DNA from: a delta proteobacterium MLS_D
GTDB taxonomy: Bacteria > Desulfobacterota > Syntrophia > Syntrophales > UBA2210
Direction of reading: 5' to 3'
DNA: 46,766 nucleotides
Assembly (NCBI GenBank): GCA_002030015.1
Contig: LQBH01000007.1
Span: 1-46,766 of the forward strand
The notes beneath the pieces were generated by a model that saw nothing but the letters and a program-made list of their open reading frames with translations, was not told the origin of the DNA and searched no databases. The translations under genes and the position numbers were made by a program. This document shows positions 1 through 46,766 of the stretch, piece by piece (the stretch's first letter is position 1; every line of letters starts with the position of its first letter).

Positions 1-530
1 GAATCACTAAGGCCGAATTTCTGGCCAACGTCGTAAAAAAGCCCCCGGTCAATTGCCAATGAGGGATCGTTTCTTCGCAACTCCTGCACCATCAGATAAA
101 CGGCAATGCCTTTTTCCCGCTTATCCCGATGCGCCTCTATTTTTATATTCTTCGGGTGCGGCCGGTCGAAAACATCGTCCCAACTTTTTTCTCTGTAATG
201 CCGAACCTCGAAATATGAACGAACAAGAGCCATTTCCAACCACAGGGGCATGGCAAGCGAATTCGTAGCGCAGGTAAATAGCGCCTCCATGATCGCGGCA
301 GCGTTTCCTTCGTCGTGGGCCTGTTTTAGTCCCCTGAGTTCTTGCACCCCGATCCACCTTAAAAGCGGGCCTCTATGGTGTGATGGTCGTATGTCCTCTG
401 GCCATTGGCCAGTAACTTCACATTGGACCGCCTCATCTTCAGTAATGGAGTAGAGCCGCGCCATTTCGTCACGCTCGGGACCGTCTATTGATGGCAACAA
501 TTCATCTGGTATTTTCTCTTTATCAGCCAT
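1..530 (-). CDS. Unknown protein encoded in the integrative element, 3' end outside window
   Basis: An open frame of 176 codons runs from an ATG at 530 to the window edge with no stop, so the C-terminus is missing. Its ATG lies inside the end of the integrase gene: start at 528-530, integrase stop TGA at 523-525, an 8-base overlap that implies translational coupling. The visible protein is soluble, acidic at the N-terminus, rich in charged and aromatic residues, and has no signal peptide or membrane segment. A central stretch (about residues 105-150) is rich in Tyr, Arg, Trp and Lys. I do not recognise the family. Position directly downstream of an integrase suggests element cargo or an accessory recombination or regulatory factor, but that is inference from position only. 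Confidence 0.75.
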   Translation of the reverse strand, partial: MADKEKIPDELLPSIDGPERDEMARLYSITEDEAVQCEVTGQWPEDIRPSHHRGPLLRWIGVQELRGLKQAHDEGNAAAIMEALFTCATNSLAMPLWLEMALVRSYFEVRHYREKSWDDVFDRPHPKNIKIEAHRDKREKGIAVYLMVQELRRNDPSLAIDRGLFYDVGQKFGLSD

Positions 531-1737
531 GACGATAATCCCCCATTGATAAAATTTTGCTTTCAATCGGTTCGAGTCCCAAGATTTCCCTGAGCCGTCG
601 TTCCCATGCCTCGAAGGCTTGCCGCTTTTCGGCGAAGTAGTCGTGTCGGTTATATACGGCAAGGATGCCTCCCAGCTTATGTCCTAAGCAACGCTCCGCC
701 ACGATGTCAGTGACCCCCAGCTCCGCTAGACGAGTCCTGAATGTCCGCCTCAGATCATGCGGAGTAAACTGTTCCTCAACTCCCATTTCTTGGAAGTGCC
801 GGCGGATGGCCGCCGATATCGCCGCCCGTGTCAAGGGGAGAGAATCATTCCGGGGGGAGGCAAAAACGTAACTGGTTGAAGAGTAGGCCCGGGCCGTCTC
901 GATGACTTCTCGGAATAGGGGCATGATGGGGACTCGGTTTTCTTCCCTGTTTTTTCGCTGGTCCGCCGGTATGACCCACCAGTCACCCTCGACGTGATCC
1001 CATGACATGGACGCGACTTCGCCGGGGCGCTGCCCGGTGAGCAGTATTGCCTTTGCCGCGAGTTTTACAACGTGGAATATATCAATATCCTCGTTGCCCA
1101 GGTCCAATCCCTTCCACAGCAGCTTGATTTCCTCGTCGTTCAGCACCCGGGACCGGGCGGACTCCTCGAAGCGGCGCATACCAACAAGGGGATTTGTCGT
1201 CAGCAGGCCTTCCTCACAGGCAAAGTTGAACGCCCGGACCAGCACACCCAACAGGCGATTTGCAGCCACCGGCGCCCGTTCCCGGACCCCTCGAATCAGC
1301 AGAACGCCGTCCCGCCGCGTAATGTCGGATATTTTCCGTTTCTTCCAGCGGGGAAGGGCGTCTTTCGCCACCAGGCGAAGGCGTTCTTTCCCAGTGGGGG
1401 TTTTTGAAAGTTCTTCCGTCCAATACTCTTCGATCATGTCCGCAAACGTATATTCTTCCCGGCGCTTTGTCTTTCTTTCTTGTGCCTTCGCCCCAGGGTC
1501 AACACCCCGGTCAACGTCCCGACCCGCCATTGCGTGTTTCTCTCGCGCCTCTGCCAATGAAACGGCAGGATATCGCCCCAGGGTCATGCGTCGTGCTGTT
1601 CCGTCAATCATGTAGCGATATATCCACGACTTTGTGCCGGATGGCATAACGCGGACATAGAGACCGCCCCTATCAAGAACCTCGTACCGGTTTCCCTTTG
1701 GCTTCAAATTTATGACTGCCTTATCGGTAAGTGTCAT
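523..1737 (-). CDS. int: P4-type tyrosine integrase (site-specific recombinase)
   Basis: This 404-residue protein catalyses integration and excision of a mobile element at a tRNA gene. The N-terminal part (about 1-90) has the arm-binding DUF4102-type layout (LTDKAVINLKPKGNRYEV, then GLYVRV and LGRYPAVSLAEAR). A core-binding domain (about 95-185) and a catalytic domain (about 195-380) follow. The tyrosine recombinase residues are visible: Arg237 in TGQRPGE, Lys262, His327-x-x-Arg330 in HDLRRTF, His353 in LGHK, and the nucleophile Tyr362 in VYNRHDY. Length is normal and the gene looks intact. A good ribosome site (AAAGGAG) precedes the ATG. It reads away from the tRNA-Pro fragment at 1910-1959, about 170 bases away, which fits an element ending at that site. 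The next gene overlaps its stop codon. Confidence 0.96.
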   Translation of the reverse strand: MTLTDKAVINLKPKGNRYEVLDRGGLYVRVMPSGTKSWIYRYMIDGTARRMTLGRYPAVSLAEAREKHAMAGRDVDRGVDPGAKAQERKTKRREEYTFADMIEEYWTEELSKTPTGKERLRLVAKDALPRWKKRKISDITRRDGVLLIRGVRERAPVAANRLLGVLVRAFNFACEEGLLTTNPLVGMRRFEESARSRVLNDEEIKLLWKGLDLGNEDIDIFHVVKLAAKAILLTGQRPGEVASMSWDHVEGDWWVIPADQRKNREENRVPIMPLFREVIETARAYSSTSYVFASPRNDSLPLTRAAISAAIRRHFQEMGVEEQFTPHDLRRTFRTRLAELGVTDIVAERCLGHKLGGILAVYNRHDYFAEKRQAFEAWERRLREILGLEPIESKILSMGDYRHG

Positions 1738-1761
1738 TTATCTCACTCCTTTCAGGAAAAC

Positions 1762-1783
1762 GGGGTACAAAATGGGGTACAAA
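1762..1783. repeat. Two direct repeats upstream of int, candidate integrase arm-type sites
   Basis: The 10-mer GGGGTACAAA occurs at 1762-1771 and again at 1774-1783, a 12-base period, between the integrase start and the attachment site. Short direct repeats in this position are typical of arm-type sites bound by the N-terminal domain of tyrosine integrases. That role is inferred from position and spacing. Confidence 0.5.
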
Positions 1784-1909
1784 AAAGCACCTTGCTACAG
1801 TGAAATATGGTGCAATGTCTTGCATAAGATAATCGCACGAAATATGAATGGTGTCAAGTACTTTTGTTATGCGGTGAGTAGTGGTGAAAGGTGTTGAAAA
1901 TGACTCATT

Positions 1910-1959
1910 TTTGCTTTGGGAGCAGGGAGCCGGGGGTTCAAATCCCTCCGCCCCGACCA
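1910..1959 (+). other. Attachment site: 3' fragment of tRNA-Pro(UGG)
   Basis: The segment matches a tRNA from the anticodon stem to the 3' CCA. It has an anticodon loop TTTGGGA with anticodon TGG (Pro), a variable region, a T arm GGGGG-TTCAAAT-CCCTC, then the 3' acceptor strand CGCCCCG, A73 and CCA ending at 1959. The 5' half (D arm and the expected 5' acceptor CGGGGCG) is absent in the bases before it, so this is not a working tRNA gene. Together with the integrase next door it reads as one att repeat of an integrative element. The complete tRNA-Pro and the other end of the element should lie to the left, outside the window. Confidence 0.85.
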
Positions 1960-2200
1960 TCGATAGTGCGGCGTTTTCCCCCTGGGCGGAGGACAAGCCC
2001 TCCGCCCCGACCATTGATAGTGCGGCGTTTTCCCCCTGGGCGGAGGACAAGCCCTCCGCCCCGACCATTGATAGTGCGGAGTTTCCCCCCGGGCGGAGGA
2101 CAAGCCCTCCGCCCCGACCATTGATAGTGCGGAGTTTCCCCCGGGCGGAGGACAAGCCCTCCGCCCCGACCATTGATAGTGCGGAGTTTTCCACGGGGCT
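1944..2200 (+). repeat. Tandem array of tRNA-Pro 3'-end repeats with GC hairpins
   Basis: Five copies of a 52-54-base unit start at 1944, 1998, 2052, 2105 and 2157. The first copy begins inside the tRNA-Pro fragment. Every copy starts with CCCTCCGCCCCGACCA, the last 16 bases of the tRNA including CCA, followed by TTGATAGTGCGG and a C-rich stretch. Between successive copies GGGCGGAGG pairs perfectly with CCTCCGCCC around a six-base loop ACAAGC, so four hairpins each end in the tRNA-like GACCA. The fifth copy degenerates after about 2190. There are no unique spacers, so this is not CRISPR. The arrangement recalls the E. coli tyrT locus, where downstream repeats carry the tRNA 3' end. Whether the array is transcribed is unknown. 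Confidence 0.9.
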
Positions 2201-2289
2201 GACACGCTTGAAATAGCAATGTAGCAGGGCGGGAAAGATCTGGACTGAATATGGACTAATTTAAAAAGGCCTGGTGTGTGTCGGGAATA

Positions 2290-2832
2290 CTACCGCCGGT
2301 ACGGGGAATAATGCCACGGGTAGGGGTGCAGGTAATACGGATGCCAGAAGAAAAATGGTGGAGGCATGTACATCGGATCGTATGATCTAAACGTCTTGCT
2401 TCTTTTCTCCCAGAGATTGAGTTCACGAATGTCGATGAGGGGATAGGTAAAAAGATATTCGCCTACGGGACGTTTTTCTGTGCCGGTGATTATTCCGGCA
2501 ACCGTTATTTCACGACCGCTGCTGTAAATGGCGGGGTCGAGAAATCCTTCGCTGCGGGCGATGAAGCGACCCGCCGATATATCCGGGTTTTCAGGGCGAT
2601 TCTGGAAATCCAGTTCAGCCTGCCTGATGATAATCAGCGTGTCACAGGCTCTCGGAGAGGTCTCGATGATGACACCTCCCCAGATAACGGGCGATCCTTC
2701 GTATGTTTCCGTGTTTTTGAACGCGTCGGAGAAGGCGACTGTTTTATCCGGTTCCACGGTGGTTTCGAAAGGAAACGACGCGCAGGATATGCATAGCAAA
2801 GAAGCGACGATTATTGCGGGGAAAGAAATCAT
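2290..2832 (-). CDS. Slp-family outer-membrane lipoprotein, copy 2 of a tandem pair
   Basis: This 180-residue protein belongs to the Slp family of outer-membrane lipoproteins, named after the E. coli starvation-induced lipoprotein. A hydrophobic signal peptide ends in CISC with Cys17 as the lipidation site. Family signatures follow: WGGVIIETSP, SAGRFIARSEGFLDP, IYSSGREITVAGIITG and VGEYLFTYPLI. The C-terminus is unusual: after about residue 150 it becomes a tail crowded with Pro, Tyr, His, Phe and Trp, ending SPYRR. The ATG directly abuts the stop codon of the upstream Slp gene, so the two are surely co-transcribed and translationally coupled. The molecular function of Slp proteins is not well defined. 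Confidence 0.88.
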   Translation of the reverse strand: MISFPAIIVASLLCISCASFPFETTVEPDKTVAFSDAFKNTETYEGSPVIWGGVIIETSPRACDTLIIIRQAELDFQNRPENPDISAGRFIARSEGFLDPAIYSSGREITVAGIITGTEKRPVGEYLFTYPLIDIRELNLWEKRSKTFRSYDPMYMPPPFFFWHPYYLHPYPWHYSPYRR

Positions 2833-3366
2833 TTAAAATTCTACACCAACAGCGCCGCCTCCCCGGGTACCTCCGCCCAGACCGATGCCGATACCGATAC
2901 CGAAGCGGGGAGAACCGGCGGCTTCATCGATGTCCCAGAGATGATGTTCTATCGCCGTAAGGAGCGGGTAAGTATAGTTGATTTCACCGATCGGGCGGAT
3001 TACCTTGCCGTCCACTCTGCCCGCTACAGTAAGTGCTCTTCCTTTTTCATAGATAGTCGGTTCAAGAAATCCCTGGAATCGGACAAGAAAACGACCCGAC
3101 GAGAGATCAGCACTCATGGGTTTTCCGTTGCGGTCGAGGGGATTTTCGAGCACCTCGATCCACGTTTCTTCTTCTTTCGGTGTTGTTTCGATTATACGGC
3201 CGCCCAACATAACGGTACTGTCCACCATCGCATCAAGGTTTTGCTGAAGGGTTGAAAAGGTGATGGTGCGATCAACCGTTTCCATGGTTCCGGGCGTTAT
3301 AACGGGAACGGCGCAGGCAGCGATGGGAATAAAAAAACATGCAATGATTACGACTCTTACAACCAT
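2833..3366 (-). CDS. Slp-family outer-membrane lipoprotein, copy 1 of a tandem pair
   Basis: This 177-residue protein has a signal peptide with lipobox IAAC (Cys18). The Slp fold signatures are LGGRIIETTP, SSGRFLVRFQGFLEP, IYEKGRALTVAGRV and IGEINYTYPLL. Its C-terminus ends in a glycine-rich tail (GIGIGIGLGGG, then GGGAVGVEF), very unlike the aromatic tail of the copy encoded immediately downstream. The two proteins share the core pattern but are clearly diverged, so the duplication is old. The start has no strong ribosome site, so the exact ATG is a little uncertain. A promoter candidate lies about 95 bases upstream. Confidence 0.88.
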   Translation of the reverse strand: MVVRVVIIACFFIPIAACAVPVITPGTMETVDRTITFSTLQQNLDAMVDSTVMLGGRIIETTPKEEETWIEVLENPLDRNGKPMSADLSSGRFLVRFQGFLEPTIYEKGRALTVAGRVDGKVIRPIGEINYTYPLLTAIEHHLWDIDEAAGSPRFGIGIGIGLGGGTRGGGAVGVEF

Positions 3367-3459
3367 TATTCATCGTCATTTCATGCAAATCATTGATGGC
3401 GATAAACCCGGAGGGACCGAAACTGCGCCGCCGAGTTCAGGGATCCTTCACATAGTTGG

Positions 3460-3488
3460 AGTATACGGAAAAAAGAGCGGTTCTGCAA
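3460..3488 (-). promoter_or_regulatory. Candidate sigma70 promoter for the Slp pair
   Basis: On the minus strand TTGCAG (3483-3488) and TATACT (3460-3465) are separated by 17 bases. The -10 matches the consensus at five of six positions and the -35 at three. It sits upstream of the first Slp gene with a leader of roughly 90 bases. Confidence 0.4.
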
Positions 3489-3591
3489 TAACTCCCGGCC
3501 CTGTTCAATTGAGAGACAGCGGCTGAAAATTTGTACTTCAGCATATTATGAAAGTATATTAGACCGCTTTTCCGGAACCATCGCCGCAATG

Positions 3592-3620
3592 AAAAACGGT
3601 GGCTCCGGAAAAGCCACCGT
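3592..3620 (-). terminator. Rho-independent terminator after the UPF0182 gene
   Basis: ACGGTGGCT at 3596-3604 pairs perfectly with AGCCACCGT at 3612-3620 around a seven-base loop. Read on the minus strand the hairpin is followed by TTTTT, right after the stop codon of the UPF0182 gene. Confidence 0.85.
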
Positions 3621-3653
3621 CACAGTTTCTGGTGCAGAAGAAGATATGGCGCC

Positions 3654-6398
3654 CTAGTCAGCGTCAAGAGGACGAACGGCGCCGGCATCGATCAACTTCT
3701 GCAGGTCCTTCCTCAGTTTCTCGATTTCTTCTCCGTATTTCGACCAGTTGCCCTCGCGAATCGAGCGCTGCGCGCTTTCGTAACGGTCGAGTGCCCGGCG
3801 GGCGTGTTCTTGCAGTGTTTGCAGGGGCGCCGTTGTTCCCGGCCGCATAGAACTATCGGGAAGAACCGCTTCCACCGCCGGCATTGCCTCGAGGGGGATG
3901 GTTTCTCCAAAGAGCCGATCCAGGGCCTGGTCAAGTCCGGCTTCCATCACAACTCGGGTTCCGTCAGAGGCCAGCACGCGGCGAAGCTCGGGTAAACGAC
4001 CCTCGACCGCCCGCAGGAACAGGGGCTTGATGTAGAGAACTGAGTTTTCTATGGGAATAACAAGCTGACTTCCCCGAAGAACCCGCGTTCCGGCCTGGTC
4101 CCACAGTGCGAGCTGCTGAGCGATTTCCGCGGTCTGGTCTATACGGGCTTCGATCTGCATAGGCCCGAACACCAGTTCGCCACGGGGAAACCTGAACAGG
4201 AGCAGGGAACCGTAATTATCTCCATCGGAACGACCCGACAACCAGGCAATCATATTGTCCCTGTTCGATGGTGTGAAGGGCATCAACAGAATGAATTCTT
4301 CCCTTTTTTTCTCGGGGAAACGAAGAATCGTGTAATAGCTTTCCATAGTCTGGGCGGAGCCGAAAACACGTTCTTTGGGCAATTCCCAGACATCTTCACG
4401 GTTATAGAACATGACGGGATCGCTCATGTGATAAATTCGAAACATTGATGACTGTACATCGAAAAGATCCTGCGGATAGCGTATCTGTGCGCGCAGTCCT
4501 TCCGGCATTTCCTCAATTGGAAGGAAGAGATCGGGGAATACATCGGCGTAAGCGCGGATCAGAGGATCTTTCTTTTCTCCGATCGTGTAGAAGTGTGTCG
4601 TTCCGTTGTAGGCGTCTATGACGACCTTGACGGAATTGCGAATGTAGTTCACGTTTTGTGCGTACGGGCGCGAATAGGGGTAACGGGACGATGTGGTATA
4701 GGCATCGTAAATCCAGTAGAGACGCCCATCGACGATGGTAATATAGGGATCATGATCGAAAGACAGGAAAGGCGCAAGCAGGCTCACCCGTTCATGAATG
4801 TTTCGATAGTAAAGGAGCTGGCTGTCGGGTAAAATGTAATCGGTAATAAGATAGTTGATGGTACCGAAATTGATTGAGAAGATCAGTCGTCTGAAAAGTG
4901 AGCCCACGGCAACTCCGGTTTTTTCCTGGTACATCGTGAAAACATTACGTTCCCCGTAAGGATAATCGAATTCTTCCGTTCCGGACCGAACCACAACGGG
5001 TTCATTCGTCCGCTCGCCGAAATATATTTCCGGACGGTCAAGATCGAGATCAACGGTTTTTCTCGGAGGAATATCCCGAATAAAGAGCTCCGGAAGACCC
5101 TCCTCGGTAAAGACATTGACGGGGCTGGCCACAAGGCCGTAACCGTGTGTGTAAATAAAGGTTTTGTTGACCCACGTCTGTGAATCGGGGGACAGACGTT
5201 TTTGATCGAGCTCACGGGGCGCCAGCATGATCTGTCGGTAGTCGCCGTCCAGGTTGTATCGGGCGATGTCGATGTCATTGAAATCGTAATAGGGTCGGAT
5301 CGCCTGTATCTGGGTGTATGTTTCAAGCAGTGGACGGGAGTCCCAGAGCGGAATGTTTTCAATTGTCAGGCGATTATTCTTCAGGTCTTCTCGAGTCAGT
5401 GAATAATCGACAGGATAGGGTTTTTCCTCGATTTCGTCGAGACCATAGGCGGATCGTGTCGATTGGATGTGATTGTCCAGGTATGGCCGCTCCCGCTGGA
5501 GTTCGTTGGGATCGACAGAAAACCGTTGCACGAAAGAAGGCAGGAGTCCGCTGAAAATGATAATCGAAACGATCAGGACTCCCAGTCCGGCAAGCGGCTG
5601 TTTCAGCGACCGTTTTATCATGCCCAGAGCAGCCAGCACGATGCCGGCAAAACACACGACGATAAGTCCGTTGTACACGGGAACACGGATTTTTTCGTCA
5701 ACGTAGTTCATGCCGTAAACGACGCCGTCGGCCGAAAAGAGTAATTCATACCGCGCGAGCCAGTAGGTGAACAGCTGGATCGTAAAAAAGACCGCGAGAA
5801 AAAAGATGCCGTGCATCTTGACGGCAGGTGACACCGTGACGTTTTGTGGGGTGAAAATGACCCCTCGGGCGATGACGTAAGCGCCGGTCGTTACGATGAC
5901 GGTAACGAAAAGGACCGCCGTGGTGTAGTTGCGAAGCATTTCGAAAACGGGGAGAGAGAAAAAATAGAATGAAATATCCCGTCCGAAAACAGGGTCGCTC
6001 TGCCCGAAAGGAGACCGGTTAAGATACATGAGTACTTCGAGCCAGTTGGAAGCGGGGTATGAGCTGATCGCCCATGCCATAAACGCAAGAAGCAGGAAGA
6101 GTCCCCATTGCAATGCCCTGACGGGAAGGGAGACCTGGCCCATGTCGATGATCGTGATACGCTGTTGAGTCGATCGATACGCTATATAGAGGTTGATTCC
6201 TCCGAAACCGAGAAAAACGAGGAAGAACAGAATCTGGATGATATATTCGGTGGTGAAGTACGTCCAGAAAACGCTTGAGAAGTTCAGTGAATCAAAAAAA
6301 TAAAAGTTTACAAAGGCCTCGATAATTGTATCGAAAAGGGCCGATATTACAAGCAACAGGGCAAGCCCGATGCCGATGTATTTCATGGGTTTCGACAT
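3654..6398 (-). CDS. UPF0182 (COG1615) family large membrane protein
   Basis: This is a 914-residue protein of the uncharacterised UPF0182 family. The first about 310 residues hold some seven hydrophobic membrane segments, including the N-terminal helix after MSKPMKYIGIG and several in the 50-300 range. The rest is a long, mostly soluble region expected outside the membrane, with typical family stretches such as ERPYLDNHIQSTRSAYGLD, FIYTHGYGLVASPVN and GSQLVIPIENSVLYIKPLF. I chose the ATG at 6398 because GGGAG stands eight bases upstream; the frame is open 31 codons further but those look unlike a protein start. The C-terminus is charged and probably helical. It is monocistronic with its own terminator. 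Function is unknown; length and organisation are normal for the family. Confidence 0.93.
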   Translation of the reverse strand: MSKPMKYIGIGLALLLVISALFDTIIEAFVNFYFFDSLNFSSVFWTYFTTEYIIQILFFLVFLGFGGINLYIAYRSTQQRITIIDMGQVSLPVRALQWGLFLLLAFMAWAISSYPASNWLEVLMYLNRSPFGQSDPVFGRDISFYFFSLPVFEMLRNYTTAVLFVTVIVTTGAYVIARGVIFTPQNVTVSPAVKMHGIFFLAVFFTIQLFTYWLARYELLFSADGVVYGMNYVDEKIRVPVYNGLIVVCFAGIVLAALGMIKRSLKQPLAGLGVLIVSIIIFSGLLPSFVQRFSVDPNELQRERPYLDNHIQSTRSAYGLDEIEEKPYPVDYSLTREDLKNNRLTIENIPLWDSRPLLETYTQIQAIRPYYDFNDIDIARYNLDGDYRQIMLAPRELDQKRLSPDSQTWVNKTFIYTHGYGLVASPVNVFTEEGLPELFIRDIPPRKTVDLDLDRPEIYFGERTNEPVVVRSGTEEFDYPYGERNVFTMYQEKTGVAVGSLFRRLIFSINFGTINYLITDYILPDSQLLYYRNIHERVSLLAPFLSFDHDPYITIVDGRLYWIYDAYTTSSRYPYSRPYAQNVNYIRNSVKVVIDAYNGTTHFYTIGEKKDPLIRAYADVFPDLFLPIEEMPEGLRAQIRYPQDLFDVQSSMFRIYHMSDPVMFYNREDVWELPKERVFGSAQTMESYYTILRFPEKKREEFILLMPFTPSNRDNMIAWLSGRSDGDNYGSLLLFRFPRGELVFGPMQIEARIDQTAEIAQQLALWDQAGTRVLRGSQLVIPIENSVLYIKPLFLRAVEGRLPELRRVLASDGTRVVMEAGLDQALDRLFGETIPLEAMPAVEAVLPDSSMRPGTTAPLQTLQEHARRALDRYESAQRSIREGNWSKYGEEIEKLRKDLQKLIDAGAVRPLDAD

Positions 6399-6670
6399 AA
6401 TATAACTCCCTCGTTTCGCGCGGTATCGCCGCATGGGCGTAAATTTTAGGAATGTAAGTAGGACTATAGGGAAATGAGAAACCCCTGTCAAGATTATCCG
6501 GGTTTCGATGTGTTATTTCAATCTTCGAAAAAAGGAAAAACGAACATAATGTTATGTATACGCGGTTTTTCGAAAAAGATGTTTTTTCGAAAAAATTTTT
6601 CTGAGCTTGAATCGGGAAGGCGATCTGGTGCATACATAAGAAATATTCGCCGAATACAGGGGAGTAAAAA

Positions 6671-7603
6671 ATGCTTTCTTTTCTGCCGCCTCCGTTGCTC
6701 GGAGTCACCTGCATCCTGCTCATCACACTCAATACGCTGATCTGGGCGGTGCCGGTCCATGTTCTGGCCGTCGCAAAACTCCTTGTTCGAAACAGGGGCT
6801 TTCAGGCGCGTAACGCGACTCGCGTAATGGCGGTGGTCAGGGGTTGGATAGGAGGAGTCCTGCTTTCACTGAAACTGGCTCTGAACGTTACTTGGGATAT
6901 CAGGGGAGTCGAGGGTCTGCGCAAGGACGAGTGGTATTTCGTCAACAGTAATCACCAGTCATGGACAGATATCGTCGTCCTTCTGCGCACGTTCGGAAAC
7001 AAGATACCCTTTCCAAAGTTTTTTCTCAAAAAAGAACTCGCCTGGATTCCCATTTTGGGCAGTGCCTGGTGGGCGCTCGATTATCCTTTCATGAAGCGGT
7101 ATTCAAAATCGTACCTGGAAAGGCACCCGGGCATGCGGGGAAAAGACCTGGAAACCACCAGAAAAATGTGCGAGCGCTACGCCCACACGCCCGTGTCAAT
7201 TCTAAATTTTATCGAGGGGACCCGTTTCACGCCGGAGAAACAGGAGGAACAGAAATCGCCGTACCGTCACCTGCTGAAGCCGAAAGCCGGTGGACTTGCC
7301 TTTGCGCTCGGCGCCATGGACGGAAAAATTAAAAAAATATTGGACGTGACGATCCTTTATCCTGATGGTTCCGCCAGGTTTTGGGATTTTCTCTGCGGTC
7401 GCGTCTCGAGGATCGTGGTACGTGTAAAGGAGCATCTTATTCCGGAAGAGTTTCTGCGGGGAGACTACAGGGGCGACGAGAAGTTCAGGGAAAGTTTTCA
7501 GGCCTGGGTGAGGGATATGTGGAATAAAAAGGATGAGCTTCTGGAAGAGATGATTGCAGAATACGGCGGCGGAGCGCCGGGTCGGCGAAAGCGAGCTACG
7601 TGA
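6671..7603 (+). CDS. PlsC-like acyltransferase (YihG type)
   Basis: This 310-residue membrane-associated protein belongs to the glycerolipid acyltransferase (LPLAT/PlsC) superfamily. Family members transfer a fatty acyl chain to a lysophospholipid or related acceptor at the inner membrane. The N-terminal 35 residues are a hydrophobic anchor. Motif I is NHQSWTD with catalytic His95 and Asp100, the second block is KFFLKKELAW (about 116-125), and motif III is EGTR (182-185). The spacing and the LP(K)AGGLAFAL-like block resemble the E. coli YihG subfamily rather than canonical PlsC. The C-terminus is basic. A GGGGAG ribosome site lies just before the ATG. It stands alone, divergent from the UPF0182 gene. 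The acyl acceptor cannot be told from sequence. Confidence 0.9.
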   Translation: MLSFLPPPLLGVTCILLITLNTLIWAVPVHVLAVAKLLVRNRGFQARNATRVMAVVRGWIGGVLLSLKLALNVTWDIRGVEGLRKDEWYFVNSNHQSWTDIVVLLRTFGNKIPFPKFFLKKELAWIPILGSAWWALDYPFMKRYSKSYLERHPGMRGKDLETTRKMCERYAHTPVSILNFIEGTRFTPEKQEEQKSPYRHLLKPKAGGLAFALGAMDGKIKKILDVTILYPDGSARFWDFLCGRVSRIVVRVKEHLIPEEFLRGDYRGDEKFRESFQAWVRDMWNKKDELLEEMIAEYGGGAPGRRKRAT

Positions 7604-7780
7604 ACGAAGATGTCTTTGTTTTTCGGTCAGCGGTTTGCGGAAGATCTGGTAAATGAAAGCTTGCCCCGGTGACGGTCCTCTGCTAGAGGTGACGGCAATC
7701 GCGACAGTGAGATCCAAACCGGAGAAAGCGCGGCAGATTCAGGTGCGAGAGCCGATGATATATGTGGGAGGAGTGGGATT

Positions 7781-8962
7781 ATGACGGTAGCTGATAAGAT
7801 GACGACATTCATGACGCAGTCTTCGTGGATTCGCAGGATGTTCGAAGAAGGTCTCGAGCTTAAAGCGCGTTTCGGTGAAGAGAACGTCTTTGATTTCAGC
7901 CTTGGGAACCCTAATCTGCCGCCTCCCGCGGAGTTTCACGCAGTGATGAAGGAAATGGTGGATTCAGAGCAACAGGGTGTACACGGTTATATGCCAAACG
8001 CCGGGTTTGAGGAAGCCAGAAGGGCAGTGGCATCCTATCTGGAAGAAAGCCAGGGCGTCCACATGTCCTGGAAACAGGTTGTTATGAGCTGCGGCGCCGC
8101 GGGAGGGCTCAACTGTGTTTTTAAGACGCTGCTTGATCCCGGTGACGAGGTGGTTATTCCCACGCCCTTTTTTGCGGAATACAGGTTCTACGTTGATAAC
8201 ATGGGCGGTATAACGCGATTCGTGCCGACGCTGTCAGATTTTTCCCTGGATCTGGACGCGATAGAAGACGCTGTTTCGGAACGAACCAGGGTCGTTCTTG
8301 TCAATTCGCCGAACAATCCCACGGGAAAAATCTACGACGCCTCCTCGATTGCGGGGCTGGCAGCTCTGCTGGAGCGTAAGTCGGGTGAACTCAACCGGGA
8401 CATTTATCTGGTCGCCGATGAACCATACCGCGACATTGTCTATGACGGCAGGGAGGTGCCGAGTATCCTGGCGGCCTGCAGGAACAGCATAACCGCCACC
8501 TCCTATTCGAAAAGTTTGTCCATTCCGGGAGAACGTATAGGGTTCCTCGCCGTTAACCCCGAAGCTTCCGACGCAGGATTAATTCTTGACGGTATCGCGC
8601 TGGCCACGAGAATTCTCGGGTTTGTCAACGCGCCTGCACTAATGCAGCGAGTCGTCGCCCGTCTTCAGGGCACCAAGGTCGCCCTCGATGAGTATTGCCG
8701 GAAACGGAATCTCCTGTGCGACGGCCTGCAAAATATAGGGTACGATATAGTCAGGCCGGAAGGCGCGTTTTACCTTTTTTTGAAAAGTCCTTTAGAAGAT
8801 GATGTCGCGTTCGTACGGGCGCTGCAGCGGAAAAATATTCTCGTCGTACCGGGAAGCGGGTTCGCCGGGCCGGGTTTTGTCCGCATCGCTTACTGTGTCG
8901 ACGATTCGACGATAAGAAACGCCATGGAAGGCTTTCGAGAAGTGTTCCATGAGTTGGAGTAG
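7781..8962 (+). CDS. Class I/II pyridoxal-phosphate aminotransferase
   Basis: This 393-residue fold-type I aminotransferase interconverts an amino acid and a 2-oxo acid with PLP. The substrate Asn motif NSPNNPTG (185-192), the PLP-phenol Asp in VADEPY (Asp213), the Schiff-base Lys244 in SYSKS and the carboxylate-binding region GERIGF (Arg252) are all present, as is an N-terminal SLGNPNLPPP block. The N-terminus MTQSSWIRRMFEEG and the long spacer are typical of a subgroup of anaerobe aminotransferases of unassigned substrate. GGAGGAG eight bases before the ATG supports the start. The gene is convergent with the EamA transporter, 42 bases apart, with no clear terminator in between. The exact substrate is not determinable here. 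Confidence 0.92.
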   Translation: MTVADKMTTFMTQSSWIRRMFEEGLELKARFGEENVFDFSLGNPNLPPPAEFHAVMKEMVDSEQQGVHGYMPNAGFEEARRAVASYLEESQGVHMSWKQVVMSCGAAGGLNCVFKTLLDPGDEVVIPTPFFAEYRFYVDNMGGITRFVPTLSDFSLDLDAIEDAVSERTRVVLVNSPNNPTGKIYDASSIAGLAALLERKSGELNRDIYLVADEPYRDIVYDGREVPSILAACRNSITATSYSKSLSIPGERIGFLAVNPEASDAGLILDGIALATRILGFVNAPALMQRVVARLQGTKVALDEYCRKRNLLCDGLQNIGYDIVRPEGAFYLFLKSPLEDDVAFVRALQRKNILVVPGSGFAGPGFVRIAYCVDDSTIRNAMEGFREVFHELE

Positions 8963-9004
8963 ACACGGTATTTTCATAAATGGAATAGGACGAGGGTTGA
9001 ATAA

Positions 9005-9868
9005 TTACAGTCGCAGCAGAATAACGGCAGCGACCGTCATGACAAGCGCCGAGAAGCGGATCACGTCAAGTTTTTCTCTGTAGACAACGACCGAAAGAAG
9101 TACCGCGATAACAAAATAGAGCCCTGTGGCGGGAATGATGACGGAAACCGGTCCTGTCGCGAGAGCGTGAAGAAGAGCGTAAAACCCGGCAAAGTTTATG
9201 ATGCCGATGCAGATGCCGATCCCCACTGCTTTCCGCACCATCACGGCGCTTCCGGTAAAGGCGCGGCGATGGTAGAGCGCGAAAGAAAAGACCGTCCCAA
9301 ACAGGTAGGAAAGTGCCATGAAAGCGAGTTTGTCGACGGATAGGGCGGCGAACGCGCTTGAAACGGCGGCAACAGCTCCCGCAACAAGGGCAACGGCGGC
9401 GTAGACAATGCCGCTGCCTGTTTCGCGTTGCCCGGCGGAGGGCAGGGCAGGTGAAAACCGGGCGAGTGTAATGATAACTGCCAGCGAGATAACAATGCCG
9501 CCGTACTGGTACATGGACAGTTTGTCACCGAAGTAGAATATACCGAAAAGTACCACCAGGAGGGTATTCAGGCGTATAAGAGGCAAAACCGTCGTGGCGG
9601 GAATACGCTTCAGGGCTTCCATGGATGCGAGCGTTCCCGTCAGGAAGGAAAGCCCGTTGACGATCGATATGCCGACGAGAAAGGACGTATTATTGATGGT
9701 ACCACGCGAGAAAAGAAAAAACAGAGTACTAAGGCATGTTACCGTGCCCATAAAAGCGAGCGTGGTAATCGCGCTGTTGCAGCCCTCTTCGGCCGACACC
9801 TTGTAGAGGAAACGCTGCAGTCCGAACAAAACCAGCGCTATGAGTGAAAAAAGGTACCAGTCGTTCAT
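9005..9868 (-). CDS. EamA-family (DMT superfamily) membrane transporter
   Basis: This 287-residue protein is almost wholly hydrophobic and shows about ten predicted membrane helices in two similar halves of five (about 1-140 and 150-287), the EamA drug/metabolite transporter plan. Features include GIFYFGDKLSMYQYGGIVISLAVII at the end of the first half and the equivalent VVYREKLDVIRFSALVM near the C-terminus. Family members export metabolites such as amino acids or nucleotides. It follows the SDR gene on the same strand after a 54-base gap, so the two probably form an operon. No strong ribosome site precedes the ATG. Confidence 0.88.
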   Translation of the reverse strand: MNDWYLFSLIALVLFGLQRFLYKVSAEEGCNSAITTLAFMGTVTCLSTLFFLFSRGTINNTSFLVGISIVNGLSFLTGTLASMEALKRIPATTVLPLIRLNTLLVVLFGIFYFGDKLSMYQYGGIVISLAVIITLARFSPALPSAGQRETGSGIVYAAVALVAGAVAAVSSAFAALSVDKLAFMALSYLFGTVFSFALYHRRAFTGSAVMVRKAVGIGICIGIINFAGFYALLHALATGPVSVIIPATGLYFVIAVLLSVVVYREKLDVIRFSALVMTVAAVILLRL

Positions 9869-9922
9869 GGCGGCACGGCCGTACCGATTGTCATCGGTCT
9901 CTGGAATTCAGCGTGAGTGGGA

Positions 9923-10741
9923 TCAACTGAAATACATTCCGCCGCACACATTGATGCTTTGTCCCACAATTTCTGAAGCATCGTCGGATGCGAGAAAAGC
10001 AACCGCGTTCCCGATGTCCTCGGGCGTCTGGGGCGTACGCTTGCGTACGGAATTCTTCACCAGTCTGTCAAAGACCGTGTCCTCGTCCAGGCCCTTGAAT
10101 ACGGGGTGGGAGCGGCTCAACATGACGCCCATTGAGCGGCCCATTTCGGTTTTGACGAGTCCGGGGCAGACGGCGTTGACGTTGACGCCGTACCGTGCCA
10201 TGTGCATTGCGACGGCCTGCGTGAAAGCGATGACTCCCGCCTTGCTGGCGTCGTAATGGGCAAGAAAGTCCAGGGGCATTCGTCCGCCGATCGAGGCGAT
10301 ATTGATTATCTTTCCGTTCCCCTGCTTCTTGAAACGCGGGATAACAGCCCTGTTGCAGAGGAAAACACCCTTCATGTTGACGTCAAACGTCAAATTCCAT
10401 TCTTCTTCCGAAATATTTTCAATTGTAAGGGGAAGATCGGCTGGTCGATCTGCCGAATATCCTCCAAACCCGGCGTTACAAACGAGAATATCGAGACCGC
10501 CCAGGGTGTCTTCGGTTTCTGCGACCATGCGCCGACACTGTTTGTCGTCTCGCACGTCGGTTTCGATGGCTGTCGAACGACGACCCATTGCCGACACAAT
10601 GTCAGCCACACGCCGGGACGCTTCCAGACTGATGTCGCTTACCGCAACGTTGGCGCCTTCCCGCGCCAGGCAGCGGCAGATTCCTTCTCCCAGTCCGCCG
10701 CCGCCTCCCGTGACGACAGCCACTTTATCTTTCAGACGCAT
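9923..10741 (-). CDS. Short-chain dehydrogenase/reductase, probably NAD-dependent
   Basis: This 272-residue classical SDR oxidoreductase interconverts an alcohol and a ketone. It has the cofactor loop TGGGGGLG (11-18), Asp36 at the end of beta-2 (favours NAD over NADP), CNAG (88-91), catalytic Ser150, and Tyr163-x-x-x-Lys167 in YDASK. The C-terminus has the usual DIGNAVAFLASDDAS and INVCGG pattern. A central insertion of about 20 residues (SADRPADLPLTIENISEEEW region) is slightly longer than in FabG-like enzymes. GGAGG seven bases before the ATG supports the start. It is transcribed divergently from the 4-hydroxybutyryl-CoA-dehydratase-like gene across a 400-base region containing palindromes, so the two may be co-regulated and in one pathway. 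The substrate is unknown. Confidence 0.92.
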   Translation of the reverse strand: MRLKDKVAVVTGGGGGLGEGICRCLAREGANVAVSDISLEASRRVADIVSAMGRRSTAIETDVRDDKQCRRMVAETEDTLGGLDILVCNAGFGGYSADRPADLPLTIENISEEEWNLTFDVNMKGVFLCNRAVIPRFKKQGNGKIINIASIGGRMPLDFLAHYDASKAGVIAFTQAVAMHMARYGVNVNAVCPGLVKTEMGRSMGVMLSRSHPVFKGLDEDTVFDRLVKNSVRKRTPQTPEDIGNAVAFLASDDASEIVGQSINVCGGMYFS

Positions 10742-10817
10742 AGTGAACCCTCCATGACGGCCATTCGAATGGGCCGTTTATTTTCTAAAAACAGTTTAAC
10801 ATTATAATATGTATTGA

Positions 10818-10833
10818 ATGCAAAAGTTTGCAT
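10818..10833. promoter_or_regulatory. 16-base palindrome, candidate repressor operator
   Basis: ATGCAAAAGTTTGCAT is a perfect 7+7 inverted repeat around AG. It lies about 75 bases upstream of the SDR gene start, next to TATAAT at 10803-10808, so a bound regulator could cover the SDR promoter. Such operators are typical of TetR or MarR regulators; no regulator gene is present in the neighbourhood. Confidence 0.45.
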
Positions 10834-10955
10834 CTTGTAGCATGGAAGTGATTTCACGGCAACAGCAGCGCTATGAAAAACCCGATGCACGGGCGGGGAA
10901 CTTCGAAAATATAAGATATTTGGAAGTGCTATCTAAGGGAATGGATGATATCACT

Positions 10956-10978
10956 GAATGTTGTATTGAATTACATTC
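10956..10978. promoter_or_regulatory. Inverted repeat GAATGT-N11-ACATTC, candidate operator
   Basis: Six-base arms separated by 11 bases are perfectly complementary. The site sits mid-way in the divergent region, about 120 bases upstream of the candidate promoter of the dehydratase gene. Short arms make chance occurrence possible. Confidence 0.25.
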
Positions 10979-11076
10979 GCCAATATCTTGGTTGTGGAGA
11001 AATTATTCCGATGCATCAGCACTTCAATTTTGCCTCGGTCAGCTCCAACCGTCGATATTGAGTTCAGTGTGGTATT

Positions 11077-11104
11077 TTGTCGTAATGTAAACTGACGCTA
11101 TATT
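11077..11104 (+). promoter_or_regulatory. Candidate sigma70 promoter for the dehydratase-like gene
   Basis: TTGTCG (11077-11082) and TATATT (11099-11104) are 16 bases apart. The -10 matches five of six positions and the -35 four. It would give a leader of about 30 bases starting with a short hairpin before GGAG and the ATG at 11143. Confidence 0.45.
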
Positions 11105-11142
11105 GCCCCGTAAGGGGCTTAATTGAAAGGAGAGAATTTTTT

Positions 11143-12618
11143 ATGCTGAGGACGAAGGAGCAGTATATCGAAGCGTTGGGGAAAATGAAGCGCAATGTGT
11201 ACTTCAACGGCGAGAAAATCGATCGGGCGGACGAAGTTCAGATGCCCACCATTGATGTCATGGCGACAACCTACGACAAGGCGCAGGATCCTGATCCCAA
11301 AATTCAGGAACTTATGCTGGCGAAGTCCCACCTGACGGGAGAGACGATCAACCGTTTTACCCACATTCACATGAGTGCCGATGATCTTCACAAGAAACAG
11401 GACATGACGCGGTATTTGTGCCGCGAGGTCGGCGGCTGTATTCAGCGGTGCATGGGCATCGACGCGACAAACGCTATTTATAACGTAAGCTACGAGGCGG
11501 ACAAACAGAACAACGGTTCCACCCAGTATCACGAGAACTTCAAAAAATGGCTGGAACGTTTTCAGCGGGAAGACCTGGTTGGTTGTTGCGCCCAGACCGA
11601 TGTCAAGGGCGATCGGCTGAAACGGCCGCACGAGCAGGTTGATCCCGATCTTTACGTACGCGTGAAGGAAACAAAGAGCGACGGCATCGTTGTGTCGGGA
11701 TGCAAGCTTCACATATCTGAAGCGTCTGTGGCCGATGAAATTCTTGTCGTTCCCACGCGATCGCTGCGCCCCGAAGACAAGGACTATGCCGTGGCCTTCG
11801 CCGTTCCCGGCGACTGGGAAGGCGTAAAGCAGGTGGTTACTGTTCACAATTTACGGAAACGCGAGCATTTCCCCCGTGGTTTCATGCCGGGGGCCACGGA
11901 TTCGTACGTTATTTTTGATAATTGTTTCGTGCCCTGGGACCGGGTGTTTCTGAACGGAGAACACATCCACGGCGGCGTTCTGGCGCTGCTCTTCGCCCTC
12001 TTCCACCGACACAGTTATTCCGGATGCAAGCCCGCCATCGGTGACGTGCTCCTGGGATCTGCCGCCCTTGCAGCGGAGATGAACAATATTCATAAAGTTG
12101 GTCATGTGCGTGAAAAGCTGGCAGAGATCATCCTGACGACGGAACTCGGATATGCCGCCGGTTACACGGCGTCGGACCAGGGCAAGGCCGAGGTTTACAT
12201 GCCCGGCGTGGGATTTGTGCCTTACGGTCCCGGCAGTTTCATTCCCAATTCCATTTATGCCAACGTAGGGCGTTGCCTGACCGGCGAGGCGGTTTACCGG
12301 GAACAGGAAATACTGTGCGACATTTCCGGCGGCGTTCCGGCCACATTCCCCTACGAAGAAGACTGGGTGAATCCTGAAACGAAGGACCTGCTTGAGAAAT
12401 ACGTGATGCGTAACCCGAAGATTTCAGCGAAAAACGCCGCCAATTTCTGGCGTTACATGGGAGACATACTCTGCTCGGCGACAGGCGGTATTATGAATAT
12501 GGGAAATTATCACGGCGGCGGATCGCCCGTAATGGAACAGATCGCAATCACCACGCAGTACGACATCGAGGATCGCAAAGATCTCGTCAGGCGTCTCGCC
12601 GGAATTACGAAGGACTGA
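11143..12618 (+). CDS. 4-hydroxybutyryl-CoA dehydratase / 4-hydroxyphenylacetate 3-hydroxylase family enzyme
   Basis: This 491-residue protein resembles Clostridium aminobutyricum AbfD, a [4Fe-4S]- and FAD-containing enzyme that dehydrates 4-hydroxybutyryl-CoA to crotonyl-CoA and isomerises vinylacetyl-CoA. All four cluster ligands known in AbfD have counterparts: Cys99 and Cys103 in GGCIQRCMG, and His288 and Cys295 in HRHSYSGC. The His-Cys spacing is the same as recalled for AbfD. The acyl-CoA-dehydrogenase-like fold is seen in DPDLYVRVKE, GIVVSGCKLH, FDNCFVPWDRVFL and the C-terminal GGGSPVMEQ. A true monooxygenase of the family lacks the cluster cysteines, so a radical dehydratase is the better call. 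The preceding GGAG supports the start. It has its own terminator. The SDR genes on both sides may act on the hydroxyacyl or ketone product, but the real substrate may differ from 4-hydroxybutyryl-CoA. Confidence 0.88.
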   Translation: MLRTKEQYIEALGKMKRNVYFNGEKIDRADEVQMPTIDVMATTYDKAQDPDPKIQELMLAKSHLTGETINRFTHIHMSADDLHKKQDMTRYLCREVGGCIQRCMGIDATNAIYNVSYEADKQNNGSTQYHENFKKWLERFQREDLVGCCAQTDVKGDRLKRPHEQVDPDLYVRVKETKSDGIVVSGCKLHISEASVADEILVVPTRSLRPEDKDYAVAFAVPGDWEGVKQVVTVHNLRKREHFPRGFMPGATDSYVIFDNCFVPWDRVFLNGEHIHGGVLALLFALFHRHSYSGCKPAIGDVLLGSAALAAEMNNIHKVGHVREKLAEIILTTELGYAAGYTASDQGKAEVYMPGVGFVPYGPGSFIPNSIYANVGRCLTGEAVYREQEILCDISGGVPATFPYEEDWVNPETKDLLEKYVMRNPKISAKNAANFWRYMGDILCSATGGIMNMGNYHGGGSPVMEQIAITTQYDIEDRKDLVRRLAGITKD

Positions 12619-12662
12619 TTTTCTGTTGAGCCGTGGCGCTGGATAGAAACGGATGTGAAAGA

Positions 12663-12694
12663 GGGGGGCAGCGTAAGGTCGCTGCCCCCCTTTG
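12663..12694 (+). terminator. Terminator after the dehydratase-like gene
   Basis: GGGGGGCAGCG (12663-12673) pairs perfectly with CGCTGCCCCCC (12680-12690) around a six-base loop and is followed by TTTG. The stem is very strong but the T tract is short, so some read-through into the SDR gene is likely. Confidence 0.7.
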
Positions 12695-12752
12695 TTCAGA
12701 AACGATAAGGCCGAACGAAGCAGAACATGTTTAAGAAACAGGAGGCAGAGAA

Positions 12753-13568
12753 ATGAATGATCTTTCACGTTTTTCCCTTGAAGGCAAGATTGCCGTGGTT
12801 ACCGGAGGAAGCAGGGGTATCGGCAGGGCCGCGGCAATCGGGCTTGCAAAGGCTGGAGCGGACGTGGTCGTGACGAGCCGAAAGCTGCCCGACCTTGAAA
12901 ATGTTGCGGAAGAAGTGCGGACCACAGGGAGAAAGGCAATACCGATAGCCGCCCACATCGGGAAAATGGATAACATCTCGATGCTCGTCAGGCGTGTTAT
13001 GGACGAGTTCGGGCGGATCGACGTACTGGTGAACAACGCGGGGTGTTCGCCCGCCATGGGAAGCATTCTCGACAACGAAGAACGGCTCTGGGACACCATC
13101 ATAAACCTGAATCTGAAGGGGCTGTATTTTATGAGTCAGGCGGTGGCGAGGATCATGAAGGAGCAGGGCGGCGGATCCATTATCAACGTCGCGTCGATGG
13201 ACGGCTACAAGCCGGAACCTTTTGTCGGGATTTATTCCATTTCAAAGGCCGGCGTTATTATGGCGACGAAATCTATGGCCCTGGAGCTGGCGCCGTACAA
13301 CATAAGGGCAAACGCGGTAGCCCCCGGACCGATAAGCACCAAGATGCTTGACTCGCACTGGTTCCATCTGCCCGAGGAACAGGCGAAAGCTGAAAAGGCC
13401 GAACTCGCGAAAAATGTTCCACTCAAGAGGGTGGGGGATCCCGACGAAATTGCGGGAGCCATTATTTACCTGGCTTCGGAAGCGTCGAGTTTCACGACCG
13501 GAGAGACGATCCTTGTCGATGGGGGTTGTACAATAGCATCTCCGGAATTTACAATGCAGGAACAATAG
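12753..13568 (+). CDS. Short-chain dehydrogenase/reductase (FabG-like)
   Basis: This 271-residue classical SDR has TGGSRGIG (17-24), a basic TSRK after beta-2 (Ser42-Arg43, favours NADP), NNAG (94-97), Ser148, and Tyr161-x-x-x-Lys165 in YSISK. The C-terminus has DEIAGAIIYLASEASSFTTG and DGG. It therefore reduces or oxidises a carbonyl/hydroxyl pair; 3-oxoacyl or 3-hydroxyacyl thioesters are plausible substrates. GGAGG eight bases before the ATG is a strong ribosome site. It follows the dehydratase-like gene after a 134-base gap with a hairpin, so it may be partly co-transcribed. The different cofactor preference suggests it is not redundant with the SDR encoded at 9923-10741. Confidence 0.92.
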   Translation: MNDLSRFSLEGKIAVVTGGSRGIGRAAAIGLAKAGADVVVTSRKLPDLENVAEEVRTTGRKAIPIAAHIGKMDNISMLVRRVMDEFGRIDVLVNNAGCSPAMGSILDNEERLWDTIINLNLKGLYFMSQAVARIMKEQGGGSIINVASMDGYKPEPFVGIYSISKAGVIMATKSMALELAPYNIRANAVAPGPISTKMLDSHWFHLPEEQAKAEKAELAKNVPLKRVGDPDEIAGAIIYLASEASSFTTGETILVDGGCTIASPEFTMQEQ

Positions 13569-13586
13569 AGAGGCATTGACCGCAGG

Positions 13587-13624
13587 GGCCTTTTCGGGAC
13601 AGGCGAAACCCGGAAAGGCCTTTT

Positions 13625-13625
<1 letters not shown>
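13587..13625 (+). terminator. Terminator shared by convergent SDR and acylphosphatase genes
   Basis: GGCCTTTTCGGG (13587-13598) pairs with CCCGGAAAGGCC (13609-13620), one G-U pair, followed by TTTTT on the plus strand. It ends exactly at the acylphosphatase stop codon (13625-13627), so the same hairpin may also act on the minus strand. Confidence 0.85.
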
Positions 13626-16210
<2,585 letters not shown>

Positions 16211-16388
16211 GGTTCCGATATCTTCCCTTGCTTTCGGAGTCGTAAAAAGCACGGTGATAACGTAACGAGGGCGAACAAAAATGTCAAATCAAAAGAGAAA
16301 ATCGCGGAGTGAAAATCCATGTAAACCATATAAACCTTGAATTTTGAGACCACGACGATATAATGGCGACCTAAAAGGAAGCCAGGTT

Positions 16389-16886
16389 ATGAAGATAGGT
16401 GTTATATCCGATACCCATTTGCGGGTGCCGGACGAGAATCTTAAGCGCATCGTGAAGGAAAATTTTAAGGATGTTGCGATGATTTTGCACGCCGGAGACA
16501 TCGTAGACGGCGCCGTCTTGGAAGCCTTCGCCGAAAAGGACCTGGTAGCTGTTTGCGGGAACATGGATCCGCCTTCATTGTGCGGGGTCCTGCCGTCGAA
16601 AGTGATTATCGAGGCGGAAGGAAGGCGTATAGGCTTGATTCACGGATGGGGAAGTCCCGCCGGTATCGAAGATAAAATCGCACGGGAATTCGAAAACGTC
16701 GATTGCGTGGTTTTCGGTCACACACATGAAGCGACGGTGAAACATATCGACGGCGTCTTGTTTTTCAATCCGGGATCTCCAACGGACGGGCGTTCAAACG
16801 GGAACAGAACTGTCGGCATTCTCGATGTGAGTGACACCATCGAAGGCATCATTATTCCCGTCGACTCGCCGCAGGGAAACATCTGA
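16389..16886 (+). CDS. YfcE/MJ0936-type metallophosphoesterase
   Basis: This 165-residue phosphodiesterase belongs to the calcineurin-like superfamily. The metal ligands are in order: SDTH (Asp8, His10), HAGD, GNMD, HGWG and GHTHE, followed by NPGSP, the full YfcE signature set. Family enzymes hydrolyse phosphodiesters, often 2',3'-cyclic nucleotides or artificial diesters, using Mn or Ni. I start it at ATG 16389 because AGGAAG lies seven bases upstream; an upstream in-frame start would add 15 residues that do not look like a domain. It leads a plus-strand group (this gene, HIT protein, LapA-like protein, Mut7-C protein) with short gaps. The physiological substrate is unknown. Confidence 0.93.
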   Translation: MKIGVISDTHLRVPDENLKRIVKENFKDVAMILHAGDIVDGAVLEAFAEKDLVAVCGNMDPPSLCGVLPSKVIIEAEGRRIGLIHGWGSPAGIEDKIAREFENVDCVVFGHTHEATVKHIDGVLFFNPGSPTDGRSNGNRTVGILDVSDTIEGIIIPVDSPQGNI

Positions 16887-16905
16887 AACGACGGAAGGAA
16901 TTTTA

Positions 16906-17370
16906 TTGGACACTATCATTGCGCCGGGACGCATCAAGTATATTACCGGAGAAAAGAAAGAAGGCTGTATATTCTGTGCCGACTCTCTGCGGGATGACAG
17001 GCTGGTGCTGTACAAGGGCGAACACTGCTTCGTTATCATGAACAAATATCCTTACACCTCGGGACACCTTATGGTGGTTCCATACCGGCATATCGCGGAC
17101 ATCGCCGAAGCCTCAATGGAAGAATTGATCGAATTGATGAACCTCACGGGCAGGGCGGTCGATGTATTGCGCAAGGCTTTCAATCCACAGGGATTCAATG
17201 TGGGTATGAACCTGGGGAAGGCGGCCGGGGCGGGTATTGATGAGCATATGCATATGCATGTTGTGCCGCGGTGGTTCGGCGACACGAATTTCGTGACCGT
17301 TTTAGGGGAAGTACGTGTTATTCCGGAAGAAATAGAAAAAACGAGGGACCTGTTGAAGTCACTTTTTTAG
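16906..17370 (+). CDS. HIT-domain nucleotide hydrolase/transferase
   Basis: This 154-residue member of the histidine-triad superfamily resembles the bacterial diadenosine-polyphosphate phosphorylase group. It has an N-terminal APGRIKYI followed by GCIFC (a cysteine pair often used for zinc), NKYPYTSGHLMVVPYRH, and the catalytic triad HMHMHVVPRW. Members hydrolyse or phosphorolyse Ap4A or similar nucleotides. The start is a TTG at 16906: GGAAGGA lies five to ten bases before it and the protein begins sensibly there. An ATG at 16831 in the same frame would overlap the phosphodiesterase gene by 56 bases and add unlikely residues. The short gap on both sides fits an operon. Confidence 0.9.
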   Translation: MDTIIAPGRIKYITGEKKEGCIFCADSLRDDRLVLYKGEHCFVIMNKYPYTSGHLMVVPYRHIADIAEASMEELIELMNLTGRAVDVLRKAFNPQGFNVGMNLGKAAGAGIDEHMHMHVVPRWFGDTNFVTVLGEVRVIPEEIEKTRDLLKSLF

Positions 17371-17388
17371 GAAGAGGGGAGATCCGCG

Positions 17389-17703
17389 ATGAAGTTGCTT
17401 TATACGATCATTATCATGCTGTGCGTGCTCTTTGTTATTACGTTTTCACTGGACAACACGGAAACGGTGAACCTGAGTTACTACGGATTTATCGATGTAA
17501 CGGTTCAGGCCTATCTTCTGCTTTTTGTTTCTTTCGGCATCGGTGTCATATTCGCGGGTTTTTTCGGCATAGCAGAACGGTGGCGACTGTCTCGCAAGGT
17601 GGCCGGTCTCAACAGGCGCATCCGCAAGCTGGAAGAACAGATACCCCGTGGCGATGAATCCACGTCGAGCGGAGAAATAGGGGCGCAGGATTACCGGGAG
17701 TGA
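17389..17703 (+). CDS. LapA-like (DUF1049) membrane protein
   Basis: This 104-residue inner-membrane protein has two hydrophobic helices (about 4-20 and 40-62) joined by the family stretch SLDNTETVNLSYYGF, then a basic, coiled-coil-like cytoplasmic tail (ERWRLSRKVAGLNRRIRKLEEQI). This is the plan of E. coli LapA/YciS, which works with LapB and FtsH in controlling lipopolysaccharide synthesis. No LapB gene is next to it here; the neighbours are nucleotide-processing genes, so the role in this organism is inferred. A GAGGGGAG ribosome site precedes the ATG. It overlaps the next gene by four bases. Confidence 0.85.
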   Translation: MKLLYTIIIMLCVLFVITFSLDNTETVNLSYYGFIDVTVQAYLLLFVSFGIGVIFAGFFGIAERWRLSRKVAGLNRRIRKLEEQIPRGDESTSSGEIGAQDYRE

Positions 17704-18170
17704 CGAAGTTTCTTGCTGATTCAACTGTGGGAAAACTGGTAAAGTGGTTGCGTATCATGGGATACGATACGGTCGTCCACACGGGGGCGGCGGATCGTGT
17801 CTTGCTGGATCGGGGCGTCCGTGAGGACAGGGTCGTACTCTCCCGAAAAAAAGAGCTCGCCGGGCGCCAGTTCAGGGGGATCCTCCTGGTTATAGATTCC
17901 GACCGTGTGAGTGAGCAGATTGATGAAATTATACAGCGGTTGCGGCTTACGCCGCGACAGGAAGATTTTTTCACGCGATGCCTGTCATGCAATGACCTGC
18001 TGGGACCGGTTTGCCGAGAGAACGTGAAGGATCGTGTTCCTCCTTATGTTTTCAAAACACAACACGTTTTTGTTCAGTGCTCCCGGTGTGGATCGATATT
18101 CTGGCCCGGTACGCATCAGGAGAGAATGACCGCCATACTCAATCGGCACAATCCGACGGATCGCCCTTGA
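17700..18170 (+). CDS. Mut7-C RNase domain protein with zinc ribbon
   Basis: This 156-residue protein belongs to the Mut7-C family, a PIN-like predicted RNase domain fused to a C-terminal zinc ribbon. The N-terminal half begins KFLADSTVGKLVKWLRIMGYDT with the family Asp, and continues with RVVLSRKKELAGR. The second half has two Cys pairs, CLSCND and CSRCGSIFWPGTH, forming the zinc ribbon. The start is a GTG that overlaps the stop of the LapA-like gene (GTGA). Its last 32 bases overlap the 3' end of the convergent mog gene. Family members are considered RNA-processing enzymes but the substrate is unknown. Confidence 0.9.
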   Translation: MTKFLADSTVGKLVKWLRIMGYDTVVHTGAADRVLLDRGVREDRVVLSRKKELAGRQFRGILLVIDSDRVSEQIDEIIQRLRLTPRQEDFFTRCLSCNDLLGPVCRENVKDRVPPYVFKTQHVFVQCSRCGSIFWPGTHQERMTAILNRHNPTDRP

Positions 18171-18636
18171 TTTTATCCACCGCATGTTTAAGGGCCGGCA
18201 TTATCGCCGCCAGGTTTTCCGACGCTCCCCTGGGACTTCCGGGCAGGTTTATGATGAGGGAAGATCCACGGATACCGACAACAGCCCGCGATATCATGGC
18301 ATGAGGCGTTTTCTTCAGGCTTTCCAGGCGCATAACTTCCGCCATTCCGGGAATATCACGGTCGATGACGCTTATCGTTGCGTCAGGAGTTACATCCCGT
18401 GGACTGACGCCGGTGCCCCCCGTGGTAACAACGATGTCGAGCTTTTCATTGTCAACAAATTGGATAATCACCCCGGCGATCTCTTCTTTTTCGTCGGCGA
18501 CGATTCGATAGGCCCGCACTTCTGCGGGTAAGCTTTCGAGGAGCTCACGAACCACCTGCCCGCTGAGGTCCTTTCGCTCACCCCGGGCTCCCCGGTCGCT
18601 CACGGTAATCACCCCGGCGGACAGCAACTGGTTCAT
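18139..18636 (-). CDS. mog: MogA/MoaB-type molybdopterin biosynthesis protein
   Basis: This 165-residue protein has the molybdopterin-binding (MoCF) fold: GVITVSDRGARGERKDLSG, VVTTGGTGVSPRDVTPDAT and NLPGSPRGASENL are diagnostic. Such proteins adenylylate molybdopterin before metal insertion. MogA and MoaB cannot be separated with confidence by eye, though length and motifs fit MogA. Its ATG overlaps the stop of the EF-G-like gene by four bases, so it is co-translated with that gene, an unusual pairing with no obvious functional link. The 3' end runs 32 bases into the convergent Mut7-C gene. No other cofactor-synthesis gene is in the window. Confidence 0.92.
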   Translation of the reverse strand: MNQLLSAGVITVSDRGARGERKDLSGQVVRELLESLPAEVRAYRIVADEKEEIAGVIIQFVDNEKLDIVVTTGGTGVSPRDVTPDATISVIDRDIPGMAEVMRLESLKKTPHAMISRAVVGIRGSSLIINLPGSPRGASENLAAIMPALKHAVDKIKGDPSDCAD

Positions 18637-20714
18637 TCCTCGGTTTCCTTCTTCGCCTCTGCTATGATTTTTTCCTGCAGGTGGGCCGGCACTTCTTCGT
18701 AGTGAGAAAATTCAAAGGAAAACGTGCCGCGGCCGCTCGTTATGGACGTAAGTTCAGCAGCATAGCTGAGAATCTCCGCCAGAGGCACCTGTCCCTTCAC
18801 GATCTGGTTTGCCCCGCGCTTGTCCATGCCGAGCACGCGACCACGCCGGCTGTTGAGATCGCCGATCACGTCTCCCATGTACTCGTCGGGGATTTCAATG
18901 TCGATGTTCATGATCGGTTCAAGGAGCGTGGGCTGCGATTGTTCGAATCCCTTTTTGAATCCCATGGAACCGGCAATCTTGAAGGCCATTTCCGAGGAAT
19001 CCACGGGATGGAATGATCCGTCAACCAGGGCCACCTTCACATCAACCACGGGATAACCGGCAACAATACCTTCAGCCATTGCTTCAACGATGCCTTTTTC
19101 AACGGCTGGAATATAATTCCTGGGAACCACGCCGCCCACAATTGCGTCGACGAACTGAAATCCCTCACCGCGCGCGGTCGGTTCTATTTCGAGCCAGGTG
19201 TCGCCGTACTGTCCCCGGCCGCCTGACTGCTTCTTATATTTGCCCTGAACGCGCGCTTTGCCCTTGATGGTTTCTTTGTAGGGAACCTTCGGCTGTTTCA
19301 GCGTCACGTCCACACCGAATTTGCGCTTCATCTTTTCCAGCGTTACGTCGATGTGAACCTGTCCCATTCCGGAGAGAATCATCTCGCGGGTCTGGTCGTC
19401 ACGACGCAGGTTCAGTGTGGCGTCTTCTTCGATAAGCCTGTTGAGAGACGAGAACAGTTTTTCCTCGTCGCCCTTTGTTTTTGGATGAATCGCGTAGGAG
19501 CAGACCGGCCGGGGCGCTTCAAGCTTTTCATAAAGTATAGGCACTTTTTCATCGCAGATAGTATCACCCGTCGATGTTTCCTTCAGTTTTGCCACCGCGG
19601 CGATGTCGCCTGGTACCAGCTCTTCCGCCGGTCGCTGGTTTTTGCCGTCCAGGAAGAAAAGGGAGCCGCTTTTTTCGTTGATGTTTTTTGAGCTGTTGAA
19701 AAACGGTGAATCACTCGTCATGGTTCCGGAAAATACACGGAAGACCGTCAGCTTGCCTGCATAGGGATCGGCAATTGTTTTAAAGACCATTGCCGAAAAG
19801 GGAGCGTCTTCAAGCGGTTCGCGTGAATCTTCTTCACCTGTCTGCGGGTTGCTGCCCTTCACGGGGCCACGATCAACGGGAGAGGGAAAATAATCGACGA
19901 GCATTGACATGAGCACAGCCGGTCCCAGATTCTTGAGTGCGCATCCACAGGTTGCAGGCGTTATTTCCCCGGCAATAACGGCCGCGCGAAGGCCGCTTTT
20001 TAACTCATCTGCAGAAAGGACGCCTTCCTCGAGATACTTGTCCATAAGGGCCTCGTTACTTTCGGCGATGTCTTCCACCATTGCTTCACGGCGGGAAGTC
20101 GCCTCATCAAGGAAGTCGGAGGGGATATCTTCGCGCTTGAACTTTCCTTTTGCTTCATCGAATACGAGGGCCTTCATCTCGATCAGGTCAACCAGGCCGC
20201 GGAACTCATCTTCGTTTCCCAGCGGGAGATACAGGGGGGTGGCTTTTGCTCCGAGCCGTTCACTGATACTGTCGAGAACCTTCTGAAAATTCGCCCGCTC
20301 ACGGTCCATTTTGCTTACGTATATCATGCGGGGTAACCCTATTTCGGTGGCGTATTCCCACGTTTTTTCGGTTTGAAACTCCACCCCGCCGACGGAGTCA
20401 ACGACCACGACAACGCCATCAACAACGCGCAGGCAGTTCTTTGTATCCATCGCGAAATTGGCGTCCCCGGGAGTATCAATGAAATTAACCCGGTGCTTGT
20501 TCCAGTCGAACCAGCTGATAGCTGAACTTATTGATATACGCCTCTTGTGTTCTTCAGGTTCGTAATCAAGGCCCGACGAACCCTCATCAACCCGTCCCGG
20601 CTTTTCTGTTTTGCCGCTGACGAAAAGGAAAGATTCACACAGGGAGGTTTTGCCCGTACCACCGTGGCCGACCACGGCGACGTTTCTCAATGTGTTGGAG
20701 TCATTCTTGGCCAT
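18633..20714 (-). CDS. fusA: EF-G-like translational GTPase paralogue with atypical catalytic residues
   Basis: This 693-residue protein has all five EF-G domains in order, with normal length. I start it at ATG 20714, seven bases after AGGAAT. The GTPase motifs differ from canonical EF-G. The P-loop is GHGGTGKT (16-23) rather than AHIDAGKT. Switch I has YEPEEHKRRISI where RGITI is usual. The G3 motif reads DTPGDANF (80-87), so the catalytic His after DTPG is replaced by Asp. G4 is SKMD instead of NKMD. This is the pattern of the EF-G-2/EF-G-like subgroup, whose members differ from canonical EF-G in ribosome-dependent GTPase activity. No ribosomal-protein or tuf gene is nearby, which also argues against the main fusA. 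It overlaps mog by four bases. Confidence 0.93.
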   Translation of the reverse strand: MAKNDSNTLRNVAVVGHGGTGKTSLCESFLFVSGKTEKPGRVDEGSSGLDYEPEEHKRRISISSAISWFDWNKHRVNFIDTPGDANFAMDTKNCLRVVDGVVVVVDSVGGVEFQTEKTWEYATEIGLPRMIYVSKMDRERANFQKVLDSISERLGAKATPLYLPLGNEDEFRGLVDLIEMKALVFDEAKGKFKREDIPSDFLDEATSRREAMVEDIAESNEALMDKYLEEGVLSADELKSGLRAAVIAGEITPATCGCALKNLGPAVLMSMLVDYFPSPVDRGPVKGSNPQTGEEDSREPLEDAPFSAMVFKTIADPYAGKLTVFRVFSGTMTSDSPFFNSSKNINEKSGSLFFLDGKNQRPAEELVPGDIAAVAKLKETSTGDTICDEKVPILYEKLEAPRPVCSYAIHPKTKGDEEKLFSSLNRLIEEDATLNLRRDDQTREMILSGMGQVHIDVTLEKMKRKFGVDVTLKQPKVPYKETIKGKARVQGKYKKQSGGRGQYGDTWLEIEPTARGEGFQFVDAIVGGVVPRNYIPAVEKGIVEAMAEGIVAGYPVVDVKVALVDGSFHPVDSSEMAFKIAGSMGFKKGFEQSQPTLLEPIMNIDIEIPDEYMGDVIGDLNSRRGRVLGMDKRGANQIVKGQVPLAEILSYAAELTSITSGRGTFSFEFSHYEEVPAHLQEKIIAEAKKETEE

Positions 20715-20807
20715 GAAGATTCCTTTCTGCAAAGCTTTTGTAAGGCCCGATGCTTAGCTTACTTGCTCGGGACAAGTCAAGATAAATTTCCGTTTTAAGG
20801 GAACTTA

Positions 20808-20836
20808 TTGACTGTTCTGAGGAAACATGCTATAGG
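20808..20836 (+). promoter_or_regulatory. Sigma70 promoter candidate for the cdnL operon
   Basis: TTGACT (20808-20813) and TATAGG (20831-20836) have a 17-base spacer. The -35 matches five of six positions, the -10 four. It lies about 35 bases upstream of the cdnL start, in the divergent gap facing the EF-G-like gene. Confidence 0.6.
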
Positions 20837-20866
20837 ACTTCTTCTATAAAATTCACGAGGTGTGCG

Positions 20867-21355
20867 GTGGAAATGTTCAAAATCGGGGACATGGCCGTTT
20901 ACCCGGCACAAGGTGTGGGGGTAATCGAAAATATTGAAACTAAAGATATTATGGGAAGCGAACAATCCTTCTACGTAATAAAAATTCTCGGCAACAACGC
21001 GAAGATCATGATTCCGGAAAGCGGTGCCGACTCGGTGGGACTGCGAGAGGTTATTTCAGAAACTGAAATTCCCCGGGTGTATGAAATTCTGCGGGAGCGG
21101 AAAGTCACCGTGGACAGGCAGACCTGGAACAAGCGATACAAGGAATACTGGGAAAAGATAAAAACAGGATCCGTGTACGAAATTGCTGAAGTACTTCGTG
21201 ATCTTTTAATTCTGAAAACAGACAAAGATCTTTCCTTCGGTGAACGCAAGATGATGGACATTGCGAAGAATCTGCTCGTCATGGAGATATCCATAGCGCG
21301 CCACTGCAAACAGGAACTTGTGGAAAAAGACCTTGATGCGATATTTGCCATTTAA
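20867..21355 (+). CDS. cdnL: CdnL/CarD-family transcription regulator
   Basis: This 162-residue regulator binds the RNA polymerase beta subunit and stabilises open promoter complexes. The N-terminal RNAP-interacting domain begins FKIGDMAVYPAQGVGVIENIE, and the C-terminal helical DNA-binding domain includes WNKRYKEYWEKIKTGSVYE and LSFGERKMMDIAKNLL. I keep the GTG at 20867 because GAGGTG is six bases before it; an ATG two codons later is the alternative. It is followed by the PIN/TRAM protein, ispD and ispF, an order common in deltaproteobacteria and similar to the Gram-positive yacL-ispD-ispF arrangement. A good promoter candidate precedes it. Confidence 0.95.
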   Translation: MEMFKIGDMAVYPAQGVGVIENIETKDIMGSEQSFYVIKILGNNAKIMIPESGADSVGLREVISETEIPRVYEILRERKVTVDRQTWNKRYKEYWEKIKTGSVYEIAEVLRDLLILKTDKDLSFGERKMMDIAKNLLVMEISIARHCKQELVEKDLDAIFAI

Positions 21356-21422
21356 AGGGCGCAGCCCCCGCGTTCTTTAACAACCTGCCGGATGCCGGAA
21401 TAACTTTTACGAAGGGGGGATA

Positions 21423-22451
21423 ATGTTCATAATCGTGAGACTGTTTTTCATTGCGGCATGTTCCATCGTCGGCTTTCTGACAGCCGGCGTTTATTTTTCA
21501 ACACCCTTTTCATTTCTCGGTTTCATTGGCGGCATGGCTGTCGCCGTTCTCGTTCTTGTGTTCGAGCGCAGTCTTCGGGACCTTCCTCTCGGCGTGGCGG
21601 CGGGGGGCGCGGTGGGGCTCGCCATAGGACTGGCGACGGCACTGCTGGCAGTCCGGGGAATTGAGCATGTATTTAATCCTTCCGCTACCCTTCAAGCCTG
21701 TATCTCCGCTGCGGTACTGCTTATCCCGGGATACCTCGGTCTTGCGGTCGGCGCCCGGAAAGGTCGCGAATTCAGAATGCCCGCCGACTTTCCTTCGGTT
21801 ACGCCCCGATCGGGTAGCTCAGTCAAACTTCTTGATACCAGTGTTATCATCGACGGTCGATTCGCCGACATCTGTGACACGGGTTTTATCGAAGGTACTC
21901 TCATTGTGCCCCGGTTCGTCCTTGAGGAATTGCAGGGAATCGCCGATTCTTCCGATTCAGTGAAACGTTCGCGGGGACGCCACGGACTTGAAACGCTCAA
22001 TCGTCTGAAAAACACGACGGGCATATTCATTGAAATAACAGACATGGATTTTCCTCGAATCAAGGGAGTTGATGCCAAGCTCGTCGCGGCGGCAAAACAG
22101 CTTGACGCCGTCGTGGTGACCAATGATTACAATCTGAATAAGGTGGCGGAGCTGCAGGGAGTCAAGGTGCTCAACGTCAACGACCTCGCCAACGCCCTGA
22201 AACCGATGGTGCTTCCCGGCGAATCGATGGTCGTGAAGGCAATCAAGGAAGGAAGGGAACCGGGACAGGGCGTCGCCTATCTCGATGACGGAACAATGGT
22301 CATCGTTGACAACGGATTGCGCTATCTGAAGCAGAATGTGGAAGTTACCGTGACGAGCGTTCTTCAGACCACGGCGGGAAGAATGATTTTTTCAAAAGTG
22401 AAGGAGGAATCGTCCGAAAATGGAAGCGGCGCCGCGCAGGCGGGCCGTTGA
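21423..22451 (+). CDS. PIN/TRAM-domain membrane protein (YacL type)
   Basis: This 342-residue protein has four hydrophobic segments in the first about 120 residues. A PIN nuclease domain follows (LLDTSVIIDGRFADI, then PRFVLEELQGIAD, GRHGLETLNRL and VVTNDYNLNKVA, carrying the acidic metal ligands), and a C-terminal TRAM RNA-binding domain (GQGVAYLDDGTMVIVDNG). This is the YacL architecture: a membrane-tethered predicted RNase. GGGGGGAT stands just before the ATG. The stop overlaps a TTG that could start ispD. The protein is conserved next to cdnL and ispD in many bacteria, but the RNA target is unknown. Confidence 0.93.
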   Translation: MFIIVRLFFIAACSIVGFLTAGVYFSTPFSFLGFIGGMAVAVLVLVFERSLRDLPLGVAAGGAVGLAIGLATALLAVRGIEHVFNPSATLQACISAAVLLIPGYLGLAVGARKGREFRMPADFPSVTPRSGSSVKLLDTSVIIDGRFADICDTGFIEGTLIVPRFVLEELQGIADSSDSVKRSRGRHGLETLNRLKNTTGIFIEITDMDFPRIKGVDAKLVAAAKQLDAVVVTNDYNLNKVAELQGVKVLNVNDLANALKPMVLPGESMVVKAIKEGREPGQGVAYLDDGTMVIVDNGLRYLKQNVEVTVTSVLQTTAGRMIFSKVKEESSENGSGAAQAGR

Positions 22452-22471
22452 ATACGGTCGGGCGGATAACC

Positions 22472-23206
22472 ATGAACCGTGGTGTAATCGACGACGAAGA
22501 CAAGACGGCGGCGATTATTGTCGCCGGTGGCGCCGGGACGAGAATGGAAGGAACGACTCCCAAACAGTTCAGAATGCTTGGAGGAGTTCCCGTGCTGATG
22601 AGAACGATTGCCGTTTTCGAGAGATCGTTATCTATTGACAATATAATTATTGTAGTCCCCGAAGCCGAACGAGACGGGTTATTCAGGGGGGACCGTGCGC
22701 GTTACCGGCCGGCAAAGCCGGGTGACGTACGGGCCGGAGGCGCCACGAGGCGGGACTCCGTCGCCGCGGGTCTCGAAGCATTGGACGACAGTATCGGTAT
22801 CGTCGCGGTTCATGACGGCGCGCGACCACTTGTTACGGTCGCCGTTATCGACCGTTGCGTGGAAGAAGCGCGTCGCTGCGGGGCGGCAGTCGTCGGTGTT
22901 CCCGTTACGGATACCCTCAAAGTCATTGATGCGAATCGTAACATCATTGATACAGCCGACCGGGAAAGTCTGTGGCATGTCCAGACGCCACAGGTGTTCA
23001 GACGGGACATTATCGTGAAGGCCTACGAGCGGGCATTGCGGGATGGACGGTACGGAACTGACGACGCGACGCTTGTCGAGCGGATCGGCGTTCCCGTAAC
23101 CATGGTCGACGGGTCACGTGATAATATAAAAATAACCTATGAAGAAGATATCCTGATTGCGGAGGCGCTTCTGGCCGCGCGGTCCGGAACGGTGAAGGAG
23201 AATTAA
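22472..23206 (+). CDS. ispD: 2-C-methyl-D-erythritol 4-phosphate cytidylyltransferase IspD
   Basis: IspD couples CTP to methylerythritol phosphate in the non-mevalonate isoprenoid pathway. Visible signatures are AAIIVAGGAGTRM with TPKQF (nucleotide binding), VVPEAERD, RDSVAAGLEAL, VHDGARPLV, VPVTDTLK, QTPQVFRRD, TDDATLVE and GSRDNIKITYEEDI. From ATG 22472 the protein is 244 residues; a TTG at 22448 that overlaps the previous stop codon would add eight residues and give translational coupling. Neither has a strong ribosome site, so the start is uncertain. It overlaps ispF by one base (TAATG), and the two enzymes act in the same pathway. Confidence 0.95.
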   Translation: MNRGVIDDEDKTAAIIVAGGAGTRMEGTTPKQFRMLGGVPVLMRTIAVFERSLSIDNIIIVVPEAERDGLFRGDRARYRPAKPGDVRAGGATRRDSVAAGLEALDDSIGIVAVHDGARPLVTVAVIDRCVEEARRCGAAVVGVPVTDTLKVIDANRNIIDTADRESLWHVQTPQVFRRDIIVKAYERALRDGRYGTDDATLVERIGVPVTMVDGSRDNIKITYEEDILIAEALLAARSGTVKEN

Positions 23207-23703
23207 TGGGCGGCTACCAGCGGGTTGGATTCGGATACGACAGTCACCGCTTTGTTGCAGGAAGGCCGCTTATTCTCGGCGGTGTCGAAATACCTTTTGA
23301 ATACGGTCTTTTGGGTCATTCTGACGCCGACGTTCTGCTTCACGCCGTGGGGGATGCGCTGTTGGGCGCAGCGGCAGCCGGTGACCTGGGGTCCAGGTTT
23401 CCCGATGATGATCCCGCATGGAAGAATGCTTCGAGTCGCGTCATTCTTGAGAACATACGAAGAATAATAGGCAGGTGCGGTTACGTTGCCTATAACGTCG
23501 ATGCAACGGTCATCCTGGAAAACCCGCGTTTGAGGCCTCATATTCCAGTGATGGAAGAGACGATAGCGGACATTCTCCGTCTGCCAAAAGACAGGGTGTC
23601 GGTCAAGGCATCGACCAACGAGAAAATGGGGTTCACGGGGCGCGGCGAAGGCATAGCAGCTTTCTCGGTTGTCACCGTTCTGGAGAGCAACGATCAGCCT
23701 TGA
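23206..23703 (+). CDS. ispF: 2-C-methyl-D-erythritol 2,4-cyclodiphosphate synthase IspF
   Basis: This 165-residue IspF cyclises the CDP-ME 2-phosphate intermediate, releasing CMP. The zinc ligands are in GYDSHRF (Asp12, His14) and the conserved His block is GHSDADVLLHAVGDALLGA. The family stretches FPDDDPAWKN, NVDATVILENPRLRPHI and VSVKASTNEKMGFTGRGEGIAA are complete. It starts one base inside the ispD stop, which guarantees coupling. IspE is not in the window, so the pathway is only partly encoded here. It is followed after 91 bases by pgk, on the same strand. Confidence 0.97.
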   Translation: MGGYQRVGFGYDSHRFVAGRPLILGGVEIPFEYGLLGHSDADVLLHAVGDALLGAAAAGDLGSRFPDDDPAWKNASSRVILENIRRIIGRCGYVAYNVDATVILENPRLRPHIPVMEETIADILRLPKDRVSVKASTNEKMGFTGRGEGIAAFSVVTVLESNDQP

Positions 23704-23794
23704 ATTCGGAACGAGGTGAACGGCCGCAAAGAGCCCCAATCACTCGCCATATATAAGCAGCGACCTGACGGATCATACGAACGAGGAGAAGGAA

Positions 23795-24991
23795 ATGAAG
23801 TTCATAGAAGAAATAGATCTGGCTGACAAAACAGTGTATTGCCGATGCGACTGCAATGTTCCTCTCGATGAAAACCGGAACATAGTCGAAGACCGGCGTA
23901 TCAGGGCCTCCCTTCCGACAATACAGCGCGCCCTCGACGCAGGCGCCCGCGTGGTCGTTATGTCACATCTGGGGAGGCCGAAAGGCAAGCCTGTGCCGGA
24001 GATGAGTCTCGCGCCGGTGGCGCGAAGACTGTCGGAACTGCTTGAAAAAGAGGTCGCGCTTCTGCCCGACTGTATAGGCGATGAGGTGCGATCGTTCGTA
24101 AAGAAGATGAAGCCTGGAGAAATCGGCATGCTCGAAAATTTGCGATTTCATCCCGAGGAAACGAAAAACGACGACGCCTTTGCACGCGAACTCGCGGTGG
24201 GAGCCGACGTGTATATCAACGACGCTTTCGGCAACGCGCACAGGAGTCATGCCTCAAATGTCGGCATCGTCAGGCACGTAGCTGAATGTGGGATCGGCTA
24301 TCTCATGAAACGAGAACTCGATTATTTCGACGCAGCCTTTGAAAATCCCGTCAGGCCCTTTGTCGCGGTCCTGGGTGGGTCGAAAGTATCTGACAAGCTT
24401 GAAGCTATTGAGAATCTCTCGAAACGTGTAGACAAGCTGATTATCGGCGGAGGAATGGCGTTCACCTTTCTCAAGGCCTCCGGTTTCGAGGTGGGTCGTT
24501 CCCTGGTGGAGAACGATCTGATCGAGGCGGCGCGGCGAGGTATGGGCAAAGCGGAGGAAGAGGGCGTAAAACTTTACTTTCCCGTCGATGCCGTAATAGC
24601 ACGGAAGCCCGCAGCAGGCGAGGCAACCATGATCGTTCCCGTTCAGGAAATGCCTGCAGACTGGATGGGGCTGGATATCGGTCCCGCTTCGACTCGGCTG
24701 TTTGCCGAGGTGCTCGCCGACGCAAAGACGGTGGTCTGGAACGGCCCCATGGGTGTATTTGAAATCGACGCTTTTTCGCGGGGAACATACGCCACGGCGC
24801 ACGCAATAGCTGAAGCTCACGCTATGACGGTCATCGGCGGTGGCGACACCGACGCGGCCGTGCAAAAGGCGGGAGAAAGCGAGAACATGACATTTATTTC
24901 CACGGGCGGCGGGGCGTTTCTCTGGTTGATGCAGGGGAAAAAACTTCCATCTATCGAAGCACTGGAACGGCACGAAAGCTCCAGGGGGTGA
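23795..24991 (+). CDS. pgk: Phosphoglycerate kinase
   Basis: This 398-residue glycolytic/gluconeogenic enzyme transfers phosphate between 1,3-bisphosphoglycerate and ADP. The substrate motifs are RCDCNVPLDENRNI, VVMSHLGRPKG, MLENLRFHPEE and NDAFGNAHRSHAS. The nucleotide-side motifs are LGGSKVSDKLEAIENL, GGGMAFTFLKA, VWNGPMGVFE, GGGDTDAAVQ and FISTGGGAF. Both lobes are complete and length is normal. AGGAGAAGG precedes the ATG. No gap or tpi gene adjoins it. A strong terminator follows about 30 bases after the stop codon, so pgk closes this transcription unit. Confidence 0.98.
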   Translation: MKFIEEIDLADKTVYCRCDCNVPLDENRNIVEDRRIRASLPTIQRALDAGARVVVMSHLGRPKGKPVPEMSLAPVARRLSELLEKEVALLPDCIGDEVRSFVKKMKPGEIGMLENLRFHPEETKNDDAFARELAVGADVYINDAFGNAHRSHASNVGIVRHVAECGIGYLMKRELDYFDAAFENPVRPFVAVLGGSKVSDKLEAIENLSKRVDKLIIGGGMAFTFLKASGFEVGRSLVENDLIEAARRGMGKAEEEGVKLYFPVDAVIARKPAAGEATMIVPVQEMPADWMGLDIGPASTRLFAEVLADAKTVVWNGPMGVFEIDAFSRGTYATAHAIAEAHAMTVIGGGDTDAAVQKAGESENMTFISTGGGAFLWLMQGKKLPSIEALERHESSRG

Positions 24992-25020
24992 TAAAGAGCA
25001 GGCAGGCCGCGGACCGGACG

Positions 25021-25053
25021 AAAGGGTTAGCCCGGCAGGTTAACCCTTTTTTT
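25021..25053 (+). terminator. Rho-independent terminator after pgk
   Basis: AAAGGGTTA (25021-25029) pairs with TAACCCTTT (25041-25049) around an eleven-base loop and runs into a T tract. It lies between the pgk stop and the truA start, so truA is probably expressed from its own promoter or by read-through. Confidence 0.85.
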
Positions 25054-25067
25054 GTGAGGAAGATTCC

Positions 25068-25808
25068 ATGAGAAATATCAAGATAACCGTTGAATACGAT
25101 GGGACAGCATACAGCGGGTGGCAACGCCAGGAGGGAGCCGGAACGATACAGGAAGCGCTCGAGAATGTGGCCGGAAGAATAATGCAGGAGACGATCCGCA
25201 TCGTCGCTTCCGGAAGAACCGATGCGGGAGTGCACGCCCTTGGACAGACGGCAAGTTTCAGAACATCCACCGCACTTCCCGTCGAACGTATCCAGGCGGG
25301 CATGAACAGCCTCCTTTCTCCCGACATAGCCATCACCGCCATTGAAGAAGTGCCCGCGTCGTTTCATGCACGGTATGACTCGGCATCAAAGGTTTATCAA
25401 TACTTTCTGTATAATGCTCCCGTTCGGTCACCTCTACGCCGACGCTACTGCTGGCACGTCCGTGAACCACTCGACTGTGAAGCGATGGGCCTGGCGGCGG
25501 CATCTCTGCGCGGCCGCCATGATTTCAGCGCTTTTCGATCATCGGGAAGCGACGTGAAGACAACGGAAAGGACGGTATTCGCGACATCGCTGTTGCGAAG
25601 CGCGGACAACATGGTTATTTTTGAAATCGAAGGAGACGGATTCCTCCGTTCCATGGTACGATCAATTATGGGAACGCTCGTTGACGTGGGCAAGGGGAAG
25701 ATCACTCCCGAAACATTCAGGTCGATCATGGAATCGGGAGATCGTAACAGGGCCGGTGCTACGGCGCCTCCCCAGGGGTTGTTTCTGAAGGAAGTGAGAT
25801 ACCGGTGA
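25068..25808 (+). CDS. truA: tRNA pseudouridine(38-40) synthase TruA
   Basis: This 246-residue enzyme converts uridines 38-40 in the tRNA anticodon stem to pseudouridine. The catalytic Asp52 is in SGRTDAGVHALGQ. Other family blocks are VEYDGTAYSGWQRQ at the N-terminus, ALPVERIQAGMNSLLSPDIAI, FHARYDSASKVYQYFLYN, RGRHDFSAFRSSGSDVKT and DGFLRSMVRSIMGTLVDVG. The stop overlaps the mutL GTG start by four bases, and miaA follows mutL, so this unit combines tRNA modification with mismatch repair, a common bacterial grouping (mutL-miaA). Confidence 0.97.
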   Translation: MRNIKITVEYDGTAYSGWQRQEGAGTIQEALENVAGRIMQETIRIVASGRTDAGVHALGQTASFRTSTALPVERIQAGMNSLLSPDIAITAIEEVPASFHARYDSASKVYQYFLYNAPVRSPLRRRYCWHVREPLDCEAMGLAAASLRGRHDFSAFRSSGSDVKTTERTVFATSLLRSADNMVIFEIEGDGFLRSMVRSIMGTLVDVGKGKITPETFRSIMESGDRNRAGATAPPQGLFLKEVRYR

Positions 25809-27604
25809 CAAAAAAAATTATTACTCTGCCGGAAGATCTGACGGCACAGATAGCTGCCGGCGAAATTATAGAACGCCCCGCCTCGGTCGTCAAGGAACTG
25901 GTGGAAAACGCACTGGACGCGGGAGCGTCGAATATCGATGTTGAGCTCAGGGAGGGAGGAGTGGCCCTGATACGAGTCGTGGACGACGGCGAAGGAATCG
26001 AAGCCGCCCAGGCTCCCCTGGTTTTCGAGCGGCACGCCACCAGCAAAATTACAACGTTGGACGACCTTTCCCGATTGAACACGCTCGGGTTTCGCGGGGA
26101 GGCAATGCACAGTATCGCCTCGGTGTCGAGAGTGGAACTGCTGACAAGAACGAGAGAAGAAACAGCGGGGACGCGTATCACCATCGAGGGCGGACGGACT
26201 GCCGATATCATCGAAGCGGGGTGTCCTGCCGGCACATCCGTTAAAGTAGAGGATCTCTTTTTCGCGACGCCCGCGCGAAAAAAATTTCTCAAGAAAACCT
26301 CGACTGAACAGTCACATTGTGTCGATGCTGTGACGAAACTCGCCTTATCGAATCCCGGCGTCGGCTTCAGGGTTTCATCGGGATCAAGGACTCTCCTTGA
26401 TGTCCGGGGAGCCCATTCAGAGGCGGAGCGCTTGTTCCTGATCGGAGGAAATGACTTCAGAAAACAGGCCGTGGTTTTCGATCAAACCCGTGGACGATAC
26501 CGCCTGTGGGGAGCCCTGTCGACACCGATGCTGACGCGATCAAACGCGAAAGCGATAACCAGCTTTGTCAACGGCAGGCCGCTCAGGGACAGCCTGGTGA
26601 ACCGGGCGGTTATAACGTCATACCGCAGGATCATTGAGCCGAAGCGATATCCCGTCGCCGTCCTTTTTCTTGAAGTACCGGGTGAAGAAGTAGATGTGAA
26701 TGTTCATCCGGCGAAGCTCGAAGTACGTTTCGTGAACGAGGGCGCGATATTTGCGGCCGTGACGTCTGTCATCATGGAAGAAATGTCCTTTATCGGCATG
26801 TATGGTGGAACCGAACGGCCGGAACGATTCTTTTCAATACCTGAACGAGACATCGGGGACAGTCACGGCGGTGGTGCCGGCGAACCGGCCGTCAGGTATC
26901 ATCTGGCGGGTGAATCGAAACGGATGGTTACTCTGCCTGGCACGATTTCGCAGGATGTTTTTAAACCCCGTTACGAGACGGACCCCGAGGCCGCGGCTGT
27001 TAATGAACCGGTGTCGCTTCGTTTCACCGATCTGGATTACCTGGGGCAGGTGGCGGCGACCTACCTGGTCATGGGGGGAGGAGACCGCCTGGTGTTGATC
27101 GATCAGCATGCGGCACACGAAAGGATTATTTTCGAAAGACTGAAAAGTTCCTCCCGCCTCGCAACACCGCCGTCACAGCGACTCCTGCTTCCCGATATCA
27201 TCGACATGACGCCCGGATTATTCTCGGTACTCATGGAATGTATCGATCTGATGGAGGAAATCGGTTTCGAAATAGTGCCTTATGGTGAAAATACCGTGTC
27301 GATCAGGGCCGTTCCTCCGCTGTTAAGCAACATGGAGATCAGGCAACTTATCGTGGACACGATCGATGAGATCGAGAACACCGGCGGCAGACGCGGATCG
27401 CTTGATGAAATAAGGGAAAACCTGCTGGCCGTCATGGCCTGCAGGGCCGCAATCAAGGCGAACCGGCGGTTGGGGCGGGAAGAAGTTCGCGCCCTCTGTT
27501 CGGATCTCGATACAATTCCGAATGCGGGAACATGCCCCCACGGCCGTCCCGTACACATAGTCATCAGCAGCCATGAACTGGAAAGGCTCTTTAAACGAAG
27601 GTGA
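25805..27604 (+). CDS. mutL: DNA mismatch repair protein MutL with endonuclease motif
   Basis: This 599-residue MutL couples MutS recognition to strand incision. The GHKL ATPase N-terminus is intact: LVENALDAGASN, VDDGEGIE, FERHATSKI and LGFRGEAMHSIASVS. The C-terminal domain carries DQHAAHERIIFE, starting at Asp433 (DQHA-x2-E-x4-E), and later ACRAAIKANRRL and CPHGRPV, the metal-binding set of endonuclease-active MutL. This MutL is therefore the nicking type found in bacteria without MutH. The start is a GTG inside the truA stop (GTGA). The linker (about 340-390) is short and weakly conserved, as usual. miaA begins six bases after its stop. Confidence 0.97.
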   Translation: MTKKIITLPEDLTAQIAAGEIIERPASVVKELVENALDAGASNIDVELREGGVALIRVVDDGEGIEAAQAPLVFERHATSKITTLDDLSRLNTLGFRGEAMHSIASVSRVELLTRTREETAGTRITIEGGRTADIIEAGCPAGTSVKVEDLFFATPARKKFLKKTSTEQSHCVDAVTKLALSNPGVGFRVSSGSRTLLDVRGAHSEAERLFLIGGNDFRKQAVVFDQTRGRYRLWGALSTPMLTRSNAKAITSFVNGRPLRDSLVNRAVITSYRRIIEPKRYPVAVLFLEVPGEEVDVNVHPAKLEVRFVNEGAIFAAVTSVIMEEMSFIGMYGGTERPERFFSIPERDIGDSHGGGAGEPAVRYHLAGESKRMVTLPGTISQDVFKPRYETDPEAAAVNEPVSLRFTDLDYLGQVAATYLVMGGGDRLVLIDQHAAHERIIFERLKSSSRLATPPSQRLLLPDIIDMTPGLFSVLMECIDLMEEIGFEIVPYGENTVSIRAVPPLLSNMEIRQLIVDTIDEIENTGGRRGSLDEIRENLLAVMACRAAIKANRRLGREEVRALCSDLDTIPNAGTCPHGRPVHIVISSHELERLFKRR

Positions 27605-27610
27605 CACTTT

Positions 27611-28543
27611 ATGCCGAGGAATCATGGCAAAAAGAAAATTGTTGTGATAACGGGACCCACGGCCGCGGGAAAAACGGCGGCGGCCGTCGAGTTCGCGCGG
27701 CTGTTCGGCGGCGACATCGTCAGTGCCGATTCCATGCAGGTATACCGGTACATGACTATAGGCACGGCGAAACCGACGGAAGACGAGCGGCAACAGGCGC
27801 CTCACCACATGGTCGACGTGGCTGATCCCGATGAGACATTCAGCGCGGCACGCTACGCGACGGAAGCGTCCGGAATTGTTGACCGCCTGCTGGAAAAAGG
27901 CGGAACCGTCTTTGTGACGGGGGGAACGGGTTTGTACATAGAAGCCTTGTTGGGAGGTCTGATCGAGACGCCTCCCGCCGACCCGGAACTGCGGCGTTAC
28001 TACCGGGACCTGGCGGAACTGCACGGAACAGCGTATTTGCATGAAATGCTTCAAAAAAACGATCCGGCATCGGCGGCGGCCATACATCATCACGATAGAG
28101 TACGGATTATTCGGGCGCTGGAAGTATTGAAACACACCGGGGCGTCAATCGAAGGCAGAAGGCACGAGCACGCCTTTTCCGAAAAACGTTACGAATGCCT
28201 GAAAATTGGTATCATCCTTGACAGGCATGACCTGTTCCAACGGATAAGCGAACGCGCGGACGTGATGATTCGCGACGGTCTTGTTGAAGAAACGGAGTGG
28301 CTGCTGAACAAGGGGTACGATCCGTCATGTCCGTCGCTGGCGGCATTCAGTTATCGCCATATTATCGAATATCTGAAAGCGAAACTGGACAAGGATGAGG
28401 CGGTACGGAGGTTAAAACGCGATACCAGGAATTATGCGAAGCGCCAGATTACCTGGTTCAAGCGGGACCGCGACATTGTCTGGCACGAACCGGGCGAAAG
28501 GGAAGCGGCGGTTGAAAAAATATCCCGTTTTCTTTTCCCGTAG
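27611..28543 (+). CDS. miaA: tRNA dimethylallyltransferase MiaA
   Basis: This 310-residue MiaA adds a dimethylallyl group from DMAPP to A37 of tRNAs reading UNN codons. The P-loop is ITGPTAAGKTAAA, the substrate block is SADSMQVYRYMTIGTAKPT, and HHMVDVADPDETFSAARY, VTGGTGLYIEALLGG and the C-terminal RQITWFKRD follow. Length matches the family. GAAGGTG before the ATG overlaps the end of mutL. The isoprenoid substrate comes from the pathway whose ispD and ispF genes lie 5 kb upstream. Confidence 0.97.
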   Translation: MPRNHGKKKIVVITGPTAAGKTAAAVEFARLFGGDIVSADSMQVYRYMTIGTAKPTEDERQQAPHHMVDVADPDETFSAARYATEASGIVDRLLEKGGTVFVTGGTGLYIEALLGGLIETPPADPELRRYYRDLAELHGTAYLHEMLQKNDPASAAAIHHHDRVRIIRALEVLKHTGASIEGRRHEHAFSEKRYECLKIGIILDRHDLFQRISERADVMIRDGLVEETEWLLNKGYDPSCPSLAAFSYRHIIEYLKAKLDKDEAVRRLKRDTRNYAKRQITWFKRDRDIVWHEPGEREAAVEKISRFLFP

Positions 28544-28618
28544 TTTCAATCCGCACGTCCAGCGGTGAATGATTCATCAGCTCACGAGAAGGCTGAATGA
28601 GATAACCGAGGAAACTAC

Positions 28619-28645
28619 TTGACTTCGCGGGGTCATGAATATAAT
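28619..28645 (+). promoter_or_regulatory. Candidate promoter for the TPR/SLH lipoprotein gene
   Basis: TTGACT (28619-28624) and a perfect TATAAT (28640-28645) are 15 bases apart, a short but tolerable spacer. It is the clearest promoter-like pair in the 200-base gap after miaA. Confidence 0.5.
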
Positions 28646-28685
28646 TAAGCAACCGCGTGTATGCGGCCGCCGGTTCAAAACAGAA

Positions 28686-28706
28686 CCCGCCGGACAGGTC
28701 GGCGGG
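28686..28706 (+). promoter_or_regulatory. Leader hairpin upstream of the TPR/SLH lipoprotein gene
   Basis: CCCGCCG and CGGCGGG form a perfect seven-base-pair stem about 40 bases downstream of the promoter candidate and 37 bases before the ATG. A T-rich stretch (CGGTTTTGG) follows loosely, so weak attenuation or mRNA protection are both possible. Confidence 0.3.
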
Positions 28707-28743
28707 ATCGCGGTTTTGGCTCGGGGCCGGTAACGGGTGGGTG

Positions 28744-29913
28744 ATGAAAGTAAATCCTGCAAAAGTGCCGGACGAGCGTCGTGAAAAACGCCGCAGATCA
28801 ACGGTGTGTTTTGTTATCCTGGCCGCGGCTATAACCGCGGGGGCGGCGTCCTGTTCCACGGCGGACCGAACGGCCATGCGTTTTCTCGACACGGCGGAAC
28901 ACCACACGTATACCGGTATCGTTCTCATTGAGCAGGAAAAGTACGGCGACGCAGAGCGGGAGTTTGAACGCGCTGTTCAGCTCAACGACAAGTCGGCCCT
29001 CGGATACGCCGGGCTTGCGCTCATCGGGGCCATCCGGGGACAGGCTGATCAGGCCTTGAGCCTCATCGAACAGGCCGAGCAGTATGCCCGGGATGACCGC
29101 GAACGGCTGTTTATACAGGTAGCACGAATACGTTTGTACACACTGAGCCGCAGACCGGCAAACTGGGTTGAACTGGCACAGAAGGAATTTGAAAGTTCTA
29201 TCGACATCGATCCCCGATCTGCGCCGGCTTATTATTTCATGGGCCTGGCCCGCATGAGGAATCACGAATTTGAAAAAGCGGCGCGTCATTTTATCAAAGT
29301 GCTCGACTTGAACGACAGTTATATTGAACAGGCCGATCGGCAGTGGAAGAGGATCATGACCATCTCCGCCGCTGAGCCGGCGTCCTTTCGAGTCGAAGAG
29401 GCGGCACTGGCAGACACCTTGACCCGGGGGCGTCTGGCGCTTCTCCTGGTGGAAGAATTGCGGGTCGACGAACTGTGCCGCGGTCTTGGTTTGTACGGCG
29501 GTTCACCGGTACCGGAAAAACCGCCTCCCGATAGTGAAATGCACCCCTGCAGGAGGGAAATCGAAAAAATAGCGGCATTGGGTCTTCAGGGTCTCGAACT
29601 GTATCCCGACGGAAATTTTTATCCCGATGGCGTTGTCTCCCGTCTCAACCTGGCTGTCGTCCTTTACAATATACTCGTCAAGGTAACCGGCGATGAGCGG
29701 CTGGCCGACCGTTACGCAACGCCTCCTTCCGAAACCGGGGAAGAAGGGAAAGAGCAATTTCTTCACGAAGCCGCCCGTGTAATTATCGCCCGGGACATAA
29801 TGGACCGGGAGCTGTTCACATCGAGCGAACTGGCTCCCTACGAGCCTATTTCGGGGGACAGGGCGCTCATGGCGATACATAATTTCAGAGAAGCCCTGCT
29901 TATCGGTTTTTAG
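28744..29913 (+). CDS. Lipoprotein with TPR repeats and SLH-like C-terminus
   Basis: This is a 389-residue envelope protein. The start at ATG 28744 (after GGGTGGGTG) gives a basic N-terminus, a hydrophobic segment (VCFVILAAAITAGA) and a lipobox ending AASC with Cys37, so it is probably a lipoprotein; an upstream in-frame start would add 29 unlikely residues. Residues about 45-215 hold tetratricopeptide repeats, for example the helices around EQEKYGDAEREFERAVQLN and PAYYFMGLARMRNHEFEKAARHF. The last about 120 residues resemble S-layer-homology motifs (LYPDGNFYPDGVVSRLNLAV, then IIARDIMDREL with APYEPISGDRALMAI). Together these suggest an envelope scaffold. It stands between miaA and valS with its own promoter candidate. 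Confidence 0.8.
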   Translation: MKVNPAKVPDERREKRRRSTVCFVILAAAITAGAASCSTADRTAMRFLDTAEHHTYTGIVLIEQEKYGDAEREFERAVQLNDKSALGYAGLALIGAIRGQADQALSLIEQAEQYARDDRERLFIQVARIRLYTLSRRPANWVELAQKEFESSIDIDPRSAPAYYFMGLARMRNHEFEKAARHFIKVLDLNDSYIEQADRQWKRIMTISAAEPASFRVEEAALADTLTRGRLALLLVEELRVDELCRGLGLYGGSPVPEKPPPDSEMHPCRREIEKIAALGLQGLELYPDGNFYPDGVVSRLNLAVVLYNILVKVTGDERLADRYATPPSETGEEGKEQFLHEAARVIIARDIMDRELFTSSELAPYEPISGDRALMAIHNFREALLIGF

Positions 29914-29963
29914 CGTTCCGCGCGACAAAAATATCATCAACACACAGGATTAGGATTGAAAAC

Positions 29964-32618
29964 ATGAAACAGGATGATCTGACAAAATCGTACGATCCCG
30001 CAGCCGTTGAATCCCGCTGGTATCAGGAATGGATGGACAGGGGGCTGTTCAGGGCCGAAGATGAAAGTGACAAACCGGCATTTTCAATCGTCATACCTCC
30101 ACCCAACGTGACGGGTATGCTGCACATGGGGCATGCCTTGAATAACACACTGCAGGACGTCATTATCAGGTTCAAGCGCATGCAGGGCTATAACGCGCTC
30201 TGGATGCCCGGAACGGATCATGCGGGAATCGCGACCCAGAACGTTGTCGAACAGGAACTAGCACGTGAAGGAACGTCACGCCACGAAATCGGACGCGAAA
30301 AATTTGTCGAACGGGTCTGGAGCTGGCGTAAAAAATACGGCGGCATCATTCTCAACCAGCTTCAGAAACTCGGCTGTTCCTGCGACTGGTCGCGGGAGCG
30401 TTTCACCATGGACGACGGGCTGTCGCGTGCCGTTCGCGAGGTGTTTGTACGGCTGTACCGGGACGGACTCATTTACCAGGGCGATTACATCGTCAACTGG
30501 TGCCCGCGGTGCCACACGGCCATATCGGATCTCGAAGTGGAATACGAGCAGGAAGAAAGCTGTCTCTGGCATATCCGCTACCCCCTCGTCGACGGATCCG
30601 GTGAAATAATCGTGGCCACGACGAGACCCGAGACCATGCTGGGGGATACGGCGGTCGCGGTACATCCCGATGATGAGCGATACCGCTCGCTGGTGGGGAA
30701 AAAAGTGCTCCTGCCCCTGATGAACCGGGAGATACCGGTTATCGCTGATTCATACGTGACGAGCGAATTCGGAACGGGAGCCGTCAAAATCACTCCGTCG
30801 GCCGATCCCAACGACTTCGCCATGGCCCAGCGGCAGGATCTTGAGATTATATCGATCATGGATGGAAGCGCCATAATCAACGAAAACGGCGGACCCTACC
30901 GGGGGCAGGACTGCATTACCTGCAGGAACAACGTGGTGGAAGACCTGAAAGCGGGGGGATATTTCGTCAAGGAAGAACCCTATTCTCACAAGGTTGGACA
31001 GTGCTACCGGTGCAAAACAAACGTTGAACCGATGGTTTCAAGACAGTGGTTCGTAAAGGTTCAAAAACTTGCCAGGGCCGCCACCGCGGCGGTGGTAAAA
31101 GGCGAAACGAAGATCATACCCCCCCTCTGGGAGGCAACCTACTTTGAATGGCTTGAAAATATCCGCGACTGGTGCATATCCCGCCAGATATGGTGGGGAC
31201 ACCGCATCCCCGTCTGGTACTGCGACGACTGTGGTGAAATCATCGTCGCCGTGGAAGAGCCGACGGTTTGCACGAAATGCGGCGGTACGTCGCTCAGGCA
31301 GGATGAGGATGTGCTCGATACCTGGTTCAGTTCAGCACTCTGGCCCTTCTCGACGCTTGGCTGGCCCGACAGGACAAAGGCGCTGAAAACATTTTATCCC
31401 ACGTCACTGCTTGTAACGGGGTTTGATATTATATTTTTCTGGGTCGCCCGCATGATGATGATGGGGCTTTACGTCATGAAGGAAATTCCCTTCCGGGATG
31501 TCTATCTTCACGCTCTGGTTCGAGATGAGCGGGGCGAGAAGATGAGCAAGTCGAAGGGCAACAGCATCGACCCCCTGACGATGATCGACCGCTACGGCGC
31601 CGACGCCTTTCGTTTTACCCTTGCCGCGTTCACCGCCCAGGGCCGCGACGTCAAGATGTCGGAGGCAAGAATCGAGGGATACCGTAATTTTATTAATAAA
31701 ATATGGAATGCCTTCAGGTTCTGCATGATGAATCTCGAGGATTATCGGGAAGACCAGGGTACGCCGGGAAACGAAGAGTATTCGTTTCCCGACCGGTGGA
31801 TCCGGCACAGGCTGAACCGGAGCGTGGAAGAAGTGATCAGGGCCCTGGACGAGTACCGTTTTAACGACGCGGCAGCGGAACTGTACCAGTTCTTCTGGCA
31901 TGAATTCTGCGACTGGTATCTCGAGCTGGTAAAGACAGTGCTGTACTCGGAAGATGATCCAGGCAGGAAGAGGGCAGCGCAGGAAACGCTGCTTCTCGTA
32001 CTGAGAACCACTATAAAACTTCTGCACCCCTTTATTCCCTTCGTTACTGAGGAGATATGGCAGACGATATCCGAAGACGGCGGGTCCGTCATGACGGCGG
32101 ATTACCCCAGGCCTTCGGGGGATATGGAGGACGAGGGGGCGGCGAAGAAAGTAGAAACGATACGAAGCGTTATCACGGCCGTCCGTAACATACGGGGTGT
32201 CATGAGGGTGCCTTTCGGCACGAAACTTAAGGTAACGGCCCTGTGTCCCGACGCGGAAAAGAAAAAAATTCTCGAAGAAGGCTCACGCTACGTTCTTGAC
32301 CTTGCCAATTTGAATGAATTCGACGTTCTCGAAGGCGAAGAAACTATTTCCGGCGCCGCAGTGGCCGTGGCTGACTCGGTCAAGGTCCACGTGTTCCTGG
32401 GAGACGCCGTTGACATTCCCGCGGAACGCGCCCGACTTGAAAAAGAAGTGAAGAAGATCGACAACGATCTCGAGCGCGTATCCAGGAAACTGGGGAACCA
32501 GGATTTCAGGGAAAAGGCTTCTGGAGACGTAGTCAGGAAGGAAGAGGCGAAGTACGCCGACCTGCGGGAACGCGGGACGGTACTCAGGGATGCACTGCAT
32601 AACCTCGAAGCGATGTGA
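29964..32618 (+). CDS. valS: Valyl-tRNA synthetase
   Basis: This 884-residue class I synthetase charges tRNA-Val. The HIGH-type motif is PPPNVTGMLHMGHAL, the editing (CP1) domain has ATTRPETMLGDTAV and GTGAVKITPSADPNDF, the KMSKS-type motif is GEKMSKSKGNSIDP, and the C-terminus is a coiled-coil arm (ARLEKEVKKIDNDLERVSRKL). Cysteine pairs around WCPRCHTAISDLEVEYE and CDDCGEI...CTKCGG indicate zinc binding. The protein is complete. I saw no T-box leader or other riboswitch in the 50 bases before it. nadC follows after 16 bases on the same strand. Confidence 0.98.
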   Translation: MKQDDLTKSYDPAAVESRWYQEWMDRGLFRAEDESDKPAFSIVIPPPNVTGMLHMGHALNNTLQDVIIRFKRMQGYNALWMPGTDHAGIATQNVVEQELAREGTSRHEIGREKFVERVWSWRKKYGGIILNQLQKLGCSCDWSRERFTMDDGLSRAVREVFVRLYRDGLIYQGDYIVNWCPRCHTAISDLEVEYEQEESCLWHIRYPLVDGSGEIIVATTRPETMLGDTAVAVHPDDERYRSLVGKKVLLPLMNREIPVIADSYVTSEFGTGAVKITPSADPNDFAMAQRQDLEIISIMDGSAIINENGGPYRGQDCITCRNNVVEDLKAGGYFVKEEPYSHKVGQCYRCKTNVEPMVSRQWFVKVQKLARAATAAVVKGETKIIPPLWEATYFEWLENIRDWCISRQIWWGHRIPVWYCDDCGEIIVAVEEPTVCTKCGGTSLRQDEDVLDTWFSSALWPFSTLGWPDRTKALKTFYPTSLLVTGFDIIFFWVARMMMMGLYVMKEIPFRDVYLHALVRDERGEKMSKSKGNSIDPLTMIDRYGADAFRFTLAAFTAQGRDVKMSEARIEGYRNFINKIWNAFRFCMMNLEDYREDQGTPGNEEYSFPDRWIRHRLNRSVEEVIRALDEYRFNDAAAELYQFFWHEFCDWYLELVKTVLYSEDDPGRKRAAQETLLLVLRTTIKLLHPFIPFVTEEIWQTISEDGGSVMTADYPRPSGDMEDEGAAKKVETIRSVITAVRNIRGVMRVPFGTKLKVTALCPDAEKKKILEEGSRYVLDLANLNEFDVLEGEETISGAAVAVADSVKVHVFLGDAVDIPAERARLEKEVKKIDNDLERVSRKLGNQDFREKASGDVVRKEEAKYADLRERGTVLRDALHNLEAM

Positions 32619-32634
32619 AACTGAGGGGAAAATC

Positions 32635-33456
32635 ATGGATATGGCTGCTCTTGTAAGGCGGGCGCTGGAAGAGGACCTCGGGTCGGGCGACGTGACGTCC
32701 GGCTCACTGCTCGAAGGCGATGAAAAAGGCGCGGGGCGGGTATTCGCAAAGAGTGAACTGGTTGTAGCGGGTATCGACGTGTTCCGCGAGGTGTTTCACG
32801 CCCGTGACCCCGACATTCGGTTCGAGGCGCTGGCGGCGGACGGCGAACGGTTGCAGCCGGGAAGCGACATCGCTCGGATATCGGGATCGCTCAGGAGCAT
32901 TCTTGAAGCCGAGCGGACAGCTCTGAATTTTTTACAGCGGATGTGCGGCATTGCAACGATGACGGCGCGTTTCGTTCAGGCCGCCAAAAAAGGCGGGGCG
33001 CGCATACTGGATACGAGAAAAACAACGCCCGGACTGCGGGTCCTGGAAAAACAAGCCGTTCGCGTCGGCGGCGGTCTGAATCACCGGTTCGGGCTTGATC
33101 GTGGCGTTCTCATCAAGGAAAATCATATCACAGCGGCAGGCGGTATCACCGAGGCTGTGCGTCTTGTGCGAAAAGCGGCACCGCCGGCATTCACCGTTGA
33201 GGTGGAAGCGCGAAACATGGATGAGGTTCGGGAAGCCGTTGAATGCGGCGCCGATATCGTCATGCTCGACAATATGAACCGCGAAGAACAGGCGGAAGCG
33301 GTAAGGTTCATTGCGAAGCGCGCCCTTGTGGAAGCATCGGGAAACGTGACGCTGGAGACCGTGCGGGATATAGCCGCAACCGGCGTGGATTTCATATCAG
33401 TAGGAGTTCTGACCCATTCGGCTCCCGCGGCGGATATTTCACTGGTTCTGGAATAA
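32635..33456 (+). CDS. nadC: Quinolinate phosphoribosyltransferase (carboxylating) NadC
   Basis: This 273-residue enzyme of NAD synthesis converts quinolinate and PRPP to nicotinate mononucleotide, CO2 and PPi. Signatures: RRALEEDLGSGDVTS at the start, ERTALNFLQRMCGIAT, DTRKTTPGLRVLEKQAVRVG, GGLNHRFGLDRGVLIKENH, EVEARNMDEVREAVECGADI and EASGNVTLETVRDIAATGVD. I start it at ATG 32635 because GAGGGG lies six bases before it; the same frame is open upstream into valS. birA begins 11 bases after its stop, giving a cofactor-synthesis run nadC-birA-coaX. Confidence 0.97.
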   Translation: MDMAALVRRALEEDLGSGDVTSGSLLEGDEKGAGRVFAKSELVVAGIDVFREVFHARDPDIRFEALAADGERLQPGSDIARISGSLRSILEAERTALNFLQRMCGIATMTARFVQAAKKGGARILDTRKTTPGLRVLEKQAVRVGGGLNHRFGLDRGVLIKENHITAAGGITEAVRLVRKAAPPAFTVEVEARNMDEVREAVECGADIVMLDNMNREEQAEAVRFIAKRALVEASGNVTLETVRDIAATGVDFISVGVLTHSAPAADISLVLE

Positions 33457-33467
33457 CCCCTGATGCC

Positions 33468-34262
33468 ATGAACAAACCTTTTCCCTACACTGAACTGCAG
33501 CGTCGATTGACGGGAACGCGTTTCGGCGGAACGGTTCATTTTTTTAAAACGACTGGTTCAACGAATAGCGTTGCCCTCGAATTGGCAGAAGCGGGCGCTC
33601 CGGAAGGCGACCTGGTTATTGCCGACAGCCAGCAACAGGGACGCGGGCGGCTCCCCGGTCGGCGTTGGCAATCACCGGACGGGAGAAATCTTTATGTTTC
33701 CGCTATATTGAGGCCAACGACGCATCCTTCGAAAGCAGCTTCGCTTACATTGACCGCGGGCGTGGCTGTTGCCGAAGCACTGGCGGTCTGGTGCCCGGGC
33801 CGCGTTTCAATCAAGTGGCCGAACGACGTCAACATCGGGGGGAAAAAAGTATCAGGAATTCTGACGGAAATGAGAACCAGGGGGGACAGCGTCGATTTCG
33901 TCGTTGTTGGAATCGGCGTCAACATTTTCATGAAATTCGACGAATTCGACGAGCAATTCCGCCACCGGGCGACCTCGCTTCTGGAGGAAACAACACATAC
34001 ACCCGATCGGATTGATGTCGCGGAAGCTGTGCTGCGTTCGCTGGATCGATGGTACGAAACGTACAGCACGAAGGGATTTGCGCCGGTGAGGAGCAGGTGG
34101 CTTGATTGTTCCGGCATAGTGGACGTAAAAGTAACTGTCGACGACCGTGATTCTCGCGTAGAGGGGATCGTCAGGGGCATAGATGAAGAAGGGGCGCTGC
34201 TTCTCGAGGATAATACGGGATCAGTCGTTCGGATTCTATCAGGAGACGTGTTGCCGCAATAA
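33468..34262 (+). CDS. birA: Biotin-[acetyl-CoA-carboxylase] ligase, class I BirA
   Basis: This 264-residue enzyme attaches biotin to biotin-dependent carboxylases through biotinyl-AMP. The ligase motif is [13 protein letters not shown], the lysine/substrate block is [20 protein letters not shown], and [11 protein letters not shown] follows; a C-terminal SH3-like cap ends it. The N-terminal winged-helix DNA-binding domain of E. coli BirA is absent, so it should not act as the bio repressor. I use ATG 33468; a longer in-frame reading reaches back into nadC but those residues are a frame shadow. coaX follows after 62 bases. Confidence 0.95.
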
Positions 34263-34324
34263 AGGCGTCGTCATATGCCCATACCGCGACGGCGGCCGGA
34301 TCGATGAAAGAAGGAGGAAACGAC

Positions 34325-35089
34325 ATGTTGCTTGTGCTCGACGTCGGAAATACGAACACGGTTCTCGGTCTGTATGAGGGGGATCGGCTCGTGCAATGGT
34401 GGCGTGTCAGGACGATATCAAACAACACGGTCGATGAGTACGGCATGTTGATCCTTGAACTGCTCGGAACGGTCAGCGTGGAACCGAAACGAATTGACGC
34501 AATCATCATTTCCTGCGTGGTTCCCCCCATGCTGAACATTCTCGCGCCGCTCTGCGAAAAATATTTTTACATGAAGCCCTTTATCGTTGGCCCCGGCATA
34601 AAGACGGGCATGCCGATCTACTACGACAACCCCCGTGAAGTTGGCGCGGACCGCATCGTCAATGCCGTGGCGGCCCACGCAAAGTATGAGGGAAATCTTA
34701 TAATCGTCGATTTCGGTACGGCCACCACCTTCGATTACGTGACGGAAAAAGGCGATTATATGGGCGGATGCATCTCACCGGGAATAGTTATTTCAACGGA
34801 AGCCCTGTTTGCCCGGGCGTCGAAACTTCCCCGCGTGGAATTCAGCAGGCCAAAACGCATCGTCGCCAAGGACACCGTCAGCAGCATGCAGGCGGGAATA
34901 ATGTTCGGCTATGCCGGCCTCATCGACGGTATAGTTGAGAGAATGAAAGCGGAGGTACAGCAGCAGGTTATCGTCGTAGCAACGGGAGGACTCGCCGGCA
35001 TCATCGCGCCGGAGACGCGAAGCATCGACGTGGTTGACGATATGCTAACCCTCGAGGGGTTGCGTATCATTTACGAAAGGAATACCTGA
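34325..35089 (+). CDS. coaX: Type III pantothenate kinase CoaX
   Basis: This 254-residue enzyme phosphorylates pantothenate, the first step of coenzyme A synthesis. It belongs to the ASKHA fold: the phosphate-1 motif is [30 protein letters not shown] holds the substrate Asp, [12 protein letters not shown] is the phosphate-2 motif, and [11 protein letters not shown] and ATGGLAG follow. GGAGGAA lies six bases before ATG 34325; an upstream ATG would add seven residues. Its last 19 bases overlap the 3' end of the convergent trmFO gene. It closes the valS-nadC-birA-coaX run, all on the plus strand. Confidence 0.96.
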
Positions 35090-36408
35090 CTATCGACCGT
35101 CGATTTCCAGCGGACGAGATGTTCGGCCGACCGGCATGCGCGAAACGCCCCGCGTTCTTTTTTCCCTATCCTTTTTTCAGGCCGCGGGAACAGTCCGAAA
35201 TTAACATTCATCGGTTGAAACGGAAGGGCGTCCCTGTTGGTTACATGTGCAACCAGCGCACCGATAGCCGTTTCAGGCGGCGGGGGAGGGCAGGAGGATC
35301 CTCCTGCGAGCAGTGCCGCGTTGATGCCCGCAAACAGGCCGGAAGCGGCTGATTCAAGATACCCTTCGACACCGGTTATCTGCCCGGCGAAGAAAACTCC
35401 CGGACGGGACCGCAACTCCAGGTGTTCCGTCAGGAGGCGCGGCGAATCGATGAACGTATTCCTGTGAATGCTCCCGTAGCGCGCGAATTCGGCACTATCA
35501 AGACCTGGAATCATTCTGAAAATACGTTTTTGCTCGGGATAGGCCAGCTTCGTCTGAAAGCCGACCATATTATAAAGCGATCCCTGAAGGTTTTCGCGCC
35601 GCAATTGAACCACTGCCCAGGGCTGTTTACCCGTGCGCGGGTCCGTGAGGCCGACCGGTTTCATCGGGCCGTAGCGAAGTGTGTCGATACCCCGTCGCGC
35701 CAGTACTTCTATGGGCAGACATCCTTCGAAGCAGCGTCTGTCTTCGAAATCATTTAGCTGAATTTCACGTCCGGCCATTATTTCACGATGCAGGTTCTCG
35801 TATTCGTCGCGATCAAGCGGACAGTTGATATAATCTCCCTCGCCTTCCTGGTAACGGGAAGCCATGAAAACGCGCCCGAAGTCTATGGATTCAGTTTCGA
35901 TAACAGGCGAGATCGCGTCATAGAAAAAGAGTCCCGTTGATCCCGTCAACTCTGCTATTGCGTCGGCGAGCTTGTTCGAGGTGAGGGGGCCGGAGGCGAT
36001 CACGAGAGGAATGTCATCGGGAATGTCGGCGACCTCCACGCGTTTAATCCGGCAGTTGTCGCGTGAACAAAGCCGATCTTCAATGTACGCTGAAAACAGT
36101 TTCCGATCAACGGCGAGTGCCCGGCCCGCGGGCACGCGGCATGCGGCGGCCGCTTCCATGATAAGCGAATTCATCATGGTCATTTCCCGCTTCAGAATCC
36201 CGACGGCGCTGTCGAGGCTCTCGGAACGGAAAGAATTACTGCAGACCAGCTCGGCCAGACCTGGTGACCGGTGCGCCGGCGAATAACGTGCCGGCTTCAT
36301 CTCGAAAAGGCGAACGGGCACGCCCCGGATCGACGCCTGCCAGGCCGCCTCGCAACCGGCAAGCCCCGCCCCGATGATGGTGACTGGTTTTACGACCGGT
36401 CCGGTCAT
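35071..36408 (-). CDS. trmFO: Folate/FAD-dependent tRNA uracil-5-methyltransferase TrmFO
   Basis: This 445-residue flavoenzyme makes m5U54 in the T loop of tRNA using methylene-tetrahydrofolate. The FAD site is [17 protein letters not shown] near the N-terminus. The conserved cysteines are in VCSNSFRSE and [15 protein letters not shown], and family blocks [34 protein letters not shown] and [14 protein letters not shown] follow. The ATG is two bases after the topA stop codon, and trmFO follows topA and dprA in one minus-strand operon, an order common in bacteria with this enzyme. It converges on coaX with a 19-base overlap. Confidence 0.97.
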
Positions 36409-36410
36409 AC

Positions 36411-38690
36411 TCAGGTACTCCGGTCTTCATCAGTCCGGTAGCCGCACTCTTTGTTGGGACAGATCAGGTAGGTACCCTTGGTACGGCTGTGTTTTTCGAG
36501 AAGATAGGGTGACCCGCACAGTGGACATTTCTCCGGGACGGGGCGGTCCCACGTCGCGAAGGTACATTCGGGATAGCGGGAACATCCGTAAAATGTACGA
36601 CCACGACGCGTTCTCCGCTCGCAGAGAATCCCGTCGCAACCTTCGCGTGGACATGGCACGCCCGTTTCGATTGGTTTGGTGAAAGTACATTCAGGATAAC
36701 CCGAGCATCCGAGGAATCTTCCGAACTTGCCTTCTTTGATAACCAGTGGCTTGCCGCACTGTTCGCAGAGAATATCCGTGACTTCCGGTTCTTTCCGGTC
36801 GACCTTGCCGTCCTCGTCACGACTGATATTCGCCGTATTTTTACAGGCGGGATAATTGGAACAGGCGAGAAATTTACCGTTTCTGCCCCATTTGACAACC
36901 ATGGGACTGCCACATTTCTCACAGACAAGGTCCGTCGGTTCCTCCTCTTTTTTAATATTACGCATGGAAACGCGTGCATTTTCAAGCTCAGCCGTAAATG
37001 ATTCGTAAAATTCTCTGAGTGTTTCGATTCTTGTGAGTTTGCCTTCCTCGATGCGGTCCAGCTTGTCTTCCATGGCGGCGGTGAATCCCACGTCAAGAAT
37101 GGCGGGAAAATTATGAACCAGGAGGTCGGTTACGATAAAGCCCAGCTCCGTCGGCTGAAAGCGCCTGTTTTCGAGGACAACGTAATCGCGCTCCTGGATG
37201 GTGCTGAGAATGGCGGCGTACGTGCTGGGCCTGCCGATGCCGCGTTCCTCCAGTTCCTTCACAAGAGTGGCTTCGCTGAAACGGGGCGGCGGCTGCGTGA
37301 AATTCTGGCGGGGATCGATGCCCGAAAGCGAGAGAACATCGCCGGCCGACAATGGCGGCAGCGGCGCGGAGGAAGCATCATCATCGCCGCCCGCACCGTG
37401 GTCGTCGGCTGAGGTTTCGACAGGACGGTCGGTGTAGACAAGAGTGAATCCTGGAGACGTCATGACGGAACCCCGTGCCCGTAGAATAAAACGGTCAGCT
37501 GCAATATCAATCGTGGTCCGGTCGAAGAATGCCGGCGCCATCTGAGAGGCGATGAACCGGTTCCAGATAAGACGGTACAGACGGAATTCATCTTTTTCCA
37601 GGTATTGTTCAATTGCCTCGGGAGGATAAGCAATCGACGCAGGGCGGATGGCTTCGTGCGCGTCCTGGGCGCTTTTTGCTGTTTTGAACCGGCGGGCTTT
37701 TGACGGAAGAAACGCGTCGCCGTATTTCTGCCGAATATGCCGCCGGGCCTCGTCGAGCGCCTCGTCGGCGATCCGCACGGAATCAGTTCGCATGTACGTG
37801 ATGAGACCCACGGGACCCTCATCGCCCAACTCGATTCCCTCATAGAGACGCTGGGCCGTCATCATCGTTTTCTTCGCCGAGAAACGGAACCGCTGTGCCG
37901 CTTCCTGCTGGAGCTTGCTGGTGGTGAAGGGAGGCGCCGGTTGGCGTTTCACCTCCTTCTTTTCCACTGCGTCAACCAGGAAGGACGACTGTTCGAGTGT
38001 CCGTACGATTTCCTGTGCTTCCTCCTCCGTTGCGACGGTTTTTTTTCTGCCGTCAATCTTGAAGAGCTTTGCCTCGAAGGGCGGAGGTTCGCCGCCTTCC
38101 AGCCGGGCCGTTATGGTCCAGTATTCTTCCGGCCTGAAGTCGCCGATTTCGCGCTCCCGCTCGCAAATGATCCGCACCGCCACCGACTGGACGCGGCCGG
38201 CACTGAGCCCCCGTCTGACCTTTTCCCAGAGTACCGGGCTGATGCGGTATCCCACAAGGCGGTCGAGAATACGGCGTGTCTGCTGTGCTTCATACTTGTT
38301 CACGTCAAGGGAAAGCGGTTTTTCAATCGCGTCCAGTACGGTTTTTTTTGTTAGATCGCCGAAGAGAATCCGAAAAATTTTTTTATTTTTTCCGCCTATT
38401 TCTTCCGCAATATGCCAGGCGATGGCCTCTCCCTCACGATCGGGGTCGGGGGCCAGTAGAATGCGTTCGGCCGAAACCGCGGCCTTTTTCAGCTCACTTA
38501 TTGTTTTCTTTCTGTCTGACTTGACGATGTAACTGGGCGTGAAATCCTGTTCAATATCGATACCCAGCTTGTTCTTGGGGAGGTCTTTTACATGGCCGAC
38601 GGACGCCCTGACATCGAAACCGGCGCCGAGATATTTTTTTATTGTTTTTACCTTTGTGGGTGATTCCACGATTATGAGCGTTGAAGGCAT
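36411..38690 (-). CDS. topA: DNA topoisomerase I with four zinc-ribbon modules
   Basis: This 759-residue type IA topoisomerase relaxes negative supercoils. The Toprim domain is IVESPTKVKTIKKYLG and LAPDPDREGEAIAWHIAEEI, and the active-site Tyr299 is in GLITYMRTDSVRI. The central toroid is complete (SAGRVQSVAVRIICERE, GIGRPSTYAAILSTI). The C-terminus carries four four-cysteine modules in a row, beginning at CEKCGSP, CEQCGKP, CPREGCDG and CPLCGSP, one or more beyond what many bacteria have. It starts seven bases after the dprA stop codon and ends two bases before trmFO, so the three genes form an operon. Confidence 0.98.
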   Translation of the reverse strand: MPSTLIIVESPTKVKTIKKYLGAGFDVRASVGHVKDLPKNKLGIDIEQDFTPSYIVKSDRKKTISELKKAAVSAERILLAPDPDREGEAIAWHIAEEIGGKNKKIFRILFGDLTKKTVLDAIEKPLSLDVNKYEAQQTRRILDRLVGYRISPVLWEKVRRGLSAGRVQSVAVRIICEREREIGDFRPEEYWTITARLEGGEPPPFEAKLFKIDGRKKTVATEEEAQEIVRTLEQSSFLVDAVEKKEVKRQPAPPFTTSKLQQEAAQRFRFSAKKTMMTAQRLYEGIELGDEGPVGLITYMRTDSVRIADEALDEARRHIRQKYGDAFLPSKARRFKTAKSAQDAHEAIRPASIAYPPEAIEQYLEKDEFRLYRLIWNRFIASQMAPAFFDRTTIDIAADRFILRARGSVMTSPGFTLVYTDRPVETSADDHGAGGDDDASSAPLPPLSAGDVLSLSGIDPRQNFTQPPPRFSEATLVKELEERGIGRPSTYAAILSTIQERDYVVLENRRFQPTELGFIVTDLLVHNFPAILDVGFTAAMEDKLDRIEEGKLTRIETLREFYESFTAELENARVSMRNIKKEEEPTDLVCEKCGSPMVVKWGRNGKFLACSNYPACKNTANISRDEDGKVDRKEPEVTDILCEQCGKPLVIKEGKFGRFLGCSGYPECTFTKPIETGVPCPREGCDGILCERRTRRGRTFYGCSRYPECTFATWDRPVPEKCPLCGSPYLLEKHSRTKGTYLICPNKECGYRTDEDRST

Positions 38691-38697
38691 GTATCCT

Positions 38698-39849
38698 CTA
38701 CTCCTTGATAACGAAATATTTTCCCGGCATCTGTCTGACCAGGCCCTTTAATTCCAGGGACAGGAGCATGCCGAGCATCCTGTTCATGTCAATGTCACAC
38801 CGGGCGATGAGATCGTCAATATGAACGGGACGGTCACCGATAAGCCGCAAAAGCGCCTGTTCGTCGCCTCCCTTTTCTTCATCCGCTGATTTTTCTGTTT
38901 CACCATCTGCCGCAGTGCTTTCCGTTGTGTCGTAATCAGGTTCGGAAGAGATCGCTGAAGGATGGTTTCCGTCCACCTGGGGCGCGATTTCGCACAGAAT
39001 GTCTTCCACGTCCTGCACCAGTGTAGCACCGTTTTTGATAAGCGAGTTTGTTCCCCGGGACGTTTGAGTCTCGATTCCCCCCGGCAGGGCGAAAACACAC
39101 CGTCCCTGCTCAAGGGCCAGGTGCGCGGTGATAAGCGAACCGCTTTTTTCCGTTGCCTCGATGACAACCACGCCGTAGGACATGCCGCTGATTATCCTGT
39201 TCCGACGAGGGAAATGGTGCGCCAGCGGTTCCGATCCAAAAGGATACTCGCTGACGACGGCGCCCGCCTCGACTATTTTTTCGCACAGGTCACGGTTTTC
39301 CGGCGGATAGATCGTATCCAGGCCCGATCCCATGACGGCCAGGGTGCGCCCCCGTGCCGCGAGAGCGCCCTGGTGCGCCGATGAATCGATGCCGCGGGCC
39401 AAACCGCTCACCACTGTAATTCCACGGTGGACAAGCTCGCGGGAAATCCGTTCGCAAGTATAGCGGCCCTGTGCAGTCGCCCGCCGTGAGCCGACAAGGG
39501 CTACGCAGATATCATCCGGTTTCAGTTCCCCCCGTACATACAAAAGGGGAGGATAATCATAAATATGACGCAACAGTGAAGGGTAACTGTCTTCATCAGC
39601 CGTTACCAGGGTTATGCCCAGTTGTGCGGCGCGTTCCAGTTCGTTGTCCACGCGAACCCAGTCACTGAATGTACTTATGCGGCCGGCGATCGTCGCCGAC
39701 ACGCCCCTGACGGCCGCGAGTTTGGAAGGCGGCGCGGACATGGCAGTGCGTGCCGAACCGAAAGCGGCCACCAGGCCGTTGACGGTTACGGGTCCGATGT
39801 CGTCAATCAAGGTAAGAGCGAGCAAATATTTAAGGTCTTCAGCGTGCAT
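38698..39849 (-). CDS. dprA: DNA-processing protein DprA
   Basis: This 383-residue DprA protects incoming single-stranded DNA and loads RecA during natural transformation; it is also conserved in bacteria not known to be transformable. The N-terminus has a helix-hairpin-helix-like region (LALTLIDDIGPVTVNGLVAAFG). The Rossmann-like core is typical: ALVGSRRATAQGRY, VVSGLARGIDSSAHQGAL, VMGSGLDTIYPPENR, FPRRNRIISGMSYG and ALPGGIETQTSRGTN. An acidic low-complexity linker (about 295-325) leads to a C-terminal winged helix. It is first in the dprA-topA-trmFO operon. The start ATG has no strong ribosome site. Confidence 0.97.
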   Translation of the reverse strand: MHAEDLKYLLALTLIDDIGPVTVNGLVAAFGSARTAMSAPPSKLAAVRGVSATIAGRISTFSDWVRVDNELERAAQLGITLVTADEDSYPSLLRHIYDYPPLLYVRGELKPDDICVALVGSRRATAQGRYTCERISRELVHRGITVVSGLARGIDSSAHQGALAARGRTLAVMGSGLDTIYPPENRDLCEKIVEAGAVVSEYPFGSEPLAHHFPRRNRIISGMSYGVVVIEATEKSGSLITAHLALEQGRCVFALPGGIETQTSRGTNSLIKNGATLVQDVEDILCEIAPQVDGNHPSAISSEPDYDTTESTAADGETEKSADEEKGGDEQALLRLIGDRPVHIDDLIARCDIDMNRMLGMLLSLELKGLVRQMPGKYFVIKE

Positions 39850-40041
39850 TCCACGTCCCGCAAAAGTCCGGACAAAATTTCCGTGGACTATATATGGGAC
39901 TCTGAAACGGTGTCAAGGCTTTTGTCCTCTCGCGACCCAGAAGCACACAATCCGCGATTGATTTTCTTAAGAGCACGTTATCGCGTTTTCAGTATGCACA
40001 GTCGAAGGATAGACCGGGCAGGAAAAAGCCAAACACTATCG

Positions 40042-40140
40042 TTTCCCCTCCCCTGGAGGGAGGGGATAAAGGGGAGGGGGATAATAACGTTATTCTTGCA
40101 CCCTCACCCGGCCCTCTCCCTTCAGGGGAGGGGGTGATTT
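40042..40140. repeat. REP/MITE-like inverted repeat of C/G-rich hairpins
   Basis: Two arms of about 42 bases are imperfect inverted copies of each other, flanking a 12-base palindrome AATAACGTTATT (40083-40094). The left arm contains CCCCTCCCCTGGAGGGAGGGG and the right arm CCCTCTCCCTTCAGGGGAGG, each itself a hairpin. The CCCTCACCCGGCCCTCTCCC type of sequence is a recurrent intergenic repeat in several proteobacterial genomes. No open frame is inside, so it would depend on a transposase elsewhere if mobile. Confidence 0.7.
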
Positions 40141-40288
40141 TCCGCCTGTTCTGTCATTGCAGCACCCCTGATGGTTCGGTCTGAATGTGTATCGGACAGC
40201 ATGTATCATGCCGAATTAACAGGGCGTTGAACTGTCCGTACCACGAACAGGCTGAGCCAATCGCGGATTATGGGCAGAAGGGTCCGGC

Positions 40289-40317
40289 TTGACAAGCTTA
40301 CGGCCCTGTACTAGGGT
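40289..40317 (+). promoter_or_regulatory. Candidate promoter for the secreted multi-domain protein
   Basis: A perfect TTGACA (40289-40294) is followed after 17 bases by TAGGGT (40312-40317), a weak -10. The pair lies about 70 bases before the ATG. Confidence 0.4.
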
Positions 40318-40385
40318 AAATTCGAAATTCCGGTGGAAATACCCCGGAATACATCCTCAATAGTCCATAATCACGGGTGCGCGTA

Positions 40386-43217
40386 ATGCTGAAAACCTGG
40401 TTGTTCCACTTGCTCGCGGTCTTCACCGCGATTTTCTTCTGCGCGTGTCCGGCCACGGCACTCGAAGAATCAGAACATCGAATGGATTCTGCGTTCCTGG
40501 TGTCTCCGGGCATCATAGACTTTGGAACACTGAAAAAACCCGGAACCGCCGAGCGGTTGCTTTATTTCTATCATCGCGACGGCGCGGCGGGACAATCATG
40601 GTCTCTTCAATCATCAAAACCATGGGTCGTGCCGGACAAAACATTCGGCGTCTTCGCGCCGAAAAAACCGCAGCGCGTGCGACTGTCCATCGATTCACGC
40701 CGGCTCGAAACCGGGTATCACGGGGCGGACATAACCATATCCAGCGCCGGTGAAACTGTTCACATTCCACTTATCGCCTATGTCGAAGAAAAACCCCTGC
40801 ACGGGCCGCGGGGATCGCTTCGGACGCTGAAAATAGAACCGTCATATCCCGATCCTCTTGCAGTAGGCGCCCATCGTGTTTTCCGGGCGAAGGGCATTTA
40901 CACGAGCGGCGACCGCCGGGACATAACCGAACAGGTGCAGTGGCATTGCGATAACCACCGGACTGCTGAATTTGTTTCCCCTGGCGTACTGCGGGGGAAG
41001 GCCGAGGGATATGCCGGAGTACTCGCATCGACAGAGGACATGGCAAGCGACCGGGTTCCGGTTTTCGTGGACAAAGCGGAGGGGCCCGTTCTTACCCTTG
41101 CAGAACCCGGTGATCTTCCCGGGCGCATGGAAGTCAACACACGAAAAGAATTTGAAATAGAAATAAAAAACAGCGGTGCCGGGTCGTTGTCATGGCGCCT
41201 GGAAGCGACGGAACCGTGGATTAAAATCAAGAGTGACCAGCGCGAAACCGGACACACCAGGGCGGGTGAACGGGACAGGGTAACCATTCTGCTTGACACG
41301 CATGGTCTTAACGAAGGTGATTACCGTGGGAGTCTCGTTGTACGGTCCAACGGAGGTGACGGTGTTCTGGCTTTCTCCGTGAAAGTGGTTGTGCTTGAAT
41401 CGGTCCTGGTGACTCCGCGAAAACTCTCACTGCCGGAAGGGGAAAGGAGGCGTATTGCGGCAACGGCCCTCTGGTCGGACGGAACGCGGACAGACGTATC
41501 GACATCCCGCGGAGGAAGATGGGTCGTCTCGAATCCCCTGGTAGTCGCCTATGAGGGACGCGGTATGTTTGCGGGACTGGCTCCGGGAATCGCCGAGGTA
41601 AAACGAGTTGAACGCGGTATTGAAAGTCATGCCGCGTTTATAAAAGTGATTGAAACAGATCCGCTGGCGGGTCTCAGGGCAGTTCCCCGTGAAATAGACC
41701 TGGGGCTGCTGGGGCCGGAAGAAGAAGCCATCGCGGTGTTCGAGATAAGCAGGAAGGGCGTTCGCGAAACAGACTGGACACTCCATGCGCCGGACGAGTG
41801 GATTTCGCGTTCCGGTGGCGAGTTCACCGGTTCCTTCAACGGAACGTCGATGCCCCTGAACGTCCGGCTCAGTTCGTCGCCGTCGGACCTCCGGGGCTTC
41901 TTCACGCTGGAGCTTGCCCTGGAGTCGAACGGGAAAGAATCCCGCTTCTACAGGACCGTTCGCGACGGGCGTTATCGTGACGCCATAACCCTGCGGTTCG
42001 GCGATGATCTCGACAGAACCCTGTTCCTTGCATACGCAATATCAAGCGAGGAGTCCCGCGCCGTGCTGGACGTGGAGCCGCGGGGATTGATCCTGGGCGT
42101 TCTCGAAAAAGACCGCATGTACATGCCGAAAATCCGGGTAAAAAACAAGGGGAAATCCGTTCTCTCCTGGGAAGCCGGTCTTCGAGGACTGAGCGACGGG
42201 TCATCAGGACGGAAGTCCTCTCTGGCACCATTAATATCGCTGTATAACGGTGAACTCAAGGAGGGCGAGCCCTATAGAATCCCTTCGGCCGTGGCTGACC
42301 ACGTCACCCTTTCCGGTACGTGGCGTGTTCGAAAGGGGTATCCCGTTGCTTCAAAACAGGGCGACACAATGCGGTTTCATTTCAGGGGAACGGGCGTCTC
42401 GACGGTACTCCTGAAAAGTGAAAGCGGCGGCTTTTTCAGCGCCGCCATCGATGATGTGCATGTCGGAATGATCGACTGCTACTCCCCGTCACGGGAACGA
42501 TCCGAGGTGCGTCTTGTGGAGGGACTTACCGACAAAGTCCATGTACTGACCATTGTTGCGGCGGGATCGGGACAGGTGAACGTCGAGGGATTCAGGCCGT
42601 ACGGCTGGTCCCTGAAACAGGTGAGCAGGGGAGGGGTCCGTATTTCACCTGTCCGGGGAACCACGAAAGAACAGACGGATTACGTCAGTGTCGTGATCGA
42701 TACGACCGGGCTTGATCCCGGGCTCTACGGAGAAAACATACTCTTCACTTCAAACGGCGGCCGTGACGTCGTGGAGCTGATTTTCCAGATTATGGAAGAG
42801 AAAACGAACGATCTTGTGCAGGTCTTTTACTACACCCGGGGCGAGGATGTTGCGCTGTGGACGGAAAAGGAACATTCAGACGAGGCAGTTCTTAAGGGAT
42901 ACCGGCGGAAAGGTGTCGCCTTCAACCTTTTCAGTCCCGGTACGCCCGGAACGACGCCGTTTTACGCCTGGCGTCACTCAGGGCGTGGATCGTGGTTTTA
43001 CTCGACCGATCGCTCGGCGGTCGATCTCGAGACCGATAATTATGAATTCCTGGGATCTCTGGGGAACATAGCGCTGGTGCCGCTGCCTGAAACGCGGGAA
43101 TTATACCGCCTGTATAATCCCGAGACGAAACGTTATCTGTACACACAGGAACTGCGGGAAAGCGAACAGAAACAAAAAGGATATAACTACGACGGCATTG
43201 CCGGTTATGTGCGATAA
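40386..43217 (+). CDS. Secreted multi-domain protein: BACON-like, Big-like and DUF5648-like modules
   Basis: This is a 943-residue exported protein. I use ATG 40386; a GTG three codons earlier is possible. An N-terminal signal peptide ends near CPATALEE. Several similar beta modules follow: BACON-like segments with an aromatic core such as SWSLQSSKPWVVP, LSWRLEATEPWIKI and TDWTLHAPDEWIS, each ending in an LxxGxYxGxxxxxSNG-type strand, alternate with Big-like domains (about 145-235 and 345-430). About 640-745 resembles a galactose-binding-like fold (MRFHFRGTGVSTVLL). The last about 130 residues resemble DUF5648 repeats (FYYTRGEDVALWT, RLYNPETKRYLYTQ, GYNYDGIAGYV). The architecture suggests glycan or surface binding. 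It stands alone, after a repeat and before tRNA-Arg. No catalytic motif is seen. Confidence 0.82.
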   Translation: MLKTWLFHLLAVFTAIFFCACPATALEESEHRMDSAFLVSPGIIDFGTLKKPGTAERLLYFYHRDGAAGQSWSLQSSKPWVVPDKTFGVFAPKKPQRVRLSIDSRRLETGYHGADITISSAGETVHIPLIAYVEEKPLHGPRGSLRTLKIEPSYPDPLAVGAHRVFRAKGIYTSGDRRDITEQVQWHCDNHRTAEFVSPGVLRGKAEGYAGVLASTEDMASDRVPVFVDKAEGPVLTLAEPGDLPGRMEVNTRKEFEIEIKNSGAGSLSWRLEATEPWIKIKSDQRETGHTRAGERDRVTILLDTHGLNEGDYRGSLVVRSNGGDGVLAFSVKVVVLESVLVTPRKLSLPEGERRRIAATALWSDGTRTDVSTSRGGRWVVSNPLVVAYEGRGMFAGLAPGIAEVKRVERGIESHAAFIKVIETDPLAGLRAVPREIDLGLLGPEEEAIAVFEISRKGVRETDWTLHAPDEWISRSGGEFTGSFNGTSMPLNVRLSSSPSDLRGFFTLELALESNGKESRFYRTVRDGRYRDAITLRFGDDLDRTLFLAYAISSEESRAVLDVEPRGLILGVLEKDRMYMPKIRVKNKGKSVLSWEAGLRGLSDGSSGRKSSLAPLISLYNGELKEGEPYRIPSAVADHVTLSGTWRVRKGYPVASKQGDTMRFHFRGTGVSTVLLKSESGGFFSAAIDDVHVGMIDCYSPSRERSEVRLVEGLTDKVHVLTIVAAGSGQVNVEGFRPYGWSLKQVSRGGVRISPVRGTTKEQTDYVSVVIDTTGLDPGLYGENILFTSNGGRDVVELIFQIMEEKTNDLVQVFYYTRGEDVALWTEKEHSDEAVLKGYRRKGVAFNLFSPGTPGTTPFYAWRHSGRGSWFYSTDRSAVDLETDNYEFLGSLGNIALVPLPETRELYRLYNPETKRYLYTQELRESEQKQKGYNYDGIAGYVR

Positions 43218-43293
43218 CGTGCGGGCCCCGGCCCGTTTTGTCTTGACAGGAAAGTATAACGGGGTTAGACCTAGCCATTCTTTTTTCACACAC

Positions 43294-43370
<77 letters not shown>

Positions 43371-43377
43371 GAAAAAC

Positions 43378-43412
43378 AAGGGGTCGCGAAACACCGTGGC
43401 CCCTTATTTTTT
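43378..43412 (+). terminator. Terminator after tRNA-Arg
   Basis: AAGGGGTC (43378-43385) pairs with GGCCCCTT (43398-43405), one T-G pair, around a 12-base loop, followed by ATTTTTT. Confidence 0.8.
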
Positions 43413-43531
43413 AATCAATGAGAAAACCCACGCAATGCTGGACGATAACCATAAGTCCGACAAGGTATTCGCCGTAACAGCGAAACGAAACAGACCCATA
43501 CCTGACACATAATAAATAATTTTACGAAGCC

Positions 43532-43626
43532 TCCGTCATTCAGGGCTTTATCCGGAATCCAGAAATATCTTAAAAGACTGGATCACTGCTCGTGTGCCCG
43601 TAAGGGTATTTCCCGGAATGACTGCG
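43532..43626. repeat. Degenerate intergenic inverted repeat between tRNA genes
   Basis: The ends carry CCGTCATTCAGGG and, inverted, CCCGGAATGACTG, and inside are GGAATCCAG and, inverted, CTGGATCAC. The pattern CGTCATTC...GGAATGACG around GGAATCCAG/CTGGATTCC is a familiar family of small intergenic repeats (MITE-like) in several bacterial groups, including Neisseria NEMIS/Correia-like and proteobacterial cases. Here the arms are imperfect, so the copy is old. The remaining bases of the 323-base gap between the two tRNA genes show no gene. Confidence 0.5.
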
Positions 43627-43693
43627 AGTATGGAATTTCTATTGCCCTTTGACTGCCTTCGTGGTATGAAAGTTCCCCTTCAATGAAACCTGT

Positions 43694-43771
43694 GGTGGGT
43701 GTAGCTCAGTTGGTTAGAGTGCCGGGTTGTGGCCCCGGAGGTCGAGGGTTCAAATCCCTTCACTCACCCCA
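43694..43771 (+). tRNA. tRNA-His(GUG)
   Basis: The acceptor GTGGGTG pairs with CACTCAC, an extra G at -1 (43694) faces discriminator C73, which is specific to tRNA-His, the anticodon loop is TTGTGGC with anticodon GTG, and the encoded CCA ends at 43771. A T tract (TTTTTTTA) follows immediately and a 14-base palindrome lies 17 bases on (43788-43801); together they may end transcription. Confidence 0.97.
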
Positions 43772-43821
43772 TTTTTTTATTCCTGAACCCCCGGCCGGGG
43801 GGTCTCCGGTAAGGTTGCACG

Positions 43822-44256
43822 ATGAGTTCTCCCGACGGTACTGCGCTTCCCGTGGTGTTCCTCGAACGGTTGTTCGGAAAGGACGTGTCTATTTCCGACG
43901 ACCTGCGGGAGCGGATCGTTTCCTGTCTCGACCGGCTGGAAGAGACGGGGCGCGACATGGCGGAGTTTTTCACGCCCGCCGAGGGAGCACTTCTCTGCGA
44001 GGTTTTCAAGAACGCACATTTCGAGGCGGACCGTTTCGACGAGTGGCCCCTGCTGATTCTCTGGGACCTGGAAGACGTGGAAAAATACGAGCGTCTTGGA
44101 AACCATTTCGGCGTGAGCGTTCCCCATCTGCTTGAAAAAATGGAAGATTTCACCTGCAGTCAGGCGCTCTGGCTCTTCGCCGCCATCGACCGCTTCTGGG
44201 AGGACCGAAGGCGAAGGGGCGACCGGGACGAGTTTTACGAAGTGGAACTCCGGTGA
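43822..44256 (+). CDS. Small unknown protein after tRNA-His
   Basis: This 144-residue soluble protein is acidic and helical, rich in Leu, Asp, Glu and aromatic residues (for example DEWPLLILWDLEDVEKYERL and SQALWLFAAIDRFWEDRRRR), with no signal peptide or membrane segment and no domain I recognise. Its ATG follows AAGG after tRNA-His and the palindrome. An overlapping frame reading through tRNA-His (43683-44135) is a shadow. The downstream hairpin at 44315-44340 can serve as its terminator. Coding quality looks good, with no internal stops and even composition, but the function is unknown. Confidence 0.65.
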   Translation: MSSPDGTALPVVFLERLFGKDVSISDDLRERIVSCLDRLEETGRDMAEFFTPAEGALLCEVFKNAHFEADRFDEWPLLILWDLEDVEKYERLGNHFGVSVPHLLEKMEDFTCSQALWLFAAIDRFWEDRRRRGDRDEFYEVELR

Positions 44257-44308
44257 AGCTGTAACCCCCGGAGAAAGGTGAGCAGGGCACGGTACTCCGT
44301 CAACAATG

Positions 44309-44340
44309 AAAAAAGGGGCGCGCGTTGATCGCGACGCCCC
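44309..44340 (-). terminator. Terminator for the large repetitive protein gene
   Basis: On the minus strand GGGGCG...CGCG pairs with CGCG...CGCCCC around a short loop (44315-44340, small internal bulge), followed by TTTTTT (44309-44314). It lies about 35 bases after the stop codon. On the plus strand the same hairpin is followed only by GTTTCG, so it works best leftward. Confidence 0.75.
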
Positions 44341-44372
44341 GTTTCGTTTAACTCAGAAATTCACCGTGTCGA

Positions 44373-46766
44373 TTAATCACAAATCAGGTCGGGCGCCCCC
44401 GCAACGCCTGAAGCCGTGCCGGTGAACGTTCCGCTGGTGTCTCCCGTGTAGGCGCCCGCAGCACCGCCCTGAATTCCTATGGTGTGACCCGCGACAGTTC
44501 CCCCGCACGCAGAAACCTGAGCAGCCCACTGGTTGCTGTCCCAACGGTTTATGAAGAAGTCAACTCCGCCTCCTTCGAAGCCGGTTCCAGTGAGAGTTGC
44601 GTAATCAGAAAAGGGGGTACCACCCGACCAGTTGCCACCGACGTCTCCCGTCGCCCAGATAACAGGCGCCTGACCGGCGGAATACGAGAAAAAGCGCACG
44701 TCGTTCATGTACACGCCGGACAGGTATTGTGAACCATTCGGAGCTTGAGCGAGATTCGTAGTTCCCACCTGGACGCAGGGAATGCTCATCTGTTCGAGTG
44801 CGGCTTTACCAGTGTCGCTGTCGGCCATGGAGAGGAACCGTTCCGTACCGATGGACACACCGCGGGCGATGGCCTGCCATGTGGTGGTGCCATCAATAAT
44901 TTCGCCCGTAATCGAGCCGCCTATGACGCCCGTCAGTGCTTCGTCGATAGTAATCCATGAACCGGCGACTCTGCCCTCGATGCCGTCAGGTCCCTCGTTC
45001 CACTGTGTTCCATCGATGATTAACGACCTTGAAAAAGTCTCTTCGTTTACGTAACCGAGAAGCGTCCAGGGACCGCCGGGAAGAGTTTCTGTATTGAAGG
45101 AGGGTGGAATTTCACCCCCATATTGATCATACAGTACATTTACATCAAAGGCCCAGACCCCGAGATCAGTGCCCGCTACAAACTCCTCGTAAAACGGCAT
45201 GCTTCCTCCGGAAATGTCCGATTCCACCTGGTTATCAAAATAGCCTGGATAAAGCCCCACCCAGGGACCTGCCCATGCATCCGAGAAAAGAGTTGCAAAT
45301 GTTTCTGTTTCCTCAAAGGTGCCCGACGACGCGCCGATCCAGGTGCCGTCGGCGTCATCATAAGTGCCGTAAAAGGGTCCGCCCAGAATGCCGTGGTCCT
45401 TGTCGGAAACGAAGATACCGCTTATGCTCCCATCGACAAGACCGTCGTACCAGGAGCTGCCCAGGATTCCGATCAGGTAGACGTCTTCATCGAGAACCAG
45501 GGAACCGAAGAAGGCGACATCGACTTCACCGGGATTGCCGGAGAAGTCGTTCGCATAGGAAAAGGGCAGGTCGTCGCTTCCGAACATGAGATTATAGGCG
45601 CCCCAGCCGATTCCGGCATCTCCCGGAATAATAAATTCGATTGAAGCGCCCGCGCCGGCTCCCGAGATAGTGCCACCGGGGAAATCCTCGTACAGGTACC
45701 CCGCCAGTGGGTTAATATCGATACCCTCGAGAGTATAGGAGCCCTGAGCGTCAAATTCGATACTTGCCAAATCGGCCATCCACATGTTCATGGCGGGATA
45801 ATAATAGCCCGGTATAAACCCGTACACCAGCCCGGCGGTGCCGGATTCGTCCATGTATATGCCGACGGTATCACCGTAGATTGCCGTATCGTTCGTTTCC
45901 GGGTCGTTAAACAACCAGCGCCCCGTGGTGAACGTAAAGGCGAGATTTGATGTCTGAAAAGAATCTCCGCGAAGCATGGCTGCCACGTTTTCCAGGTCGG
46001 TCCAGCCGGTTTCGGCGCCGTCGGCGAAGGCAACGAACGAGTTCCAGAGGTGGTTGCCTGATCCGAGATCGCCGTCGTAAGTTCCCATTGCCGTGTATTC
46101 GCCCAGGCCCGTTCCCCATGATGACTCGGCATATGTACCGCCGATCAACCCCGTGTCGTGGGCCGCGACCGCGGCGGTTCCGCCGTTGTTCGCGTACAGG
46201 CTCGCCGGAAGGTTTGCCCACACTTCGTGGCTCAGGTCGATACCGGGAACGACGCCGACGAAGTCGTGCGGGTAAAAGTACGCCGAGCCGTCGCTATACA
46301 GATCAGACTCGACGGAGCCTCCTTCTGAATAAGCAGAGAACTCGTGCGTGAAGTCGATATATCCGCGATGGGTGCGGTCGAGCCAGCTTATGGAGGAATC
46401 GACATAGAAGGACGTGGAGTCATACCCTCCTTCGGAGCCGGAGTAATAGGACGAATAGTTCTCACCTATCATGACCGACAGGGGGTAGGGCGAACCCGAT
46501 TCGGTTTCAACCACGCCGAAAGAGCTTTCTTCCGGCATGTCGGCGGCGGGGGTGAGCAAGGCGGCTCCGGTACCCTCGCCAAGTTCTATGCCGCCGCCCG
46601 AGGCAGTCGCCGTATCGCCGAGGGGAAGCCCGAAGAGATAGTAGATGTTTTCCGCGCTGTCAAAAAGAATACTCGACAGAATGCCTTCCCAGGAGCCGGT
46701 CTTGCCGGCAAACATGCCGTCCATCGTCCCGGTGTCGTTGTCGAAATACAGGGGAACGATCCAGCC
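44373..46766 (-). CDS. Large Gly/Asp/aromatic-rich repetitive surface protein, N-terminus outside window
   Basis: The C-terminal 797 residues of a very large protein are visible; the frame is open to the window edge, so the start lies outside. The composition is striking: rich in Gly, Ser, Thr, Asp, Tyr and Trp, very poor in Lys and Arg, so the protein is very acidic. There are degenerate repeated beta-strand units of the GxWxG / GxxGG type, for example TGLIGGTYAESSWG, ILGSSWYDGLVDGSISGIF, HGILGGPFYGTYDDADGTW, and GSITGEIIDGTTTW. The near-C-terminal region (about 640-797) has a different, ordered look with three Cys residues and ends in ICD. No catalytic motif is apparent. An extracellular or cell-surface beta-rich adhesin or S-layer-like protein is the most reasonable reading, by composition only. 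It has its own terminator. Confidence 0.75.
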   Translation of the reverse strand, partial: GWIVPLYFDNDTGTMDGMFAGKTGSWEGILSSILFDSAENIYYLFGLPLGDTATASGGGIELGEGTGAALLTPAADMPEESSFGVVETESGSPYPLSVMIGENYSSYYSGSEGGYDSTSFYVDSSISWLDRTHRGYIDFTHEFSAYSEGGSVESDLYSDGSAYFYPHDFVGVVPGIDLSHEVWANLPASLYANNGGTAAVAAHDTGLIGGTYAESSWGTGLGEYTAMGTYDGDLGSGNHLWNSFVAFADGAETGWTDLENVAAMLRGDSFQTSNLAFTFTTGRWLFNDPETNDTAIYGDTVGIYMDESGTAGLVYGFIPGYYYPAMNMWMADLASIEFDAQGSYTLEGIDINPLAGYLYEDFPGGTISGAGAGASIEFIIPGDAGIGWGAYNLMFGSDDLPFSYANDFSGNPGEVDVAFFGSLVLDEDVYLIGILGSSWYDGLVDGSISGIFVSDKDHGILGGPFYGTYDDADGTWIGASSGTFEETETFATLFSDAWAGPWVGLYPGYFDNQVESDISGGSMPFYEEFVAGTDLGVWAFDVNVLYDQYGGEIPPSFNTETLPGGPWTLLGYVNEETFSRSLIIDGTQWNEGPDGIEGRVAGSWITIDEALTGVIGGSITGEIIDGTTTWQAIARGVSIGTERFLSMADSDTGKAALEQMSIPCVQVGTTNLAQAPNGSQYLSGVYMNDVRFFSYSAGQAPVIWATGDVGGNWSGGTPFSDYATLTGTGFEGGGVDFFINRWDSNQWAAQVSACGGTVAGHTIGIQGGAAGAYTGDTSGTFTGTASGVAGAPDLICD

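Follow-up and report, generated by a model that had tools for sequence, protein, structure and literature searches.

A tandem array in which every unit opens with the 3' end of tRNA-Pro occupies positions 1944-2192 of the window, by which we mean the whole 46,766-nucleotide stretch of DNA that was analysed. We propose, with moderate confidence, that this array is a host-side scar of integration into tRNA-Pro, which was made palindromic and then expanded in tandem.

Results

A tRNA-Pro tail is repeated at a single locus

Tandem Repeats Finder (TRF), applied to the window, reported an array with a period of 54, 4.7 copies and 96% matches. On the + strand, the unit boundaries lie at 1944-1997 (54 bp), 1998-2051 (54 bp), 2052-2104 (53 bp) and 2105-2156 (52 bp), followed by a partial fifth unit at 2157-2192. 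Every copy starts with CCCTCCGCCCCGACCA, which is the last 16 nt of tRNA-Pro(TGG), CCA included. TRF and the unit boundaries agree with the preliminary description, which had counted five units of 52-54 bases (the fifth partial), each opening with this 16-base tail and its CCA. The units share one common spacer and differ by a few SNPs and by the length of a C run. An Rfam search of the array region gave no match.

Could the copy number, or even the whole array, have been made by the assembler? The source is a metagenome assembly of short repeats, and the contigs of relatives end near this place (C17 of genome G002 and C209 of genome G004). However, the copies can be told apart by their SNPs and C-run lengths, and in G002, an independent genome, two contigs show a related unit at this site. 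An assembly artefact is therefore most improbable.

Within the array-bearing genome (G000), the unit is confined to one locus with no dispersed copies, so a dispersed repeat family can be dismissed. Neither 154 further genomes of the order nor viral contigs yielded the array, and the unit is restricted to one genus within the order. Searching the genome itself and its relatives thus turned up no spread over many unrelated loci; such a spread would have counted against the preliminary description. Of 155 genomes of the order, G000 alone has a double tail of the form GCCCCGACCA-N25-55-GCCCCGACCA, and the same pattern has one further match in a sample of 395 genomes of the phylum. The 15-nt hairpin core is present in 4 of the 155 genomes of the order, two of which have it without a tRNA tail: the GGCGGAGGACAAGCC matches in G040 and G148 have no tRNA tail close by and were set aside as chance. 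We also rejected a weak match in G059 (C32), which has no tRNA tail with CCA, and 38 viral-contig stretches, which have no tRNA context and by look are low-complexity or coding repeats. A scan of genome contigs and viral contigs for the exact hairpin pattern gave no match, but its spacing was too strict and missed G002, whose UPF0182 contig belongs to that collection: in the G002 unit three bases separate CAAGCCC from GCCCCGACCA, outside the spacing set for the scan. Records very close to G000 may be absent from the collection as well. Apart from the tRNA-Pro on contig C16, we found no tRNA-tail repeats at the other tRNAs of G000, as judged from 30 of the 39 tRNA matches and their neighbours in those loci. 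The few other words shared there are T-arm words of neighbouring tRNA genes.

Each complete unit contributes to a strong hairpin

Four hairpins are present on the + strand, at 1984-2007 (arms 1984-1992/1999-2007), 2038-2061 (2038-2046/2053-2061), 2091-2114 (2091-2099/2106-2114) and 2143-2166 (2143-2151/2158-2166). They have the layout GGGCGGAGG-ACAAGC-CCTCCGCCC, followed by CGACCA, and form a perfect 9-bp stem in which the 3' arm is the tRNA strand. Positions and folding thus confirm the four perfect hairpins previously described. Each has a predicted energy of about -20.6 kcal/mol, and the centroid fold of the whole region retains all four, though the folding energy of the whole region is only moderately lower than that of shuffled sequence (z -2.3). 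In shuffled sequence, 9 bp of complementarity to the tRNA tail appeared in the 38 nt upstream in 16 of 5000 cases, so the hairpin complement exceeds chance; all four hairpins go back to a single event and do not count as independent. We also considered the idea that the hairpin shields the tRNA from misfolding: the acceptor-stem probability of the tRNA was 0.385 with the array versus 0.31 +/- 0.23 with shuffled 5' strands, a contrast from equilibrium folding that is unusable.

Beyond the array, the first host gene encodes a Slp-family outer membrane lipoprotein (2290-2832, - strand; Pfam Slp, 144 bits) and is convergent with the tRNA direction. It is followed on the same strand by a second Slp-family gene (2833-3366; Pfam Slp, 132 bits) and by a gene for a UPF0182 membrane protein (3654-6491; Pfam UPF0182, 926 bits), which served as the host anchor for locating the locus in relatives. 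Sequence similar to the two adjacent Slp genes (2290-3366) is found at the same place in G004, and not in G002. The end of the first Slp gene also contains a short tandem repeat at 2283-2326, with a period of 21 and 2.2 copies (TRF).

Given this setting, the hairpins might act as a local counterpart of a REP/BIME cluster, terminating or stabilising the transcripts that converge from tRNA-Pro and from Slp-UPF0182. In favour of such a role, convergent genes flank the array both in G000 and in G002, and the hairpins have energies of about -20 kcal/mol. Many other tRNAs of G000 are closely followed by an ordinary terminator made of a hairpin and a T run, whereas in the region behind the tRNA fragment of G002 a terminator-like match was not found. 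Yet none of the array hairpins is followed, on either strand, by the T run expected of an intrinsic terminator, and no terminator-like match was found on the + strand of the array region. Moreover, unlike REP/BIME families, the repeat is not dispersed. Overall, we consider a role at transcript ends rather unlikely.

The array adjoins the right end of a prophage

To the left of the array lies a gene for a 404-aa tyrosine-recombinase integrase (523-1737, - strand; Pfam Arm-DNA-bind_3, 82 bits, and Phage_integrase, 73 bits), which belongs to a prophage with its right end at 1912-1959. That end is a displaced 48-nt 3' fragment of tRNA-Pro(TGG) on the + strand, running from the anticodon loop to CCA. 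It matches positions 27168-27215 of contig C16 of the same genome at 98% (one mismatch), and the similarity ends exactly at CCA. ARAGORN found no intact tRNA-Pro in the window; it placed the intact tRNA-Pro(TGG) at 27139-27215 of C16. The preliminary description, which had the array built from the 3' end of tRNA-Pro, needs correcting here: array copy 1 is the tail of the displaced fragment, and the real gene is on C16.

C16 continues beyond the intact tRNA-Pro with genes for a phage portal, a capsid and a terminase large subunit. Thus, as for an attR, the tRNA 3' fragment adjoins an integrase gene and the intact tRNA stands by phage genes at the other end, on a contig that is not joined to ours. 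Most simply, C16 and the start of the window would be the two ends of one prophage in tRNA-Pro, left as unjoined contigs in the assembly. Between the integrase gene and the fragment, a direct repeat (AAAACGGGGTAC/AAAATGGGGTAC, 1757-1780) is possibly an arm-type site for the integrase, and a GGGGTACAAA pair resembling it is found beyond the intact tRNA-Pro on C16. There the tRNA terminator is present twice behind the gene (L002 1549-1745), with a second GCCCCGACCA between the two terminators, 120 bp behind tRNA-Pro; the paired GGGGTACAAA repeats, similar to those by the window integrase, lie in this same segment. No phages carrying either this integrase or that of G002 (see below) were found in viral contigs.

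On which side of the junction does the array belong? In the usual geometry of tRNA insertions, the DNA beyond the displaced fragment belongs to the host. The displaced fragment contains GAGCCGG, as does the tRNA-Pro of G001 and G003 from the same genus, whereas the intact gene on C16 contains GAGTCGG, as would be expected if the prophage had supplied the 3' half of the intact gene. Because of this geometry, of this sequence difference, and of a related unit in G002 that lies at the same place next to a different integrase and also directly behind an intact tRNA-Pro, we assign the array to host DNA on the right of attR, and not to the mobile element.

A related unit is found in a sister species

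Through UPF0182 we examined relatives of the same genus, G001-G004 among them; the genomes found in this way are uncultured Syntrophales/Syntrophobacterales-type MAGs. In G002, whose UPF0182 protein is 74% identical to that of G000, contig C5 carries an integrase (56% identical to the window integrase), a tRNA-Pro fragment, one related unit and then directly UPF0182. A second contig, C17, carries an intact tRNA-Pro followed by the same unit as C5 and then the contig end. The two contigs have 94 identical terminal bases, and then three SNPs back to the tRNA. The most plausible reading of C17 is an unoccupied site from a strain that was co-assembled, with some doubt left by the contig end. G001 has other DNA beyond UPF0182. 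Further species of the genus yielded no additional array, the contigs of G003 and G004 stopping short of the site. All genomes of the genus are metagenome assemblies, and the unit is carried by two species only.

A 17-nt hairpin core is identical in G000 and G002. Outside this core and the tRNA tail, the spacers of the two species show no significant similarity (425 of 3000 shuffles reached an equally good score). Their GGGCGGAGGACAAGCCC is identical, and the next 4 nt are TCCG in G000 versus AAGG in G002. The AAGG of G002 is the exact complement of a CCTT upstream there and turns a 4-bp hairpin arm into an 8-bp one, which suggests that the stem of G002 was lengthened by one change.

The identical core, together with the unlike spacers, could point to a functional RNA resembling the rtT product of E. 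coli. Before the prophage arrived, the array, as the trailer of the tRNA-Pro transcript, might have been cut into minihelices ending in CGACCA, serving as a regulatory RNA or as a decoy for tRNA-processing enzymes. In E. coli, the tyrT operon shares this architecture and gives an annotated RNA, RttR, from such a repeat, and a secondary source holds that rtT, as a tyrT by-product, might take part in the stringent response (PMC2965389). However, in G000 the prophage separates the array from the tRNA promoter, and no promoter-like site was found on the + strand in 1600-2400. The array is also absent from the rest of the order, and in one screen of E. coli sRNAs the RttR row, at 97% in its first column, was otherwise unchanged (PMC4606813). 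A functional RNA thus seems unlikely to us. A bolder version would have the units mimic tRNA acceptors, the CGACCA minihelices titrating tRNA-processing enzymes or prolyl-tRNA metabolism until prophage entry cuts the RNA off from its promoter; we regard this as highly doubtful.

Other relatives show how elements accumulate at this gene. In G016 the order is tRNA-Pro, a prophage, a fragment starting at the anticodon loop, a second element, and a shorter fragment starting at the T arm; on its contig C160 (L037 1900-17280) the two accreted elements carry a prophage-type integrase and then a different one. Contig C44 of G005 (L038 1164-7846) has an element whose tRNA-Pro fragment is of the T-arm type and whose 389-aa integrase resembles, at its start, that of the second G016 element.

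With tRNA-Pro as an integration hot spot in this bacterial family, the repeated tails might be taken for extra or decoy attB sites for integrases, and multiple short attachment sites had indeed been suggested. However, four genomes (G000, G002, G016 and G025) have displaced fragments that start at the anticodon loop, and for the second G016 element and the element of G005 the start is at the T arm. The 16-nt tails, and the units that they open, contain neither start region, and in neither species did the prophage use an array copy in place of the tRNA. An attachment-site array is accordingly extremely unlikely, and that suggestion finds no support.

A proposed route from integration scar to array

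We therefore return to the scar of integration as our preferred explanation, which would involve five steps. First, repeated integration of elements into tRNA-Pro would leave displaced 3' ends downstream, as is seen in relatives and in this genome. Second, an older element may have been lost, presumably leaving a short spacer between two tRNA tails; the one-unit state proposed for this step still exists in the sister species G002. Third, a template switch during replication may have set an inverted copy of the tail, GGGCGGAGG, beside the tail, and so given rise to the hairpin. Fourth, slippage at this GC-rich, hairpin-forming repeat could have taken one unit to 4.7 copies in the present species; we suggest slippage or tandem duplication because the spacers are nearly identical and the C-run lengths vary. 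Fifth, a later prophage entered tRNA-Pro at the anticodon loop, parting the gene from the scar, so that the array now begins at the prophage attR; this last step can be followed in the contigs except for the unassembled prophage interior.

Support for the scar comes from the accretion of elements seen in G016, and from C16, with its second GCCCCGACCA and its duplicated terminator. The preliminary description had named a scar of repeated integration and excision among its options, and this fits best for the first unit, but the other copies, with their near-identical spacers, are tandem duplications. Several points weigh on the other side. Since only two species have the unit, the order of the second to fourth steps is beyond testing on a tree, and none of the relatives shows the older element that would have been lost to leave the first unit. 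A conserved hairpin core with diverged spacers could also mean selection, and a neutral scar alone does not predict strong hairpins in both species. The whole case for a scar rests on metagenome-assembled genomes. If the array is a scar, we expect no specific function for it; at most, its hairpins would serve passively as 3' structures of transcripts that read through from one side or the other.

Discussion

The array offers a second, independent case of the tyrT/rtT architecture of E. coli, at a different tRNA and in a distant bacterial group. Intermediate states can be seen in relatives, where elements have accreted or a one-unit scar follows an intact tRNA, alongside the expanded array. Integration scar, template-switch palindrome and slippage together would provide a concrete route for the origin of tRNA-tail repeats. 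The finding would matter more if an RNA reading, unlikely as we consider it, were right; were the units acceptor mimics, they would make up an array of tRNA-derived small RNAs with lysogeny as its off switch.

Among known systems, Islander-type displaced tRNA fragments (PMC4383910, PMC9897764) resemble the fragment at 1912-1959, with its adjacent integrase and an intact tRNA at the far end. They come, however, as one fragment per element end, and their description does not include 16-nt copies in tandem with a fixed spacer. Template-switch mutations at quasipalindromes can perfect imperfect palindromes (PMC7202029), and the TCCG/AAGG difference, by which a short inverted repeat becomes longer and perfect, is of this kind, although the event is here deduced from two species only. 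Like REP/BIME elements, the hairpins are GC-rich extragenic palindromes at gene ends, but they occupy one locus instead of many.

The closest parallel is the tyrT locus of E. coli (rtT/RttR, tpr), which also has direct repeats behind a tRNA gene, each with the tRNA 3' end and CCA. As a positive control, the tyrT locus of strain MG1655 gave direct units of 178 bp, together with four occurrences of a 21-nt repeat that includes the tRNA-Tyr 3' end, and the comparison with rtT drawn in the preliminary description holds at the level of architecture, in that tandem direct repeats bear the 3' end of the neighbouring tRNA with its CCA. The 178-bp units follow two tRNA-Tyr genes, whereas those of 52-54 bp described here concern tRNA-Pro, have no Rfam match and are not of the rtT type in length. 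In G000 a prophage stands between the array and the tRNA gene, and only on C17 of G002 does a unit lie directly behind an intact tRNA gene. For the E. coli repeats a transcript is annotated, while any from the present array would be hypothetical. We therefore class the array as a variant that resembles rtT and not as a member of it. At tyrT, no more than 5 nt in a row of the 60 nt upstream are complementary to the tail, compared with 9 here, and what appears new relative to rtT is the combination of far shorter units with a tRNA-strand hairpin that rtT lacks.
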